From: Acidovorax sp. DW039
GTDB taxonomy: Bacteria > Pseudomonadota > Gammaproteobacteria > Burkholderiales > Burkholderiaceae_C
Reading direction: 5' to 3'
DNA length: 64,000 nucleotides
Assembly (NCBI RefSeq): GCF_037101375.1
Contig: NZ_AP029019.1
Location: forward strand, 2,418,001 to 2,482,000
A program made the position numbers and the translations under genes. Numbering within the stretch: position 1 is the first letter of the stretch; each line of letters opens with the position of its first letter. Shown here in pieces: positions 1 to 64,000 of the stretch. A model generated the notes under the pieces. It did not search any database. It saw only the letters and a list, made by a program, of their open reading frames with translations, and was not told the origin of the DNA.

Positions 1-1
1 C

Positions 2-808
2 AATCAGGCCGCTCGCACATTGGTCGCCACACTGGACGAGGTAGTGCACGTCATGCTGAAGGTGACGGACTATGTGATGCGCTTTGCCCCGGTAGGTGTG
101 TTCGGTGCGGTTGCTGGTGCCATCACCACGCAGGGCCTGGGCATGCTGGGGGTGTTTGGCCGTTTCATGCTCAGCTTCTATCTGGCACTTGCGGCGCTGT
201 GGGTCGTGCTGATATTTGCGGGCTACATCGTTCTGGGGCGTGATGTGTTTCGCTTGCTCAAGCTCATTCGCACCCCCATGCTGATTGGCTTCTCTACCGC
301 GAGCAGTGAATCGGTGTACCCCAAGTTGATGGAGCAGCTGGAGAAGTTCGGCATCAAGCCCAAGGTGACAGGCTTTGTGCTGCCACTGGGCTATTCGTTC
401 AACCTCGACGGCTCCATGATCTACACCACCTTTGCGGCCATCTTCATTGCCCAGGCGTACGGCATTGACATGCCTTTGTCCGCCCAGATCACCATGCTGC
501 TGGTGCTGATGGTGTCCAGCAAGGGTATTGCAGGCGTGCCGCGTGCGTCACTGGTAGTGGTGGCAGCGGTGTTGCCGATGTTCCACCTGCCTGAGGCTGG
601 CGTGCTGCTGATTCTGGGTATCGATCACTTCCTGGACATGGGGCGTACCCTGACCAATGTGATGGGTAACGCCATTGCGACTGCGGTGGTGGCTAAGTGG
701 GAAGGAGCGGTGGACCCCGTGCCTGACGCACTGGCCGAGCGCGAAGAAATGATTCCCGCGCCTGGCGACGATGAGGCGGCACAACCCGCTGCCCAGCCCG
801 CTGCGTAA
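2..808 (+). CDS. Dicarboxylate/amino acid:cation symporter, C-terminal part (5' end outside window)
   Basis: The reading frame is open to the first base, so the gene begins upstream; 268 residues are visible. The product belongs to the DAACS (SDF) symporter family, inner-membrane carriers that co-transport dicarboxylates or acidic amino acids with cations. Diagnostic stretches are the serine-rich re-entrant loop (GFSTASSESVYPKLMEQL) and LPLGYSFNLDGSMIYTTFAA near the substrate and cation sites, followed by hydrophobic segments. The tail after about residue 230 is hydrophilic and rich in Ala and Pro. The DctB/DctD-like pair directly downstream makes a DctA-like C4-dicarboxylate carrier the likeliest identity, but GltP-type glutamate transport cannot be excluded. 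Confidence 0.9.
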   Translation, partial: NQAARTLVATLDEVVHVMLKVTDYVMRFAPVGVFGAVAGAITTQGLGMLGVFGRFMLSFYLALAALWVVLIFAGYIVLGRDVFRLLKLIRTPMLIGFSTASSESVYPKLMEQLEKFGIKPKVTGFVLPLGYSFNLDGSMIYTTFAAIFIAQAYGIDMPLSAQITMLLVLMVSSKGIAGVPRASLVVVAAVLPMFHLPEAGVLLILGIDHFLDMGRTLTNVMGNAIATAVVAKWEGAVDPVPDALAEREEMIPAPGDDEAAQPAAQPAA

Positions 809-863
809 GGCGTCATCTGAGCGCAGGCGGCAATGCGCAGTCTGGCTGACACAATGCTGCAAG

Positions 864-888
864 AAGGCTGGTTCGCTCCAGCCTTTTT
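864..888 (+). terminator. Rho-independent terminator after the symporter gene
   Basis: An 8-bp stem AAGGCTGG / CCAGCCTT with a 6-nt loop is followed by a T run (TTTTT). It lies 55 bp after the symporter stop and before the kinase gene, so the symporter and the two-component genes are probably separate transcripts. Confidence 0.75.
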
Positions 889-1009
889 GTTTTGAGATGG
901 ACGGAGTGGTTTGCCGCATCCATTTCATGCGAGAGCGATTGCTGACCTTTGCACGGCTCACAGACACGTCCAGGCTCAGCCATGCGCTGCTAACATCAAA
1001 TCCATTGCC

Positions 1010-2887
1010 ATGCCTTCCCCTCGATCCTTGCGCCGCGTGACCGTACTGCTCCTGTTGGGGGCCGTATTGCTGAGCGGTTTCATCGCTTACGCGCTGGCGC
1101 AGCGCATGGGGCAGGCGCAGATCCAGGCCACTGGCTTGCACAGGCTGGAGCTTTATACGGCGAGCCTGCAGCGTGAGATCAGCAAGTTTGCCTTTCTGCC
1201 GGGCACGCTGGAGCTGCAGAAAGACGTGGTGAACCTGCTCACCGCATCGGCAGATTCCGTACCGCGCCGCCATGTGGAGGGCGTCAATGCTTATCTGGAG
1301 CAGCTCAACGACCGCGCGGGCACGCTGTCCATCTACCTCATCAATCTGGATGGCCGGGTGGTTGCCACCAGCAACTGGCGCAGGCCCGACAGCTTCATGG
1401 GGGAAGACCTGCGCTTCCGCGCCTACTTTCGCGATGCGCTAAGCACCGGGGCGGGGCGGTTGTTTGGCATTGGCACCACGCGGGGGGAGCCAGGTTATTA
1501 CCTGGCTTCTGCCTTGCTGGATGGCAGCCGCACTGTGGGGGTTGCAGTCACCAAAGTCAGCCTGGATCAACTGGAGCAATCCTGGTCTACGGTAGAGGCC
1601 CCTGTCATCGTGAGCGACGAGAACGGCGTGGTGATTCTCAGCTCGGTCCCAGACTGGAAATTCACCGCCCTCAAGCCGCTGGACGAGGGCACGCGCAAGG
1701 CGTTTGACCAAACCTTGCAATACAACCGCCGCGCTCTCAAGCCACTGGACATGCGTGTGCTCAGTGATCTGGACCAGGGCGCTCGGGTGGTGCGAGTGGC
1801 CCGTGAGGGCACCGAGATGGCCTCGGTCTATCCGGTGACTGGCCGTTTTCTCACCCAGTCCCGTGCGTTGCCGGGCACGCCCTGGACGTTGACGGTCTTC
1901 TCTCACCTGGCCCGCGCAGATGAGGCCGCGCAGAGCTACGCGTTGATTGCCACCATTGGTGCTGCATTTCTGGCCTTGCTGGCCTTCATGCTCAATGAGC
2001 GCCGCCGCCATGTGCGTGACCGCCTGGCTGCGCGCGAGGCGCTGCAGGCCGCGCACGACGAGCTGGAGCGCAAGGTAGAACAGCGCACCGCCGACCTGTC
2101 CAGTACCAACGAGCGCTTGCAGTCCGAGGTGCAGGAGCGGACCCGTGCCGAGGAAACCCTGCGGGCGGCCCAGAATGAACTGGTGCAGGCGGGCAAGCTG
2201 GCCGTCATTGGCCAGTTGGCCACAGGGGTGGCCCATGAACTCAACCAGCCGCTGACGGCGCTACGCACCTTGTCGGGCAACAGCGTGCGCTTTCTGGAGC
2301 GGGGCGATCTGAAGACGGTGCAAGTCAACCTGGAGCGCATTGCGCAGCTGGCTGACCGCATGGGGTTGATCACCGGCGAGCTGCGCAGCTTTGCCCGCAA
2401 GTCCAGCGGGCAACCTCAGCGGGTGGAGATGCGGGCTGCCCTCGCCAACGCCTTGTCGGTGCTGGAGCCGCGCATCCGCCAGACTGGCGCACTCGTGCAG
2501 ATGGACCTGTCGCAGCCCGAGCCCGTCGCCTGGTGTGATGGAAACCGCGTTGAGCAGGTGCTGGTCAACCTCATCAACAACGCGCTGGATGCGATGCAGG
2601 GCGAAAGCGCCCCGGTGGTCGACATACGCTGTGAACAGCATGACGACCGTGTGCAGGTGCAGATACGAGACCATGGCCCCGGGTTGAGCCCGGACGCCCA
2701 GACACATCTTTTTGAGCCTTTTTTCACCACCAAGGGGGCGGGCGAGGGCCTGGGCCTGGGGTTGGCCTTGTCGGCGGGCATTGTGCAAGAGTCTGGCGGC
2801 ACGCTGGGCGGCAGCAACCACCCCGAGGGCGGTGCCGTTTTCCATTTCACACTGCCTGCAGCCAAGGTGCACACGCAAGATGACTGA
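1010..2887 (+). CDS. dctB: C4-dicarboxylate-type sensor histidine kinase, DctB-like
   Basis: A membrane sensor kinase of 625 aa. A transmembrane helix at about residues 8-30 and a second at about 308-327 enclose a large periplasmic sensor region typical of the double-PDC domain of DctB. A coiled-coil linker follows, then HisKA with the phospho-accepting His409 (GVAHELNQPLTALRTLSGN) and an HATPase domain (N box VNLINNALDAM, DHGPGLS, FEPFFTTKGAGEGLGLGLA). The ATG at 1010 is chosen over the longer open frame because it gives a normal positively charged signal-anchor start. It overlaps dctD by 8 bp, so the two are translationally coupled. The proposed signal is the substrate of the adjacent symporter; this is inferred from the family and context. 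Confidence 0.9.
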   Translation: MPSPRSLRRVTVLLLLGAVLLSGFIAYALAQRMGQAQIQATGLHRLELYTASLQREISKFAFLPGTLELQKDVVNLLTASADSVPRRHVEGVNAYLEQLNDRAGTLSIYLINLDGRVVATSNWRRPDSFMGEDLRFRAYFRDALSTGAGRLFGIGTTRGEPGYYLASALLDGSRTVGVAVTKVSLDQLEQSWSTVEAPVIVSDENGVVILSSVPDWKFTALKPLDEGTRKAFDQTLQYNRRALKPLDMRVLSDLDQGARVVRVAREGTEMASVYPVTGRFLTQSRALPGTPWTLTVFSHLARADEAAQSYALIATIGAAFLALLAFMLNERRRHVRDRLAAREALQAAHDELERKVEQRTADLSSTNERLQSEVQERTRAEETLRAAQNELVQAGKLAVIGQLATGVAHELNQPLTALRTLSGNSVRFLERGDLKTVQVNLERIAQLADRMGLITGELRSFARKSSGQPQRVEMRAALANALSVLEPRIRQTGALVQMDLSQPEPVAWCDGNRVEQVLVNLINNALDAMQGESAPVVDIRCEQHDDRVQVQIRDHGPGLSPDAQTHLFEPFFTTKGAGEGLGLGLALSAGIVQESGGTLGGSNHPEGGAVFHFTLPAAKVHTQDD

Positions 2888-4229
2888 TAACTTCAAGGTA
2901 CTGATCGTCGAAGACGATCCCGACATCGTGCTCGGCTGTGAGCAGGCGTTGCAGCTCGAAGGCTTGGCCACCCTGAGCGCTTCCAGCGCAGAAAAGGCAT
3001 GGCCTCTGGTGGAGCGTGATTTTCGGGGCGTCATCGTCAGCGATATCCGCCTGCCCAAAATGGACGGTCTGAGCTTTCTTCAGGAGGTCATGCGCGTTGA
3101 TCCGGAGCTGCCTGTGGTGCTAATCACAGGCCACGGCGATGTGAGCATGGCAGTTCAGGCCATGAAAGATGGGGCCCATGACTTTATCCAGAAGCCTTTT
3201 GCGCCCGAGCAACTGGTAGGCGCGGTGCGCCGTGCGCTCGACAAGCGGCGGCTGGTGCTGGAAGTGCGCCAGCTGCGCAGCCGCCTGGAGCAGCGTGATG
3301 TGATTGAGCGGCTGGTCATGGGCCGTGCCCCCAACATGCAGCGGCTGCGCGAGCGGCTGGCAGGCCTGGCGGCGAGCACGGTGGATGTACTGATCCACGG
3401 CGAGACAGGCACGGGCAAAGAGCTGGCTGCCCGCTGCCTGCATGAGGCCAGCCCCCGCAGCAAAGGCCACTTTGTCGCCATCAACTGTGGCGGCCTGCCC
3501 GATACGCTGTTTGACAGCGAGATGTTTGGCAACGAGGCCGGTGCGTTCACGGGAGCAGGCAAACGCCGCATTGGCAAGCTGGAATACGCCAGTGGCGGCA
3601 CGCTGTTTCTCGACGAAGTGGAAAGCATGCCTCTGCCCATGCAAATCAAGCTGCTGCGCGTTCTGCAAGAGCGTGTGCTGGAGCGCCTGGGCTCCAACAC
3701 CTTGATTCCCTTCGACTGCCGCGTGGTCGCCGCCACCAAGGTAGACCTGCTGGAACTGTGCCGACAAGGCAAGTTCCGCGAAGACCTGTACTACCGCCTG
3801 AGCGTGGCGACGGTAGAACTCCCGCCCCTGCGGGAGCGCAGGGAAGACGTGCCCCTGCTGTTTGAACACTTCACCATGGCGGCTGCCGCCCGGCACCAGC
3901 GCAACGCACCGGAGCTGCCCGCCAGCGAATTGCACAAGCTGCTGGCCTACCACTGGCCCGGCAATGTGCGCGAGCTGCGCAACGTGGCCGAGCGCGTGGT
4001 GCTTGGCGTGGCGGCAGGCGCAGCCCCTTTTGCGGATGCTGGGGCCGCCCCGGCACCTGCGCTGACGCTGGCGGCTTCTGTAGAAGCCTTTGAGCGCACG
4101 CTGATTGCGGAGGCCCTTCGCCAGCAGGGGGGCAGCCTGGCCCGCACTGCCGAGGCCTTGGCCGTGCCCAAGACTACCTTGCACGACAAGATCCGCAAGT
4201 ACGGCTTGGGCGGTGCGGGAAATTCTTGA
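2880..4229 (+). CDS. dctD: Sigma-54-dependent response regulator, DctD-like
   Basis: An NtrC-family activator of 449 aa. The N-terminal receiver domain has phospho-acceptor Asp55 (VSDIRLPK) and the acidic pocket VEDDPD. The AAA+ sigma-54 activation domain has Walker A GETGTGKE at about residues 174-181, the GAFTGA loop at 221-226 that contacts sigma-54, and GGTLFLDEVE. A C-terminal FIS-type helix-turn-helix follows (GGSLARTAEALAVPKTTLHDKIRK). The ATG at 2880 lies inside the end of dctB. It is expected to activate a sigma-54 promoter of the symporter gene, whose promoter region lies outside this window. Confidence 0.92.
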   Translation: MTDNFKVLIVEDDPDIVLGCEQALQLEGLATLSASSAEKAWPLVERDFRGVIVSDIRLPKMDGLSFLQEVMRVDPELPVVLITGHGDVSMAVQAMKDGAHDFIQKPFAPEQLVGAVRRALDKRRLVLEVRQLRSRLEQRDVIERLVMGRAPNMQRLRERLAGLAASTVDVLIHGETGTGKELAARCLHEASPRSKGHFVAINCGGLPDTLFDSEMFGNEAGAFTGAGKRRIGKLEYASGGTLFLDEVESMPLPMQIKLLRVLQERVLERLGSNTLIPFDCRVVAATKVDLLELCRQGKFREDLYYRLSVATVELPPLRERREDVPLLFEHFTMAAAARHQRNAPELPASELHKLLAYHWPGNVRELRNVAERVVLGVAAGAAPFADAGAAPAPALTLAASVEAFERTLIAEALRQQGGSLARTAEALAVPKTTLHDKIRKYGLGGAGNS

Positions 4230-4257
4230 GCTGGAATCGCGTCGCACTGGAGCAATC

Positions 4258-4325
4258 CGTTCGGGCTGAGCCCGTCGAAGCCGGGGCGTGGGCTGTGCGG
4301 CGCTTCGACAGGCTCAGCGTGAACG
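4258..4325. repeat. Intergenic inverted repeat (TTCGGGCTGAGCC type)
   Basis: Two arms of about 24 nt (4258-4281 and 4302-4325) are near-perfect inverted complements around a 20-nt GC-rich loop. The left arm carries GGGCTGAGCCCGTCGAAGC and the right arm GCTTCGACAGGCTCAGC. Such TCGACAGGCTCAGC-type palindromes are dispersed repeats in many proteobacterial genomes. Here it sits between the convergent dctD and lytic transglycosylase genes, where it could end transcription from both sides. Confidence 0.75.
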
Positions 4326-4425
4326 GTTTCAGTGGATTCGTGCCCCCGCCATCAGTGCTCCCTTACGCAACGCTGAGGCGAATGCGAGAAAGCAAAACGG
4401 CGGGCGAACTGCCGCACCCCTCACA

Positions 4426-5859
4426 CTACTGCTTGAGCAGCCCCACCAGCAGCTCAATCGTCGGGTAGCCGTCGGCCACCAGCCCCTGGCTCTGCTGGTA
4501 GCGGCGCAAGCCCGCCCGCGTGGCGGGGCCTACAACGCCGTCGGGCGTGCCAGTGTCAAAACCGCGTGCGTTCAGGGCAGCTTGCAGTTGCCGTGTCTGC
4601 TCCCTATTCAGGGGTTGCAGGTCGCGCGGCCACTCCGCCACCACGCCGGGGCCGCCCTCCATGCGCTGAGACAGCAGCGCCACTGCCAGCGCGTAGCTGG
4701 TCGAGTTGTTGTAGCGCAGGATGGTGCGAAAGTTCTGCCCCACCAAAAACGCAGGCCCGCGGGCACCGGCAGGTTCTATGACAGAGGCGGATGCCAGGGC
4801 GGGCAGCGGTGTGCCGTCCATGCTGCGCAGGCCTTCCTGCGCCCACTGCGATGCGCTTTGGCGCACCGTCAGTTCGGCCCGTGCATGGTCAAAGCCGGGA
4901 GGCAGCTTCACCTCGGTGCCCCACACTTCGCCACGCACCCAGCCTTCATCCGCCACAAAGCGGGCGGTGGATGCCACCACATCCGGAATGCTGCCCCAGA
5001 TGTCGCGGCGTCCATCGCCATCTGCATCGACCGCGTGGGCTAAAAACACCGAAGGCAAAAACTGCGTGTGCCCCATGGCTCCCGCCCAAGAGCCCACCAT
5101 GGCCTCGGGTGCAATGTCGCCCAGGTCAATGATGCGCAGGGCGGCCAGCAACTCGCTGCGGGCCCAGTCTCGGCGGCGGCCTTCATAGGCCAGTGTGGCC
5201 AGCGCATCCACGGCGCGGAAGCTGCCGAAGTTGCCCCCGTAGTTGCTCTCCATGCCCCAGATCGCCGTGATGATGCTGGCGGGCACCCCGTAGCGCTGGG
5301 TGGCGGCATCCAGAATGATCCGGTGGGTTTCCATCTGCGCCTGGCCTTGCGCAATGCGCTGGCGCGACACGGCACTGTCCAGATAGGCCCAGGGTGTTCG
5401 GTTGAATTCGGGCTGGGATTGGTCCAGCTCAATCACGCGGGGCTGCCATTGAGCGCTGCCCAGCACATTGCGCACCGTCTCCGGGCGGATGCCTGCCGCC
5501 AGGGCCTGCGCGGCAAAGGCATCCCGCCATTGGGCAAAGGCTGCAGAGTGGTCTACAGCAGGTGCACTGGCTTGTGCTGCTGATGGGGCAGGGGCGCTGG
5601 CCGGTGTTGTGACCGGTGTGGCAGCCGACGCTGAGGGCGTTCCCTTGGAATTCAGGCTTGTTGAGGCTGTGGGAGAGGCAATGGGAGTGGTAGGCGGTTG
5701 ACTCGCACACCCTGCCAAACTCAGGATCGCCAAGGCTGCAACGCCAACCCACCAGCGAGCAGGTGCGCGCGCTGCAAGTCTGGAAGCAGGCGCTGCAGAA
5801 GAGGTTGCAGCGTAAAAACGAGAAGCGGTGGACGTGGGGTAAAAGGCGCGGGTGTGCAT
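4426..5859 (-). CDS. MltB-type lytic murein transglycosylase, lipoprotein with peptidoglycan-binding domain
   Basis: Cleaves peptidoglycan glycan strands to 1,6-anhydromuropeptides in the periplasm. From Met 5859 the protein has 477 aa. It carries a lipoprotein signal with lipobox LSLAGC (Cys51), a low-complexity Ala/Thr/Pro/Ser linker, an MltB/SLT_2 catalytic domain (FAQWRDAFAAQALAAGI; YGVPASIITAIWGMESNYGG with the catalytic Glu; AGAMGHTQFLPSVF) and a C-terminal PG_binding_1 domain (LQAALNARGFDTGTPDGVVG). Neither Met 5859 nor the in-frame Met 5877 has a good Shine-Dalgarno sequence, so the start is uncertain. Convergent with dctD across the inverted repeat. Confidence 0.9.
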   Translation of the reverse strand: MHTRAFYPTSTASRFYAATSSAAPASRLAARAPARWWVGVAALAILSLAGCASQPPTTPIASPTASTSLNSKGTPSASAATPVTTPASAPAPSAAQASAPAVDHSAAFAQWRDAFAAQALAAGIRPETVRNVLGSAQWQPRVIELDQSQPEFNRTPWAYLDSAVSRQRIAQGQAQMETHRIILDAATQRYGVPASIITAIWGMESNYGGNFGSFRAVDALATLAYEGRRRDWARSELLAALRIIDLGDIAPEAMVGSWAGAMGHTQFLPSVFLAHAVDADGDGRRDIWGSIPDVVASTARFVADEGWVRGEVWGTEVKLPPGFDHARAELTVRQSASQWAQEGLRSMDGTPLPALASASVIEPAGARGPAFLVGQNFRTILRYNNSTSYALAVALLSQRMEGGPGVVAEWPRDLQPLNREQTRQLQAALNARGFDTGTPDGVVGPATRAGLRRYQQSQGLVADGYPTIELLVGLLKQ

Positions 5860-5993
5860 GGCATCAGTTCTGTGCATGGCACATTGTGGCCGCTGCACCG
5901 CCTTCCGTCGGGGCTCGGGTGCCTGCAAGCTGCATCTGTCTGTATCCGGGGCGGCCCAAGCCCGCCTTGCATGATGCATGGTCGCTTAGGCTG

Positions 5994-6052
5994 TTTGCTA
6001 TCTATTTAATAGCTGCTTGCGCTTGTTGAATAAGCGCTACAGGCCAAAATCA
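5994..6052 (+). repeat. Short palindromic repeat, copy 1
   Basis: Matches the family pattern GCTAT-(A/T-rich)-ATAGC-TGCTTGCGCTTG-n-ATAAGCGCTA-CAGGCC-AAAA. Two nested palindromes are visible: GCTAT/ATAGC and GCGCTT/AAGCGC. It lies between the lytic transglycosylase start and sbcB. Confidence 0.85.
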
Positions 6053-6164
6053 TCTCAAATGCGGTTACAGTTGGCGGCTGCACGCAGGGGAGGCCGCTGG
6101 GAGCTGCGCAAGCTCACAGCCACTATCGGCCCCCATCCAGGTTCATTCGCCCCACTGCACCTTC

Positions 6165-7610
6165 ATGGCATCTCATACCTTTCTCTGGCACGACTACGAA
6201 ACCTTTGGTGCCAACACTCGGCTGGACCGCCCCGCGCAGTTTGCTGCCATCCGCACGGATGCCGAACTCAACGAGATTGGTGATCCGTTGATGATCTACT
6301 GCCAGCCCGCCAACGATTACCTGCCCGATCCCCAGTCCTGCCTCATCACCGGTATCACGCCCCAACTGTGCCTGGAAAAGGGCTTGCCCGAGCGCGAGTT
6401 TGCGAACCGCATTGAGGCCGAGTTTGCCCAGCCTGGCACGATTGGCGTGGGCTACAACACCATCCGGTTTGACGATGAGATCACGCGCTTCATGTTCTGG
6501 CGCAACCTCATCGACCCCTATGCGCGTGAATGGCAGAACCAGTGCGGGCGCTGGGATTTGCTGGACGTGGTGCGCATGACCTACGCCCTGCGGCCCGACG
6601 GCATCCAGTGGCCCCGCAAGGAAGACGGCACGCCCAGCTTCAAGCTGGAGTACCTGTCCAAAGCCAACGGCCTGCTGCACGAAGCCGCGCACGATGCCTT
6701 GTCCGACGTGCGCGCCACCATCGCCGTGGCACGCCTCATTCGCCAGCACAACCCCAAGCTGTTTGACTTTGCGCTGTCTCTGCACAAAAAAGACCGCGTA
6801 GCGGCAGAACTGCGCCTGCCCGCCACCAACATCACGGCAAGGCCCTTTTTGCATGTGTCGGGCATGTTCCCGGCAGAGCGGGGCTGTTTGGCCGTGATGT
6901 GGCCTCTGGCCAGCCACCCCACCAACAAGAACGAGCTGATTGCCTGGGACCTGGCCCATGACCCCTCTGAGCTTGCCACGCTGAATGTGGACGACATCCG
7001 CCTGCGCATGTTCACCCGTACTGCCGACTTGCCCGAGGGCGTGTCGCGCCTGCCGGTCAAAACCATCCACCTGAACAAGTCGCCCATGGTGGTGGGCAAC
7101 GTCAACACGCTCACCCCCGCAGTCGCGCAGCGCTGGGGCATTGACCTGGCCCAGGCCGCTGCACACGCCGAGGCCGCACGCAGCCTGCCCGACATGAGCG
7201 GCATCTGGCCTGCGGTGTTTGCCCGCCCGGCAGAGCCTGCGGCTGACGTGGACCAGGACTTGTACGGCGGCTTTGTGGGCAACAACGACCGGCGCTACCT
7301 GAATGACCTGCGCAGCATGAGCGGCGAAAAACTGGCCCAAGCCCGCACCGGCTTTGACGACCCGCGCCTGGCTGAGCTGGTGTGGCGATACCGGGCGCGC
7401 AACTTTCCGCACACCCTTGCTCCCGAGGAGCAGGAACGCTGGGAAGCACACCGCGCAGCCCGCCTGTTTGACGGGCAGGGCGGGGCGCGCACGGTGGAGC
7501 AGCTTTTTGCAGAGATTGACCAGCTTTCCGAAACCGCCGAAGACGAGCGCAGCCAGGACATTCTGGGTGCCTTGTACGATTACGCCGAACACATCGCGCC
7601 TGAGCGCTGA
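6165..7610 (+). CDS. sbcB: Exodeoxyribonuclease I
   Basis: A 3'-to-5' single-strand DNA exonuclease that acts in recombination and mismatch repair. At 481 aa it has the normal ExoI length. The N-terminal DEDD nuclease domain has the Exo I motif DYETFG (Asp10, Glu12), followed by GVGYNTIRFDDEI and AHDALSDVRATIAVARL. The C-terminal SH3-like and helical region contains DDPRLAELVWRYRARNFP, typical of SbcB. The ATG at 6165 follows a repeat-containing spacer with no strong Shine-Dalgarno sequence. Confidence 0.95.
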   Translation: MASHTFLWHDYETFGANTRLDRPAQFAAIRTDAELNEIGDPLMIYCQPANDYLPDPQSCLITGITPQLCLEKGLPEREFANRIEAEFAQPGTIGVGYNTIRFDDEITRFMFWRNLIDPYAREWQNQCGRWDLLDVVRMTYALRPDGIQWPRKEDGTPSFKLEYLSKANGLLHEAAHDALSDVRATIAVARLIRQHNPKLFDFALSLHKKDRVAAELRLPATNITARPFLHVSGMFPAERGCLAVMWPLASHPTNKNELIAWDLAHDPSELATLNVDDIRLRMFTRTADLPEGVSRLPVKTIHLNKSPMVVGNVNTLTPAVAQRWGIDLAQAAAHAEAARSLPDMSGIWPAVFARPAEPAADVDQDLYGGFVGNNDRRYLNDLRSMSGEKLAQARTGFDDPRLAELVWRYRARNFPHTLAPEEQERWEAHRAARLFDGQGGARTVEQLFAEIDQLSETAEDERSQDILGALYDYAEHIAPER

Positions 7611-7718
7611 ACGCCACCCAACCATGCTGAACGGGCATGGCTGCTGGGGCCTTTTGCCAGAGCCACCAAGACGCGACCTGAACAGACGCATTGAACCGAC
7701 CGATTGCCCTCGTTACCC

Positions 7719-8963
7719 ATGACCACACCGCCAAACCTCCACTTCACCACCCAGATCGTTCACGCAGACCGCTGGGGCGGTGCAGAAAAGGGTGCTATCC
7801 ACCAGCCCATCCACTCCTCCGTGCAGTACGGGTACGACAAGGTGGAGGACCTGATTGCCGTATTCCAGGGCACCGCCAAGGGCGGCTTCAACTACGCCCG
7901 CCAGGGCACCCCCACCACCGCGGCGCTGGAGTCCAAGATCACCCAGATGGAAGGCGGCGTGGGCACCATCGCTTTCTCCACCGGCATGGCTGCGTTGTGC
8001 GCCGTGTTCCTCACCCTGCTCAAGGCGGGTGATCACATGGTGGCCAGCAAGTTTGTGTTCGGCAACACCAACAGCGTGTTTGGCACCCTGGCCGACCTGG
8101 GCATTGAAGTGACCACCGTGGACGCGACAGACCTTGCCCAGGTGCAGGCGGCCGTGCGCCCCAACACACGCATGGTGTTTGTTGAAACCATTGCCAACCC
8201 CGGCACCCAGATTCCGGACCTGGAAGGCATTGGTGCGCTGTGCCGCGACAAGGGCTTGCTCTACGTGGTGGACAACACCGTGGCCTCGCCCTACGCCTTC
8301 CGCCCCGCCACCGTGGGAGCAGGACTGGTGATGAACTCGCTTACCAAAAGCATTGGCGGGCATGGCGATGCGCTGGGCGGTGCCATTACCGATACCGGCT
8401 TGTTCGACTGGTCTGGCTACCCCAACATCTTCCCGGCCTACCGCAAGGGCGACCCCAAGGGCTGGGGTCTGCAGCAGGTGCGCAAGAAGGGCCTGCGTGA
8501 CATGGGCGGCACGCTCTCGTCCCACAGTGCCCATCAACTCGCCGTGGGGGCCGAGACCCTGGCCCTGCGCATGGAACGCACCAGCGCCACCGCCCTGGCC
8601 CTGGCCCAGTGGCTGCAGCAGCACCCCGCCGTGGCGCAGGTCAACTACCCGCTGCTGCCAAGCCACCCGCAGTACGAGCGCGCCCGCAAGCACTTGCGCG
8701 TGGGGTCATGGCTGCTGTCGTTTGAGCTGAAAGACCCCGCCCAGTGCCTGCCCCTGTGCAACCGCCTGCGCCTGCCCATAAACGCCACCGGCCTGGCGGA
8801 CACGCGCACGCTCATCATCCCGGTCGCCCACACCATTTTTTGGGAGGCAGGGCCTGAAGTGCGGGCGCAAATGGGTATTGGCGACGGCATGATCCGCCTC
8901 TCCGTCGGGCTGGAAGACCTGCAAGACCTGCAGGCCGACTTTGCCCAGGCTCTGCAGGGCTGA
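7719..8963 (+). CDS. Cystathionine gamma-synthase family PLP-dependent enzyme
   Basis: A fold-type I enzyme of the Cys/Met metabolism family, 414 aa from ATG 7719. The open frame runs a few codons further upstream but lacks an ATG there. It shows YARQGTPTTAALESKI, the substrate and PLP region AFSTGMAALCAVF, VDNTVASPYAF, and the Schiff-base lysine in NSLTKSIGGHGD. The family covers gamma-synthases, O-acetylhomoserine sulfhydrylases and gamma/beta-lyases; sequence alone does not fix the reaction. The kinase gene starts only 9 bp after its stop, so the two are probably co-transcribed. Confidence 0.85.
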   Translation: MTTPPNLHFTTQIVHADRWGGAEKGAIHQPIHSSVQYGYDKVEDLIAVFQGTAKGGFNYARQGTPTTAALESKITQMEGGVGTIAFSTGMAALCAVFLTLLKAGDHMVASKFVFGNTNSVFGTLADLGIEVTTVDATDLAQVQAAVRPNTRMVFVETIANPGTQIPDLEGIGALCRDKGLLYVVDNTVASPYAFRPATVGAGLVMNSLTKSIGGHGDALGGAITDTGLFDWSGYPNIFPAYRKGDPKGWGLQQVRKKGLRDMGGTLSSHSAHQLAVGAETLALRMERTSATALALAQWLQQHPAVAQVNYPLLPSHPQYERARKHLRVGSWLLSFELKDPAQCLPLCNRLRLPINATGLADTRTLIIPVAHTIFWEAGPEVRAQMGIGDGMIRLSVGLEDLQDLQADFAQALQG

Positions 8964-8972
8964 GCGTACGCC

Positions 8973-10286
8973 ATGGCCGCACCGTCCTCCCTGCCCAGCC
9001 ATATCGGCAAATATGTGGTGGAGGCCGAGCTGGGCCGTGGTGCCAGCGGTGTGGTCTACCGCGGGGTAGACGCGTTCAAGGGCCGCAAGGTAGCCATCAA
9101 GCAGCTGCACGCCCACCTGCTGCGTCAGCCCGACGAAGCAGAGCGCTACCGCAAGCTCATGCGCAACGAGGTGATGCTCACAGCCCGTTTGCGCCACCCC
9201 AACATCGTGCGCCTGCTCGATGCCGACGGGCAGGCAGACCTGCCTTACCTGGTGCTGGAGTATGTGGAGGGGCGGCCTCTGTCTGCCTACACCGCACCCG
9301 ACACCCTGTTGCCCGTGGCGCAGGTGCTGGACATTGCCTACAAATGCTGCAACGCCCTGGACCACGCCCAACGCGAAGGCCTGGTGCACCGGGACATCAA
9401 GCCCGCGAACGTGCTGCTTTCGGCAGAGGGCGAGATCAAGCTCACCGACTTTGGCGCAGCGCTGGCGGTGCGGTCTGACGCCACCCAACTGGCCGGGCTG
9501 GTGGGCTCGCCCTCGTACATGTCGCCCGAACAGGTGCAGGAGCAAGAGCTGACCCACCACAGCGACATGTTTTCGCTGGCCGTGGTGGTGTATGAACTGC
9601 TCACCGGCCGACGCCCCTTTGATGGGGAAACCGATTTTTCCACCCTGTACCGCATTGGCAACGATGCGCCCACCCCGCCCAGGCTGCTGCGCAGCGAGTT
9701 GCCCGAACACCTGGACGCCGTGTTGCTGTGCGCCCTGGCCAAGCGCCCGCAAGACCGGTTCGACACCTGGGCCGACTTTGCCGACGCCTTGCTCACTGCT
9801 CAGCACGCGCTGCCCGCACCCCGGGCGCAAGACTCCGAAGCCCAGCGCTTTGCCCTGCTGCGCGCGCTGCCGTTCTTTACCGACTTTCACGATGTCGCCC
9901 TGTGGGAGCTGATGCGCCTGGGCCGCTGGCGCTGGGCCCCCAAGGGCAAAGTCATTTTGTTTGAAGGCCAGCCCGGCGATTCCTTCTACGTGCTGGTGCA
10001 GGGCCGCGTGGCCGTGACGCGCGAGGGCTGGCACCTCAGCACCCTGGGGCCCGGCGTCACCCTGGGTGAGATGACCTACCTGCAGCCCGAGCAGAACATC
10101 CGCAGCGCAACTGCCACTGCAGAGACCGACGTGCTGGTGCTCAAGGTGCGCAACCCCTCCCTGCGCGAGGCGTCTGCTGATCTGCAGTCGCGCTTCGACA
10201 AGGCCTTTATCAAGGTGCTGGTGTCGCGGCTGGCTGCCACCAGCAAGCAGTTGGGGTCTTGGGAGTTGAGTTCGCCGGAAGAGTGA
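8973..10286 (+). CDS. Serine/threonine protein kinase with C-terminal cyclic-nucleotide-binding domain
   Basis: A Hanks-type kinase of 437 aa. The glycine loop is LGRGASGVVYRG (residues 20-31), the ATP lysine is Lys43 (VAIKQL), the catalytic loop is HRDIKPANVLL with Asp141, DFG is at 159-161, and the activation segment includes GSPSYMSPEQ. After a linker, residues from about 304 to 425 form a CNMP-binding/CAP_ED fold (VILFEGQPGDSFYVLVQGRVAV; LGEMTYLQPEQNIRSATATA). No transmembrane helix is seen, so it is probably cytosolic. The domain order suggests a kinase controlled by a cyclic nucleotide or a similar ligand, but the substrate is unknown. Confidence 0.88.
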   Translation: MAAPSSLPSHIGKYVVEAELGRGASGVVYRGVDAFKGRKVAIKQLHAHLLRQPDEAERYRKLMRNEVMLTARLRHPNIVRLLDADGQADLPYLVLEYVEGRPLSAYTAPDTLLPVAQVLDIAYKCCNALDHAQREGLVHRDIKPANVLLSAEGEIKLTDFGAALAVRSDATQLAGLVGSPSYMSPEQVQEQELTHHSDMFSLAVVVYELLTGRRPFDGETDFSTLYRIGNDAPTPPRLLRSELPEHLDAVLLCALAKRPQDRFDTWADFADALLTAQHALPAPRAQDSEAQRFALLRALPFFTDFHDVALWELMRLGRWRWAPKGKVILFEGQPGDSFYVLVQGRVAVTREGWHLSTLGPGVTLGEMTYLQPEQNIRSATATAETDVLVLKVRNPSLREASADLQSRFDKAFIKVLVSRLAATSKQLGSWELSSPEE

Positions 10287-10461
10287 TGAGTGCAGGGCGC
10301 TCTTGCGGGGCTGTTGGGCCTTGTGCGCGCGCTGGTTGTGAAAGCGGATGAGGCGACAGTCAGGGCTTGTGGTCGGCGGGCTGGGTTCTCGCATTCATTA
10401 AGGCATGGTGTTGAGACTGCTTTGGTGAAAAACGTACAGCCGCTTTGGGCCCCAAGCGGAC

Positions 10462-10734
10462 CTAAAGGTTTACGACCTGCTCTTCCCAACTCAAGTGCGC
10501 AACAAGCAGGTGAACTTCGCCTTCAGGATTGACGAAGATTGGACCGTTGCCCGCGAGTGCTGCAGACGGTACACGCGTAGAAATGAACTCTTCCGAGTTG
10601 TAGAAGAACACCCATCCATTTGGAGTTTCCGTAGTGAGTTCCGGCCGTATGGATAGAGCACAGCCTGCATCCCGCTGCAGTTTTTCAATCTGTTCGCGCG
10701 CCAACGCTGTTGCTGCATCACGGGTGATAGTCAT
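10462..10734 (-). CDS. Imm35/YrhB-domain small protein
   Basis: A 90-aa protein with the pattern of the YrhB/immunity-protein-35 family: a short helical N-terminus, then GWVFFYNSEEF and LAGNGPIFVNPEGEVHLL. A Shine-Dalgarno sequence (AAGGAGAGG) lies about 10 nt before ATG 10734. The gene is 33 bp downstream of the EF-Tu-like gene on the same strand, so the two probably form one transcript. Codon use is visibly less GC-rich than in its neighbours. Imm35 proteins are predicted immunity factors against polymorphic toxins, but no toxin gene is present nearby. The domain assignment is by recognition only. Confidence 0.7.
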   Translation of the reverse strand: MTITRDAATALAREQIEKLQRDAGCALSIRPELTTETPNGWVFFYNSEEFISTRVPSAALAGNGPIFVNPEGEVHLLVAHLSWEEQVVNL

Positions 10735-10767
10735 TTTGGAATGTCCCTCTCCTTGCCGGAAACTGTC

Positions 10768-11076
10768 TCACGGAGACACCCGGTCGTGAATTCTGACAAC
10801 GCGACCGTGGCCGACGATGCCGCCCTCCCACACTCGAAACGTCGCATCGATAGGGAATCGAGGCAACGCCATCTCTGGGAACAGGAATTGAACGCCGACC
10901 GTCATGGTTTGTCCGGGGCGGAATTCAACCTGATGGGGAACTGTGATCCTCATGGAATAGGCCTCATCTTCTGACAGACTTAGGACTCCTCGGTACTCAC
11001 CACTGATCGCGTGCTGCCTACCTCCCTCGTGCGAGGGGAAAAGCGTGATAACTGCATCGATTTCAGGTGTCATCAT
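10768..11076 (-). CDS. Small EF-Tu C-terminal-domain-like protein
   Basis: About 102 aa from Met 11076; an in-frame Met at 11118 would add 14 residues. The sequence MTPEIDAVITLFPSHEGGRQ, the later SGEYRGVL and EFRPGQTMTVGVQFLFPE resemble the beta-barrel domain III of elongation factor Tu, here standing alone without a GTPase domain. The function is unknown. Neither start has an obvious Shine-Dalgarno sequence. It pairs with the downstream Imm35-like gene and shares its lower GC content, suggesting joint acquisition. Confidence 0.6.
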   Translation of the reverse strand: MMTPEIDAVITLFPSHEGGRQHAISGEYRGVLSLSEDEAYSMRITVPHQVEFRPGQTMTVGVQFLFPEMALPRFPIDATFRVWEGGIVGHGRVVRIHDRVSP

Positions 11077-11331
11077 GGGTGCAATCAAATGTCCGCTTCT
11101 GGCCGAATTCTGTCTCATAGAAGCAGAGACTAAGAACTCCTCGGGTTGACTTGTTGGCGCGTGCAACTGGAGCTGGCATTCAAGCCAAGGTGGCTTAGTG
11201 AGATTGCAAGGATTGAAACGCCTTTGCAACGGGCCATTTCCATATACCCCTCTTCAGCCCGGAAAGTCCCGATTTATCGCGCCCACTGTGATGGCGTTTC
11301 TCAACTCCCTTCACCACAGATAGACATCTCA

Positions 11332-11350
11332 AATGAGAATGCTTATCATT
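11332..11350 (+). promoter_or_regulatory. Fur box
   Basis: AATGAGAATGCTTATCATT is a 19-bp imperfect palindrome that fits the 7-1-7 Fur pattern TGATAAT-n-ATTATCA at 12 of 14 positions (TGAGAAT-G-CTTATCA). It lies about 100 bp upstream of the orfX-like gene that precedes sodA and the ZIP transporter, implying repression by Fe-loaded Fur. Confidence 0.75.
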
Positions 11351-11452
11351 TGGAGGCCTGACTACGCAGCACTCCTGCCAACGCAAAAGGTTCTACCCCC
11401 ATGACCGCACCTCTGCGGCCAACGTATGCGGGGCCTTTTCTGGAGTTGCTTT

Positions 11453-11947
11453 ATGGACCTCAGCGCGTCAGTCATCCCCCTCTCTCATCGGGCAGAGGTG
11501 CCCGCACATTCGCCCCTGGATGACTGGGAGCGGCTGATGCGCCGCGCTGCTTCTGCCATGCACCTGCAGCAGCCGCGCATGGCGTTGGCGTGTCAGCGCC
11601 AAGCCCTGGCGCTGGTGACCGAGATGGCGCTGGAGCCACCTTTAGGCCGTGAAGACGATTGCGCAGCGGCGTGGGTGGTGTCGCACCTCAACCTGGCAGA
11701 GCTGGCGCAAGAGGCGGGCGACCCTGCCGAATCAGGGCGCTTGCTGTGTGCGGCGCATTCCACCTTGCTGCGCTGGATGGGTGACCCCGCCTGCGCCCCG
11801 GCCTTGCGCCAGGCGGCCCCTCGCCATGCCCGCGAAACCCTGGCGGCGCTGCTGCGCCATGCAGCGGCCTATGGGGCACCAGCCGATGCAGAAGTGACCC
11901 GGCTGGTGGAGGCCGATGTGCCCTGGCCGTCCATGCGGCCTCATTGA
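11453..11947 (+). CDS. OrfX-like hypothetical protein upstream of sodA
   Basis: A soluble, mainly helical protein of 164 aa from ATG 11453, with TGGAG about 8 nt upstream. The alternative ATG at 11426 has no Shine-Dalgarno sequence. It has TPR-like helical pairs (WERLMRRAASAMHLQQPRMALACQRQALAL; VSHLNLAELAQEAGDPAESGRLLCAAH) and no signal peptide. Position and helical character recall the unknown orfX found between fumC and sodA in Fur-controlled pseudomonad operons; that parallel is my inference. It is the first gene after the Fur box. Confidence 0.7.
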   Translation: MDLSASVIPLSHRAEVPAHSPLDDWERLMRRAASAMHLQQPRMALACQRQALALVTEMALEPPLGREDDCAAAWVVSHLNLAELAQEAGDPAESGRLLCAAHSTLLRWMGDPACAPALRQAAPRHARETLAALLRHAAAYGAPADAEVTRLVEADVPWPSMRPH

Positions 11948-12057
11948 GAGCAGCAAACACAACCCCTGGCATTGTTGTTCCGTCTTGTCGTACCGCTCGT
12001 ACTGCCTGCTGCGCAGCGCCTGACCAGAACCGCTTCGCTGAGTTTTGTTCGCCGCTC
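11948..12057 (+). repeat. 110-bp terminal-inverted-repeat element, copy A
   Basis: Begins directly after the TGA of the orfX-like gene. Left end AGCAGCAAACACAACCC and right end GAGTTTTGTTCGCCGCTC are imperfect inverted complements. The interior shares TGTTCCGTCTTGTCGTACCG and GTACTGCCTGC with the copies at 30112 and 61741. It occupies most of the gap between the orfX-like gene and sodA, and so would lie in the sodA leader if the operon is co-transcribed. Confidence 0.8.
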
Positions 12058-12139
12058 CAAATGCTTTAGGGGGTGTGCCGCTTCTGTTCGCATCTGTCGG
12101 TCGCAGCTCCCAACCCTTTTTTCAACGGAGGATGTTCCC

Positions 12140-12781
12140 TTGCCATACACCTTGCCTGCCTTGCCCTATGCCTACGATGCGCTGGAGCCGCACATTGATG
12201 CGCGCACCATGGAGATTCACCACACGCGCCATCACCAGACCTACATCAACAACCTGAATGCGGCGCTGGAAGGATCGCCCCATGCCGAGTTGCCCATTGA
12301 CGAGCTGGTGGCGCGGCTGCCTTTGCTGCCCGAAAACCTGCAGGCCGCAGTACGCAACAACGGGGGAGGGCATGCCAACCACTCGCTGTTCTGGGCGGTG
12401 ATGTCGCCGCAGGGCGGCGGGCAGCCGCAAGGCGAGCTGGCGCAGGCGATCGATGCCGAGCTGGGTGGGCTGGAGGCCTTCAAAAAGGCATTCACCCAAG
12501 CGGCCCTGACCCGCTTTGGCAGCGGGTGGGCGTGGCTGAGTGTGACGCCGCAAGGCAAGCTGGCTGTGGAGAGCACGGGCAACCAGGACAGCCCCTTGAT
12601 GGCTGGCATTGGCTCGGGCAACACCCCCATCCTGGGGCTGGATGTATGGGAGCACGCTTACTACCTGCACTACCAGAACCGGCGGCCGGACTACATCGCA
12701 GCGTTCTACAACGTGATTCACTGGCCCGAGGTGGCCCGCCGTTATGCGGTGGCCTTGGCGCAGGCACGGGCGCTGGGCTGA
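12140..12781 (+). CDS. sodA: Superoxide dismutase, Mn-type
   Basis: Converts superoxide to H2O2 and O2 in the cytoplasm. The protein has 213 aa. Metal ligands are His27 (EIHHTRHH), His81 ([11 protein letters not shown]), and the Asp and His of [12 protein letters not shown]. The Mn-type hallmarks are Gly77, the [10 protein letters not shown] form and GNQDSPLM with the Gln; Fe-SODs have other residues there. The start is TTG 12140, with CGGAGG about 8 nt upstream; no in-frame ATG gives a sensible N-terminus ([16 protein letters not shown]). Expression when Fur is inactive fits a Mn enzyme replacing an Fe enzyme during iron limitation. Confidence 0.93.
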
Positions 12782-12842
12782 GGTGTGCCCGCATGCTGCG
12801 CTGTCATTTCTGCTGATTTGCTGACTGCCTGAGAGGATGCCA

Positions 12843-13868
12843 ATGTCTTCCATTCATTCCGCGCCCTCTGGCGGCGCTTCCTCTGCGCCTGCTTTGCCTG
12901 CTCAGCCTGAGCGGGCCACGCCTTATGAAGCTGGTGCAACGCTGCATGGCGGGCAGGGGCGGGCTGCGGACGGGGCTGCGACCGCCATGGGGCTGCCCAC
13001 GGTACGTATTCGGTGGCGGCAACGCATGGGGTTTGGCATTGTGTTGCTGGGGGCGCTGGTGCTGGTGGCCCACGGTTGGCACCGGGTGGAGACCCATCCG
13101 CAGGTGCGGGATGCCCTTTTGGGCGGGCTGGTGGCAGCGCTGGCCACGGCCCTGGGGGCGGTGCCGGTATGGTTCTCGCAGCAGCTTTCCGCCCGCGTGC
13201 AGGACACGCTGTTTGGCTTTGGCGCGGGGGTGATGCTGGCTGCGTGTTCCTTCTCCCTCATCCTTCCTGGCCTGGAGGCCGCCCGTGCGGGCGGGGCGGG
13301 TGGATGGGCCGCGGGCGGCATTCTGGGGGCGTCCATTCTCCTGGGCGCTGCTGCCTTGCTGGCTTTGGAGCGCTGGCTGCCCCACGAGCATTTCATCAAA
13401 GGGGTGGAGGGGCCGGCCTCGCGCACCCTGCGGCGCACCTGGCTGTTTGTGTTTGCCATAGCTTTGCACAATCTGCCCGAAGGTTTGGCCATTGGTGTGG
13501 CCTATGCGGGCGGCGATGCCATGCGCGCCAGTGCGCTGGCCACTGGCATTGCCATACAGGATGTGCCCGAGGGGCTGGTGGTGGCTGTGGCGCTGCTGGC
13601 TGCGGGCTACCGCCGCTCGGTGGCCGTAGGGCTGGGCATGGCATCAGGCCTGGTGGAGCCCTTGGGGGCGGTGCTGGGCGCAGTGGTCATCAGCCACGCC
13701 GTCAGCCTGTTGCCCTGGGGGCTGGGCTTTGCGGCGGGGGCCATGCTGTTTGTCATCAGCCACGAGATCATTCCCGAATCCCACCGCAAGGGCCACGAGG
13801 CCTGGGCCACGGGCGGGCTGATGTGGGGCTTTGTGCTGATGATGCTGCTGGATACGGCGCTGGGTTGA
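12843..13868 (+). CDS. ZIP-family metal transporter (GufA-like)
   Basis: An inner-membrane divalent-metal importer of 341 aa. ATG 12843 is preferred because GAGAGG is correctly spaced before it; ATG 12837 is too close. After a hydrophilic 55-residue N-terminus there are about eight helices. The metal-binding helices read HNLPEGLAIGVAYAGGDAMR and DVPEGLVVAVALL, followed by SHEIIPESHRKGHE, which matches the bacterial GufA/ZIP subgroup. It is 61 bp downstream of sodA and probably in the same Fur-controlled transcript. Manganese or iron import would fit the context; the substrate is not proven. Confidence 0.88.
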   Translation: MSSIHSAPSGGASSAPALPAQPERATPYEAGATLHGGQGRAADGAATAMGLPTVRIRWRQRMGFGIVLLGALVLVAHGWHRVETHPQVRDALLGGLVAALATALGAVPVWFSQQLSARVQDTLFGFGAGVMLAACSFSLILPGLEAARAGGAGGWAAGGILGASILLGAAALLALERWLPHEHFIKGVEGPASRTLRRTWLFVFAIALHNLPEGLAIGVAYAGGDAMRASALATGIAIQDVPEGLVVAVALLAAGYRRSVAVGLGMASGLVEPLGAVLGAVVISHAVSLLPWGLGFAAGAMLFVISHEIIPESHRKGHEAWATGGLMWGFVLMMLLDTALG

Positions 13869-13870
13869 TT

Positions 13871-13930
13871 TTGCTATTGAATAAATAGCAGCCTGCACTT
13901 GATTGGTGGGCGCTAGAGCGTTTTTTATTA
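13871..13930 (+). repeat. Short palindromic repeat, copy 2
   Basis: GCTATTGAATAAATAGCAGC opens the copy and GGGCGCTAGAGCG plus a T run close it. It lies between the convergent ZIP and SpmAB genes, 2 bp after the ZIP stop codon. The hairpin and the TTTTTT that follows could act as a terminator for the ZIP transcript. Confidence 0.8.
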
Positions 13931-13957
13931 GAAAGGCTCTGGGCGCCGATAGCCGCG

Positions 13958-15187
13958 TCAGCCAAAGAACTGGTAGCACACCACAATGGCGGCCACCACC
14001 CCCGCCAGTTCTGCCAGCAGGGCGCAGCCCACCGCATGGCGTGCACGCTGTATGCCCACCGCGCCAAAGTACACCGCCAGCACATAAAACGTGGTTTCGG
14101 TGCTGCCCTGGATGGTGGCTGCTGCCAGCGCCGCAAAGCTGTCCACGCCCTGGGTCTGCATGGTCTCGATCAGCATGGCGCGTGCCGCGCTGCCTGAAAA
14201 CGGCTTGACCAGTGCGGTGGGTAGTGCGTCCACAAACCGTGCATCCACCCCGAGTGTGTTGACGCACCAGCGAATCCCCTCCAGCGCATAGCCCAGCGCG
14301 CCGGATGCCCGCAGCACCCCCACGGCGCACAGCATGGCCACCAGATAGGGCAGCAGGCCCTTGGCAACTTCAAAGCCTTCCTTTGCCCCTTCTACAAAGG
14401 CTTCGTACACCGGCACCTTGCGCCATGCGCCCACCAGCACAAACAGCAGGATCAGGCCAAACAAGGTCAGGTTGCCCAGCAGCGATGAAAGCTGTGCCAG
14501 CGCCGCAGCGCTGAGCGTGCTGAGAAACGCCATGAAACCACCCAGCAGCAGCGCCAGCGGCAGCAGGTAGGCCAGCACCACGGGGTTGAGCAAGGGCAGC
14601 CTTTGCACTGCGGCTACGGCGAGCAGGCCGGTGATGGTGGAGGCCGACGTAGCCAGCAGGATGGGCAGGAACACCAGCGTGGGGTCTGCAGCGCCTTGCT
14701 GCATGCGGTACATGAAGATGGTGACAGGCAGCAGCGTGAGCGAGGACGCATTGAGCACCAGAAACAGTATCTGGGCGTTGGTGGCGGTGTGCAGCTCGGG
14801 GTTCAGCTCTTGCAGCGCCCGCATGGCTTTGAGGCCCATGGGCGTGGCCGCGTTGTCCAGGCCGAGGGCGTTGGCTGCAAAGTTCAACGTCATCAGCCCC
14901 AGGGCGGGGTGGCCTCGTGGCACCTCGGGCATCAGCCGTGCAAACAAGGGGGCCAAAAAGCGGGCCAGCAGGTCCACAATGCCCGCCTTTTCGGCAATGC
15001 GCAGAAAGCCCAGCCACAGCGTGAGGGTGCCAAACAGCAGCACCATCACCTCCACAGACAGCTTTGCCATGGCGAAGAGAGACTCCACCATCGCCCCAAA
15101 AACCTGGGGGTTGCCCGCTACCAGCCATTGCGCCAGCGCGGCCACGGCTGCCGTGGCAAAGAAGCCCAGCCACAGGATGTTCAGCAT
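13958..15187 (-). CDS. Fused SpmA/SpmB nucleoside-recognition (Gate) domain membrane protein
   Basis: A polytopic membrane protein of 409 aa. The N-terminal half resembles SpmA (GTLTLWLGFLRIAEKAGIVD; LNFAANALGLDNAATPMGLKAM; LNASSLTLLPVTIFMYRM). The C-terminal half resembles SpmB (VEGAKEGFEVAKGLLPYLVAML; ALVKPFSGSAARAM; TIQGSTETTFYVLAVYFG). The two halves are separate genes in Bacillus, where they act in spore core dehydration; this organism does not sporulate, so the role is unknown. No close partner gene is evident. Confidence 0.88.
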   Translation of the reverse strand: MLNILWLGFFATAAVAALAQWLVAGNPQVFGAMVESLFAMAKLSVEVMVLLFGTLTLWLGFLRIAEKAGIVDLLARFLAPLFARLMPEVPRGHPALGLMTLNFAANALGLDNAATPMGLKAMRALQELNPELHTATNAQILFLVLNASSLTLLPVTIFMYRMQQGAADPTLVFLPILLATSASTITGLLAVAAVQRLPLLNPVVLAYLLPLALLLGGFMAFLSTLSAAALAQLSSLLGNLTLFGLILLFVLVGAWRKVPVYEAFVEGAKEGFEVAKGLLPYLVAMLCAVGVLRASGALGYALEGIRWCVNTLGVDARFVDALPTALVKPFSGSAARAMLIETMQTQGVDSFAALAAATIQGSTETTFYVLAVYFGAVGIQRARHAVGCALLAELAGVVAAIVVCYQFFG

Positions 15188-15301
15188 GGAGCAGTCTCAG
15201 GCGTGGAAGTTGGGGCCTGCGCCTTGTGGCGCAGGGCTGTCGCGCAGAGCTGTCATGCAAGTGCGCGGGAGAGGCTGGGAGCAGATTCTTTGAACAGGTT
15301 C

Positions 15302-16384
15302 TTAGAACAATTCAACGTCGTCATTGGCCACCTTGGTGGCCAGATGACCGGCGGCCACCAGATCGTCGTAAAACCGCACCTGGTTGCGCCCGTTTTCCTT
15401 GGCGTAGTACAGCGCTTGGTCGGCCTGACCGAGGATTTCGACCGGAGAGCCGCGGGATGTGCCCACAAACCCCAAGCTCACCGTGACGTTGCCCACCTGC
15501 GGGAAGTGGTGCTCTTGCACCGTTTCGCGAAAACGGTTGAACACCTTGTGCGCCTTGGACAGCGTGGTATTGCGCAGCAGCACCACAAACTCTTCCCCGC
15601 CAAAGCGGAAGATGCGGTCATGCGAACGGAAGGAGCTGCGCAGGATGTTGGCAATCAGGATCAGCACCTCGTCGCCATACAGATGGCCGAACCGGTCGTT
15701 GACCTGCTTGAAGTGGTCGATGTCCACCACCGCCAGCCAGTTCTGCACCGGTTCTGATTCGGCGGTGACTTCCTCGGCAATCATGGACTCCGCACTCTTG
15801 GGGCGGCTGCTGCTCAGGCCGGGGGAGGCCGTGCGCGCGAATTGCTCGTCAAACGTCTTGCGGTTGAACAGGCCGGTGAGGGCGTCGCGCTCGGAGTAGT
15901 CCAGCAGGCTCTGGTAGTTCTGGTAGACCAGAAACACGCCTTTGAGCACCTCAAGCTTGTGGGCCGAGAAGGGGCGCGACTGCGTGATCTCCAGGCAGGT
16001 GTTGACCTTTTCGTGCATCCACACCGGCAACCACAGCGTGTGCCTGCCGGGGCGGGGGTTGGCCAGGGCGATGTCTCCCTGCTTGGTCACGCACTCAAAA
16101 AGTTCAGGGTAACGGTCTAGCGCTTCCTTGCGGGGGTCTGAGGCGGCGTCTGAATCGGTGGACACAAGCTGACCGTCCTGCACCCAGGTGCGGGGGCGGA
16201 TGTGAGGCTCCCCCTGGTCGGTGAACAGTTCCAGCGCACGCACTTCCTTGATGCTGCTGAGCTTTTGCAAGGTTGAGAGTACCGATACCTCCAGCCGCAA
16301 ATGGTCGCGGTGGCCGGTCATCTCAACAAGGTGTTGCAGTATGGGCTTCATGGTGGTGGAAGTACGTACGACCGTGTCTGGCAT
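15302..16384 (-). CDS. Diguanylate cyclase (GGDEF) with N-terminal sensor region
   Basis: Makes cyclic di-GMP from two GTP. The protein has 360 aa from ATG 16384. Residues up to about 175 form a soluble sensor-like region without transmembrane helices, possibly GAF-like. The GGDEF domain begins at DALTGLFNRKTF, contains DIDHFKQVNDRFGHLYGDEVL and the active-site signature FRFGGEEF, and ends with ADQALYYAKENGRNQVRF. A Ser/Glu-rich insert of about 40 residues splits the early GGDEF domain (after RTASPGLSSSRPKSAES). The start lies 2 bp after the trmB stop, so co-translation with trmB is likely; an upstream in-frame Met at 16414 would overlap trmB. Confidence 0.88.
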   Translation of the reverse strand: MPDTVVRTSTTMKPILQHLVEMTGHRDHLRLEVSVLSTLQKLSSIKEVRALELFTDQGEPHIRPRTWVQDGQLVSTDSDAASDPRKEALDRYPELFECVTKQGDIALANPRPGRHTLWLPVWMHEKVNTCLEITQSRPFSAHKLEVLKGVFLVYQNYQSLLDYSERDALTGLFNRKTFDEQFARTASPGLSSSRPKSAESMIAEEVTAESEPVQNWLAVVDIDHFKQVNDRFGHLYGDEVLILIANILRSSFRSHDRIFRFGGEEFVVLLRNTTLSKAHKVFNRFRETVQEHHFPQVGNVTVSLGFVGTSRGSPVEILGQADQALYYAKENGRNQVRFYDDLVAAGHLATKVANDDVELF

Positions 16385-16386
16385 TG

Positions 16387-17139
16387 CTAGCGTCTTTTGA
16401 ACACGATATCCCACACCCCATGACCCAGGCGCAAGCCCCGGTTTTCAAACTTGGTCAACGGGCGGTATTCGGGTTGTGGAGCATACCCTTGTGCCGTGTT
16501 GACCAGAAGGGGCTCTTGTCCCAGCACTTCCAGCATCTGTTCGGCATAAGGCTGCCAGTCGGTAGCGCAATGCAGGTAGCCACCGGGTTTGAGACGGGCT
16601 GCCAGCTTGGCCACCAACGGTGGCTGGATCAACCGACGCTTGTTGTGTCTCTTCTTGTGCCAGGGGTCAGGAAAAAAGATGTGAATGCCATCGAGGCTGC
16701 CGGGCTGCAGCATGTGGTCGATGACTTCCACGGCGTCGTGCTGGAGGATGCGGATGTTGCTGATGTCTTGCTCGCCAATGCGCTTGAGCAGCGCGCCGAC
16801 ACCGGGCTCATGCACTTCACAGCACAGGAAGTTGTCATCTGGGCGCACCCGTGCAATGTGCGCAGTGGCCTCACCCATGCCAAAACCAATCTCCAGGATC
16901 AGTGGTGCGGTGCGGCCAAAGGCCGTGGCGGCGTCCAGCGGCTCTGGGCGGTAGTTCAGTACAAAGCGGGGGGCCAGCTCTTCAAAGGCCTTGGCCTGGC
17001 CTGTGGTGGTGCGGCCTGCGCGGCGCACATAGCTTTTGATGGCTTTGGGAAAGGCCACGCCAGCGGGGGGCATGCCCGGCGCGGCTGTGGGCTGAGCCTG
17101 TGGCTCGTCTGCGAGAGAGATATTGTTCTGTTCGATCAC
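16387..17139 (-). CDS. trmB: tRNA (guanine-N7-)-methyltransferase
   Basis: Methylates G46 in the tRNA variable loop using S-adenosylmethionine. The Rossmann SAM-binding motif is [17 protein letters not shown]; the family motif [15 protein letters not shown] and [10 protein letters not shown] are present. The chosen start is GTG 17139, whose GTGA overlaps the gluQRS stop, giving 250 aa; an in-frame ATG at 17166 would extend it inside gluQRS. The order gluQRS-trmB-diguanylate cyclase is an unbroken minus-strand run. Confidence 0.92.
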
Positions 17140-18146
17140 GATGCGCCATTGTAGATTCGTGACCATGCCTTGACCCATTGCGCCAGGGCATCTCCCACAC
17201 AAATGTTGTGTGGATGTTCCAGCGCTGGCAGGCCCAGCATCTGCGCGGCCCGGTCCAATGCCTCCACGGGGTTGCTCAGGTCCAGTGCGGCGGCTCCGTT
17301 CTGCTTGGACAGTTTTTCGCCATTGGTCCCCAGTACCAGCGGCGTGTGCAGATAGCGCGGTGTGCGGTAGCCCAGCGCCTGCTGCAGCAGGATTTGCCGG
17401 GGCGTGTTGTCTGCCAGATCCTCCCCGCGCACGATATCGGTGATGCCTTGGGCGGCGTCGTCCACCACCACGGCCAGTTGGTAGGCCCACAGGCCATCTG
17501 CGCGCTTCAGCACAAAGTCGCCCACCACCGCATCCACATCCTGTTGCTGGGGGCCGAGTTTGCGGTCGGTCCAGTGGACGATGCTTTTTGCTATGGAAAA
17601 TGTAGCTGCCTGCGCCGTACCAACGGCGCTAGAGGCTGATTCGATCTGAATCCTGCTGCAAGCCAGAAATCGCCATGCACGCGGGCTGCGTCCTTGCAGA
17701 CCGTGTCTGCAGGTGCCGGGGTAGGGCAGGCCCGCGTGCCTTTCGCGGGCATGGCCCTGGGCCGCCAGCGCTTCCTCTATCTCCTTGCGGGAGCACGCGC
17801 ACGGGTATGCCAGACCGCGGGTGACCAGGGCGCGGAGAGCTTCCTGGTAGAGCGCTCCTCGCGTTGATTGCCACACGGGTGGCAGGTCGGGGTGCAGGCC
17901 GCAGGTGGCCAGCTGCTGCAGGATGGTTTGATCTGCCCCAGGGATGCAGCGTGGGGTGTCCACGTCTTCTAGGCGCACCAGCCAAAGCCCGTTGGCAGCC
18001 TTGGCGTCCAGCCAGCTGGCCAGAGCCGCCACCAGAGAGCCTTGGTGCAAGGGACCGGTGGGGGACGGTGCAAAGCGCCCCACGTAACCTGAGGGAGAGG
18101 GCACGGAAGGAGAGGGTTGCAGAGGCTTGCCCTTGTCGTGGCTCAT
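17136..18146 (-). CDS. gluQ: Glutamyl-Q tRNA(Asp) synthetase, with a repeat-derived insertion
   Basis: Attaches glutamate to queuosine at the wobble base of tRNA-Asp. The protein has 336 aa from ATG 18146. HIGH-like motif: [20 protein letters not shown]. Further class I core: RLEDVDTPR, and the KMSKS-like motif [12 protein letters not shown]. Zinc-site region: [10 protein letters not shown] and PGTCRHGL. Residues about 169-188 ([20 protein letters not shown]) are encoded by a genomic short repeat, described separately, and make the protein longer than usual for the family. An N-terminal extension of about 20 residues precedes the catalytic core. The ATG lies 10 bp after the FAD oxidoreductase stop. 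Confidence 0.9.
17585..17640 (-). repeat. Short palindromic repeat inside gluQRS, copy 3
   Basis: Plus-strand GCTATGGAAAATGTAGCTGC, then CTGCGCC...GGCGCTAGAGGC, is the family pattern with compensatory changes (GCGCCG / CGGCGC). It is read in frame on the minus strand as part of GluQRS and introduces no stop codon. Confidence 0.85.
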
Positions 18147-18156
18147 CGGTTGTGGC

Positions 18157-19290
18157 TCATCGTGCAGCCAGGGCCAGCTCCAAGCCCGAGATGAACGCGT
18201 CTTCCAGCCGGTGGCCCAGGCACCAGTCACCGCAGGCCCCCAGAGACTGCTGGGCATCCCACAGATGGCTCTGGCCCAAAGCGTGGGTGGTCTGCGCATA
18301 GGGCCAACAGTGCAGCGCGACATGCGCGGGCTCTGCGCGCAGGCCCGTCACCTCTGCAAATGCCTTGAGCAGCTTGGCCTGCACGCGGGCCTCGTCGTCT
18401 TGCAGGTGCTCTGCAGACCAGGCCGGGTTGGCTTGCACCGTCCAGCGCTCCACCGAGCTGCGGCCGGGCTTGGACGATTCACGCGCCAGCCAGGCAATGC
18501 GGTGGTGGGTGCTGCGCGCCACATTCCAGTGTGGGCCCAGCGTGGTCAGCCCCGGCCGTACTGCATGGGGGTAGGCCAGCATCATGGTCCAGCACGGTGC
18601 CATGGCCACTTGCGCCAGCGGGGCGTTGAGCGCGCATTCCAGCGCCGACTTGGTCAGCAGCGCACGCGTTGCAATGGCAGGCTGGCTGAAGAGCACGGCA
18701 TCGAACCCCGCGTATACATGCTGTGCGCCCCCAGCGCTTTCGGTGCGCAGTTGCCAGCCTTGGGGGTTCATGGCGTCGCGCTCTACCCGTTGCACCCGGG
18801 TGCTGAAATGGATGCGGCCTGCTTGCTGCAGTGGTGCGGCCCAGGTCTGCACCAGCGTTTGCATGCCAGGGCTGGCAACCCAATGGGCCTCGCGGGACAG
18901 CAGCCCCGGTGACGTGACCCGGCCAGAGGCATCCAGCACACGCACGTTGTTCGCACTCCAGGGCTTGCACACGCCTGGAACGGTGTCTATGGCCCTCGCA
19001 AAGCGTGCATCACGCACGGTGAAGTACTGGGCCCCTGCGTCAAAGGTGCCAAAGGCTGTGTCGTGCGTGGCCGTGCGGCCACCGGCGCTGTCCTGCTGCT
19101 CAAATACCGTCACCTCGTGCCCGGCCTGCACCAGCGTGCGGGCACAGGCAATACCGGCCATGCCTGCACCCACGATGGCAAAGTGGCGCTTGGCGTGGGT
19201 GGCCTGCGGCTGCGCCTTGGAAGGGCTGGATGCTGCGGGGGATGAAGCGCTTCGGGGACGCTTGGCGGAGCGGGGGAGGGTCTTGCTCAT
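18157..19290 (-). CDS. FAD/NAD(P)-dependent oxidoreductase, renalase-like
   Basis: A flavoprotein of 377 aa. An Ala/Ser/Lys/Arg-rich N-terminus of about 35 residues precedes the dinucleotide-binding motif [22 protein letters not shown] and the flavin-amine-oxidase type [24 protein letters not shown] and C-terminal [14 protein letters not shown] with [16 protein letters not shown] are typical of bacterial renalase-like proteins (dihydro-NAD(P) isomer oxidases). Substrate is inferred from the family only. It leads the four-gene minus-strand run with gluQRS, trmB and the diguanylate cyclase. Confidence 0.82.
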
Positions 19291-19376
19291 GGATGGCCTT
19301 TCGTTAGCAGCGAGTGTGAAGTGAACAGCGTAAATCCAATAACAGTCACTCTACACGCGCCCGCGTTTGCCTTGCA

Positions 19377-20315
19377 TCAGAAATGATGGTGGTTTTCCAG
19401 CAGTGCCTTGCGTGTGGCCGGGCTTTGGAGCTGCTGCAGCCACCATTGCAAGGCCCTGCCTGGCGCGCTGAAGCCTGGCCCGCCCCAGGCGTAGCACATG
19501 TTGACCCGCCGCTCGGGTCGGGCTACGCGCTTGGCTACCAGACGACCAGCTTCCAGGTAGGGACGCACCATGGGCTCAGGCAGAAAGCCGCCTCCGAGCC
19601 CGCGCAACTGGGCCTGGATTTTGGCCTGCATGGTGTCCACGGTCAGCACGTCCTGGCCTCCCAGAAGGCCCAGCGTCATGCCGCCTCGCTGTGCAGAATC
19701 CGCCACTGCAATCGCCCGGTGGCCCAGCATCACTGCATCGGTAATGGGTTCGGGCACGGCTGCCAGTGGGTGGTGAGGAGCCACCACGTAGATGAACAAC
19801 ACTTCGCCCAGTGGCAACTGCTGCAAGCCGGCAACGTCGGTGCCCACGCCCGCAACACCAATGGCCAGATCTGCACGGCCAGAGGTCAGGGCCTCGCGGG
19901 TGCCGGTCATGATGCCGTCGCTCAGCTTCAGGCGGGTGGGGGGAGAGGTGGCGTAGAACGCCTCCACCAGCTCCAGCATGGTGTGCGGAGAAATCACACC
20001 GTCGACAGACAGCGTGAGCTGCGGCTCCCACCCCGTAGCCACGCGCCGCACGCGGTGGGCCACGGCATCAATGTCCTGCAGCAGGCGTTTTCCTTCCCGC
20101 AGCAATTCAGACCCGGCCTCGGTGGGGCGGGCCTGGCGTGCGCTGCGGTCAAAAAGCAGAACGTCCAGCGCATCCTCAATCTGCCGCACCCGGTAGGTGA
20201 GGGCGCTGGGCACCAGCCCCAGCTGTCGTGCAGCCGCAGCAAAGCTGCCCGCATCGGCAATCACTTCCAGCATGGTCAAGCTGTCCGGCGTCAAAACATC
20301 GCGTGCGTTTTGCAT
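19377..20315 (-). CDS. LysR-type transcriptional regulator
   Basis: A regulator of 312 aa. The N-terminal winged helix-turn-helix is TMLEVIADAGSFAAAARQLGLVPSALTYRVRQIEDAL; a LysR_substrate domain runs from about residue 90 to 300. It is divergent from the pirin - flavodoxin - pirin genes, with 105 bp between starts, so it probably controls them and itself. The inducer is unknown; quinones or electrophiles would fit the neighbouring flavodoxin-like quinone reductase, which is inference. Confidence 0.9.
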   Translation of the reverse strand: MQNARDVLTPDSLTMLEVIADAGSFAAAARQLGLVPSALTYRVRQIEDALDVLLFDRSARQARPTEAGSELLREGKRLLQDIDAVAHRVRRVATGWEPQLTLSVDGVISPHTMLELVEAFYATSPPTRLKLSDGIMTGTREALTSGRADLAIGVAGVGTDVAGLQQLPLGEVLFIYVVAPHHPLAAVPEPITDAVMLGHRAIAVADSAQRGGMTLGLLGGQDVLTVDTMQAKIQAQLRGLGGGFLPEPMVRPYLEAGRLVAKRVARPERRVNMCYAWGGPGFSAPGRALQWWLQQLQSPATRKALLENHHHF

Positions 20316-20326
20316 GGTGGGCTTTA

Positions 20327-20350
20327 GATTGTTCAGACTTTTTGAATGAT
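20327..20350. promoter_or_regulatory. Candidate LysR operator between the regulator and the pirin operon
   Basis: TTCA-GACTTTT-TGAA is a short dyad with the T-n11-A layout of LysR boxes. It lies 12-35 bp upstream of the lysR start and about 70 bp before the pirin gene. The match is short and only suggestive. Confidence 0.4.
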
Positions 20351-20420
20351 GCCATCAATCCTGCTGTGACCGGCAACGACTGCGCAAACCTACAGTGATG
20401 GGCATGAAAGGAGTGCCCTC

Positions 20421-21122
20421 ATGCTGACCGTGCGCAAGTCCCAAGACCGTGGATATGCCGATCATGGGTGGCTCCAGTCCTTCCACAGTTTTTCTTTTGC
20501 GGGCTATTACGACCCGCGCTTCATGGGCTTTGGCAACCTGCGTGTCATCAACGAAGACCGCATTGCTGCCGGAACCGGTTTTGCACCCCATGCTCACCGG
20601 GACATGGAAATCATCAGCTACGTGCTGTGCGGAGCACTGGCGCACAAGGACAGCCTGGGCAACATCAAAGCCATACCGGCGGGAGACGTGCAGCGCATGA
20701 GTGCAGGCAGTGGCGTCACGCACAGCGAGTTCAATCACGCACCGGCCTGCGCCACCCATTTTCTGCAGATTTGGATTGAGCCCAAAACGCGCGGCATTGC
20801 CCCCAGCTATGAGCAAAAGCGGTTTGCCGAGGATGAAAAGCGCGGGGTGCTGCGCCTGATCGCATCGCCTGATGGCGCGGCTGGCTCTGTTGTGATCCAT
20901 GCCGATGCCGCTGTGTACGCTGGCTTGTTGGACGCACAGGAATCCGCCACACTGCCCCTGTCACCCGAACGCAAGGGGTATGTGCATGTGGTGCGTGGGC
21001 AGCTCTCGGCCAATGGGCATTGCCTGCGCCAGGGCGATGCGGCCATGCTGGAAGGCGAGAGCCTGCTGACGCTTTCTGGCGGCAAGAATGCGGAGGTACT
21101 CGTGTTCGACCTGGCCCCATGA
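20421..21122 (+). CDS. Pirin family protein (YhhW-like)
   Basis: A cupin-fold protein of 233 aa. The N-terminal cupin has RGYADHGWLQSFHSFSFAGYYDPRFMGFGNLRVINEDRI and the metal-site region GFAPHAHRDMEIISYVLCGAL, then SAGSGVTHSEFNH. YhhW-type pirins can have quercetin 2,3-dioxygenase activity; the natural substrate here is unknown. First gene of the operon divergent from the LysR regulator. A Shine-Dalgarno sequence (AAAGGAG) precedes ATG 20421. Confidence 0.9.
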   Translation: MLTVRKSQDRGYADHGWLQSFHSFSFAGYYDPRFMGFGNLRVINEDRIAAGTGFAPHAHRDMEIISYVLCGALAHKDSLGNIKAIPAGDVQRMSAGSGVTHSEFNHAPACATHFLQIWIEPKTRGIAPSYEQKRFAEDEKRGVLRLIASPDGAAGSVVIHADAAVYAGLLDAQESATLPLSPERKGYVHVVRGQLSANGHCLRQGDAAMLEGESLLTLSGGKNAEVLVFDLAP

Positions 21123-21221
21123 ATTTTTCGCGTACCCCGCCATGAATGGGGTGCGCATTACGGGCTTCAGGCTCTGCCTGGAGTTTTTTTCTTGTCCGTC
21201 GTTTTCCTCACAGGAGTTTTC

Positions 21222-21776
21222 ATGTCTCAAATCGTTGTGGTCTATCACTCCGGCTATGGTCATACCCAGCGCGTGGCGCAGCAAGTGGCAGAGGGCGCAG
21301 GCGCCCAGCTGCTGGCGATTGATGCAGACGGCAATCTGCCCGAGGGCGGCTGGGATGCGCTGAACGCGGCAGACGCCATCATCTTCGGCACCCCCACTTA
21401 CATGGGCGGGCCCAGCTGGCAGTTCAAGAAGTTTGCCGATGCCACGTCCAAGGCATGGTTCTCGCGCGCTTGGCAAGACAAGGTGTTTGGTGGCTTTACC
21501 AACAGCGCCAGCTTCAATGGTGACAAGCAAGTCACCCTGGTATATCTGCAAACCCTGGCCTCGCAGCATGGCGGCCTGTGGGTGAGCCTGGGCCTGGCTC
21601 CCAGCAACAGCAAGGCCGCAACCCGCAATGACGTGAACAACCTGGGCGGCTCGGTCGGCTTGCTGGTGCAGTCGCCTTCTGATGCGTCTGTGACTGAGAT
21701 TCCCCAAGGCGACCTTGACACTGCCAAGCTGTACGGCAAGCGCGTGGCAGCTATCACGGCACGCTTGAAGGCCTGA
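21222..21776 (+). CDS. Flavodoxin-like NAD(P)H:quinone oxidoreductase-type protein
   Basis: A 184-aa flavodoxin-fold protein of the NADPH-dependent FMN reductase/WrbA group. FMN phosphate loop: VVYHSGYGHTQRVA. FMN ring-binding region: IIFGTPTYMGGPSWQFKKF, and a WrbA-like TNSASFNGDKQVTL. ATG 21222 has CAGGAG at a normal distance. It sits between two pirin genes on the same strand, suggesting a joint role against quinone or electrophile stress, which is inference. Confidence 0.87.
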   Translation: MSQIVVVYHSGYGHTQRVAQQVAEGAGAQLLAIDADGNLPEGGWDALNAADAIIFGTPTYMGGPSWQFKKFADATSKAWFSRAWQDKVFGGFTNSASFNGDKQVTLVYLQTLASQHGGLWVSLGLAPSNSKAATRNDVNNLGGSVGLLVQSPSDASVTEIPQGDLDTAKLYGKRVAAITARLKA

Positions 21777-21877
21777 TGCGCTGATCTCTTGGATGGTGCA
21801 GCCCCTTGCCGATGAGTCTTCGGCAGGCGTTTGCACCACCTTTGCAACAGCAGGCCCGTAACTTCAAGGAGACAGGA

Positions 21878-22765
21878 ATGACGGCACCACAAATGATCCA
21901 GCCCCACGAAAAAGACCTGGGCGGTGGCTTTAGGGTGCGCAGGCTGTTGCCTGCGATCGAGCGGCAGTCGGTGGGGCCTTTTCTGTTTTTCGACCACTTT
22001 GGCCCGGTGACGGTCACGCCAGAGTCGCAACATGATGTGCGCCCCCATCCGCACATCGGTCTGGCTACGGTGACCTACCTGTTCTCCGGTGCCATCATGC
22101 ACCGCGACAGTCTGGGGTCCCTGCAGCAGATCGAACCCGGAGCCATCAACTGGATGACTGCGGGCCGCGGCATTGTTCACTCTGAGCGGCGGCCGGAATC
22201 GCTGGCCCAGTCCACCTACGTGAACCATGGCATTCAGCTGTGGGCCGCGTTGCCCCCTGAGCACGAAGAGGCAGCCCCTGATTTTGTGCATACGCCCGCG
22301 GATGCCATCCCCCAGTTGCAGGCGGGCGATGCCACGGTGCGTGTGCTGATCGGCAGTGCCTGGGGCAAGGTCTCTCCGGTACAGAGCCTGGCTCCGGCGC
22401 TGTATGTCGACATCCATCTGCCCGCGCACGGGCAGTTGCGTCTGCCGCAATCCATGGCAGAGGAGCTTGGCGTGTATGCGGTGGATACTGCGCTACAGGT
22501 GGGCGAAGGCACCGTGCCCCTGCATACGTTTGCGCTACTGCCCACGGATCAGGAAGTGACGCTGACCGCAGGCGCTGAAGGTGCGCGCTGCATGCTGCTG
22601 GGTGGCGATGCGCTGAAGAGCAGACGCCACATCTGGTGGAATTTCGTCTCCACCCGCAAGGAGTGCATCGTGCAGGCTGCGAGCGACTGGGATGCTCAAC
22701 GCATGGGGTCTGTGCCTGGGGAGACCGAGCACATTCCCTTGCCGGAGCGGCGCTTTAAAGCCTGA
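21878..22765 (+). CDS. Pirin family protein (second copy)
   Basis: A two-cupin pirin of 295 aa. ATG 21878 has AAGGAGA upstream. The N-terminal cupin has LLPAIERQSVGPFLFFDHFGPV and the metal-site motif HDVRPHPHIGLATVTYLFSGAIMHRDSLG; TAGRGIVHSER and a C-terminal pirin domain (GGDALKSRRHIWWNFVSTR) follow. It differs clearly from the 20421 pirin and is not a recent duplicate. Last gene of the operon; a short repeat follows. Confidence 0.9.
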   Translation: MTAPQMIQPHEKDLGGGFRVRRLLPAIERQSVGPFLFFDHFGPVTVTPESQHDVRPHPHIGLATVTYLFSGAIMHRDSLGSLQQIEPGAINWMTAGRGIVHSERRPESLAQSTYVNHGIQLWAALPPEHEEAAPDFVHTPADAIPQLQAGDATVRVLIGSAWGKVSPVQSLAPALYVDIHLPAHGQLRLPQSMAEELGVYAVDTALQVGEGTVPLHTFALLPTDQEVTLTAGAEGARCMLLGGDALKSRRHIWWNFVSTRKECIVQAASDWDAQRMGSVPGETEHIPLPERRFKA

Positions 22766-22776
22766 GAATCTGTTCG

Positions 22777-22830
22777 AAAAGGCCACTAGCGCTTGATTAA
22801 CAAGCGCAGGCAGCTCACTTTTTGATAGCG
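22777..22830 (-). repeat. Short palindromic repeat, copy 4, overlapping the trhO 3' end
   Basis: On the minus strand it reads GCTATCAAAAAGTGAGCTGC...TGCGCTTG...CAAGCGCTAGTGGCC. The first 16 bases encode the last residues and stop codon of TrhO, and the rest fills the gap to the convergent pirin gene. Confidence 0.85.
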
Positions 22831-23594
22831 TTTTCAGCGGCGGCTGCAGCGGTGTCGGTCGCGGTGCGAGCAGACAGGTCGTTCTCCAGCACCACACGTT
22901 CGTCAAACACGAAGCAACCGCCGTGGTAGTGCGCGCCATCCGTGTTCTCGAAGTATTTCAGGATACCGCCCTCGAGTTGGTAGACATGCTCCAGGCCTTC
23001 TTCGCGCATCAGAATGGCGGCCTTTTCACAGCGGATACCTCCCGTGCAGAAGCTCACCACCGTTTTGTCCTGCAATTCGCTTTTGTGGGCGCGTAACGCG
23101 TCTGGAAATTCGGTGAACTTGCTGATGCGCCAGTCAATGGCGTTATCGAAAGTCCCTGCGTCCACTTCAAAGTCGTTGCGGGTGTCCAGGGTGACGACTG
23201 CTCTTCCGTGGTCGTCATGACCTTGCTCCAGCCAGCGGCGCAGAGTGGCTGGGTCAACCGCCGGTGCACGCCCTTGCGCAGGGCGAATCGTGGGGTGGTC
23301 CATACGGATGATTTCCCGCTTCACCTTCACCAGCATCTTGCGAAACGGCACGTGGTCAGACCAGCTCTCTTTGGGGGCGAGATCGGCAAACCGCGCGTCT
23401 TCTCGCAGCGCATCCACAAAACCGCGCACGGCTTCAGCGGGCCCTGCCAGAAAGAAGTTGATGCCTTCTTCCGCCAGCAGGATCGTGCCTTTGAGCTGCG
23501 CCGCTCGCGCTTGCGTCAGCAAGGTTTCCTTCAACTGCGCAGCATCAGGCAAAGGCACAAACTTGTAGCAGGAGATATTGAGAACGGAATTCAT
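22815..23594 (-). CDS. trhO: tRNA uridine(34) hydroxylase, rhodanese-domain protein
   Basis: Oxygen-dependent hydroxylation of U34 in tRNA, the first step to mo5U/cmo5U. The protein has 259 aa from ATG 23594; the open frame extends 23 codons upstream without homology. N-terminal domain: NISCYKFVPL, KGTILLAEEGINFFLAGP. Rhodanese domain with the active-site loop SFCTGGIRCEKA. The last residues (NAIKK) are encoded by a short genomic repeat rather than by conserved sequence. Confidence 0.92.
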   Translation of the reverse strand: MNSVLNISCYKFVPLPDAAQLKETLLTQARAAQLKGTILLAEEGINFFLAGPAEAVRGFVDALREDARFADLAPKESWSDHVPFRKMLVKVKREIIRMDHPTIRPAQGRAPAVDPATLRRWLEQGHDDHGRAVVTLDTRNDFEVDAGTFDNAIDWRISKFTEFPDALRAHKSELQDKTVVSFCTGGIRCEKAAILMREEGLEHVYQLEGGILKYFENTDGAHYHGGCFVFDERVVLENDLSARTATDTAAAAAENAIKK

Positions 23595-23764
23595 GTGTGC
23601 AAGAGGGCGTTCGCCAGTCATCAGACCAGAGATAAAGCCATGATGGGGTGCTTTGGCAACCAACGGAGAATGTACCGCTGGTTTTCAGTCGGACATCGCG
23701 TTGGCGGTGCCCGGAAGGCCAGCACTGCGCTGACATAGACGACCGCTGCGGTCGCAAGGGCTTC

Positions 23765-24610
23765 TCAGGTCGAAGGGGTCAGCAGCGCGGTCTCGATCTT
23801 GTTGGCCAGTTGCGATATGGCCAGGGCCGCCGGACAACCGGGCGTGTGAACCAGCAAAAGCTGCCTGCGCATCACCGCATCGCGCACGGAGGCGTCTGCA
23901 GGAATATCACCCATGTGGATCAGCCTGACGGGGCGGCCTGACTGCGTGCTTACAAACCGGTCCAGCACCTGCTGCAACTGGCTGGTAATGGCGCGCCCGT
24001 CGCCAGGGCGTGCAGCCTGATTGATCACCATGCGTACATGCTGGCGCTTTTGCTGCATGGCCAGAACCTTGATGGCCGCGTATGCGTCGGTCAGCGAGGT
24101 GGGCTCTGGCGTGGCAACGATCAATACTTCTGAAGCCAGTGAAATGGAGAACAGCACCACATCCGAAATGCCCGCGCCTGTGTCCAGCAACACCACGTCA
24201 TACTGTGGAGTCAGGGCCTGGATGACATTGAGGAACTGGTTGCGGACCTCAGGCGTCAGGCGTGAATATTCCACCATGCCCGAGCCCGCCAGCAAAACAG
24301 AAAAGCCACCGGGGGCTTTGATGACAGCCTGCTCCAGCGTTGCCTTGCCGGTGAACACATCGTGCAAAGTGATCTTGGGGTGCAGATTGAGCACCACATC
24401 CAGGTTGGCAAGGCCCAGGTCAGCATCCAGTACCAGGACCCGATGGCCGCGGCGTGTAAGCGCTGCAGCGAGGTTGGCAGACACAAAGGTTTTACCCACG
24501 CCACCTTTGCCGCTGGTGATTGCAATGATGCGTGCGCCCGCGGCAGGGCTGGCCTGCGCAGGGGCTGGACCGGGTGTGGTGGGTTGGGGTGACAGCGCGT
24601 CGCTCATCAT
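23765..24610 (-). CDS. MinD/ParA-family ATPase (FlhG/FleN-like)
   Basis: A deviant Walker A ATPase of 281 aa. GKGGVGKTFVSANLAAAL is followed by LVLDADLGLANLDVVLNL and DVVLLDTGAGISDVVL. The Pro-rich N-terminus of about 25 residues precedes the P-loop. FlhG/FleN-type proteins set flagellar number or position, but no flagellar genes are adjacent. Instead the gene follows a diguanylate cyclase by 7 bp. The C-terminus lacks an obvious amphipathic membrane-targeting helix. Function beyond the ATPase family is unresolved. Confidence 0.85.
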   Translation of the reverse strand: MMSDALSPQPTTPGPAPAQASPAAGARIIAITSGKGGVGKTFVSANLAAALTRRGHRVLVLDADLGLANLDVVLNLHPKITLHDVFTGKATLEQAVIKAPGGFSVLLAGSGMVEYSRLTPEVRNQFLNVIQALTPQYDVVLLDTGAGISDVVLFSISLASEVLIVATPEPTSLTDAYAAIKVLAMQQKRQHVRMVINQAARPGDGRAITSQLQQVLDRFVSTQSGRPVRLIHMGDIPADASVRDAVMRRQLLLVHTPGCPAALAISQLANKIETALLTPST

Positions 24611-24617
24611 CTAACTT

Positions 24618-25439
24618 TCAGTAGGCGCTGCCTGTTGCATCCAATGGGGGAGGGAGGTCGCCCCAGCCCGACGGCGAGTACAGTGGGCCGAACAACAAGC
24701 TTTTTTCTTCGGCACTGACTGTGCTGTCTGGTTGCTCCTCGATGCTCACGCGGTTGCGACCGGCCGATTTTGCCTGATACAGCTGATGGTCGGCTCGGTC
24801 AATCCACAGCAGGGTCGTCGAACGAATCCATTGAAGGGCGAAAGCACCGCCAATGCTGACCGTGACATTGAGCTCAATGGAAGGCGATATCTTGATGGGT
24901 GTATTGGCCACAGCGCGCCGAATGCGCTCAGCTACCACGTTGCCGAAGGCGGCCTGACAGGCCGGCAGTACCACTGCGAATTCTTCGCCGCCGTACCGGG
25001 CCAGGGTGTCCATGGGCCTCACACAGGCGCTCAGTGTCCGTGCGACCGACTGCAGCACGATATCGCCCGCCAGGTGGCCGTGGGTATCATTCACCTTTTT
25101 GAAATGGTCAATGTCCAGCATCAACAGCAGCGCTGCCTCACCTGAGCGGGTGACCCGGTCAATTTCGCGCTCAAGCACTGCCCGGAAGTGACGCCGGTTA
25201 GCAAGTCCCGTGAGTGGGTCTTTCAGCGATAGCTCACAAAGGCCATCGATGAGCCCTTGGAGGTACTGTCGTGGGTGAGATCTGTCCAGCGCAGGGGCCG
25301 GACTGCTGCCGGCCACTTGTGTGACCAGGGCATGGGCAGTATCCAGGCGCAGATCGCGCAGGTCTACGAGGTGAGGGGCCGCCGAGTCAGACACAAATGC
25401 ATGCTTGAAGAGTTGACCGAGTGTAGCAGCGGGGTGCAC
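24618..25439 (-). CDS. Diguanylate cyclase (GGDEF)
   Basis: About 273 aa. The region up to residue 75 is an uncharacterised N-terminus; then come DPLTGLANRRHFRAVL, MLDIDHFKKVNDTHGHLAGD and the active-site signature ARYGGEEFAV, which is intact and so probably catalytic. The frame opens at GTG 25439 with no usable ATG near it, so the start is uncertain and could lie in the preceding sulP gene. It is located between sulP (23 bp) and the MinD-like gene (7 bp) on one strand. Confidence 0.85.
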   Translation of the reverse strand: MHPAATLGQLFKHAFVSDSAAPHLVDLRDLRLDTAHALVTQVAGSSPAPALDRSHPRQYLQGLIDGLCELSLKDPLTGLANRRHFRAVLEREIDRVTRSGEAALLLMLDIDHFKKVNDTHGHLAGDIVLQSVARTLSACVRPMDTLARYGGEEFAVVLPACQAAFGNVVAERIRRAVANTPIKISPSIELNVTVSIGGAFALQWIRSTTLLWIDRADHQLYQAKSAGRNRVSIEEQPDSTVSAEEKSLLFGPLYSPSGWGDLPPPLDATGSAY

Positions 25440-25462
25440 CTTTGGGCGGCAAATGTCACTAA

Positions 25463-27157
25463 TCAGGGAGGCGTTTGCGGCGTTGCTTGCGGCGCCAGTT
25501 GCTGCAAGGCCACAAGCGCGTCAGCGTCGGTGCGGTACGTGCAAAGGCCTGCGGCGGCAGGCAGCAGGCCTGCCTTGCGAAGTCCGGTTTCCACGGGCAG
25601 CTTCAAGCCACTGATGTGCAGTACGCCCCCACGGGCCAGCATCAATGCGTGTAATTGCGCAAAGGCTTCCAAGCCTGTAACGTCAATGCGATTGATGGGC
25701 TGCGCCATCAGGCACAGATGCAAGGTGTCCGGGTGCGCGTTCAGGTGTTCAATGACTCGGCGCTCCAGTGCACTGGCCGAAGCAAAATCCAGCTCTGCAT
25801 CCATGCGCAGCGCCAGAAGCTGGGGGGCCAGAGGTGGGAGGTTCCACAGGTGGCGGTCTCGCAGACTGCCGTCCGGGTGGAGCCCCAATTCAATGATGCG
25901 GGGGTGCAGTCGCTGGTACAGAAAGTGGGCCAGGTTCATGACCAGCCCGGCCAGCACGCCCCAGTACATGCGGGGGGCGGTTGCCAGTGTCAGCGCGAAG
26001 GTGACTGCAGCAATCACCGCCTCTACCCTCGACACACGCCAGAGCCTGAGCAGTGTGGCGGGCTTGAACAGGCTGAAAACTGCCGTCACGACAATGGCCG
26101 CCAACGCAGATTGCGGCACAAAATACAGCGCGGGCGTCAGCCACAGCAAAACGACCAGTACCAGAACCAGCGAAAACAGCGTGGCCCAACCGCTTTGAGC
26201 CCCTGCATAGAGGTTGATGGCGGAGCGCGAAAACGATGCGCTGGTGGCAAAACTGCCGCACAGACCGCTTGCCACCTTGGAAAGCCCTTGCCCGATCAGA
26301 TCCTGGTTTTCGTTCCACCGCTCGCCAGAGCGTTGGCTTTCCACTTTCGCGCTGGATGCGGTTTCCAGAAAACTTACCAATGTCACCACCAGCACCGGCA
26401 TCAGCAGGGACGCAAAGTCTGCTGCTGGCATCCACCCGGGCCAGTGCAGCGTGGGCAAGCCTTGCGGTAAATGTCCGACCACGGCCCCTCCGGCGTCGGC
26501 ATACCCGGTTGCCCAGCTGATGCCCCCTGCCAGTCCCACCACCATGATGGCGGAGGGAAAAGTGGGGCTGAGCCGCTTGCTCAGGATCAGCGCGGCCATG
26601 CTGCCGAAACCAAAAGCCGCAGCGGCAAGATCAAAAAGCCCGAGGGATGGGGTGCTGACAAGGGCGCTGAAGTCCGCACGCAACCCTGTCAATGCGGGCA
26701 GTTGCGAAGCCAGTATCAGCAAGGCTGCTGCCTGCGTGAATCCATTGAGCACGGGTGAAGTGACCAGATTGACCACCCAGCCAAACCGGGCCAGCCCCAT
26801 CACGCACTGCAGCGCACCACACAACAATGAAATCCACACGGCCATCTGCACCCATTGGGCGCTGCCGGGCTCGGCAAGCCCCGTCAGCGATGCGCCGATG
26901 AGCAAGCTGGTGAGTGCCGTTGGACCCACCCCCAAGCGTGTGGAAGAGCTGAAAAGCACAGCCACCAGCGCAGGCAGCAGGGAGGCGTAGATCCCGGTCA
27001 CCAGGGGCATACCCGCCAGCGCGGCATAGGCAACGCCCTGCGGCACCAGCATCAGCCCCACGGTCATGCCTGCCCAGAACTCCCCTCGAAGCAGGGCCGC
27101 ACTGGGTTTGGGCCATGCAAGGAACGGAAGCCAGGAGCGCAGAGACGAAAGTTGCAT
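25463..27157 (-). CDS. SulP-family anion transporter with STAS domain
   Basis: A membrane protein of 564 aa. The sulfate-transporter core runs to about residue 420, with the family signature GMTVGLMLVPQGVAYAALAG, QDLIGQGLSKVASGLCGSF and many hydrophobic helices. A cytoplasmic STAS domain follows (LHLCLMAQPINRIDVTGLEAF; LARGGVLHISGLKLPVETGL). The family carries sulfate, bicarbonate or dicarboxylates; the substrate here is not determinable. First gene of the apparent sulP - diguanylate cyclase - minD-like operon. Confidence 0.92.
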   Translation of the reverse strand: MQLSSLRSWLPFLAWPKPSAALLRGEFWAGMTVGLMLVPQGVAYAALAGMPLVTGIYASLLPALVAVLFSSSTRLGVGPTALTSLLIGASLTGLAEPGSAQWVQMAVWISLLCGALQCVMGLARFGWVVNLVTSPVLNGFTQAAALLILASQLPALTGLRADFSALVSTPSLGLFDLAAAAFGFGSMAALILSKRLSPTFPSAIMVVGLAGGISWATGYADAGGAVVGHLPQGLPTLHWPGWMPAADFASLLMPVLVVTLVSFLETASSAKVESQRSGERWNENQDLIGQGLSKVASGLCGSFATSASFSRSAINLYAGAQSGWATLFSLVLVLVVLLWLTPALYFVPQSALAAIVVTAVFSLFKPATLLRLWRVSRVEAVIAAVTFALTLATAPRMYWGVLAGLVMNLAHFLYQRLHPRIIELGLHPDGSLRDRHLWNLPPLAPQLLALRMDAELDFASASALERRVIEHLNAHPDTLHLCLMAQPINRIDVTGLEAFAQLHALMLARGGVLHISGLKLPVETGLRKAGLLPAAAGLCTYRTDADALVALQQLAPQATPQTPP

Positions 27158-27296
27158 GGGTGAATTGTCGCTGCAGTCGCGTACACGGGGCCACGCTGAT
27201 TTGGTTTTGTCCTACGTGAGCCTGACTGGCGTTCTGACAGGCGCGAGACCGTGCAGTGCTTACATTTTTCCTTGTCCTAACTGCAAGGAGGTTTTC

Positions 27297-27833
27297 ATGA
27301 GCAGCAACAGTTTGCAAATCCACGCCGAGCCAAACCATTCCCCGAAGAAGTCCACTCGCATTGCTGCGGTGCTGGCAGTCAGTGCGCTGGCACTGGGGCT
27401 TGCAGGTTGTGGGCGTGAGGAAGGGCAAACGGCTGGCCAGAGGCTGGACTCCGCCATAGACAAGACAGAACAAGCCGCTGCAGAAGCCCGCGTGAAGGCC
27501 GAAGCTGCGATGGCCAAAGCAGAGACCCAAATGGAAAAAGGCGCCGAGCGCGCGCAGGCCGCCGCGCAGGATATGAGTGCCTCAGCCCGCCAAGCTGCAG
27601 CCACGGCTGGAGACAAAGTCGACGACGCCAGCATCACAGCGCAGGTATCCGCGGGTCTGGCCAAAGACCCCGACCTGAGCGCAGTGAAAATCAATGTGGA
27701 CACCCAAGGTGGCGCGGTGACCTTGAACGGCCCCGCCCCTAATCTGGCTGCCAAAGACCGGGCTCAGGAGATTGCGAAGAGCGTGAAGGGGGTGACGTCC
27801 GTCACCAACCTTCTGGTGATCTCAGCTGGTTAA
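27297..27833 (+). CDS. BON-domain lipoprotein
   Basis: 178 aa. The lipoprotein signal has lipobox LGLAGC (Cys38) after a 20-residue basic N-region. Residues about 50-105 are an Ala/Lys/Glu-rich helix (RVKAEAAMAKAETQMEKGAE), probably coiled. The C-terminal BON domain is DASITAQVSAGLAKDPDLSAVKINVDTQGGAVTLNG...GVTSVTNLLVI. The family binds phospholipid and supports envelope integrity (OsmY/DolP type). AAGGAGG precedes ATG 27297; it is divergent from sulP. Confidence 0.88.
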   Translation: MSSNSLQIHAEPNHSPKKSTRIAAVLAVSALALGLAGCGREEGQTAGQRLDSAIDKTEQAAAEARVKAEAAMAKAETQMEKGAERAQAAAQDMSASARQAAATAGDKVDDASITAQVSAGLAKDPDLSAVKINVDTQGGAVTLNGPAPNLAAKDRAQEIAKSVKGVTSVTNLLVISAG

Positions 27834-27894
27834 GGACGCCTGGTGATGAGAACCTGCGGCCTGCTCAGCGTTTCAGGTCGCTACCATCCGGTGC

Positions 27895-29136
27895 ATGAAA
27901 AATACCGATCCCAACGCTCCTGAACTCATCACCAGCCTCATCCATCACCCTTACCAGCCGCCCGCAGACTTTGCGGCACCCCAGCCGGGGGTGTTCAAGG
28001 CCTCCACGGTCATCTTTCCTGATGTGGCGGCCATGCGCGGCCGGGAGTGGAAAGACAAGACCGGCTACACCTACGGGCTGCACGGCACGCCCACCTCTTT
28101 CATTTTGGAGGAACGCCTTTGCGCGCTGGAGGGCGGTGCACAGTGCGTATTGGTGCCAAGCGGTCTTGCTGCGATCAGTACGGTGGATTTAGCGCTGCTG
28201 CGCGCAGGGGATGAGGTGCTCATCCCTGACAACGCCTATGGCCCTGGCAAGGACTTCGCCGTCAACGAGTTGTCTCGATACGGAATTACCCACGCTTTCT
28301 ACGACCCACTGAACCCCTCCGATCTCGCTCAGCGTATCAACCCGGCCACAAAGCTGGTCTGGCTGGAGGCTCCTGGTTCGGTCACCATGGAATTCCCTGA
28401 CCTTTGCGAGCAGGTGCGCATCTGCAAGGAGCGCGGCGTTTTGACGGCGCTCGACAACACCTGGGGTGCCGGTTTGGCGTTCCAGCCTTTTGATCTGTTG
28501 GGCGATGGCTCGTTGGGGGTGGATGTGTCGGCCCATGCGCTGACCAAGTACCCCAGCGGTGGGGGTGACGTGCTAATGGGAAGCATCATCACCCGCTCAG
28601 AGCCCTTGCACATGAAAATCAAGCTCAGCCACATGCGTTTGGGCATGGGCGTGGGAATGAATGACGTGGAGGCCATTCTCCGCTCTCTTCCCAGCATTGC
28701 CCTGCGTTATCGCGCTCATGACTTGGCCGCGCGAAAGCTGGCCGTGTGGCTGCAACAGCAGCCTGCCATTGCGCAGGTGCTGCATCCTGCTTTGCAAGAC
28801 GCGCCCGGCCACGCGCACTGGAAGGCGCTGTGTGGTGCACACAATGGCGGGGAGGGCGCGGCTGCCGGGCTGTTCAGCGTCATGATTGACGCCCGCTTCA
28901 CACAAAATCATGTCGATGCCTTCTGTGATGCCTTGCGCCTGTTCAAGCTCGGCTACAGCTGGGGTGGGCCTATCAGCCTGGTGGTGCCTTACCACCTGCG
29001 CAGCATGCGCGGTGGCTCTACACCTCACCTTAAGCCTGGCACGCTGGTACGGTTTGCGATTGGCCTTGAAGCCGTGGAGGATCTGCAACGCGATCTGGAG
29101 CAAGCCCTGCAGGCCATGGAGCGGGCTGCGGCATAG
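27895..29136 (+). CDS. metC: Cystathionine beta-lyase (MetC-like)
   Basis: A PLP enzyme of 413 aa that releases homocysteine from cystathionine in methionine synthesis. It shows TYGLHGTPTSFILEERLCALEGG, VPSGLAAISTVDLALL, ALDNTWGAGLAFQPFDLLGDG and the lysine region SAHALTKYPSGGGDVLMGS, then FKLGYSWGGPISLVVPYH, which is characteristic of beta-lyases. The second Cys/Met-family enzyme in the window (see 7719), clearly diverged from it. No close operon partner. Confidence 0.87.
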   Translation: MKNTDPNAPELITSLIHHPYQPPADFAAPQPGVFKASTVIFPDVAAMRGREWKDKTGYTYGLHGTPTSFILEERLCALEGGAQCVLVPSGLAAISTVDLALLRAGDEVLIPDNAYGPGKDFAVNELSRYGITHAFYDPLNPSDLAQRINPATKLVWLEAPGSVTMEFPDLCEQVRICKERGVLTALDNTWGAGLAFQPFDLLGDGSLGVDVSAHALTKYPSGGGDVLMGSIITRSEPLHMKIKLSHMRLGMGVGMNDVEAILRSLPSIALRYRAHDLAARKLAVWLQQQPAIAQVLHPALQDAPGHAHWKALCGAHNGGEGAAAGLFSVMIDARFTQNHVDAFCDALRLFKLGYSWGGPISLVVPYHLRSMRGGSTPHLKPGTLVRFAIGLEAVEDLQRDLEQALQAMERAAA

Positions 29137-29295
29137 CGCCTCGCAGCACTCTTTTCGCCAATGGATGAGGGTGGTAGTTTCCTCAGTGGCGTTGGGTGCA
29201 CGGCTGATTTAGGGTGTGGTGGTGTTCGTACAGAGATTGAGCTTTGGCGGTGACTGCTGTACGGCCTCCCTTGAACACTCTGCGTTGCGCCGACT

Positions 29296-30111
29296 ATGCA
29301 AGATACATCTGCTACCGAGGTCACGCCCAGCCGGGACGATGCGCCCATTGTTTTGCTGCCCCTTACGCTGGCGGACCCTTTCCGCTGGCTTGGTCGGGGG
29401 CTGCAGGATGCCCGTGCAGCGCCGGGCATCGCAGTGTTTTACGGGGTCTGCTTCTGGCTGATGGCGATTGTGCTGGGTTGGGTGTTTCGCACGCGGCCCG
29501 AGTACACCATGTCCTTGGCAAGCGGATGTCTGCTTTTGGGTCCTTTTCTGGCGATGGGCCTGTACGACACCAGTCGAAGGCGCGAGGCTGGTCTGTCCCC
29601 CCAGCTGAGTGAATCCCTCACCTGCTGGGACAGCCACATGGGCAGCATGGGCATGCTGGTGCTGGTTCTGGTGGTGCTGGAACTGCTCTGGGGCAGAGCT
29701 TCACTGGTCGTGTTTGCCGTGTTCTTCAACATAGGCATGCCGTCCACCACGGGGGTGCTGGAGGCTGTCTTCAATCCCCAGAACTGGACGTTTGTAGCGG
29801 TGTATCTGGTGGTGGGCGGTGTGTTTGCCGCGCTGGTTTTTTCCACCTCGGTGGTGTCCATCCCCATGATCCTGGACCGTGATACCGACGCCCTGACCGC
29901 AGGGATCACGAGCATGCGCGTGGTGCTGGAAAACCCGCTCACCCTGCTTTTGTGGGGGGCGCTCATCACCACGCTGGTGGGTGTTTGCCTGTGGTTGGGC
30001 AGTGTGGGGCTGGTGCTGGTGGGGCCGGTGCTGGGGCATGCAAGCTGGCACGCCTATCGTGCGGCAGTGCAGTCTCGCGCCAGTCTTTCCTCGGCCGAGG
30101 CAAGGTCGTAA
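29296..30111 (+). CDS. DUF2189-family integral membrane protein
   Basis: 271 aa with about six hydrophobic helices (FYGVCFWLMAIVLGWVF; MLVLVLVVLELLWG; FVAVYLVVGGVFAALVFSTS; LLLWGALITTLVGVCLWLG). The pattern DPFRWLGRGLQDARAAPGIAVFYG near the N-terminus and GHASWHAYRAAV near the end are typical of DUF2189/BPSS1780-like proteins of unknown function. The stop codon at 30109-30111 directly abuts the 111-bp inverted-repeat element. Confidence 0.82.
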   Translation: MQDTSATEVTPSRDDAPIVLLPLTLADPFRWLGRGLQDARAAPGIAVFYGVCFWLMAIVLGWVFRTRPEYTMSLASGCLLLGPFLAMGLYDTSRRREAGLSPQLSESLTCWDSHMGSMGMLVLVLVVLELLWGRASLVVFAVFFNIGMPSTTGVLEAVFNPQNWTFVAVYLVVGGVFAALVFSTSVVSIPMILDRDTDALTAGITSMRVVLENPLTLLLWGALITTLVGVCLWLGSVGLVLVGPVLGHASWHAYRAAVQSRASLSSAEARS

Positions 30112-30222
30112 GAGCGGCTCACAAAACTCCCTTGGCGTCGTTGTTCCGTTTTGTCGTACCGGCGTACTGCCTGCGACGGAACGCCTAGCCAAGGCTGCTA
30201 CGCTGAGTTTTGTTAGCCGCTC
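30112..30222 (+). repeat. 111-bp terminal-inverted-repeat element, copy B (best preserved)
   Basis: Starts at the base after the TAA of the DUF2189 gene. Left terminus GAGCGGCTCACAAAACTC and right terminus GAGTTTTGTTAGCCGCTC are inverted complements with one mismatch in 18. The interior has GTTCCGT...ACGGAAC and other small dyads, so the transcript could fold into a long branched hairpin. It contains no ORF. Confidence 0.85.
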
Positions 30223-30306
30223 CAAGCCTCACCCGCGGTCTTGTGGAATTCGCGGGGTCTTCCCTGCGGCTGTTACAGTGGTCCTCCAACTCTGAAAGCA
30301 CACACC

Positions 30307-30489
30307 TTGGCAACACCCAACTACGGATACGAAAAACGCCAGCGTGAGCTCGCCAAAAAACAAAAGAAAGCGGACAAGCAGCGCGCAAAAACTGAGCGAC
30401 GTCACACCGATGATGCAGGTGAGACGCCAAGCGACACCGCTGCCGCAGATCCGCGTGCCGACGTGGAGGGCGCGCAGCCTCAAGGCTGA
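30307..30489 (+). CDS. Small highly charged protein, function unknown
   Basis: 60 aa from a TTG start at 30307, giving ATPNYGYEKRQRELAKKQKK and an acidic C-terminus. The N-terminus looks like a short conserved family I associate with betaproteobacteria (ATPNYGYEKRQ...). No membrane helix or cysteine is seen. The start has only a weak Shine-Dalgarno sequence (CTGAAAG). The Lys/Arg-rich helix could bind RNA, which is speculation. Confidence 0.6.
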   Translation: MATPNYGYEKRQRELAKKQKKADKQRAKTERRHTDDAGETPSDTAAADPRADVEGAQPQG

Positions 30490-30529
30490 TTCGAGCTTTT
30501 GCTCAGTTCGTTCCCAGCCTTTGTCGGGC

Positions 30530-31207
30530 TCAGCGGAGCAGCTTTTTTAGCTCAGGCCACACATTTGCCAGCATTTGTGGATGGGCTTCGGCCTTGGGGT
30601 GGATGCGGTCGGGCTGGAACATGCGTGTAGGGTCCGGTCCATCGGCCACACCCTTCAGAAAGAAGGGCACTACCGCTGCTTTTCTGGCCTTGGCGACTGT
30701 CTCGAACACCCCGGCAAACTTGGTTGCGTAGTCCGTGCCGTAGTTAGGCGGCACCTGCATGCCTACCAGCAGGACTTTTGCTCCTGCGTCCTGGGCGGCT
30801 TGCGCCATGAAGTTCAGGTTGTCTTGCGTGTTTTGCAGAGGCAGACCGCGCAACGCATCGTTGCCACCCAGCTCGATGACCACATGGGTTGGCTGATGGG
30901 CCTTGAGCAGTGCGGTGATGCGCGACCGGCCACCGGATGTGGTTTCACCGCTGACGCTGGCATTAACGACCTTGGCTTCTATCCTGTCAGCGGCGAGTTG
31001 TTTTTCAAGCAGCGCCACCCACCCGGTGCCCCGTGCCAAGCCGTATTCAGCGCTCAACGAATCACCCAGCACCAGTATCACGGCCGGTGTGCGGGATGCG
31101 CTCGTTTTGGCGGTGCCTTGTGCCCACACTGCCGGGGCGTAAACCCCCATGCCGAGAGCGACTGCAGAGCTGAGGATAAAGTGGCGACGATGCAGATTGC
31201 GAATCAA
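30530..31207 (-). CDS. tesA: Arylesterase / acyl-CoA thioesterase I, SGNH hydrolase (TesA-like)
   Basis: A periplasmic esterase/lysophospholipase of about 225 aa. SGNH blocks: ILVLGDSLSAEYG (nucleophile Ser), ASVSGETTSGG, VIELGGNDALRG, and PDRIHPKAEAH with the catalytic Asp and His. The signal sequence HRRHFILSSAVALGMGVY...AVWA has twin arginines. No ATG fits; TTG 31207 with AAAGG upstream is the likeliest start, but an ATG about 14 codons earlier would overlap the divergent ATPase gene. Head-to-head with the YbbA-like gene as in E. coli tesA-ybbA. Confidence 0.88.
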   Translation of the reverse strand: MIRNLHRRHFILSSAVALGMGVYAPAVWAQGTAKTSASRTPAVILVLGDSLSAEYGLARGTGWVALLEKQLAADRIEAKVVNASVSGETTSGGRSRITALLKAHQPTHVVIELGGNDALRGLPLQNTQDNLNFMAQAAQDAGAKVLLVGMQVPPNYGTDYATKFAGVFETVAKARKAAVVPFFLKGVADGPDPTRMFQPDRIHPKAEAHPQMLANVWPELKKLLR

Positions 31208-31222
31208 AGCAAAGAACCTTTC

Positions 31223-31918
31223 ATGTCCGAATCTCCCTCCGCGCCCCATACGCCCATCATCTCGGTGGAGCATGTTTTCAAGTCGGTGACCGACTCGACA
31301 GGCACGCTCGACATTCTGCGTGATATTGATTTCCGTCTGGCAGCGCGGGAAACAGCCGCCATTGTCGGCGCGTCGGGTTCCGGTAAAAGCACCTTGCTGT
31401 CCATCATCGCCGGGCTGGATACGCCCACCCGCGGTACCGTGCGGCTTGATGGGCAGGATCTGTTTGCCCTGGACGAGGATGCACGTGCTGCCCTGCGTGC
31501 GCAAAAGGTGGGCTTTGTGTTCCAGAGTTTTCAGCTCATGGGCAATATGACTGCCCTGGAAAACGTGATGCTGCCGCTGGAGCTGGCCGAGCGCCGCGAT
31601 GCCCGCAAGGCCGCCGCAGAGATGCTGGAGCGCGTGGGGCTAGGACAGCGCCTGGGGCACTACCCCAAGGTGCTCTCTGGGGGGGAGCAGCAGCGTGTGG
31701 CACTGGCCCGCGCTTTTGTGGTGCAACCCTCGTTGCTGCTGGCCGACGAGCCGACCGGCAGCCTCGACTTTGCAACAGGCGAATCCATCATGCGGCTCAT
31801 GTTTGAACTCAACCGCGAGCAAGGCACGACTCTGGTGCTGGTGACGCATGACCGATCCATCGCCGCGCAATGCGATCGCCGTATCACCATTGATGCGGGG
31901 CGCGTAGTGCCGGAGTGA
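31223..31918 (+). CDS. ybbA: ABC transporter ATP-binding protein, YbbA-like
   Basis: 231 aa. Walker A is GASGSGKST, the Q-loop region VFQSFQLMGNMTALEN, the signature LSGGEQQRVALARA, Walker B LLLADEPTGSLD and the switch His VTHD. It is of the LolD/MacB/YbbA type, which normally works with an FtsX-like permease; no permease follows (rlmB is next). Its ATG is only 15 bp from the tesA start on the opposite strand, so the promoters of each gene must lie in the other's coding sequence. Confidence 0.9.
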   Translation: MSESPSAPHTPIISVEHVFKSVTDSTGTLDILRDIDFRLAARETAAIVGASGSGKSTLLSIIAGLDTPTRGTVRLDGQDLFALDEDARAALRAQKVGFVFQSFQLMGNMTALENVMLPLELAERRDARKAAAEMLERVGLGQRLGHYPKVLSGGEQQRVALARAFVVQPSLLLADEPTGSLDFATGESIMRLMFELNREQGTTLVLVTHDRSIAAQCDRRITIDAGRVVPE

Positions 31919-31929
31919 GTGTGAAAATG

Positions 31930-32005
31930 GCTGCTGCGCCCGCAGGTAAAGCGCGGCAAGCTATAAAAAACATAGTGATTGAGCGCTTTCCCGTTGCCGA
32001 TGTGC
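31930..32005 (+). repeat. Degenerate short palindromic repeat
   Basis: GGCTGCTGCGCC...GGTAAAGCGC followed by GCTATAAAAAACATAG and TGAGCGCTTT contains pieces of the short-repeat family in altered order. It lies between the YbbA-like gene and rlmB. Classification is tentative. Confidence 0.4.
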
Positions 32006-32073
32006 GTCCACGAGGCTGTTGGCCGTAGAACCGGATCGTTCCCAGTGCCCGCTCGGCAACGATAATCCTGCCC

Positions 32074-32823
32074 ATGTCCTCCCCCAAAGTCCTGTTCGGC
32101 TTTCATGCCGTGGGCGTGCGTCTGAAGACCGCGCCGCAATCCATCATCGAGATTTATTACGAGTCCACTCGCCGCGATGCCCGCATGCGCCAGTTTCTGG
32201 AGCGGGCCAAAGAGGCCGGTGCCCGCTTGATCGAAGCCGATGGAATGCGCATTTCCAAGCTCGCTGGCAGCAACGGACACCAGGGGGTGGCCGCACGGGT
32301 GGACCCCGTCAAGCAGGTCCACTCCCTGGACGAGTTGCTGGAGACGCTCGAAGCCTCTGGCCAGGAACAGCCGTTGATTCTGGTGCTGGATGGCGTGACC
32401 GACCCGCACAACCTGGGTGCCTGCCTGCGCGTAGCCGATGGTGCCGGTGCGCATGCGGTCATTGCCCCCAAAGACCATGCCGTGGGCATCAATGCCACAG
32501 TGGCCAAGGTGGCCAGCGGTGCGGCAGAAACCATGCCGTACTTCATGGTGACGAACCTTGCTCGCACCTTGGGTGAACTCAAGGAACGCAACATCTGGTG
32601 CATCGGCACCAGCGACGATGCCCCCAAGACCATCTACCAGGTGGATCTGAAAGGCCCGGTGGCGTTGGTGCTGGGTGCGGAGGGTGACGGAATGCGTCAG
32701 CTCACCCGCAAGACCTGTGATGAGCTGGTGAGCATTCCCATGAAGGGCGCGGTGGAAAGCCTGAACGTCTCGGTGGCCAGCGGCGTGTGCCTGTACGAGG
32801 CGCTGCGTCAGCGCTCTGCCTGA
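32074..32823 (+). CDS. rlmB: 23S rRNA (guanosine(2251)-2'-O)-methyltransferase
   Basis: A SPOUT-class methyltransferase of 249 aa that methylates Gm2251 in the peptidyl transferase P loop. The N-terminal substrate-binding domain starts with LFGFHAVGVRLK. Motif 1 is LVLDGVTDPHNLGACLRVA; motifs 2 and 3 are VLGAEGDGMRQLTRKTCDELVSIPM and VESLNVSVASGVCLYE, which form the knotted SAM site. ATG 32074 is the natural start. Confidence 0.94.
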   Translation: MSSPKVLFGFHAVGVRLKTAPQSIIEIYYESTRRDARMRQFLERAKEAGARLIEADGMRISKLAGSNGHQGVAARVDPVKQVHSLDELLETLEASGQEQPLILVLDGVTDPHNLGACLRVADGAGAHAVIAPKDHAVGINATVAKVASGAAETMPYFMVTNLARTLGELKERNIWCIGTSDDAPKTIYQVDLKGPVALVLGAEGDGMRQLTRKTCDELVSIPMKGAVESLNVSVASGVCLYEALRQRSA

Positions 32824-32965
32824 GGCGCACTCCCATCGGCTCGGCGATGGGGTGACCCTATTTGACAAAGCGTTGTTCGGGCGGCCATTTGTCGCCTATT
32901 CGACTCGGAATTCTGCTTTTCCTTGATAGCCTGCGCGGTTTTGCAAATCTCCGGGCTATCACAAC

Positions 32966-34132
32966 ATGAGTCGTCGCCAGTTTCTCTTGAACGCCACCCA
33001 GGCCATGGCCGCAGTCGGCCTGCCCGCGTGGGCATCTTCTTCCTTTGCTGCTGAAGAAGCGCTTTCCGCAAAGCATCTCACCCTGGGTTGCTCCATCGCT
33101 CTGAGCGGCCCGCTGGGTATTGCCGGGTCGGAGCAAGTGGCGGGCATGAAGGCCGCATTCGCGGAAGTGAACGCAGCTGGGGGAATCCACGGACGGGAAA
33201 TCCGCCTGGATGTCAAAGACGACGGCTACGTACCCAGTCGTACGGCCCAGAACGTGACCGCCATGCTGGAGGCCCAGTCTGCCTTTGCTTTGATTTCGCC
33301 CCTGGGCACCGCCAACACTGCCGCCATCCTGCCGATGGTGGAGTCCAAAGGTATTCCCACCGTGGGCCCTGTGACCGGTGCCACGTCGCTGCGCACGGCC
33401 GAGCAGCGCAATGTGTTCTTCCTGCGCCCCAGCTACCGGGAGGAATCGCTGCGCCTGGTCAAGCAAGTGGTGGAGATGGGCCTCAAGCGCATTGCAGTGG
33501 TGTATCTGGACAACCCCTTCGGCAAGGAAGTGCTCAAGGACATGTCCACTGCGCTCGACAACGCCAAGGTGGAACGTTCGGGCGAATTCGCCTTGGCTGT
33601 GGACGGTAAAAACGCGGCAGAGCTGGCCGACAAGGTGGCAGCAGACCGCCCCGGTGCGGTTTTGCTGGCAACTACCGGCACCGCCAACACCGCATTTGTG
33701 CTGGCGTTCCGGACCAAGGCGCAGGGTGTACCGCTGGCAGGTCTGTCGGTCGCGGTGGTTTCGTCCGAGTTGCCCAAACTCGCCTCTGCGACACGCGGCC
33801 TGGCGCTGGTTCAGGTGTTTCCTGATGCCAATTCCCAGAAGTCGGTGGTGGTGCGCAAGTTCCAGTCAACGATGAAGGCGGTAGGCGCCAATCCCGCTCA
33901 CTTCAACAGCACCAGTAGCCTGGAGGGCTGGCTCAACGCCCAGGTGATGATTGAAGGGCTCAAGAACGCGGGCAAGGAGCCCACGCGCGATAGGCTCCGC
34001 TCGGGTCTTGCCAGCATCAAATCGCTGTCGTTTGGCGACTTCAGTGTGGGCTTTGGCGGCAAGGCTCCGTTTGTAGGGTCGGATGCCTTGTACCTGGCTG
34101 TCTACGCAGAAAACGCCCGTCGCATCAGTTAA
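32966..34132 (+). CDS. Leu/Ile/Val-type ABC transporter substrate-binding protein
   Basis: A periplasmic type I binding protein of 388 aa (Peripla_BP_6 family). The N-terminus SRRQFLLNATQAMAAVGLPA...SFA fits a Tat signal. The mature part starts LTLGCSIALSGPLGIAGSEQ, then FAEVNAAGGIHGREIRLDVKDDGY and the hinge-region KRIAVVYLDNPFGKEVL. No permease or ATPase genes are adjacent, so it is an orphan binding protein. The ligand may be amino acids or aromatic acids; it cannot be settled here. Confidence 0.88.
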   Translation: MSRRQFLLNATQAMAAVGLPAWASSSFAAEEALSAKHLTLGCSIALSGPLGIAGSEQVAGMKAAFAEVNAAGGIHGREIRLDVKDDGYVPSRTAQNVTAMLEAQSAFALISPLGTANTAAILPMVESKGIPTVGPVTGATSLRTAEQRNVFFLRPSYREESLRLVKQVVEMGLKRIAVVYLDNPFGKEVLKDMSTALDNAKVERSGEFALAVDGKNAAELADKVAADRPGAVLLATTGTANTAFVLAFRTKAQGVPLAGLSVAVVSSELPKLASATRGLALVQVFPDANSQKSVVVRKFQSTMKAVGANPAHFNSTSSLEGWLNAQVMIEGLKNAGKEPTRDRLRSGLASIKSLSFGDFSVGFGGKAPFVGSDALYLAVYAENARRIS

Positions 34133-34212
34133 CGGGCCGACCACCAGGGCCGCTCAAGCGTGCGGCCCGGTGTTCCTGGTTGCTGGCTTATCGCGCGGGT
34201 GCTGTGTGAGGG

Positions 34213-34818
34213 TTAAACCAAGCCCAGCCCGCCCAGCAGGGCACCGGCGCCCAGCAGCCACAGCAGATGCAACTTGGTTCGCCACACCAGCAAAGCAGAC
34301 ACAGCCGTGAGAACCCATAACGGCCAGTTCTGGAGTTCAGCCCCGTGGCCGCGTGTAATCACCCAGGCTGTCGCAATCAGCAGCCCGATCACCACGGGGG
34401 CCATGCCCTGCTTGAAGGCTCGAACGCTGCGACGGTTGCGGTTGCGATGCCCCCATCGCGTGGCAAACCAGGTGAGGGCGCTGCTTGGCAGCATCACGCC
34501 CACCATGCAGACCACAATGCCCAGCAACCCTAAGGCCCAACCCGCCACCCCTGGCCCACCTGCATTCAGTCCCACATTCCAGCCCAGCAGGGCAATGAAG
34601 AGCACGTTGGGCCCGGGCGCCGCCTGGGCAATTGCGATGGATGCATTGAATTGCGGATCCGTCAGCCAGCTGTTCTGCTCCACCAGATAACGATGCATAT
34701 CAGGTGCCGTGCTGATGGCGCCGCCCACGGCCAGCAGCGAGAGCGACATGTAATAGGTGAAGAGGTGCAGCCAATCAAGGGCGCTCAAGGCGGCAAAGGC
34801 TTGCTGAGTGCTCGTCAT
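34213..34818 (-). CDS. Chromate transporter family protein, short (second gene of pair)
   Basis: 201 aa, a monodomain CHR protein with about six helices. It has the CHR motif AIAQAAPGPNVLFIALLGWNVGL and the N-terminal FTYYMSLSLLAVGGAISTAPDMHRYLV. Its ATG overlaps the stop of the upstream CHR gene (ATGA), so the two are translated together and probably form a heterodimer equal to one full-length ChrA. Annotated substrates of the family include chromate; the true substrate may differ. Confidence 0.87.
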   Translation of the reverse strand: MTSTQQAFAALSALDWLHLFTYYMSLSLLAVGGAISTAPDMHRYLVEQNSWLTDPQFNASIAIAQAAPGPNVLFIALLGWNVGLNAGGPGVAGWALGLLGIVVCMVGVMLPSSALTWFATRWGHRNRNRRSVRAFKQGMAPVVIGLLIATAWVITRGHGAELQNWPLWVLTAVSALLVWRTKLHLLWLLGAGALLGGLGLV

Positions 34819-35411
34819 GGGGCAAGCTTTCTCCAGGTGAGGAAACAAGCCAGCAGGCCGAGGGAAGGCAGCGTCCAGGCCAGCGGCAGCCGCAGCACGG
34901 CCATTGCTATCACGGTGAGCACCGCCAGAGCTATGCACAGGGGCAAGCCCAGGGGATGTTTTTTGAGGGTGGACGCCAGCTTGAGGCCCATGCCCGCAAT
35001 GAGGCCAGCCGCTGCGGCACCCATGCCCTTGAGGGCACCTGCCACTGCAGGGTGTTCAGCGAACTGTGCGTAGACCACTGCGAGCGACAAGACCAGCATG
35101 AGCGGAAACGTGAGCATGCCCGCCAAGGCCGCCAGCGCGCCGCGCCAGCCAAAGTAGCGCTCGCCGATCATGATGGAGAGATTCACCACATTGGGGCCCG
35201 GCATGATCTGGGCCACGGCCCAGTCCTCCACAAACTCCTCATTGGTCATCCAGCGTTTTTTCTCGACCAGTTCACGCTGCACAACGGCCAGCACGCCACC
35301 AAAGCCTTGCAAGGCCAGCCAGGTGAATGACCAGAACAGATCCCTGCAGTCGGCCGGGCGGGGGCGGGAATCGGGATAGGGAGGCGCTTGCAGAGGGTCA
35401 GGTGCAGCCAT
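34815..35411 (-). CDS. Chromate transporter family protein, short (first gene of pair)
   Basis: 198 aa from ATG 35411, with CHR-domain motifs SFTWLALQGFGGVLAVVQREL and AVAQIMPGPNVVNLSIMIGERYFGWRG. Helices cover most of the remainder. Short-chain CHR genes occur as tandem pairs with opposite membrane topology; the 4-bp overlap with the next gene fits this. Confidence 0.87.
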   Translation of the reverse strand: MAAPDPLQAPPYPDSRPRPADCRDLFWSFTWLALQGFGGVLAVVQRELVEKKRWMTNEEFVEDWAVAQIMPGPNVVNLSIMIGERYFGWRGALAALAGMLTFPLMLVLSLAVVYAQFAEHPAVAGALKGMGAAAAGLIAGMGLKLASTLKKHPLGLPLCIALAVLTVIAMAVLRLPLAWTLPSLGLLACFLTWRKLAP

Positions 35412-35752
35412 GGATGAGAGCAAAAAAGGTGTTTGCGCAAGCGGGATAAGCGCAAGGTGCTATCAATCATATAGCAAACGGCTTGGCTGGATGAGATACG
35501 TGGGCGGCATCACATCCAGCGCAACACTGCCATGCCCGCCGGTGGGTAGCTATGTTACGCCGCGCCTCGCGGCTTGAATGGCGGTGCAGGCATCGCGAGA
35601 CGGCAGGTCTGTGCGCGCATTCCGGAAGGGGCCGCCAGCCGATATCCGGTCATGGCAGGAAGCCGAAAACAATCGCTCAGGAAGGGGCTGCTTTACTGAG
35701 CAGCTTCACCACCAGCCTGCATGTGGCGTGAAGTACGGATGGATGCCCCGGC
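35412..35752. other. Gene-poor stretch between the chromate pair and the repeat protein
   Basis: About 340 bp without a supportable gene. It contains one short-repeat copy (35440-35478). The small open frame at 35578-35823 runs antisense into the repeat-protein gene and has no recognisable composition. I see no tRNA, terminator with T run, or clear operator. Confidence 0.6.
35440..35478 (-). repeat. Short palindromic repeat, copy 5 (partial)
   Basis: On the minus strand: GCTATATGATTGATAGC, then ACCTTGCGCTTATCCCGC. The first palindrome and the TGCGCTT core are kept; the GAGGCC end is missing. Confidence 0.65.
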
Positions 35753-36037
35753 TCAGCCCAGCTTGCCCTGCAGCTTGTGCCCTTGAACCCGCCATCCTGC
35801 CTGCTCCAGATACTTCACTTTGAAGATGCGCAGATCGGCCTGTGATTCGTACTTCACCTTGAAGATGCGAAACGTGGCCTGGCTCTCGTAGTTCACCTGA
35901 TACCAGAGTGCGTCGCCATTGGCCTGTGTGTCATAGGGCACTTCAAACACTGCCAGATCGGCCTGGCTTTCATAGTGGGCCTCAAACACCTTGGCGTCCG
36001 CCTGATTTTCATATTTAACGACCAGAATCTGTGCCAT
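35753..36037 (-). CDS. Protein of six tandem 13-residue repeats (DUF6150-like)
   Basis: 94 aa from ATG 36037, preceded by AAGGGGA. Residues about 5-84 are consecutive 13-residue units with consensus F-x-V-x-Y-x-x-Q-A-D-x-x-V/I: LVVKYENQADAKV, FEAHYESQADLAV, FEVPYDTQANGDALW (two residues longer), YQVNYESQATFRI, FKVKYESQADLRI, FKVKYLEQAGWRV. The alternation predicts one beta-strand pair per unit, stacked into a small sheet or solenoid. No signal peptide is seen. I associate this layout with DUF6150-type proteins of unknown role. Confidence 0.72.
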   Translation of the reverse strand: MAQILVVKYENQADAKVFEAHYESQADLAVFEVPYDTQANGDALWYQVNYESQATFRIFKVKYESQADLRIFKVKYLEQAGWRVQGHKLQGKLG

Positions 36038-36171
36038 CTCATTCCCCTTGATCTTGTGGTGGCTGAACTGGTTGGCGAGGGTATCGAAAAACCGATCGTA
36101 AAACCCGGCGGGATAGCCCGGCGTTACATCTCGATGCCTTGTCGGCTCGACATCAAGACATTCCGCACCCA

Positions 36172-37131
36172 TCACTTCACCAGCAACGGTGGCATCACCT
36201 TGGCACGCTCTTCGCAGAAGCGGCGGGCCTCCTCGCCAAGCCAGTCGCGCACCTGCTGCATGGTGGGGCTGGGGTGATGGGTGGTGACAAAGGAGTACAC
36301 CGCTCGTGATGCCACACTGCGCCCCAGCAAGGGCACCAGCCGGCCTGCGCGCACGTCCTGCAACACCAGCGCTGCGCGCCCCATCGCAATGCCTTGTCCT
36401 GCCAAGGCTGCACCCAGGGCCAGTTGCGACAGGTTGAATTGCTGTCCGCCCGTCCAGGCTGGCGGGGGCACGCCCTGCTGGGCAAACCAATGCTGCCATT
36501 CCTCAAACGTGTCTGCGCCGTCCCAGGCGCTACCGTCGTGCAACAGCCAGTCGCCTTGCAAGTCTTGGGGGGTATGTATGCCGGGGTGTTGCTGGATGAA
36601 CTCAGGGCTGGCCACAGGCACCAGCCATTCATCCAGAAACACCGTGGCATTCAGGTCAGGATAGTGGCTCAGGTCAAAGCGGACGGCGGCTTCTACGCCA
36701 TCGCGCACCATCCGGGTGCGGTCCAGGGTGTGGAATTCGCCGAACACGCGCAGCCCCGTCTGAGGGTGTTGCCGAAAAAACTCCCCCAAGCGTGGGGTCA
36801 GCCAGCTCATGGCGAAGGAGGGCGAGCAACTCAGGGTGGCCGTTGCAGCCTCTGGCGGCTGGCGCATCTGGGCCAGGGTGCTTTCTATGGCGTCAAAGCT
36901 TTCTCTGAGCACCACAGCCAGCCATTTGCCTTCTGGGGTGGTGACCAGTGCCCGAGGGGTTCGCAGGAAGAGGGGGCGGCGCAGCCAGTCTTCCAGTTGC
37001 TTGACCTGCTGGCTCACGGCACCTTGGGTAATGCACAACTCGGCGGCGGCTTTGGTAAAGCTGCCGTGCCGCGCGGCGGCATCAAAGCTGCGCAGCCATG
37101 CAAGAAGGGAAGGGGAGAGACGAATGTCCAT
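36172..37131 (-). CDS. LysR-type regulator of the D-serine cluster
   Basis: 319 aa from ATG 37131; the longer open frame upstream is not homologous. GcvA/DsdC-type helix-turn-helix: LRSFDAAARHGSFTKAAAELCITQGAVSQQVKQLEDWL. The substrate-binding domain includes DGSAWDGADTFEEWQHWF and LALGAALAGQGIAMGRAAL, typical of the GcvA subgroup that includes DsdC. It is divergent from D-serine dehydratase, so a DsdC-like activator role is likely but inferred from position. Confidence 0.87.
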   Translation of the reverse strand: MDIRLSPSLLAWLRSFDAAARHGSFTKAAAELCITQGAVSQQVKQLEDWLRRPLFLRTPRALVTTPEGKWLAVVLRESFDAIESTLAQMRQPPEAATATLSCSPSFAMSWLTPRLGEFFRQHPQTGLRVFGEFHTLDRTRMVRDGVEAAVRFDLSHYPDLNATVFLDEWLVPVASPEFIQQHPGIHTPQDLQGDWLLHDGSAWDGADTFEEWQHWFAQQGVPPPAWTGGQQFNLSQLALGAALAGQGIAMGRAALVLQDVRAGRLVPLLGRSVASRAVYSFVTTHHPSPTMQQVRDWLGEEARRFCEERAKVMPPLLVK

Positions 37132-37144
37132 TACTAATACTAAT
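37130..37144. promoter_or_regulatory. LysR-type operator overlapping the regulator's start codon
   Basis: ATTACTAATACTAAT is a perfect ATTA-n7-TAAT dyad (T-n11-A), the usual LysR core. It covers the first bases of the divergent lysR gene and lies about 135 bp before dsdA, so binding there could repress the regulator itself. Confidence 0.6.
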
Positions 37145-37276
37145 GCTTGCGTCACTATAAATGCGTTGTGGGGAAGTGCAACGCAACCAAAAATGCAGTC
37201 AGGAAACATTCCTTGACAAAAGCAGAGGCGCAGCACGCCACCAGCGCTGTGCCTCTCACTGAAATATTCACCCCCG

Positions 37277-38635
37277 ATGAGCAACGCCCCCGATGTTTTG
37301 CTGACCACCCGGCTGCGCAATGCCCAGCCCGCGCTATGGACCAATGCCGCGCGGCAGGCCCATCCACCCGAGCACATGCAGGCATTGGGTCGAACCATTA
37401 GTTTGGTTGATACACATGCCGCTGCTCATAGGCTGGAGCGTTTTGCGGGCTTGCTGGCCCAGGTGTTTCCCGAGCTGTCGGCGACCCAGGGCGTAGTCGA
37501 ATCCGCGCTCATGCCCGCCTCGGCCTTGTTGCCTGCACTGGGCATTCCGGCAGATGCTGGCAAGCTCTTCATCAAAGCCGACCACAGCCTGCCCGTGGCG
37601 GGCTCCATCAAGGCGCGTGGTGGCATGCACGAGGTGCTGGAATTTGCGGAACAGGTCGCTTTGCAGCAGGGCCTGGTCAGCCAAGGGGGTGACTACCGTG
37701 TGCTGGCAGAACCCGCAGCGCGCGAAGTGCTGGCGCGCTACCAGGTGGCGGTGGGCTCCACGGGCAACCTGGGTTTGAGCATTGGCGTGGTGGCCTCAGC
37801 CCTGGGTTTCAAGGCGGCGGTGCACATGTCTGCAGACGCCAAGGAATGGAAGAAAGAGCGGCTGCGGCTGCGTGGCGTGCAGGTGGTGGAGCACACCGGC
37901 GACTACGAGCGCGCGGTGGCTGCGGGCCGCGAACAGGCCGCGGCCGACCCCTTGTGCCACTTTGTGGACGACGAGCAGTCCTTCTCGCTGCTGCTGGGCT
38001 ACAGCGCTGCGGCTTTGCATCTGCAAAAGCAGTTGCAATCCCAGGGCGTGGTGGTGGATGCGCAGCACCCGCTGCTGGTGTACCTGCCCTGCGGCGTGGG
38101 CGGCGCGCCTGCGGGGATTGCGTTTGGGCTGCGGCAGCTTCTGGGGCCGCATGTGCACTGTTTCTTTGCGGAGCCCGTGCAGTCTCCCTGCTTCATGGTG
38201 CAGATGCTGAGCGATCAGGCTCCGCACCTGGGCGGGCATCCGTCGGTGTACGACTGGGGCCTGACCAACCGCACAGAGGCAGATGGTCTGGCGGTTCCCC
38301 GGGCCTCTTTGCTCGCTGCCGAATTGATGAAACCGCTCCTGTCAGGCGTTTTCACCGTGCAGGACGCCACATTGTTCGAGCACCTCGTCATGGTGCTGGA
38401 CACGCTGGGCGAGCGTATTGAGCCCTCGGCAGCCGCGGGCTTCAGCGGGCCCGCCATGTTGACGGGCACCACGGCAGGCCAGGCATGGCTGCAAGCCAGC
38501 GGGCTGGACGCTGTCCTGCACCAGGCCACGCATCTGGTCTGGACCACAGGCGGCCTGCTGGTGCCTGATGCCCAGTACCAAACCTTTGTCGAACGCGGGC
38601 GTGCCTTGCTGGCCGCCAAGTCGTCGGCCACCTGA
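37277..38635 (+). CDS. dsdA: D-serine ammonia-lyase
   Basis: PLP-dependent deamination of D-serine to pyruvate and ammonia. At 452 aa it has normal DsdA length. PLP lysine region [26 protein letters not shown]-like phosphate loop as [35 protein letters not shown]; glycine loop [16 protein letters not shown]. First gene of the run dsdA - Bug protein - amidase - oxidase on the plus strand, divergent from the LysR gene. Confidence 0.93.
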
Positions 38636-38681
38636 TTTCCCTGTTTCCTGTTTCCACCTTTGTGACTTTGGAGAGAACGCC

Positions 38682-39662
38682 ATGAACCGCAAGAAGCTGC
38701 TTTTGTCCGCCGTGATCTGTGCCATGGGGGCAGCGGTGCTGCCAGCCGTGGCACAGGATGGGGCTTATCCCACCAAGCCCATCACGCTGGTGGTGCCCTT
38801 TCCTGCGGGTGGAGCCACCGATGTGCTCGGGCGTGTGATTGCCAAGAAGCTGGGCGACAAGCTGGGCCAGAACGTGGTGATTGACAACAAAGGCGGTGGT
38901 GGCACAACGATTGGCGCTGCTTACGTGGCCAAGGCCGCACCGGATGGCTACACGCTGCTGATCAGCTCTGGCACCACCTTCACCATCAACCCGGCCGTAC
39001 GCCCCAAGCTGCCGTATGACCCGGTCAAGAGCTTTGAGCCTATCGGCATCACCGGCCGCACTGGGCTGATCCTGCTGGCCAACAAGGATGTGCCGGTCAG
39101 CGACGTGAAGCAGTTTGTGTCGGCCCTGAAGGCTGCGCCTGAAAAGTATTCTTACGGCTCGTTCGGCGCTGGCACCACCTCCCAGTTCGCGGGCGAGATG
39201 TTCTTTCACGCCGCGGGTGTGAAGATTCAGCACGTTCCCTACAAGGGCAGTGCGCCCGCCATGACCGACCTGATCGGTGGGCAGATTCCCTTCACCGTCG
39301 ATACGGTGTCAGCCGCGCTGCCGCATCTGAAGGATGGCAAAGTCAAGGCCATTGCCGTGACCACGGCCAAGCGGTCCTCCCTGTTGCCCAAGGTGCCCAC
39401 GTTGGCAGAGAACGGCTACCCCGGCCTGGAGATGGATACTTGGCTGGCAGTGGTGGCGCCTCGAGGCTTGCCGCCAGCCGTCAAAACCCGTCTGGAGCTG
39501 ACCTTGGCTCAGGTAGTCTCTGACCCAGAAACCCGTGACAAGCTCATTGGCATGGGCTTTGAGCCCGCCTATGGCTCATCCAAGGCATTGGCCGAGTTGA
39601 TCGACAAGGAACTGCCTTTGATGCGTGCCATTGCCCAGCGCGCCAGCATCACAGCGGATTGA
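38682..39662 (+). CDS. Bug family tripartite tricarboxylate transporter substrate-binding protein
   Basis: A periplasmic binding protein of 326 aa with signal KKLLLSAVICAMGAAVLPAVA. Family motifs: YPTKPITLVVPFPAGGATDV, AAYVAKAAPDGYTLL, and HVPYKGSAPAMTDLIGGQI. GGAGAG-type Shine-Dalgarno before ATG 38682. The TctA/TctB membrane subunits are absent here, as is usual for Bug proteins. The neighbouring genes suggest a D-amino acid or amide ligand, which is inference. Confidence 0.92.
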   Translation: MNRKKLLLSAVICAMGAAVLPAVAQDGAYPTKPITLVVPFPAGGATDVLGRVIAKKLGDKLGQNVVIDNKGGGGTTIGAAYVAKAAPDGYTLLISSGTTFTINPAVRPKLPYDPVKSFEPIGITGRTGLILLANKDVPVSDVKQFVSALKAAPEKYSYGSFGAGTTSQFAGEMFFHAAGVKIQHVPYKGSAPAMTDLIGGQIPFTVDTVSAALPHLKDGKVKAIAVTTAKRSSLLPKVPTLAENGYPGLEMDTWLAVVAPRGLPPAVKTRLELTLAQVVSDPETRDKLIGMGFEPAYGSSKALAELIDKELPLMRAIAQRASITAD

Positions 39663-39732
39663 TTGCTGCGGATTGATGACTGCTGAATGATCGCGGTTGC
39701 CCCTTGGGCAACCCTATGGAGACGAGCCCGAA

Positions 39733-41289
39733 ATGACAACGAAGAGTACCCTGGTCGAGCTGACCGCCAACGAACTGCGCCACCGCATCGGCACCCGCGA
39801 GGTGTCTCCTGTGGAATTGCTGGACGCCTGCATTGAACGCATCGAGGCGGTCAACCCCTCGGTCAACGCCATCACCGCCACTTGTTATGACCGGGCGCGG
39901 ACGGAGGCCAAAGCTGCAGAGCAGGCGGTGCTCAAGGGGGAGCCCTTGGGTTTGCTGCACGGCCTGCCCATGGGGGTGAAGGACCTGGAAGCCACGGCAG
40001 GGCTGCTCACCACCTACGGCTCCGAAATCTATCGGGACCACATTCCTACCCAGGACAACGTGCTGGTGGCCCGTCTGCGCGCAGCCGGTGCCATTGTCAC
40101 GGGCAAGACCAACATCCCCGAAATGGGAGCCGGTGCTAATTCACGCAACACGGTGTGGGGTGCCACGGGCAACCCGTTCAATCCCAACCTCAATGCGGGC
40201 GGTTCCTCCGGCGGGTCGGCTGCGGCGCTGGCGTGCGACATGCTGCCGGTGTGCACCGGCTCGGACACCGGCGGGTCGCTGCGCATTCCTGCGTCCAAAT
40301 GCGGCGTGGTGGGTTTTCGGCCCTCTCCGGGCGTGGTGCCCAGCTCGCGCAAGCTGCTGGGCTGGACACCCATCTCGGTGGTTGGCCCCATGGGGCGCAC
40401 GGTGGAAGAGGCTTGCCTGCAACTCGCTGCATCGGCGGGTATGTCGGCTGGTGATCCGCTCAGCTACCCGCTGGACCCCATGAGCTTCCTGATCCCTGAG
40501 TCGGTGGACCTGGGCAGCCTGCGCGTGGCCTACACCGAAGACTTTGGTGCCTGCGCGGTGGACGATGGCATTCGCGCCGTGTTCCGCCGCAAGGTGCAGG
40601 CCATGAAGCACCTGTTTGCCCGTTGTGACCCAATCGACGTGGACCTGGGCGACGTGCACCGCTGCTTTGACGTGCTGCGCGCCGAGGCTTTTGTGGCCAG
40701 CACCCGTGAAGCCTACGAACGCGACCCCTCCAGCCTGGGGCCCAACACCCGCGCCAATTACGAAATGGGCGCGGCCATGACGCTGCTGGACAGCGCCTGG
40801 GCGCAGGCCGAGCAGACGCGCATCCTTGCGCGCTTCCAGAAGCTGTATGAGGACTACGACGTGATCCTCGCGCCCACAACGCCGGTCTCTCCCTTCCCCT
40901 GGACACAGCTCTACGCCAGCCACATCAACGGCGAGGCGCAGGCCAACTACTACCGCTGGCTGGGTCTCACCTACGTGACGACGCTGACCACCCACCCCGC
41001 GCTCAGCCTGCCGTGTGGGTTGGACGATCTGGGCATGCCTTTCGGCTTGCAGATCGTGGGACGCTTCCGTGCAGACCGGCACACGCTGGGCGTAGGACAT
41101 GCGCTGGAGAAAGCCTTCAAGGGCATTGATGGCCTGGCACGCCCCCGGCCCGATCTGGCCAAGTTGGTGCAGACCCGCGCCGAGCCCGCACTGACGTCCA
41201 TCGTGACCGGCGCGCCCGACCCGCGCGATGCGCGCAGCCTGCCGCGTGCAGACCGTGCGGCCTCTGCAGCGCAGGTGTCGGCAGTCTGA
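39733..41289 (+). CDS. Amidase (amidase signature family)
   Basis: 518 aa from ATG 39733. The Ser-cisSer-Lys triad is visible: Lys in GLPMGVKDLE, cis-Ser and nucleophile Ser in NAGGSSGGSAAALACDMLPV and GSDTGGSLRIPAS. It hydrolyses a carbon-nitrogen amide bond; the substrate could be an amino-acid amide or N-acyl amino acid matching the flanking D-amino-acid genes (inference). It follows the Bug gene by 70 bp and precedes the oxidase by 9 bp. Confidence 0.9.
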   Translation: MTTKSTLVELTANELRHRIGTREVSPVELLDACIERIEAVNPSVNAITATCYDRARTEAKAAEQAVLKGEPLGLLHGLPMGVKDLEATAGLLTTYGSEIYRDHIPTQDNVLVARLRAAGAIVTGKTNIPEMGAGANSRNTVWGATGNPFNPNLNAGGSSGGSAAALACDMLPVCTGSDTGGSLRIPASKCGVVGFRPSPGVVPSSRKLLGWTPISVVGPMGRTVEEACLQLAASAGMSAGDPLSYPLDPMSFLIPESVDLGSLRVAYTEDFGACAVDDGIRAVFRRKVQAMKHLFARCDPIDVDLGDVHRCFDVLRAEAFVASTREAYERDPSSLGPNTRANYEMGAAMTLLDSAWAQAEQTRILARFQKLYEDYDVILAPTTPVSPFPWTQLYASHINGEAQANYYRWLGLTYVTTLTTHPALSLPCGLDDLGMPFGLQIVGRFRADRHTLGVGHALEKAFKGIDGLARPRPDLAKLVQTRAEPALTSIVTGAPDPRDARSLPRADRAASAAQVSAV

Positions 41290-41298
41290 GGAACCGGC

Positions 41299-42519
41299 AT
41301 GGCAGACAGCATTTCTTCCATCGCAGACTACATCGTCATCGGCGCGGGCATAGCGGGCGCTTCGGTCGCCTGGCAATTGGTGCAGGGGCAGAACGGGAAA
41401 GGTGCGCCCTCCGTCATCCTGCTGGAGCGCGAATCCCAGCCGGGTTATCACACCACGGGGCGCTCGGCCGCGCTGTACATGGCCACCTACGGCACGCCCA
41501 ACATTCAGGCGCTCACGCGCGCCAGCCGGGCGTTTTATGACGACCCCCCGGCCGAGTTCGGGCCAGACCCCATCCTCTCTCCGCGTGGGGTGGTCTATGT
41601 GGCGCGGCCCGAGCAGCTGGACCTGCTGCGCCAGGCCTATGACGAAGCCCGCGCTGCATCGCCCAATGTGGAGTGGGTGGAAAAAGACAAGCTGCTAGCG
41701 ATGCTGCCGTGCCTGAAACCCGACGTGGTGGCCGCAGGCATGGGCGAGCCCGATGCTGCCGACATGGATGTGCATGCACTGCACCAGGGTTACCTGCGCG
41801 GACTGCGGCAGCGCGGTGGCCAGGTGCTGACCCATGCCGAAGTGGCTGCCTTGCGTCGCCTGGATGAAAAAGCAGCCGGGGCAGGGGCAAACGAGGCGGG
41901 TGAAATGGGTGAGGCAGATACCAAGGGCCTATGGACCGTCACGCTGGCCGACGGCCGCACGCTGCAGAGCCGCGTCCTCGTCAATGCCGCAGGCGCCTGG
42001 GCCGATGTGATTGGGCAGATGGCGGGCGCTCCTCCCATTGGGCTGGAGCCGCGCAGGCGCACCGCCTTCACCTTTGCGGTGCCCGAGGGTATGGACGCCC
42101 ATGCGTGGCCCGCCGTGGTGGGCATTGACGAAAGCTTCTACTTCAAGCCCGATGCGGGGCAGCTGCTGGGCTCCCCCGCCAATGCCGACCCCACGCACCC
42201 GCACGACGTGGTACCCGAGGAGCTGGACGTGGCGACGGGCATCTACCACATCGAGGAAATGACCACCTTCCAGATCCGCAGGCCATCGCACACCTGGGCA
42301 GGTCTGCGCTCCTTCGTGCCCGATGGTGATCTGGTGATCGGCTGGGACAACCATGTGCCCGGCTTTTTCTGGATGGCGGGGCAGGGCGGCTACGGTATCC
42401 AGAGCGCTGCGGGGGCCTCCCTGCTGGCGCGCCGCCTGATTTGCTCTGAGCCGCTGGATGAAGTGCTGGTGCGTGAAGGCGTGCAGCCCGAGGGGCTTGC
42501 GCCCAGCCGCCTGCGCTGA
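41299..42519 (+). CDS. FAD-dependent oxidoreductase, D-amino-acid-oxidase family
   Basis: 406 aa. FAD-binding motif YIVIGAGIAGASVAWQLV; second FAD contact VLLERESQPGYHTTGRSAALY; LVNAAGAWADVIGQMAG; C-terminal FWMAGQGGYGIQSAAGASLLARRLI. This is a DAO-fold protein of the DadA/glycine-oxidase/sarcosine-oxidase group. With D-serine dehydratase and an amidase in the same run, oxidative deamination of a D-amino acid is the best guess. A variable Gly/Ala/Glu-rich loop lies near residues 190-210. Confidence 0.87.
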   Translation: MADSISSIADYIVIGAGIAGASVAWQLVQGQNGKGAPSVILLERESQPGYHTTGRSAALYMATYGTPNIQALTRASRAFYDDPPAEFGPDPILSPRGVVYVARPEQLDLLRQAYDEARAASPNVEWVEKDKLLAMLPCLKPDVVAAGMGEPDAADMDVHALHQGYLRGLRQRGGQVLTHAEVAALRRLDEKAAGAGANEAGEMGEADTKGLWTVTLADGRTLQSRVLVNAAGAWADVIGQMAGAPPIGLEPRRRTAFTFAVPEGMDAHAWPAVVGIDESFYFKPDAGQLLGSPANADPTHPHDVVPEELDVATGIYHIEEMTTFQIRRPSHTWAGLRSFVPDGDLVIGWDNHVPGFFWMAGQGGYGIQSAAGASLLARRLICSEPLDEVLVREGVQPEGLAPSRLR

Positions 42520-42557
42520 TGGGGCCCTGGCTTTAGCGCTCAGCGACGCTGCTCAGG

Positions 42558-42773
42558 TCAGGCAAAGGTGTTGACCTGGGTGCCCAGCGTGCCGCTGGTG
42601 GCCAAGGCGGGCTGAGGCATGGATTGCTGCATGGCATCGAGCATGGTGCTGGCAGATACCGCCTGAATATCCAGGGCCTTCTTCAGTACTGCGATGTTCA
42701 CAGCATCCGAATTCTTGGCGCTGGCCAGCGATGTAGCGGTGCTGACGATGCTGTTGGTCATTGCGAGGTCCAT
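42558..42773 (-). CDS. YjfB-like putative motility protein
   Basis: 71 aa. The sequence NSIVSTATSLASAKNSDAVNIAVLKKALDIQAVSASTMLDAMQ fits the small YjfB (putative motility) family, with the conserved helix NIAVLKKALDIQ. It is predicted soluble and helical. No other motility genes are visible in the window, although a FlhG-like ATPase lies 18 kb away. Confidence 0.75.
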   Translation of the reverse strand: MDLAMTNSIVSTATSLASAKNSDAVNIAVLKKALDIQAVSASTMLDAMQQSMPQPALATSGTLGTQVNTFA

Positions 42774-42852
42774 GGCAAATCCTCCGGTGGTTTGCTGGTT
42801 ATCGGCATTTTGGGGCGATGGGTTGAGGCCTTTTTGCAGCGCTGGGAGTGGT

Positions 42853-42913
42853 GCTATTGAAAATGTAGCTGCTTGCGCTTGCTGGGTAAGCGCTAGAGGT
42901 CGATTTTTCTGAA
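42853..42913 (+). repeat. Short palindromic repeat, copy 6 (close to consensus)
   Basis: GCTATTGAAAATGTAGCTGC, then TTGCGCTTGCTGGGTAAGCG and CTAGAGGTCGATTTTT. It is located in the gap between the yigZ 3' end and the yjfB-like 5' end. Confidence 0.85.
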
Positions 42914-42947
42914 AAATCTGGATGCCCGACGCGATCTGAAGCCCGCG

Positions 42948-43550
42948 CTACGACGCGACTCGGTCTGCCTCCATCCACCCCACACGCCCCTGCCCACCGT
43001 CGCTGATGCGCTGGCGGCATGCCGCCGCTTGCGCTTCGGGCAAGCGCCATTGCAGCGTGACAGCCGATCCGTGATCCACCTGCAGCAGCTCTGCGCCTGC
43101 CGCTTCGATCTCTCTGCGCAGCCACCCTTCCAGGGAATAGGGCACGCTGCAGGCTAGGGTGCTCATGCGTTGCAACGGCACCTTCTGCGCTGTCAGCAGG
43201 GCTTGTGCGATGCAATCGGTGTACGCACGCACCAAACCCCCGGCCCCCAGCTTGACCCCGCCGAAGTACCGTACCACCGTGGCTAGCACGCCCTCCAGAT
43301 CCTGGTGGCGCAACACATCCAGCATGGGCCGCCCGGCCGTGCCACTGGGCTCTCCGTCGTCCACAGCGGCGGATTGCCCGCCTGCCAGCAGCGCCCAGCA
43401 CACATGGGCAGCACCGGGGTGCTGCTTCCACAGGGCGTCCACCACCGCTTGCGCGGCGGCTCGGTCTGTCATGGGTTGAACGCAGCCGATGAAACGGCTT
43501 TTCTTGATGATGAGTTCGCTGTGCGCGGCGGTGGCCAAGGTGTGGGGCAT
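42948..43550 (-). CDS. yigZ: YigZ/IMPACT family protein
   Basis: 200 aa. N-terminal UPF0029 domain: IIKKSRFIGCVQPM, HVCWALLAG, DDGEPSGTAGRPMLDVLRH and the signature VVRYFGGVKLGAGGLVRAYTD. A C-terminal DUF1949-like domain follows. Related proteins interact with the translation machinery in eukaryotes; the bacterial role is not established. Confidence 0.9.
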   Translation of the reverse strand: MPHTLATAAHSELIIKKSRFIGCVQPMTDRAAAQAVVDALWKQHPGAAHVCWALLAGGQSAAVDDGEPSGTAGRPMLDVLRHQDLEGVLATVVRYFGGVKLGAGGLVRAYTDCIAQALLTAQKVPLQRMSTLACSVPYSLEGWLRREIEAAGAELLQVDHGSAVTLQWRLPEAQAAACRQRISDGGQGRVGWMEADRVAS

Positions 43551-43636
43551 GGGGCAACGAGTTTACGCCGCAACGCAATCACAGGAGTGAGGCACCCACG
43601 GGTAATCACCCATGGTGCGCATGCAACAGATGACTC

Positions 43637-43654
43637 GGATCACCCATTTGGGTG
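43637..43654. promoter_or_regulatory. 18-bp palindrome, possible operator
   Basis: ATCACCCATTTGGGTGAT has perfect 8-bp arms around TT. A half-site AATCACCCAT lies about 35 bp upstream (43605-43614). It is located 73 bp before the small 43728 gene and 86 bp after the start of the divergent yigZ gene. The cognate protein is unknown. Confidence 0.45.
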
Positions 43655-43727
43655 ATAGGCAAGACGCAATGAAGAGTTCACAGTGAGGGCATGCCGTGAT
43701 GCACCCAACGCCCCCAGGAGTTCTGCC

Positions 43728-43946
43728 ATGTTTACTTTGCCCTTCGTTCATACCTTGCACCATGCCTTGACCAGCCATGCGTTCGGGCGAGGGCATTCTC
43801 AGCAGCCATCAGCCGCGGCTGCGCCTTCAGCGCAGGCATTGGCGATAGGCTGCGCCGATGTAGCCTTGCCGGGTGCGCGCACGGATTCCAGCGCGGATGA
43901 CATCCCCGATCTGGCCCAGCGTGTGCGCGAAGTGGGCGAGTGGTAG
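43728..43946 (+). CDS. Small protein of unknown function
   Basis: 72 aa from ATG 43728 with AGGAG 7 nt upstream. N-terminus MFTLPFVHTLHHALTSHAFG is His-rich and mildly amphipathic; the middle is Ala-rich; the C-terminus is acidic (DDIPDLAQRVREVGEW). No recognisable family. Good Shine-Dalgarno spacing and the upstream palindrome support a real gene. Confidence 0.5.
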   Translation: MFTLPFVHTLHHALTSHAFGRGHSQQPSAAAAPSAQALAIGCADVALPGARTDSSADDIPDLAQRVREVGEW

Positions 43947-44021
43947 GCCGAGGGGCATTCCGGGCCCCTGCGGCGGCGAACACACCCCCGCTTTGAGGGG
44001 CCATCACCCCGCCCATGCAAC

Positions 44022-44045
44022 AAAAAAGGGCTTGCGCCCTTAAAA
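44022..44045 (-). terminator. Hairpin with T run on the minus strand
   Basis: AAGGGC-TTGC-GCCCTT, with TTTTTT following when read on the minus strand. On the plus strand it lies between the 43728 gene and ygiQ. No minus-strand gene ends here, so any terminator role would be against antisense transcripts. Confidence 0.4.
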
Positions 44046-44105
44046 TCGCGGCCTCCCCACCATGACCGTGACCGCCCAGCGCCCGAGGCGGCCATCTCCT
44101 ATTGC

Positions 44106-46544
44106 ATGAACGCCCCCGTTGACGTTTCCTTTTTTGCGCGCGCCGCAAAGCCCTTGACCAGCTACCGTCCGTACTGGGCCAAGCGCTTTGGCACGGCCCC
44201 GTTCCTGCCAATGAGCCGCGCGGAGATGGACAAACTGGGCTGGGACAGTTGCGACATCATCTTGGTCACAGGCGATGCCTACGTCGACCACCCCAGCTTC
44301 GGCATGGCCGTGATTGGCCGCACGCTGGAGGCTCAGGGCTTTCGCGTGGGCATCATTGCCCAGCCCGACTGGCAAAGCGCCGAGCCCTTCAAGGTGCTGG
44401 GCAAGCCCAACCTGTTCTGGGGCGTGACGGCGGGGAACATGGATTCAATGATCAACCGGTACACCGCCGACCGGAAGATCCGCAGCGACGATGCCTACAC
44501 CCCTGGCGACGTGGGCGGCAAGCGCCCCGACCGTGCTGCCATCGTCTACAGCCAGCGTTGCCGCGAGGTCTACAAGGACGTGCCCATCATCCTGGGCGGC
44601 ATCGAAGGCAGCCTGCGCCGCATCGCGCATTACGACTACTGGAGCGACAAGGTGCGCCGCTCCATCGTGGTGGATTCCAAGTGCGACTTGCTGCTGTACG
44701 GTAACGCCGAGCGTGCCCTGGTGGAGGTAGCCCATCGCATTGCCGCGCGTGAACCTGTCGAAAAAATCACCGATGTGCGCGGCACCGCCTTTGTGCGCCG
44801 CCCCGACGATGAAAGTGGCAAGGGCTGGTTCGAGATCGATTCCACCACCGTGGACGAGCCCGGCGTGGTGGAGCCACACATCAACCCCTACATGACCACC
44901 AGCGAGCAGGCCGCTGCCCAAGGCAGCACCTGCAGCAAGGAAGATGCTCCTGATTCAGGAGCTGCCAGCGCTTGTGGGACGGGCGCTGTAGGCCAAAATG
45001 AGGCACAGGGCAACGCCCGCGCTGACGCACAAAAAGCCGAGCCCAATCCGGCCATCCAGCCCATCCAGTTCGTGCCCAACCCTTCGCTGCGGGTCAAGCT
45101 CAAGATGCCCCCGCGCGAGAAAACAGTCATCCGCCTGCCCAGCTACGAGCAGGTCAAAAGCGACCCCGTGCTCTACGCCCACGCCAACCGCGTGTTGCAC
45201 CTGGAGACCAACCCGGGTAACGCCCGTGCCCTGGTGCAGGCGCACGGTGAGGGTGTGACGGCGCGCGATGTGTGGATCAACCCACCGCCCATCCCGCTGA
45301 CCACGGCCGAGATGGACTATGTGTTCGACCTGCCTTACGCACGTGGCCCCCACCCCAGCTACGCCGACGAAAACGGCAGCCACGACGGCGCGACCAAGAT
45401 CCCGGCTTGGGAGATGATCCGCTTCAGCGTGAACATCATGCGCGGCTGCTTTGGCGGCTGCACCTTCTGCTCCATCACCGAGCACGAAGGCCGCATCATC
45501 CAGAGCCGGTCTGAGGATTCCATCATCCAGGAGATCGAGGACATCCGCGACAAGGTCAAGGGCTTCACCGGCACGATTTCCGATTTGGGCGGCCCCACGG
45601 CCAACATGTACCGCCTGGGTTGCCGCAGCCCCGAGATCGAGGCCGCCTGCCGCAAGCCCAGCTGCGTGTACCCTGGCATCTGTCAGAACCTGACGACCGA
45701 CCATGGGCCGCTGATCAAGATCTACCGCCGCGCACGCGGGCTCAAGGGCATCAAGAAGATTCTCATCGGCTCTGGCCTGCGTTACGACCTGGCCGTGAAG
45801 TCGCCCGAATACGTGAAGGAACTGGTGCAGCACCACGTGGGCGGCTACCTGAAGATTGCCCCCGAGCATACCGAGCAAGGCCCTCTGACCAAGATGATGA
45901 AGCCGGGCATTGGCAGCTACGACCGCTTCAAGCAGATGTTTGAGAAGTTCAGCGAAGAGGCGGGCAAAAAGCAGTTCCTCATTCCGTACTTCATCGCCGC
46001 CCATCCGGGCACGAGCGACGAGGACATGATGAACCTCGCCATCTGGCTCAAGAAAAACGGTTTCCGCGCCGACCAGGTGCAGACCTTTTACCCTAGCCCC
46101 ATGGCCACCGCCACCGCCATGTACCACTCGGGCCGCAACACCCTGACCAAGGTACGCCGCCACATGCGCGATGCGGAAGAGGAAACCGTGGACATCGTGC
46201 GTGGCGAAAAGCGCCGCCGCCTGCACAAGGCCTTTTTGCGCTACCACGACCCCAACAACTGGCCGCTGCTGCGCGAGGCGCTCAAGACCATGGGCCGTGC
46301 GGATCTGATTGGCAATGGTAAGCACCACCTGATCCCGACCTTCCAGCCCATGACGGACGGCAGCTACCAGAGCGCGCGCCGCAAGAACTCTACGCCTGTG
46401 GGACAAAAGCCCGCGCCTGCTGCTGTGGCGGCCAAGCCAGGCAAAGGCAATCAACCCGTCAAAGGCCGCATCCTCACCCAACACACCGGCCTGCCGCCGC
46501 GGGTGACGGGAAGCGCCAAGGCGGCCGCACGCAAGCCGCGTTGA
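44106..46544 (+). CDS. ygiQ: YgiQ family radical SAM protein
   Basis: 812 aa. The N-terminal domain begins with the YgiQ-type [20 protein letters not shown] and [19 protein letters not shown]. The radical SAM domain carries the 4Fe-4S motif [17 protein letters not shown], followed by [18 protein letters not shown] and [15 protein letters not shown]. The C-terminal tail is basic and low-complexity. The substrate is unknown. Residues about 281-298 come from an in-frame genomic repeat within a Gly/Ala-rich linker that separates the two domains. Confidence 0.93.
44945..44999 (+). repeat. Short palindromic repeat inside ygiQ, copy 7
   Basis: GCTCCTGATTCAGGAGCTGC opens the copy, then CAGCGCTTGTGGGACGGGCG and CTGTAGGCCAAAAT. 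The first palindrome (GCTCCTGA/TCAGGAGC) is longer than in other copies. It is read in frame within the linker of YgiQ. Confidence 0.8.
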
Positions 46545-46567
46545 GCGCCCGCGGGCCACAGACTAAA

Positions 46568-46595
46568 TGGGTCAGTAGCAAAGGCTACTGACCCA
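46568..46595. terminator. Strong hairpin between convergent ygiQ and the 46610 gene
   Basis: A perfect 12-bp stem TGGGTCAGTAGC / GCTACTGACCCA with loop AAAG. No long T run follows on either strand. Its place between convergent genes suggests bidirectional termination. Confidence 0.55.
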
Positions 46596-46609
46596 GCTTG
46601 TGTCGGCGG

Positions 46610-47077
46610 CTAACTTTTGTCTTGTACCGCGCGGGAACCCACCACTACCGATTGGGATGCTTGCGCGGGGGCTTGGGGCACCAAGTCTTCAATGATGAAG
46701 GTGCGGTAGTAAAACGCTGCAGCGGCCCCCTGCGCCGTGATGGCCTCCACTACTTGTTCAGGCGTGTCTTTGCTGTCCATGGCGATCAGCAAACCGTGGT
46801 GCCCGGTGCCTGCCAGGTCGGCAATACGCCGCACCATGTCGCCCTCCGCGCCCACGGAGGGCAAGGGCGCATCGGCTGTACCCAAGGTGTGGACGATGTC
46901 CTGTAGGATGACTTCCGGGCTGGCATAGGCCAGCTCTCCCTTGTGTCCTGCAGATTGCAGCGCGGTGCCTGCATGCCTCACACAGTCCTCGTCCGGAAAC
47001 AGCGCAAACACATGGCCCGTGGGGTAGAACACGCCGCCCAGGTTGGTCATGGTGGAGTCGAGGATCATGGGTTTCAT
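46610..47077 (-). CDS. Conserved-looking protein of unknown function
   Basis: 155 aa, soluble. Features: MILDSTMTNLGGVFYPTGHV, FALFPDEDCVRHAGTALQSA (a helix after a strand, ferredoxin-like pattern), LPSVGAEGDMVRRIADLAG, and a second strand-helix unit HGLLIAMDSKDTPEQVVEAI ending in FYYRTFIIEDL. The two half-repeats suggest an alpha/beta sandwich resembling stress-protein or heat-induced folds, but I recognise no named family. Confidence 0.65.
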   Translation of the reverse strand: MKPMILDSTMTNLGGVFYPTGHVFALFPDEDCVRHAGTALQSAGHKGELAYASPEVILQDIVHTLGTADAPLPSVGAEGDMVRRIADLAGTGHHGLLIAMDSKDTPEQVVEAITAQGAAAAFYYRTFIIEDLVPQAPAQASQSVVVGSRAVQDKS

Positions 47078-47210
47078 GGATCAGGTCCTGCAGTGGATAC
47101 AACTGCACGATTGAAACCTTCTGCAGTGGCGGTGGCTTGTAGGCTGGAGCGCTTCTCGGTTGTAGGTTGCGCGCCTGCCTGATCACGTGCCCGCGTTTCT
47201 CGAGACGATG

Positions 47211-48101
47211 TCAGGGCAGGGTATGCAGCGGAATGTCCTGCGCTGCGGCAAGGGCCTCCAGGTTCTGCCGGGTTTGCTGTTTCAGAAAGGCAGCTATCGC
47301 TGCATGGGTGCCAGGCGCGCGCATGGTCGCGGCGTCGCCCTGTGGGGGCAGGGCGGCTGCGGCACACAGCCGGGCTGCAAAGTGCGGTTCCAAGGCCGCC
47401 ACCGCCACACGTCCATCGGCGCAGGGGTAAATGCGGTAGCCCGCGTGTTGGCCGCCCACATCGCCCTCGGGCATCGTCAGCCCCCATGTGCGCGGTTGTG
47501 CCAGCCAGGCAGCTGCGTCTGCCAGGGCGACTTCCAGGCACTGGCCTTCATCCGTCTGGGCCCGAACCAAGAGCGCTTGTAGCACCGCTTCGCTGGCCAT
47601 CAGTGCACCGCCCATGTCGGCATAGAGCGTGGCAGGCATCTCAGTACTGGTCAGCAGCCCTGCGTCGGCCAGATAGGTCAGGTCGTGCCCTGGTTCTTCG
47701 GCCTGGGCTCCGCCTGTGCCCACGATGCGCACGAGAGAGAGTCGGGGGTAGCGCGGGTGCAGTGCATCCCAGCTCAGGCCCAGCTTGCTCAGGGCGGAGG
47801 GGCGAAAGGATGTGAGGATCACATCGGTTTTGGCCAGCTCCTCGTGCAGCAAGGCTTGGCCGGGTTCGGTTTTCAGGTGGGCTTGGAGGATGTGTATGCC
47901 CGGATGCAATGCGCGATAGGCCTCAGGGCTGTATAGGGCCATCGGGTCGGCACTGGGCTGCCCTGGCGCCGCAGGTGGCTCCAGCTTGGTGCAGGTGGCG
48001 CCCATGCGGGCACAGCGCAACAGGGCTGCAGGACCGGGCAGGTTCAATGCCAGGCTGAGAATGCGTACGCCTTGCAGCGGCTGGGGTAGGGCTTTGGACA
48101 T
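47211..48101 (-). CDS. CaiB/BaiF CoA-transferase family protein (short)
   Basis: 296 aa from ATG 48101. Type III CoA-transferase features: LQGVRILSLALNLPGPAALL, MGATCTKLEPP, VILTSFRPSALSKLGLSWDAL, and ATLYADMGGALMASEAVLQALL holding the likely catalytic Asp, then GRVAVAALEPHF. It resembles alpha-methylacyl-CoA racemases more than formyl-CoA transferases. It is shorter than the typical 360-400 residues. In-frame Met 48125 is an alternative start; neither has a clear Shine-Dalgarno sequence. Confidence 0.83.
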   Translation of the reverse strand: MSKALPQPLQGVRILSLALNLPGPAALLRCARMGATCTKLEPPAAPGQPSADPMALYSPEAYRALHPGIHILQAHLKTEPGQALLHEELAKTDVILTSFRPSALSKLGLSWDALHPRYPRLSLVRIVGTGGAQAEEPGHDLTYLADAGLLTSTEMPATLYADMGGALMASEAVLQALLVRAQTDEGQCLEVALADAAAWLAQPRTWGLTMPEGDVGGQHAGYRIYPCADGRVAVAALEPHFAARLCAAAALPPQGDAATMRAPGTHAAIAAFLKQQTRQNLEALAAAQDIPLHTLP

Positions 48102-48208
48102 GGGGGAGCTGTAGATGAATGACATGCCGAGGAACTTTGCATGCCGGGTTGTCTCTTTCACGGGTTATACATAATTTGTTACGCCACCTTCGCTGCCCGC
48201 TCATCCCC

Positions 48209-49129
48209 ATGCAACGCAGAACTTCCTTGGCAGCCCTGGCTGGGCTTGCCTCTACATCAGGACTTTTCATGACATCCCTGTCCAGCGCCGCCGGTCTGCC
48301 CCAGCTGCAGGCACTCAAGCCATCTCCACGCATGCCGGTGCTGTTTGTGGGCCATGGCAGCCCCATGAATGCCATTGAAGACAACAGCTGGCGGCGCAGC
48401 TGGCAGGCGATGGGCGCTGAGTTGCTGGCGCGGTCGGTGCAGCCCCAACTCATCCTGTGCATATCGGCCCATTGGATGACGCGCGGTGGCTGGCAGTTGA
48501 CGGGCATGGCCCAGCCCAAAACCATCCATGACTTTGGCGGCTTTCCCCAGGAGTTGTTTGACCAGCAATATCCCGCTCCGGGCGCACCTGCGGTGGCAAA
48601 GAGCCTGGCCAAGGAGTTGAAGTCGCCCGCAGCCGGTTACACGGTCAGCGTAGATGAGGGCGAGTGGGGGCTGGACCATGGCACATGGTCCGTGCTCAAG
48701 CCCATGTTTCCCAAGGCGCAAATTCCGGTGCTGCAGCTGAGCATGGATTACAGCCGACCACCCGCAGAGCACTACGCACTGGGTCGCCAACTGGCTGCAC
48801 TCAGGGACCGGGGCGTTTTGATTGTGGGCAGCGGTAACGTCGTGCACAACCTGCGCGCCAGCCGCCGAGGTAGTGCGCCCAACGAGGCCTACGATTGGGC
48901 TGCAGAGTTTGATACGGTGGTGCAGGAACAGATCAAGAAAGGCCAGCTCGATGCGCTGCAGAACTTTCTGGGTCTGGGGGCCGTCACCAAGCAGGCGCAT
49001 CCCACGCACGAGCATTACTTGCCCCTGTTGTACGCAGCAGGCGCTGTGCAGCCCACGGAGATGCCTCGGTTTTTCAACACGGGTTACCAGTCGGCGTCGA
49101 TTTCGATGCGGTCGGTGCTGTGGGGGTAG
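48209..49129 (+). CDS. 4,5-DOPA-extradiol-dioxygenase-like class III ring-cleavage dioxygenase
   Basis: 306 aa from ATG 48209. MPVLFVGHGSPMNAIED, ISAHWMTRGGWQLTGM, IHDFGGFPQELFDQQYPAPG, DEGEWGLDHGTWSVLKPMFP and VGSGNVVHNLR hold the conserved histidines of the LigB/YgiD fold. An N-terminal extension (QRRTSLAALAGLASTSGLFMT) with paired arginines looks like a Tat or Sec signal, so the enzyme may be exported, which is uncommon for YgiD-type proteins. Divergent from the CoA-transferase gene. Confidence 0.87.
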   Translation: MQRRTSLAALAGLASTSGLFMTSLSSAAGLPQLQALKPSPRMPVLFVGHGSPMNAIEDNSWRRSWQAMGAELLARSVQPQLILCISAHWMTRGGWQLTGMAQPKTIHDFGGFPQELFDQQYPAPGAPAVAKSLAKELKSPAAGYTVSVDEGEWGLDHGTWSVLKPMFPKAQIPVLQLSMDYSRPPAEHYALGRQLAALRDRGVLIVGSGNVVHNLRASRRGSAPNEAYDWAAEFDTVVQEQIKKGQLDALQNFLGLGAVTKQAHPTHEHYLPLLYAAGAVQPTEMPRFFNTGYQSASISMRSVLWG

Positions 49130-49182
49130 CTATCAAAAAGTGAGCTGCTTGCGCTTGTCTGATAAGCGCCAGAGGCCCAAAA
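49129..49182 (+). repeat. Short palindromic repeat, copy 8, abutting the dioxygenase stop
   Basis: GCTATCAAAAAGTGAGCTGC, then TTGCGCTTGTCTGATAAGCG and CCAGAGGCCCAAAA. Its first base is the last base of the TAG stop codon. It is followed at once by a terminator. Confidence 0.85.
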
Positions 49183-49185
49183 GAC

Positions 49186-49209
49186 AAAAACCGCCCGAGG
49201 GCGGTTTTT
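49186..49209. terminator. Bidirectional rho-independent terminator
   Basis: AAAAACCGCCC / GGGCGGTTTTT with a 2-nt loop. The A run on one side and T run on the other serve both strands, ending the convergent dioxygenase and aminotransferase transcripts. Confidence 0.85.
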
Positions 49210-49238
49210 GTTATCCGTAGATCGAGCAGTCTGATCTG

Positions 49239-50447
49239 TCAGATGACCTTGGCGATGGCCTGGCAGACGTAGTCGATGTTCTTGCTGTTGAGCGCAGCCA
49301 CGCACATGCGGCCCGTGTCAGTGCCGTACACGCCGAACTCGCTACGCAGGCGCACCATCTGGTCCTTGGACAGGCCGGAGTAGCTGAACATGCCGATCTG
49401 CGTGGTGATGAAGGACATGTCCTTGGTCACGCCCGCGGCCTTCAGGCCATCGACCAGCTTCTGGCGCATGGCCTTGATGCGCACGCGCATTTCGCCCAGT
49501 TCCTTTTCCCACAGAGCGCGCAGCTCTGGGTTGCCCAGCACGGCGGCCACAATGGCGCCACCGTGTGTGGGTGGGTTGGAGTAGTTGGTGCGGATGGCGA
49601 TTTTCAGCTGGCTCAGCACGCGGTCGGTTTCTTCCTTGCTGCTGCCGACCACGCTCAGGGCACCCACGCGCTCGCCGTACAGGCTGAAGCTCTTGGAGAA
49701 GCTGGTGGACACGAAGATGTTCAGGCCAGCGGCCACAAACTTGGCGATCACGGCGCCGTCTTCAGCAATGCCGTAGCCAAAGCCCTGGTAGGCCATGTCC
49801 AGGAAGGCGGTGAGGTTGCGTTCCTTCACTACGGCAATCACTTGATCCCACTGGGCGGGGGTGATGTCATAACCGGTAGGGTTGTGGCAGCAGGCGTGCA
49901 GCAGCACGATGGTGCCTGCGGCAGCAGCCTTCAGCTTGGCCAGCATGCCGTCAAAGTTGATGCCGCCCAGGCCGCCGTTGGCGCTCTGGTCGAAGTAGGG
50001 GTAGGTGTCTACGGTGAAACCGGCGTTGGTGAACAGCGCACGGTGGTTTTCCCAGCTGGGGTCAGAAATCAGCACGGTGGCGTTGGGGCTGATTTTCTTG
50101 AGGAAGTCGGCACCGATCTTCAGGCCGCCAGTGCCACCGATGGCTTGCACAGTGGCCACGCGGCCGCTCTTGACGACGTCGGAGTCTGCGCCGAACACCA
50201 GGCCTTTGACGGCTGCGTCATAAGCCGCAATACCGTCGATGGGCAGGTAGCCACGGGCAGTGGGCTTTTCCATCATGGTCTTCTCGGCTGCCTGTACGCA
50301 TTGCAGCAGGGGCAGCTTGCCGTTGTCGTCGAAATAGACGCCCACACCCAGGTTGACCTTGTTGGGGTTGGTGTCTGCGTTGAATTGTTCGTTCAGACCC
50401 AGGATGGGGTCGCGAGGGGCCATTTCGACGGCGGTGAACAGAGACAT
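49239..50447 (-). CDS. tyrB: Aromatic/aspartate amino acid aminotransferase, class I
   Basis: 402 aa. It starts SLFTAVEMAPRDPILGLNEQ and has LGVGVYFDDNGKLPLLQCV, HACCHNPTGYDITPAQWDQV, the PLP lysine in STSFSKSFSLYGERVGAL, and RTNYSNPPTHGG. This is the aspartate/tyrosine transaminase I-alpha subgroup (AspC/TyrB). Substrate preference between aspartate and aromatic acids is not decided by these motifs. Divergent from uvrB. Confidence 0.9.
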   Translation of the reverse strand: MSLFTAVEMAPRDPILGLNEQFNADTNPNKVNLGVGVYFDDNGKLPLLQCVQAAEKTMMEKPTARGYLPIDGIAAYDAAVKGLVFGADSDVVKSGRVATVQAIGGTGGLKIGADFLKKISPNATVLISDPSWENHRALFTNAGFTVDTYPYFDQSANGGLGGINFDGMLAKLKAAAAGTIVLLHACCHNPTGYDITPAQWDQVIAVVKERNLTAFLDMAYQGFGYGIAEDGAVIAKFVAAGLNIFVSTSFSKSFSLYGERVGALSVVGSSKEETDRVLSQLKIAIRTNYSNPPTHGGAIVAAVLGNPELRALWEKELGEMRVRIKAMRQKLVDGLKAAGVTKDMSFITTQIGMFSYSGLSKDQMVRLRSEFGVYGTDTGRMCVAALNSKNIDYVCQAIAKVI

Positions 50448-50552
50448 GAAGTTCCTTGAAAGGTTGTCAGTAGCGAAGAATCCGGGCCTGGTGTACTGTG
50501 CCGGGTTCCGCCGATTTTAACGGCCCGCCCCCACCAAACGTTGACGACACCC

Positions 50553-52643
50553 ATGCTGGAATTGACTGAAGCCATGCAGCCCTCGCAAGAGGGCGAGTTT
50601 GTTCGCTTTCCTGACTCGCCGTTCGAGCTGTTCCAGCCGTACCCGCCCGCAGGCGACCAGCCGGAGGCCATTGCCAAGCTGGTGGAAGGGCTCAACGATG
50701 GAGAGGCCTTCCAGACCCTGCTGGGCGTGACCGGCTCTGGCAAAACCTTCACGATGGCGAATGTGATCGCCCGCATGGGCCGCCCCGCCATCGTTTTTGC
50801 GCCCAACAAGACATTGGCGGCGCAGCTTTACAGCGAGTTTCGGGAGTTCTTTCCGAAAAATGCGGTGGAGTACTTTGTCAGCTACTACGACTACTACCAG
50901 CCTGAGGCGTATGTTCCCCAGCGCGACCTGTTCATCGAGAAGGACAGCGCCATCAATGAGCACATCGAACAGATGCGGCTGTCATGCACCAAAAGCCTGA
51001 TGGAGCGGCGCGACGTGGTGATTGTTGCCACGGTGTCGGCCATCTACGGCATTGGTGAGCCTGAAAGCTATCACCGCATGGTGATGACCCTGCGTGTGGG
51101 GGACAAGCTGGGTCAGCGGGATGTGATCGCCCAGCTCATCCGCATGCAATACCAGCGCAACGAGGCCGATTTTTCGCGTGGCAAGTTCCGGGTGCGGGGA
51201 GACACCATTGATGTCTTCCCGGCTGAACACTCTGAGCTGGCCATCCGCATCGAGTTGTTTGACGACGAGGTGGAGAGCCTGCAGCTGTTTGATCCTCTCA
51301 CAGGCCGCATTCGTCAGAAGATTCCGCGCTTTACCGTATATCCCAGCAGCCACTACGTGACCCCGCGCGACAAGGTGCTGGCTGCGGTAGAGACCATCAA
51401 GCTGGAGCTGGCCGAGCGGCTGCAGCAACTGGTGGCCGATGGCAAGCTGGTGGAGGCGCAGAGGCTGGAGCAGCGTACGAGATTTGATCTGGAGATGCTC
51501 AGCGAAGTGGGGCACTGCAAGGGGATCGAAAACTACACGCGGCACCTTTCGGGCGCAGCCCCCGGCGATCCGCCCAGCACCCTGACGGACTACATGCCCA
51601 AGGACGCGCTGATGTTTCTGGACGAAAGCCACCAGATGATTGGCCAGCTCTCAGCCATGTACAACGGGGACCGTGCGCGCAAGACAACGCTGGTGGAGTA
51701 CGGCTTTCGCCTTCCATCTGCATTGGATAACCGGCCCCTCAAATTTGAAGAGTTTGAGCAGCGCATGCGGCAGGTCATCTTTGTCACGGCCACGCCTGCT
51801 GACTATGAAAAAACGCATTCGGGCCAGATCGTGGATCAGGTGGTTCGCCCGACCGGCTTGGTGGACCCGATCGTCGAAGTACGACCCGCCACCCACCAGG
51901 TGGACGATGTTCTGCAGGAGATCCGCATCCGTGTCGAGCGGCAGGAGCGGGTGCTGATCACTACTTTGACCAAACGCATGGCGGAGCAATTGACCGATTA
52001 CCTCACCGACAACGGGGTGAAGGTGCGTTACCTGCACAGCGATGTGGACACCGTGGAACGGGTGGAGATCATCCGTGACCTGCGCCTTGGTGCCTTCGAC
52101 GTTCTGGTCGGAATCAACCTGCTGCGGGAGGGGTTGGATATTCCGGAAGTCTCGCTGGTTGCCATTCTGGATGCCGACAAAGAGGGCTTCTTGCGTGCCG
52201 AGCGCAGCCTGATCCAGACGATTGGCCGTGCTGCGCGGAACCTGAATGGTCACGCCATTCTGTACGCTGACCGTATTACGGATTCCATGAAAAAAGCCAT
52301 GGATGAGACGGAGCGGCGGCGCACCAAGCAGCTTGCGCACAACGAGGCGCATGGCATTACCCCGCGCGGCATTGTCAAGAGGGTACGAGACCTGATTGAC
52401 GGTGTTTACAGCGAGAAAGCGGGTAAAGACGCTGAGCGGCTGGAGCAAGAAGCCATGCAGCGAGCCCAGGTGGAGGAGATGTCTGAAAAAGACATCTCGC
52501 GCGAAATCAAGCGCCTTGAAAAGCAGATGCTGGAGCATGCCCGCAACCTGGAATTCGAGCAGGCCGCCCGTGTACGCGATCAGCTGACCAAACTCAAAGA
52601 CCGCGCCTTTGGTGCACCCGGGGGGGATTCCATCGCTGTCTAG
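50553..52643 (+). CDS. uvrB: Excinuclease ABC subunit B
   Basis: Damage-verification helicase of nucleotide excision repair. 696 aa from ATG 50553. Walker [15 protein letters not shown], the beta-hairpin [21 protein letters not shown], Walker [15 protein letters not shown], helicase motifs V-VI ([29 protein letters not shown]) and a C-terminal UVR domain ([29 protein letters not shown]). No convincing LexA box is seen upstream. Confidence 0.96.
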
Positions 52644-52699
52644 AAGGTCTTTGTGAAGTTGGATACTTGTTGGGTGAAATTGCGACTGGTTGGTTTTTT

Positions 52700-52740
52700 A
52701 ACCTGAGCGATTCAATAGGGATTTGTGGTATACTCTTACA
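52700..52740 (+). promoter_or_regulatory. iscR promoter with candidate IscR site
   Basis: An extended -10 (TGGTATACT, 52726-52734) is preceded by ACCTGAGCGATTCAATAGGG. The latter partly matches the type 1 IscR operator (CYYGACT...GTCRRS) in half-site spacing. There is no good -35, as expected for a promoter controlled by a bound regulator. Autorepression by 2Fe-2S IscR would be the normal arrangement. Confidence 0.55.
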
Positions 52741-52754
52741 AAATACTCAACAAC

Positions 52755-52804
52755 AAAAGCCCAAGATGAAGGGCTCCGCAGCAGAAAAAGCGTCTGCGGA
52801 GTAA
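52755..52804 (+). other. Structured iscR leader
   Basis: Two adjacent dyads: AGCCC-aagatgaa-GGGCT and CTCCGCAG-n12-CTGCGGAG (52774-52801). About 90 nt then remain to the Shine-Dalgarno sequence AAGGAG before ATG 52893. No T run follows, so it looks like a stable 5' leader rather than a terminator. Confidence 0.5.
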
Positions 52805-52892
52805 GGGGTGGAGACGGTGCCCGTGCTGACCGGATGATTCGCCAGCGCAGGCAGTTTCTTTAACGAACGAGCCTCAGCACAAGGAGCTTGCA

Positions 52893-53429
52893 ATGCGTCT
52901 CACCACAAAAGGCCGATTTGCGGTCACAGCCATGATTGATTTGGCCCTGCGCCAGAACAACGGTCCCGTCACGCTGGCGGCCATCAGCCAGCGCCAGCAG
53001 ATTTCTCTTTCGTACCTTGAGCAGCTGTTCGGTAAGCTGCGCCGCCATGAGCTGGTCGAATCCACCCGTGGTCCTGGTGGCGGTTATACGCTGGCCCGTA
53101 AGGCCGGCGAAATCACCGTGGCGGACATTATTGTTTCCGTGGATGAGCCCATCGACGCCACGCAATGCGGTGGCAAGGAGAACTGCTTGGGCGAAGCCGG
53201 CCGTTGCATGACGCATGAGCTGTGGGCATCGCTCAATCAGCGCATGGTGGAGTTTCTGGACTCCGTCACCCTGCAAAAGCTGGTGGACGACCAGCTCGCC
53301 AAGGGTGTTCAGGTGGAAGACAAGCCTGTTGTGCGTCGCGCTATCTCTACGACACCAGTGGTCAAGCCGATTCGTGTCAATGCACCCAATTCCGTTTTCG
53401 CTCTGGGGAATGCGTTCGCCAAGTCTTGA
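52893..53429 (+). CDS. iscR: Fe-S cluster assembly transcriptional regulator IscR
   Basis: An Rrf2-family repressor of 178 aa. Winged helix: MRLTTKGRFAVTAMIDLAL and ISLSYLEQLFGKLRRHELVESTRGPGGGY. Cluster ligands Cys92, Cys98 and Cys105 with His108 (CGGKENCLGEAGRCMTHELW). It senses Fe-S demand through its 2Fe-2S cluster and controls the isc operon that follows. The C-terminal 40 residues are basic and probably disordered. Confidence 0.96.
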   Translation: MRLTTKGRFAVTAMIDLALRQNNGPVTLAAISQRQQISLSYLEQLFGKLRRHELVESTRGPGGGYTLARKAGEITVADIIVSVDEPIDATQCGGKENCLGEAGRCMTHELWASLNQRMVEFLDSVTLQKLVDDQLAKGVQVEDKPVVRRAISTTPVVKPIRVNAPNSVFALGNAFAKS

Positions 53430-53436
53430 TTGCGAT

Positions 53437-53466
53437 GCGCTGCCCTGTGAACGGGGTGGCGCTTTT
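53437..53466 (+). terminator. Hairpin with T run between iscR and iscS
   Basis: GCGCTGCCC / GGGTGGCGC (nine pairs, two of them G-T) with an 8-nt loop is followed by TTTT. It resembles a weak terminator that would let part of the transcripts stop after iscR. Confidence 0.5.
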
Positions 53467-53540
53467 CTCCGGTTCTTTAGTTTTCATCGACCCGCTGTTT
53501 TTGCTGCCAGCCATCAACGCTCTTTGAGCCAGCTACTGCC

Positions 53541-54755
53541 ATGACTCCTCATTTCCCCATTTATCTCGACTACGGCGCAACCACTCCAGTGGACCCACGC
53601 GTGGTGGACGCGATGATCCCTTGGTTGCGCGAACATTTCGGCAATGCCGCATCCCGCAGCCACGCCTGGGGCTGGGAAGCGGAAGAAGCCGTGGAGAAAG
53701 CCCGCGTCCAGGTGGCAGACCTTATTGGCGCAGACCCTCGCGAAATCGTGTGGACCAGTGGTGCCACTGAATCCATCAACCTGGCTTTGAAGGGTGCTGC
53801 CCAGTTCTACAAGGGCAAGGGTAAGCATCTGATCACGCTCAAGACGGAACACAAGGCCGTTCTGGACACTATGCGTGAGTTGGAGCGCCAGGGTTTCGAC
53901 GTCACTTACCTCGACGTCAAGGAAGATGGCCTGGTGGACCTGGATGTGCTCAAGGCTGCGATTCGGCCTGACACCATCCTGATCAGCATCCTTTTCGTGA
54001 ACAACGAAATCGGTGTCATCCAGGACATCCCCGCCATTGGCGCAATGTGCCGTGAAAAGGGCATCTTGTTCCATGTGGATGCAGCGCAAGCCACAGGCCG
54101 TGTGGAAATCGACATGGCCAAGCTTCCCATCGACCTGATGAGCATGACGGCCCACAAGACATACGGCCCCAAGGGTATCGGTGCCCTGTTTGTGCGCCGC
54201 AAGCCCCGTGTCCGTCTGGAGGCGCAGATGCACGGTGGTGGTCACGAACGTGGAATGCGTTCTGGCACATTGCCTACGCACCAGATCGTCGGTATGGGCG
54301 AAGCCTTCCGTATTGCCAAGGAAGAAATGGCCGAGAGCAATGCCAAAGCGCATGCGCTGCAGCAACGCTTGCTCAACGGTCTCAAGGATATTGAGCAGGT
54401 GTTTATCAACGGCAGCATGGAGCGCCGTGTGCCCCAGAACCTGAACATGAGCTTCAACTTCGTGGAAGGCGAATCGCTCATCATGGGGATCAAGGGCCTG
54501 GCTGTATCGTCCGGCTCCGCTTGCACCTCTGCCAGCCTGGAGCCCAGCTACGTATTGCGCGCTTTGGGACGCAGCGACGAGTTGGCCCACAGCAGCCTTC
54601 GCATGACGATCGGCCGCTTCACGACCGAAGAAGAAATCGATTACGCAATTTCCACCATCCGCGAGAACGTGGCGCGTCTGCGTGAACTCAGCCCATTGTG
54701 GGAAATGTACAAGGATGGCGTGGATCTCAGCACCATCCAGTGGGCTGCTCACTGA
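53541..54755 (+). CDS. iscS: Cysteine desulfurase IscS
   Basis: Supplies sulfur from L-cysteine to IscU. 404 aa. [30 protein letters not shown], the PLP lysine region [20 protein letters not shown], and the active-site cysteine loop [22 protein letters not shown], typical of group I desulfurases. Second gene of the isc operon. Confidence 0.97.
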
Positions 54756-54787
54756 GCGCGCCCTGAAACGACCAAAGAGGACTTGCC

Positions 54788-55183
54788 ATGGCTTATTCAG
54801 ACAAAGTGGTTGACCATTACGAAAATCCCCGCAATGTGGGTTCTTTCGACAAGGGTGACGAATCGGTGGGCACCGGTATGGTGGGCGCGCCAGCTTGCGG
54901 CGATGTGATGAAGCTGCAGATCAAGGTGAACCCTGAGACTGGCGTCATCGAAGACGCGCGTTTCAAGACCTATGGTTGTGGTTCGGCGATTGCATCTTCA
55001 TCCCTCGTTACCGAGTGGGTGAAAGGCAAGACCCTGGACGAGGCTGCAGCTCTCAAGAACAGTGTGATCGCCGAAGAGCTGGCTCTGCCGCCCGTGAAAA
55101 TTCATTGCTCCATCCTGGCCGAAGACGCCATCAAGGCGGCGGTGAACGACTACAAGGCCAAGCACGCCAATACTGCAGCCTGA
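54788..55183 (+). CDS. iscU: Fe-S cluster scaffold IscU
   Basis: 131 aa. Cluster ligands: Cys in [13 protein letters not shown] (with the adjacent Asp), Cys in [16 protein letters not shown], and Cys in [16 protein letters not shown], next to the LPPVK motif recognised by HscA. Builds 2Fe-2S clusters on sulfur from IscS. AGAGGA precedes ATG 54788. Confidence 0.97.
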
Positions 55184-55187
55184 AGCA

Positions 55188-55511
55188 ATGGCCATTACTC
55201 TCACCGAAGCCGCCGCACGGCACGTCAGTCGCTACCTGGCCCGCCGGGGCAAGGGGCTGGGTGTTCGCCTGGGTGTAAAGACGACGGGGTGCTCCGGCTT
55301 GGCTTACAAGCTGGAATATGTGGATGAGACCGAGCCAGAAGATCTCGTGTTCGAGAATCATGGCGTGAAGGTGCTGATCGATCCCAAGAGCTTGGCCTAT
55401 ATCGACGGGACTGAACTGGATTTCGTGCGCGAAGGTCTCAACGAAGGCTTCAAGTTCAACAACCCCAACGAACGCGATCGCTGTGGTTGTGGAGAAAGCT
55501 TCCGCGTCTGA
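55188..55511 (+). CDS. iscA: Iron-sulfur cluster assembly protein IscA
   Basis: An A-type carrier of 107 aa. [20 protein letters not shown], the first ligand Cys in [14 protein letters not shown], and the C-terminal pair CGCGESFRV. It starts 4 bp after the iscU stop codon. Confidence 0.96.
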
Positions 55512-55552
55512 GCTATCCGACTACGCCTTCGTTCAGAGGGCTCATGTCTGTC

Positions 55553-55586
55553 AAACCGCCATCGCGCTAGTGCTGGCGGTTTTTTA
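55553..55586 (+). terminator. Rho-independent terminator between iscA and hscB
   Basis: AAACCGCCA / TGGCGGTTT (9 bp) with a 12-nt loop, then TTTTTT. It divides the operon into iscRSUA and hscBA-fdx parts, perhaps with read-through. Confidence 0.8.
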
Positions 55587-55631
55587 TTGATTTGTCTTCC
55601 GCCTCTTCGCGAGGGCTGACTGCACTTGGTC

Positions 55632-56150
55632 ATGAATCTTCAATCTGACGACTTTGAATTGTTTGGGCTGCCAGCTCTTTTTGCCCAAGATCGTGCTGTG
55701 CTGGACCAACGCTGGAAGGACCTGCAGCGCGAAGCGCACCCAGACCGCTTTGCCGCTCAAGGAGCTGCTGCACAGCGCGTGGCCATGCAGTGGTCGGCAC
55801 GCATCAATGAGGCCTACCAGCGCTTGAAGGACCCTCTCAAACGCGCTGCCTATCTGTGCGAGCTGCGTGGGGCCCCCCTCCAGGCTGAAGACAACACGGC
55901 TATGCCGCCATCCTTTCTCATGCAGCAGATGGAGTGGCGCGAAGCGCTGGAAGAGGCTGCAACTGAAGCTGCGATCGATGCGCTGGATGATGAAGTCATG
56001 CGGGCGCGCAAGCAGGGTTTGTTGCAGTGTGAGGCGCTGCTGGATGAGCGCCATGACTACCCTGCCGCCGCACAGCAGGTGAGAGCCCTCATGTTTATTG
56101 CGCGATTTGCTGCAGACATTGAGCGTCGGCGTGACCAACTGGGACAATAG
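55632..56150 (+). CDS. hscB: Co-chaperone HscB
   Basis: 172 aa from ATG 55632. J domain with HPDRF ([14 protein letters not shown]), [23 protein letters not shown], and the C-terminal HSCB oligomerisation helices ([18 protein letters not shown]). Delivers IscU to HscA and stimulates its ATPase. Confidence 0.94.
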
Positions 56151-56218
56151 GTGGTTATTTCCCTTGTGAGCCGCTGCGGTTGTTGCCCGCGGCTCCTTTA
56201 TCAAGATATCTGATTTCC

Positions 56219-58090
56219 ATGGCGCTTTTGCAGATTTCCGAACCCGGACAGTCCCCTGACCCCCATCAGCGCCGCATTGCGGTGGGCATAGATCTGGGGA
56301 CGACGCATTCATTGGTTGCTGCTGTACGCAATGGCGTCGCCGAATGCCTGCCTGATGCACAAGGCCGGGTCCTGCTGCCATCGGTGGTGCGCTATCTGGA
56401 CCAGGGTGGGCGGCAAATTGGTTACGACGCGGTGGCCGCCCAGGCGCTGGATGCGCGCAACACCATCGCGTCCGTCAAGCGCTTCATGGGGCGGGGGTTG
56501 GCTGATGTGGCGAAGGCGGATCAGTTGCCCTACGAATTTGTCTCGCCGACAGGCGAAGGCGCGACCGGGATGGTGAGCCTCTCCACAGTGGCAGGCGTGA
56601 AGTCTCCGGTAGAGGTTAGCGCAGAGATTTTGGCGACCCTGCGTTACCGCGCTGAAGACACATTTAACGACGACCTTTATGGTGCCGTGATCACGGTGCC
56701 TGCCTATTTTGATGATGCGCAGCGACAAGCCACCAAGGATGCGGCCAAGCTTGCAGGCATCAACCTTCTGCGTCTCGTCAACGAACCTACTGCTGCGGCC
56801 ATTGCCTATGGGCTGGACAACGCCAGCGAGGGCGTTTATGCCGTGTACGACCTGGGTGGCGGCACTTTTGATATTTCCATCCTCCGGTTGACCAAAGGCG
56901 TGTTCGAGGTCATTGCCACTGGTGGAGATTCGGCATTGGGCGGCGATGACTATGACGCGGCTTTGGCAGACTGGGTCTTGCAGAAGGCAGGTGCGGTAGC
57001 GCAAACGCCTGCTGACAAGGCGGTGGTGCGAATGGCCGCCCGGGCTTGTAAAGAAGCTCTGACTGCTATGGAAGTTGTAGCATTTTCCGCTGATCTGGAA
57101 AGCGGTAGAGTCGAATTGGATGTGAGTCGCACCGAGTTTGACGCGGCCACTGCGGATCTGACGGCCCGCTCCATCTCCGCTGTGCGCCGGGCTTTACGCG
57201 ATGCGCAGTTGGCACGCGAGGATGTGCAGGGCGTCGTGATGGTGGGTGGGTCTACCCGTATGCCGCAGGTCCAGCGCGCTGTTGCTGAGTTTTTTGGTCG
57301 AGAGCCTTTGACCAATCTGAACCCCGACGAGGTTGTTGCCTTGGGGGCCGCCATTCAGGCCAACCAGCTTGCAGGCAACAACACGGCTGGTGACCTGCTT
57401 TTGCTGGATGTGATCCCCCTGTCGCTGGGGATCGAAACCATGGGCGGGCTGGTGGAGCGCATTGTGTCGCGCAACGAAACCATTCCCACTGCCAAGGCGC
57501 AAGATTTCACCACCTACAAGGACGGTCAGACAGCTCTGGCCATCCACGTCGTACAAGGTGAGCGCGACCTGGTGCAGGATTGCCGCAGCCTCGCCCGGTT
57601 CGAGTTGCGTGGCATTCCCGCCATGGCCGCAGGGGCCGCGCGCATACGCGTGACTTTCACCGTCGACGCAGATGGTTTGCTGTCGGTCAGTGCCAAGGAG
57701 CTGGGCAGTGGTGTGGAGGCGCGTATTGACGTCAAGCCCTCCTACGGCCTTTCTGACGATGAGATCGCCCGGATGCTGCAGGATGGTTTTGCCACCGCCG
57801 CGCAGGACATGCGCGCCCGTGCAGTCGTCGAAGCTCGGGTGGATGCAGACCGGATGCTGCTGGCCACACAAAGCGCGCTGGATGCCGATGGCGATGTGTT
57901 GTCACCTGCAGAGCGGTCCTCTATCGATGCACTGATGCAGGCTCTGCGCCAACTGCGCGACCTGGACGATGCCGTCGCCATTGAGGCCGCGACCGAGGCC
58001 CTTGCAAAGGGAACAGAAGCTTTCGCTGCGCAGCGCATGAACCGGGGTATCCAGCAAGCACTGGCCGGTAAGAATGTGCAATCCCTTTGA
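56219..58090 (+). CDS. hscA: Fe-S assembly chaperone HscA
   Basis: A specialised Hsp70 of 623 aa that releases clusters from IscU. ATG 56219. ATPase motifs [50 protein letters not shown] and [14 protein letters not shown]; substrate-binding domain with [20 protein letters not shown] and [17 protein letters not shown]. Residues about 282-297 ([16 protein letters not shown]) are encoded by sequence of the short genomic repeat, in a stretch that varies between HscA proteins. Confidence 0.95.
57064..57109 (+). repeat. Short palindromic repeat inside hscA, copy 9 (diverged)
   Basis: GCTATGGAAGTTGTAGC, then a shifted second dyad TTTCCGCT/AGCGG and the ending GGTAGAG. The layout GCTAT-n-TGTAGC-n-CGCT-n-AGCG-GTAGAG matches the family, but the central bases have changed in a paired way. 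It is in frame and free of stop codons. Confidence 0.65.
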
Positions 58091-58118
58091 TTCCCCCTGA
58101 AGTACAAAAAGAGACGCC

Positions 58119-58457
58119 ATGCCCGTCATCAAAATCCTGCCCCACCCAGAATACTGCCCTGAGGGCGCACAGATCACCGCCGCCGCAGGCACTTCGGTAT
58201 GCGAGGCCTTGCTGGAAAACCAGATCAACATCGAGCACGCCTGTGACATGAGCTGCGCTTGCACCACTTGCCATGTGATCGTGCGCGAAGGGCTGGCCTC
58301 GCTCAATGCCGCAGAGGAAGAGGAGGAAGATCTCCTGGACCGTGCCTGGGGTCTGGAACCACAGTCCCGCCTTTCTTGCCAGGCCATCCTGGCACAGAAG
58401 GACCTTGTGATTGAGATCCCGAAATACACCATCAACCACGCCAAGGAAAACCACTGA
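58119..58457 (+). CDS. fdx: ISC system 2Fe-2S ferredoxin
   Basis: 112 aa of the adrenodoxin type. Ligand cysteines in EHACDMSCACTTCHVIV and LSCQAILAQKDL. It donates electrons during cluster assembly. ATG 58119 follows hscA by 28 bp. Its stop TGA shares one base with the dnaQ start (TGATG). Confidence 0.95.
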   Translation: MPVIKILPHPEYCPEGAQITAAAGTSVCEALLENQINIEHACDMSCACTTCHVIVREGLASLNAAEEEEEDLLDRAWGLEPQSRLSCQAILAQKDLVIEIPKYTINHAKENH

Positions 58458-59173
58458 TGTCCCGTCAGATTGTTCTGGATACGGAAACCACGGGTCTTTC
58501 TGCCGAAGGCGGTGACCGCATCATTGAACTGGGTTGTGTGGAGCTGTTGAACCGGAAGCTAACCGGCAACAACCTGCACATGTACTTCAATCCAGGGCGT
58601 GACAGCCATGAAGACGCGCTCAAGGTTCACGGCATCACGAATGAATTCCTGAAGGACAAGCCGAAATTTGAGGATGTCCTGCCCCAGATTCTGGAATACA
58701 TCCAGGGCGCTGAAATCATCATCCACAACGCAGCTTTTGACGTAGGGTTTCTGAACAAGGAACTTGAGCTGGCAGGTCTGAAGCCATTCAAGTCGTATGT
58801 CAGCAGCGTGACCGATACCTTGGCCATGGCCAAGGAGATGTATCCCGGCAAGCGCAACTCGCTGGACGCGCTGTGTGATCGCCTGGGTGTCGACAACTCT
58901 GGCCGGACCCTGCACGGTGCGTTGCTGGATGCAGAGCTGCTGGCAGATGTCTACATCAACCTGACGCGGGGCCAGGATGCCTTGCTCATGGTGGATGACA
59001 CCTCTGAGAGTTCGGATGGGGTGGTTGTGGCGGCAGTGGATTTGAGCCGTTTCACACTGCAGGTACTCGCAGCCAATGACCAGGAGCTGGCCGCCCATGA
59101 AGAGGTGATGGTGCAGATCGACAAATCGAGCGGAGGCAAAACAATTTGGAGAAAATTCCAGCCAGCCGCTTAA
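58457..59173 (+). CDS. dnaQ: DNA polymerase III epsilon subunit
   Basis: The proofreading 3'-5' exonuclease of the replicative polymerase, 238 aa. Exo I VLDTETTGLSAEGGDRIIELG, Exo II IIHNAAFDVGFLNKELELAG, and Exo III HGALLDAELLADVYINL. A C-terminal alpha-binding segment follows. One-base overlap with fdx puts it at the end of the isc transcript. Confidence 0.95.
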   Translation: MSRQIVLDTETTGLSAEGGDRIIELGCVELLNRKLTGNNLHMYFNPGRDSHEDALKVHGITNEFLKDKPKFEDVLPQILEYIQGAEIIIHNAAFDVGFLNKELELAGLKPFKSYVSSVTDTLAMAKEMYPGKRNSLDALCDRLGVDNSGRTLHGALLDAELLADVYINLTRGQDALLMVDDTSESSDGVVVAAVDLSRFTLQVLAANDQELAAHEEVMVQIDKSSGGKTIWRKFQPAA

Positions 59174-59204
59174 TTTGTGCCATAATCTAAGGCTTGACGC
59201 AAAC

Positions 59205-59279
59205 GGGTGATTAGCTCAGCGGTAGAGCACTGCCTTCACACGGCAGGGGTCACATGTTCGATCCATGTATCACCCACCA
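59205..59279 (+). tRNA. tRNA-Val (anticodon CAC)
   Basis: 75 nt with encoded CCA. Acceptor GGGTGAT/ATCACCC, D arm GCTC-AGCGGTA-GAGC, anticodon stem CTGCC/GGCAG with loop TTCACAC (anticodon CAC, reads GUG), T arm ACATG-TTCGATC-CATGT. A -10-like CATAAT lies at 59181-59186. Identical to the next copy. Confidence 0.97.
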
Positions 59280-59322
59280 TTTGTAGTCTGATGGTCGTCC
59301 AAATCTGAGGATGGCTCATTCA

Positions 59323-59397
59323 GGGTGATTAGCTCAGCGGTAGAGCACTGCCTTCACACGGCAGGGGTCACATGTTCGATCCATGTATCACCCACCA
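59323..59397 (+). tRNA. tRNA-Val (anticodon CAC), second identical copy
   Basis: Same 75-nt sequence as the tRNA at 59205, separated by 43 bp of unrelated spacer. It probably belongs to one tandem transcript with it, ended by the terminator just downstream. Confidence 0.97.
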
Positions 59398-59403
59398 AAT
59401 TTC

Positions 59404-59436
59404 AAAGCGCCTTGCAGCAATGCAGGGCGCTTTTTG
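59404..59436 (+). terminator. Rho-independent terminator of the tRNA pair
   Basis: AAAGCGCC continues through TTGCA to loop GCAA and back through TGCA to GGCGCTTT (13 pairs with one G-T), followed by a T run. It starts 6 bp after the second tRNA. Confidence 0.85.
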
Positions 59437-59568
59437 TTTTGGCTGCGGCACCATGAGATGACTGATCGCTGAGCAGTCATTTCATCCGCCTTGGACCGGA
59501 GGACTCTTCCATGCACATGCCACCATGCGATCATTTCGCACTATCGAATTCTCATGGGATGGCGCTTC

Positions 59569-60612
59569 ATGATCTGCTTTCACAACCCTCAACACCACCT
59601 GCATGCTCCGCAGCACGAATTTTTTCGTGGTGAGCGCGTCGACTGCTTTGAAAAGCCTGCACGTGCGGCATTTGTAGAGCAAGCTCTGCAGACCCATGGG
59701 TATGTTCTGCTGCCACCAGAAGTGGACGCCGGTAGTGTGCTGGGCAAGGTTCATGATGAACGCTATCTCCGCTTTCTTTCTACTGCTTGGCAGCAGTGGG
59801 TAGCGCTCAGTGCGGACAACGCTCAGACGCAGCCATTTCCTTCCGTGTGGCCAGTGCGCACCCTGCGCAGTGATGTGGAGCCTGAAAACTTCGTTGCCAA
59901 GCTGGGCCTGTACTCGATGGACAACGGGACCCCTCTGGATACGGGAACCTGGCAAGCAGCCAAGGCAGGCGCTGATGCCTCTGCCAGTGCTGCCATGCGT
60001 GTTGCACGGGGTGCACCGGCGGCATTTTGCTGTACCCGCCCACCGGGTCACCATGCTGGCCCCGACTTCATGGGCGGCTACTGTTTCCTGAACAACGCGG
60101 CGGTGGCTGCGCAGACGTTGCTGGATCAAGGAGCCAAGCGCGTTGCCATACTGGATGTGGACTACCACCACGGCAACGGTACACAGAGTATTTTCTATGA
60201 CCGATCGGATGTGCTGTTCGTTAGCATCCACGGCGACCCATTGACCGAGTACCCGTTCTATCTGGGGCATGCGGACGAGACTGGTGCGGGGGAGGGGGCT
60301 GGCTACAACCTCAACCTTCCTCTGCGCGCAGGATCATCGGTATCTGCGTGGTTTGGCGCACTGGGCGCTGCATGTGAGCGCATTCGTGAATATCGGCCAG
60401 ATGGCTTGGTGGTCTCCTTGGGATTGGATACCTTTGTGGGCGATCCCATCTCTCACTTCGCCTTGCAGACTTCTGATTTTGAGCGTCTGGGAGCGTCTCT
60501 GGCGGAGCTGGGGCTACCCACTGTTTTTGTGCTGGAAGGTGGCTACGCAGCAGAAGAGCTCGGGCTCAATGCGGTCAACGTCTTGCGCGCTTTCGCGTCC
60601 TCCCAGTGCTGA
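59569..60612 (+). CDS. Histone-deacetylase-family protein, acetylpolyamine amidohydrolase type
   Basis: A zinc hydrolase of 347 aa from ATG 59569 (ATG 59554 is an alternative). CTRPPGHHAGPDFMGGYCFLNNAAVAA gives the His-His pair and cap region; the zinc ligands lie in AILDVDYHHGNGTQSIFYD and SLGLDTFVGDPISHFAL. The DTFxGDP form and early HAPQHEFFRGERVDCFEKP suggest acetylpolyamine deacetylation rather than protein substrates. Confidence 0.9.
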   Translation: MICFHNPQHHLHAPQHEFFRGERVDCFEKPARAAFVEQALQTHGYVLLPPEVDAGSVLGKVHDERYLRFLSTAWQQWVALSADNAQTQPFPSVWPVRTLRSDVEPENFVAKLGLYSMDNGTPLDTGTWQAAKAGADASASAAMRVARGAPAAFCCTRPPGHHAGPDFMGGYCFLNNAAVAAQTLLDQGAKRVAILDVDYHHGNGTQSIFYDRSDVLFVSIHGDPLTEYPFYLGHADETGAGEGAGYNLNLPLRAGSSVSAWFGALGAACERIREYRPDGLVVSLGLDTFVGDPISHFALQTSDFERLGASLAELGLPTVFVLEGGYAAEELGLNAVNVLRAFASSQC

Positions 60613-60693
60613 TGTGGCACTCATCCCAGACGGGATGCGTCACCTTTGCCTGCCGTTCTCCATCACCAGCTTGAGCGCCGCTGGCAAATGCGC

Positions 60694-61560
60694 TTACGCC
60701 CGCTCTCCGTTGAGAGATGAAACTTCGCTGAATCGTTGAAGAGGGGATAGTGCAGGGAATTCTCCCTCCCGCTTCTGCTTCATGGCAATCACTGCCTCGC
60801 GCACATGCTGGTTGCTCCAGATGGCGCCTTGCAGCCAGCCCATCTGGCGCAGGCTGTCCTCTACCGAGTGGTCGCGTGCGTAGTGGACGGCCTGTTTGGT
60901 GCCCCAGATGGCCACAGGCGGTTTGCTCGCGATCTCCTGTGCGCACTGCAAAGCCGCTGTCAGCATCGCTTCCTGGGTTTCGAATACTTCGTTGACCAAG
61001 CCATAGGCCAGCGCTTTGGCTGCCGACAGGCGTCGGCCGGTGTAGGCCAGTTCCTTGACCACGCCCAGGGGTATCAGCTTGGGCAAGCGCTGGAGCGTGC
61101 CTACGTCGGCCACCATGCCGATGTTGATCTCCTGTATGCAGAAGAAGGCATCGGACGTGGCATAGCGGATGCATGCCGCTGTCACCATATCGACTGCACC
61201 GCCAATACAGCCACCGTGGATCGCGGCAATGACCGGGATACGGAGGTTTTCCAGCCGGGTAAAGGTGGCCTGCATGTCGGTCAGCAGGTCAAAGATGGCG
61301 GCGCGACCCTCAGGGGTTTGGTCATCCATCGTGATTGCACCGCCGAAGGTTTCCAGCGACATACCTGCACTGAAGTGCTTGCCCGTGCTGCTGATGACCA
61401 GAGCTCGGGCCTCACCCGTCTGGTGTAGGTGAGCCAAAACCGTATCCAGCTCACGCCAGAAGGTCGGGTGCATGGTGTTCAGCGTTTCAGCCCGGTTCAG
61501 AACCAGATGAGCCACATGCCCGGATGTGCTCAGCGTAAAGCAGGTGAGGTCGGTGTTCAT
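60694..61560 (-). CDS. Enoyl-CoA hydratase/isomerase, dienoyl-CoA isomerase-like
   Basis: A crotonase-fold protein of 288 aa from ATG 61560. Oxyanion segments VISSTGKHFSAGMSLETFGG and AIHGGCIGGAVDMVTAA. The stretch DAFFCIQEINIGMVADVGTLQRLPKL closely resembles the eukaryotic ECH1 delta(3,5)-delta(2,4)-dienoyl-CoA isomerase, including the Glu (QEINIG) and Asp (VADVG). The ACD-IRY Asp found in ECH1 is replaced (AAC-IRY), so the precise reaction is unsure. Confidence 0.87.
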   Translation of the reverse strand: MNTDLTCFTLSTSGHVAHLVLNRAETLNTMHPTFWRELDTVLAHLHQTGEARALVISSTGKHFSAGMSLETFGGAITMDDQTPEGRAAIFDLLTDMQATFTRLENLRIPVIAAIHGGCIGGAVDMVTAACIRYATSDAFFCIQEINIGMVADVGTLQRLPKLIPLGVVKELAYTGRRLSAAKALAYGLVNEVFETQEAMLTAALQCAQEIASKPPVAIWGTKQAVHYARDHSVEDSLRQMGWLQGAIWSNQHVREAVIAMKQKREGEFPALSPLQRFSEVSSLNGERA

Positions 61561-61636
61561 GGGCACAAACTGTAGGTTGACCTCGTCGTGCACGGCGTCA
61601 CTTCTGTGACTAACAGTCAAAGTGGACTGCAGGCCT

Positions 61637-61676
61637 TAAAAATAAAGCGCAAGGCGCTATAAATTTTGAAGTAAGC
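61637..61676 (-). repeat. Short palindromic repeat, copy 10 (partial)
   Basis: On the minus strand: TTCAAAATTTATAGCGCC, then TTGCGCTTTATTTTTAAGGC. The GCTAT half is eroded. It is located upstream of the enoyl-CoA isomerase gene. Confidence 0.55.
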
Positions 61677-61740
61677 GTGCGATCTCGAGAACGACAAATG
61701 CAACGCAGGGAGTTAGCCATCCAGGGTGCTGTTGCCTTTG

Positions 61741-61851
61741 GAGCCGCTTACACGACCCGGCGAAGCGGCCCTGGCTTGGCGTTGCGTTGCAGGCAGTACC
61801 AGCGGTACGACAAGACGGAGTAACGACGCCACGGGGGCTGTATCAGCGGCA
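61741..61851 (-). repeat. 111-bp terminal-inverted-repeat element, copy C
   Basis: Read on the minus strand it starts 1 nt after the TAA of the 61853 gene: GTGCCGCTGATACAGCCCC, then GGCGTCGTTACTCCGTC, TTGTCGTACC, TACTGCCTGC, and ends GGGTCGTGTAAGCGGCTC. The termini are imperfect inverted complements. The same order and spacing as the copies at 11948 and 30112. Confidence 0.82.
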
Positions 61852-61852
61852 C

Positions 61853-62677
61853 TTAATCTCCGCCTCCTCCACCGCATCCGCCCCCACAGCCACCGCCGTC
61901 TCCACCACCATCGCTCCCCCCGTCGCCACCGCCAGAGCTGTCCATGCCGCCGAAATCTCCTGAGCTTCCGCTGTAACCACCTTCTGCAAAATCGGTTCCG
62001 CAGTAGGGGGAGCCTCCATCCGTACCCGGGGAGTTGTGGGATCCGAGCAAACGGCAGTCCGGTACGTAGTGAAACCCATTGGGGATCGCAAACTTGGCGT
62101 CCAGCGCAAACAGCAGCGGAAGGCGGCTGGGGGCTTTGGGGTCAATCGATTCTTCCTTGCATGCCCAATACCAGGCGCGGCGCAGCCCGTCGTTGTGTCT
62201 GCTGCGCGAACCCAGGGCTTCAGCGGGAGTGTGGTGAAGGAAGCAGCCCAGAGCCCGCGCGCACCAGTGTTTGTAGCCTTGCGTGTGGAGGATGAACTCA
62301 TGCCAGAGCGCGTCTACGGCCTGGGATGGCATGGCCACAAACTGCTGCCGACTGCGCAGACAGGCCAGAAAGAACTGCCGCAGCCCGCGCTCCACCAGTT
62401 CGCAATCTTTCGGGCTCAGGTGGGGGTAGATAGAGACCAGTTTGCGCTGTAGAAACCTTGGCAGCGGTGCCTCGCGGATGTAGCGTTCTCTGGCAGCCAT
62501 CACCCATTGCTGTGCAAGGGCAAGGGCAATAACACTGGCCACAAAGTAGAACACCCAGGTCCAGCGAGGTGCCCACCATCCGATCAACATGCCAACGATG
62601 GCGATAAGCCATAAGGCGATGGTGGCCTTCAGGGGCAGGTGCCCCCAGCGTAGAAGTGCGTGTTCGGTTTTTGTCAT
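61853..62677 (-). CDS. Membrane protein with glycine-rich-domain (DUF1399-like) fold and Gly/Cys tail
   Basis: 274 aa from ATG 62677 with AGGAGG 6 nt upstream. Two N-terminal helices (ATIALWLIAIVGMLIGWWA; VFYFVASVIALALAQQWVM). A cytoplasmic domain follows, with AVDALWHEFILHTQGYKHWCAR and GCFLHHTPAEAL, the pattern of the glycine-rich/DUF1399 domain. The last 50 residues are almost only Gly, Ser and Asp with spaced cysteines (GGGCGGGCGGGGGD), preceded by YCGTDF. Function unknown; the tail could bind metal or be disordered. Confidence 0.75.
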   Translation of the reverse strand: MTKTEHALLRWGHLPLKATIALWLIAIVGMLIGWWAPRWTWVFYFVASVIALALAQQWVMAARERYIREAPLPRFLQRKLVSIYPHLSPKDCELVERGLRQFFLACLRSRQQFVAMPSQAVDALWHEFILHTQGYKHWCARALGCFLHHTPAEALGSRSRHNDGLRRAWYWACKEESIDPKAPSRLPLLFALDAKFAIPNGFHYVPDCRLLGSHNSPGTDGGSPYCGTDFAEGGYSGSSGDFGGMDSSGGGDGGSDGGGDGGGCGGGCGGGGGD

Positions 62678-62847
62678 AGTCCCTCCTTTTTGTTGTTGTA
62701 GTAAGGGCATTGAATGCCATTTTTATGACGGTTTGGTGACTGTCATAAATGTCTTTGGCTTCCGGCAAAACAATGGGTGATGCTCCCCGTCAGAAGAGCA
62801 TCTTGCGCCGCCGCCCCTTGCATCGGCGCTTGCACCCTGGCTGGAGT

Positions 62848-64000
62848 TCAGCGGCGTTTGCCGCTTCCTCCAAAAATACTGCCGAGCACGCCCCGAAGAA
62901 TTTCTTTGCCCAGCGTGGTTCCCATCGTGCGCACAGCAGACTTGGCCATCGTTTGGGCCAGCCCATCACGGCGTCCACCTCGTGGGCCTGTGGAGCCAAA
63001 AAGCACGTCGTTCAAGCCGCCAAGCAGCCCGCCGCCACCGCTGGCTGCAGCGGGGCTGCCACCCTTGCCGTTACTGCCAGCGGTGGTGGTGGCCGCAGTG
63101 TCCGTGCGACCTTTGAGGATTTCATAAGCAGACTCGCGGTCTACCGCTTTCTCATACACACCAGCCACCAGTGACTGCGCCATCAGCGCCTGGCGTTGCT
63201 GCGGAGTGATGGGGCCCAGCTGGCTGGCAGGAGGCAGCACAAAAACGCGCTCAGTCTCGCAGGGGCGGCCCTTGGCGTCCAGAAAGCTGACGAGTGCTTC
63301 ACCCACCGCCAACTCGGTAATGGCAGTTTCAATGTCCAGACCCGGCTTTTGCCGCATAGTGGTGGCCGTGGCCTTCACGGCCTTTTGGTCGCGCGGGGTG
63401 AAGGCGCGCAGCGCATGTTGCACACGGTTGCCCAGCTGGGCCAGCACGCTGTCGGGGATGTCGAGCGGGTTCTGCGTAACGAAATACACGCCCACGCCCT
63501 TGGAGCGCACCAGGCGCACTACCAGCTCAATCCGCTCGATCAGCACCTTGGGTGCCTCGTTGAACAGCAGATGGGCCTCATCAAAGAAAAAGACGAGCTT
63601 GGGCTGCTCTGGGTCACCAATTTCAGGCAGCTGCTCGAAAAGCTCGGACAGCATCCACAGCAAAAAGGTGGCGTACAGCCGTGGCGAGTTCATGAGCTTG
63701 TCTGCTGCCAGGATGTTGATGACGCCATGGCCATCTACGGTCTGCATGAAGTCCTGGATGTTGAGCATGGGCTCGCCGAAGAACTTGTCGCCACCTTGCT
63801 GCTCAATTTGCAGCAGCCCGCGCTGAATGGCACCTACGCTGGCCGAGCTGATGTTGCCGTATTCGGTAGTGAACTCCTTGGCGTTGTCGCCCACGTACTG
63901 CAGCATGGCCCGCAGGTCTTTGAGATCCAGCAACAGCAGGCCGTTGTCGTCGGCAATCTTGAACACCAGGTTGAGCACGCCCAGTTGGGTTTCGTTCAGG
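62848..64000 (-). CDS. yjgR: HerA/YjgR-type ATPase (DUF853), C-terminal part (5' end outside window)
   Basis: The frame is open to the window edge ([18 protein letters not shown]), so the N-terminus with Walker A is missing. 383 residues are visible. Walker [21 protein letters not shown], arginine-finger region [50 protein letters not shown], and a Gly-rich C-terminus ([21 protein letters not shown]) ending GKRR. HerA-like translocase family; cellular role not established. Confidence 0.9.

Follow-up and report, generated by a model that had tools for sequence, protein, structure and literature searches.

REP/REPIN sequences, which go with RAYT, are extragenic palindromes often located near gene 3' ends; they are shorter than the element described here and are not known to duplicate a TNA target. 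It is as extragenic palindromes, often near gene 3' ends, that they resemble it (PMC2817692, partial text). Similarly, ERIC and YPAL/RU-2 of enterobacteria are hairpin MITEs that can sit at gene 3' ends, a likeness drawn from their descriptions, and they can affect mRNA decay (PMC10969869 and PMC2229807, partial texts). The closest described system is the Correia element of Neisseria (CREE or NEMIS). CREE are presented as MITEs whose mobiliser is undetermined, Correia repeats are stated to occur only in Neisseria, and CREE carried in mRNA are reported to be RNase III substrates and to be processed (PMC2649163, partial text). Correia repeats have been filed as IS630-derived (PMC2817692, partial text), and variants for comparison are given in PMC5039591 (partial text). 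The term Correia does not occur in PMC7272453, on ProQ (term search).

Our starting point is a window of 64,000 nucleotides of Acidovorax sp. DW039 (the whole stretch of DNA that was analysed; positions below refer to it), which carries three copies of an element of about 111 bp. The copies and their surroundings are as follows.

11426..11947, + strand: ORF of 173 aa upstream of copy 1, without Pfam family
11948..12057, + strand: copy 1, decayed (82.9 bits), directly behind the TGA stop at 11945-11947
12058-12060: right flank of copy 1, CAA
29296..30111, + strand: DUF2189 membrane-protein gene upstream of copy 2 (Pfam E=4e-38)
30109..30111, + strand: left 3-bp target of copy 2, which is the TAA stop of the DUF2189 gene
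30112..30222, + strand: copy 2, the best preserved, with the full hairpin GAGCGGCT...AGCCGCTC (113 bits, E 5.1e-29)
30223-30225: right target copy of copy 2, now CAA
61738-61740: its complement is CAA, the other flank of copy 3
61741..61852, - strand: copy 3, decayed (88.1 bits), directly behind a TAA stop
61853-61855: its complement is this TAA stop
61853..62710, - strand: glycine-rich ORF of 285 aa upstream of copy 3, without Pfam family

A preliminary description of this DNA had located the three copies correctly, except that copy 3 ends at 61852 and not at 61851. The 18-bp inverted ends with one mismatch that it reported for the best copy are indeed those of copy 2, and the distance of 0-1 nt that it gave between stop codon and element proved to be 0 nt in all three cases when the sequence was read directly. 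For copy 3, this distance depends on the 285-aa ORF, as a simple codon-usage caller preferred an overlapping frame (gap -10). The assignment of the gene preceding copy 2 to DUF2189 also holds; the other two upstream genes, given as orfX-like and as a glycine-rich membrane protein, are ORFs without Pfam family. The conserved core of copy 2 is TTGTCGTAC-N4-GTACTGCCTGC. The core pattern, with up to three mismatches, retrieves copies 1 and 3 (0 matches in 100 shuffles) and passes over copy 2, which has a shorter loop. A covariance model built from 72 relatives detects copies 1-3 with E from 5e-29 to 1.5e-20, and its only other match in the 64 kb has E=0.44. The predicted fold of copy 2 reaches -54.7 kcal/mol (z -5.9 versus shuffles), and the mRNA of the DUF2189 gene (29296..30111, +) would carry this hairpin; taken singly, the sense strands of copies 1 and 3 do not fold far better than shuffles (z -0.5 and -0.6). 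The window also holds two close tRNA genes of equal model score, at 59205-59276 and 59323-59394.

The family is large in the genome of origin. BLAST with copy 2 gave 40 scored matches among 80 candidates, end and core patterns together define at least 76 clusters, and 70 copies were confirmed by profile. In a covariance-model census that scored 150 of 3199 first-look candidates, 80 matches have E<=0.01 and 79 have E<=1e-3. Among the candidates scored, all 80 are confined to contig C1 (4.85 Mb); contig C2 (0.36 Mb), whose length would predict about 5-6, has none. Most DDE_Tnp_1 matches of this genome (n=21) are on contig C2.

The element is short and multicopy, lacks a transposase, has terminal inverted repeats (ends GAGCGGCTNACAMAAC) and is flanked by a target-site duplication, which together bear out its earlier likening to a mobile MITE, as does the IS-like character of its ends. 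The duplication measures 3 bp: identical 3-mers are present on both flanks in 16 of the 56 full-ended copies, and identical words of length 1, 2, 4, 5, 6 or 8 in 0-2 of them. The flanking triplets are mostly T-N-A, chiefly TAA or TTA, with T at -3 in 52 copies, A at -1 in 47, T at +1 in 44 and A at +3 in 46. Their middle base is equal on the left and on the right in 34 of the 56 copies, a number that none of 5000 shuffles reached (mean 17.5). The pgk locus allows a comparison of filled and empty sites: the Acidovorax sp. DW039 gene reads TAA, element, TAA, and the genes of two same-genus genomes (L322, L325) end at TAA without element. As the empty sites have the same TAA, the stop codon existed before the insertion, which rebuilt it. 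More generally, since TAA and TGA are themselves TNA triplets and the element begins with G (TTA|G giving TAG), an insertion within a stop codon does not alter the protein, and the duplication of a 3-bp TNA target makes an exact stop register possible. Two other candidate empty sites were set aside, the DUF2189 locus because the relatives end in TGA elsewhere and locus 632982 of the genome of origin because the comparison was not clean. At five same-genus loci (L188, L246, L284, L288 and L300), the stop TGA consists of a T and the element's own first bases GA, with a 37-nt register. In another genus of the order (G398:C11:56591-56947), four cores lie exactly 110 bp apart, apparently as tandem whole elements.

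The preliminary description recognised no named relative of the element. This has to be revised, as it is homologous over its full length to Correia/NEMIS and its ends match an IS5-family lineage. When plasmid records were searched by blastn, Eleftheria (90%), Cupriavidus metallidurans and Paraburkholderia yielded full-length copies, and Neisseria gonorrhoeae records matched in the core, at 82.7%. The Neisseria match is a Correia element with TATAGTGGATTAAATTTAAACC ends. Covariance model R1, whose training set contains no sequence from Neisseria records, aligns with the gonococcal element over positions 1-111 (E=1.3e-18); it also recovers order-wide loci from outside its training set (L377, L382, L406 and L410; E 8.5e-7 to 3e-18). 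Both elements share the length (that of the 104-108 bp form of CREE), the hairpin, the inner arm AACAAAA and the core CTTGYCGTAC-N5-GTACTGYCTGCG, so that the strict conserved core and hairpin of CREE are present in the Acidovorax element. However, the outer ends of Correia elements are TATAGTGGATT and those of the Acidovorax element GAGCGGCT, and the 26-bp Correia repeat TATAGTGGATTAAC(A)AAAACC... is absent as an end of the latter, only the inner AACAAAA being common to both. The target is TA for Correia elements and a 3-bp TNA here (identical flanks of length 2 in only 2 of the 56 copies, against the 16 of length 3), and a 10-nt 3' bulge of the Acidovorax-type element is missing in the gonococcal copy. 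Finally, CREE are reported chiefly from positions upstream of genes (PMC10969869, partial text), whereas the Acidovorax element often lies in sense behind stops.

The distribution of the family is wide and uneven. Of 399 genomes of the order, 52 (28 of 159 genera) contain exact matches to the core pattern, at up to 47 places per genome, and none of the 399 contains the reversed pattern. Three of 369 genomes in a class-level sample match: that of origin, a second from its family, and G744, which lies outside the order. The locus in the last of these (L406, E=3e-18) is directly behind a TGA stop in sense, at distance 38, and reflects either a horizontal transfer or a greater age of the family. 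In 1.33 Mb of DNA around one gene from 80 mostly comamonad genomes, no model match was better than E=0.26 and the profile found one partial match (L105); copy density varies greatly. Phage records contained no match to the element.

What could mobilise it? Among 30 DUF4096 loci of the same genus, one (L222) has the MITE ends in inverted orientation, 874 bp apart and with TTA and TAA flanks, around two overlapping ORFs with DUF4096 (E=4e-18) and DDE_Tnp_1 (E=1e-12). Relatives of this transposase were found by protein search in 681 plasmid records, the best being annotated as IS5 family transposase, and at three loci in a scan of viral contigs. Of these, three plasmid loci (L423, L424, which is identical to it, and L425) and the three on viral contigs (L420-L422) were examined, and all have similar ends. 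The matching ISs, whose hosts are a same-genus genome (L222), Comamonas and Pseudomonas bubulae plasmids and three IMG/VR contigs, measure 863-874 bp and have inverted ends GAGYSGCTAACACMAC, which in L222 and its relatives differ from the MITE end by 2-4 mismatches in 16. Their flanks are TNA (TAA/TTA), identical on both sides in five of the six distinct insertions. They differ from the MITE in carrying a transposase in two overlapping frames, which in L222 were read as separate ORFs, and in lacking the hairpin core. An end pair like that of L222, at three mismatches per end, also occurs once in the 1.33 Mb of control DNA, so that L222 alone would be weak evidence, and it is the five transposase relatives that carry the case. 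Matching paired ends are absent from 20 of the 21 DDE_Tnp_1 matches in Acidovorax sp. DW039, in which no IS with MITE-like ends was found, and from 29 of the 30 genus DUF4096 loci; three further DUF4096 stretches of the DW039 chromosome or of the same genus gave no convincing end pair. The genome of L222 also contains a related but incomplete IS copy (L414). Other same-genus DUF4096 ISs (L210, L213, L220 and L235; 868-932 bp, ends such as GAACCTGTTC or GAACTTATCC) have TTA/TAA duplications, the target type of the MITE, and ends with 8-10 mismatches in 16 from it. Within the IS5 family, members of the IS1031 group prefer TNA and duplicate 3 bp (PMC12016507, partial text); the element shares both features, and the matching IS is a candidate member of the group. 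The matching ends and TNA flanks in IS5-family ISs make an IS5-type transposase the most likely vehicle of the MITE, which the matching IS would mobilise in trans. With IS5-type ends in a sister lineage, the derivation of Correia repeats from IS630 would come into question.

Compensatory changes support the hairpin. In an alignment of 72 of 93 non-redundant sequences (21 odd, decayed or false ones were left out by hand), a structure of 37 pairs has 85.7% of its cells paired, versus 73.8% in shuffles. In 31 pairs both partners vary, and compensatory cells number 331, where shuffles give 113.6 and slid controls 67-110. A clean case is given by an orthologous copy (L252 and L316), in which the apical stem GTAC/GTAC has become GTGC/GCAC in both genomes. 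As RNA, the element would form one long interrupted hairpin, its internal loop being CUUGYC / UGYCUGC and its apical stem GUAC/GUAC; the conserved unpaired parts, as read from the alignment, are CGUUG, CUUGYC, UGYCUGC and the 10-nt 3' bulge. Similar hairpins are predicted for both DNA strands, with different unpaired parts, and structure alone therefore does not account for orientation. In seven ortholog groups picked by eye, the identity of the element (0.947-1.000) exceeds that of the preceding 180 bases (0.901-0.959) in 7/7, these bases being the end of a called sense gene in five groups, and it also exceeds that of the next 60 bases in 7/7; in two of the seven, the element is slightly surpassed in identity by sequence lying farther downstream. 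Such conservation indicates that some sites were kept across species splits, and could in part result from homogenisation between copies. Rfam gave no match in the window at the gathering threshold, and a single one, far below the cut-off (E=4.8), for one 161-bp stretch.

Tabulating the distance and orientation of the copies relative to stop codons, using a simple codon-usage caller instead of annotation for the genome of origin and for relatives, we found that 26 of the 70 profile-confirmed copies start directly behind a stop in sense and that three end at a stop in antisense, one of these doing both. Within -2..+1 nt, 30 copies are in sense and four in antisense (p 6e-6; one copy is counted in both). 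The orientation that had been described as constant is so in the window but not genome-wide, and 37 of the 70 copies are at no stop codon: about half of the family is scattered without register, as the counter-case named in the preliminary description would have it, and the register, though strong, is not shared by all copies. Similarly, 63 of 108 same-genus loci are in sense at a stop and six in antisense: in 44 loci the core follows a sense stop at 39 nt, in 63 at 37-41 nt, and in six it has the corresponding distance to a stop on the other strand. This set results from the removal of two of 110 loci without closing stem, and retains two false core matches in coding sequence (L182 and L199) that add to neither count. 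In other genera, with slightly wider limits, 17 of 32 loci are in sense at a stop and one in antisense; the 32 do not include the DW039 loci L379, L407, L409 and L411-L413, and three of them come from one genome (G128). Orthologous copies in these sense and antisense counts are not independent events. An independently annotated case is found in Eleftheria terrae, where a LysR CDS ends at base 2503 and the element starts at 2504. Among non-coding TNA, TWA and YTWAR sites, 8.7, 6.1 and 4.8%, respectively, are at stops. As random non-coding TNA sites predict only 5-9%, the target rule permits the register and explains neither its frequency nor the orientation; the register and orientation noticed in three copies are thus real and far above a site-based null.

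We consider it probable that the element is a MITE of a Correia superfamily and that its copies in sense at stops persist as RNA hairpins of a 3'-UTR or intercistronic region. This non-autonomous element (about 111 bp) inserts at TNA, duplicates 3 bp and rebuilds the stop, with the protein unchanged. Its lineage would be sister to that of the Neisseria elements, in a superfamily extending across Betaproteobacteria, and its likely mobiliser is the IS5-family transposase (DUF4096 and DDE_Tnp_1) of the 863-874-bp IS. Sense copies directly behind stops would then be kept preferentially, as the first part of a 3'-UTR or intercistronic region. There the hairpin would most probably exert its effect on the mRNA, by double-strand RNase processing and/or by protection of the upstream cistron, to judge by the analogy of CREE with RNase III. 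A 3'-UTR role, which had been among the possibilities raised at the outset, appears to us the most plausible reason for the bias, with RNA as the probable functional form.

The strongest competing explanation, although we regard it as unlikely, is targeted insertion, in which the machinery would prefer stops or transcript ends in one orientation, for example through coupling to transcription or termination, and no RNA function would be needed. Relative age bears on this. Sense-at-stop copies of the genome of origin have a lower nearest-neighbour identity than the others (median 0.876 vs 0.929, Mann-Whitney p 0.0075), tandem ++ copies are likewise older than tandem -- copies (p 0.005), and a split set at 0.88 identity yields only p=0.08. 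The greater age of sense-at-stop copies speaks for retention rather than targeting as the origin of the orientation bias, which is indeed weaker in the youngest half (10 sense, 3 antisense) than in the oldest (20 sense, 1 antisense); selection would thus account for the bias. However, young copies are enriched at stops too (13 of 35, versus 5-9% expected). In addition, three of the six matching IS copies adjoin the end of an open frame of at least 100 codons or of an annotated CDS: L222 adjoins the stop of a 126-codon frame, L421 the stops of 170- and 475-codon frames on both strands, and the first base of L425 follows immediately on an annotated CDS of 41 aa. These two observations leave room for an insertion preference of the enzyme, but six IS copies are too few to judge, target duplications are of both TAA and TTA type, copies outside exact stops show no tandem orientation preference (12 ++ vs 12 --), and the structure was conserved after insertion.

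Retention could also have a neutral basis. Any TNA would be hit and the insertion tolerated where neither gene nor promoter is struck, the position behind a stop being the safest TNA, with no function involved. The fact that TAA and TGA are TNA sites and that insertion rebuilds the stop fits this explanation, which is nonetheless doubtful, more so than targeting: it predicts equal numbers of sense and antisense copies, where 30:4, 63:6 and 17:1 are observed in the three sets, and it gives no reason to expect compensatory pairing in old copies.

Less probable again is a portable intrinsic transcription terminator, in spite of the 3' position, the stable hairpin and the T-run GAGTTTTGTTAG in its 3' arm. 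There is no T-tract directly after the hairpin, either in a scan of copy 2 or in the sequences of other copies; the one terminator-like site between 30000 and 30400 lies outside the element; and at pgk an apparent native terminator is seen, by eye, downstream of the element. Moreover, the next co-directional gene is within 50 nt in 7 of 19 sense-at-stop ++ copies of the genome of origin, which, together with the missing T-tract, makes termination unlikely as the main role. Finally, integron attC sites are likewise folded single strands, hairpins located behind stops in a fixed orientation, with the arm consensus RYYYAAC/GTTRRRY, but we rejected an attC-like nature as highly implausible given the 3-bp target duplication, the IS with matching ends, the occurrence as single copies between ordinary and even divergent genes, and arms that, by eye, are unlike this consensus.

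Retention as an RNA hairpin can be carried one step further, and only tentatively. A hairpin carried on IS5-type ends throughout Betaproteobacteria may dock in sense at stops and so supply unrelated genes with a conserved 3'-UTR or intercistronic module that has one RNA-binding partner. The end of Correia elements (AGTGGATTAACA) is similar to that of the IS (AGTGGCTAACAC), and these elements may be a derived branch of the older system, moved by the same kind of enzyme.

Neither relatives of Correia repeats beyond Neisseria nor a position at stop codons came up in the literature searched, which is weak evidence of absence as subscription papers were not covered. IS-derived MITEs are a known kind of element; the lineage, its position, its spread and the Correia link are, as far as we could check, new. 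Relatives across an order and an IS5-type lineage give Correia repeats an evolutionary context and a candidate enzyme, and offer many non-pathogenic hosts in which to study their origin and function. If the RNA structure is kept by compensatory change and the copies are kept in sense at stops, this family would be a clear case of transposons supplying bacterial 3'-UTRs.
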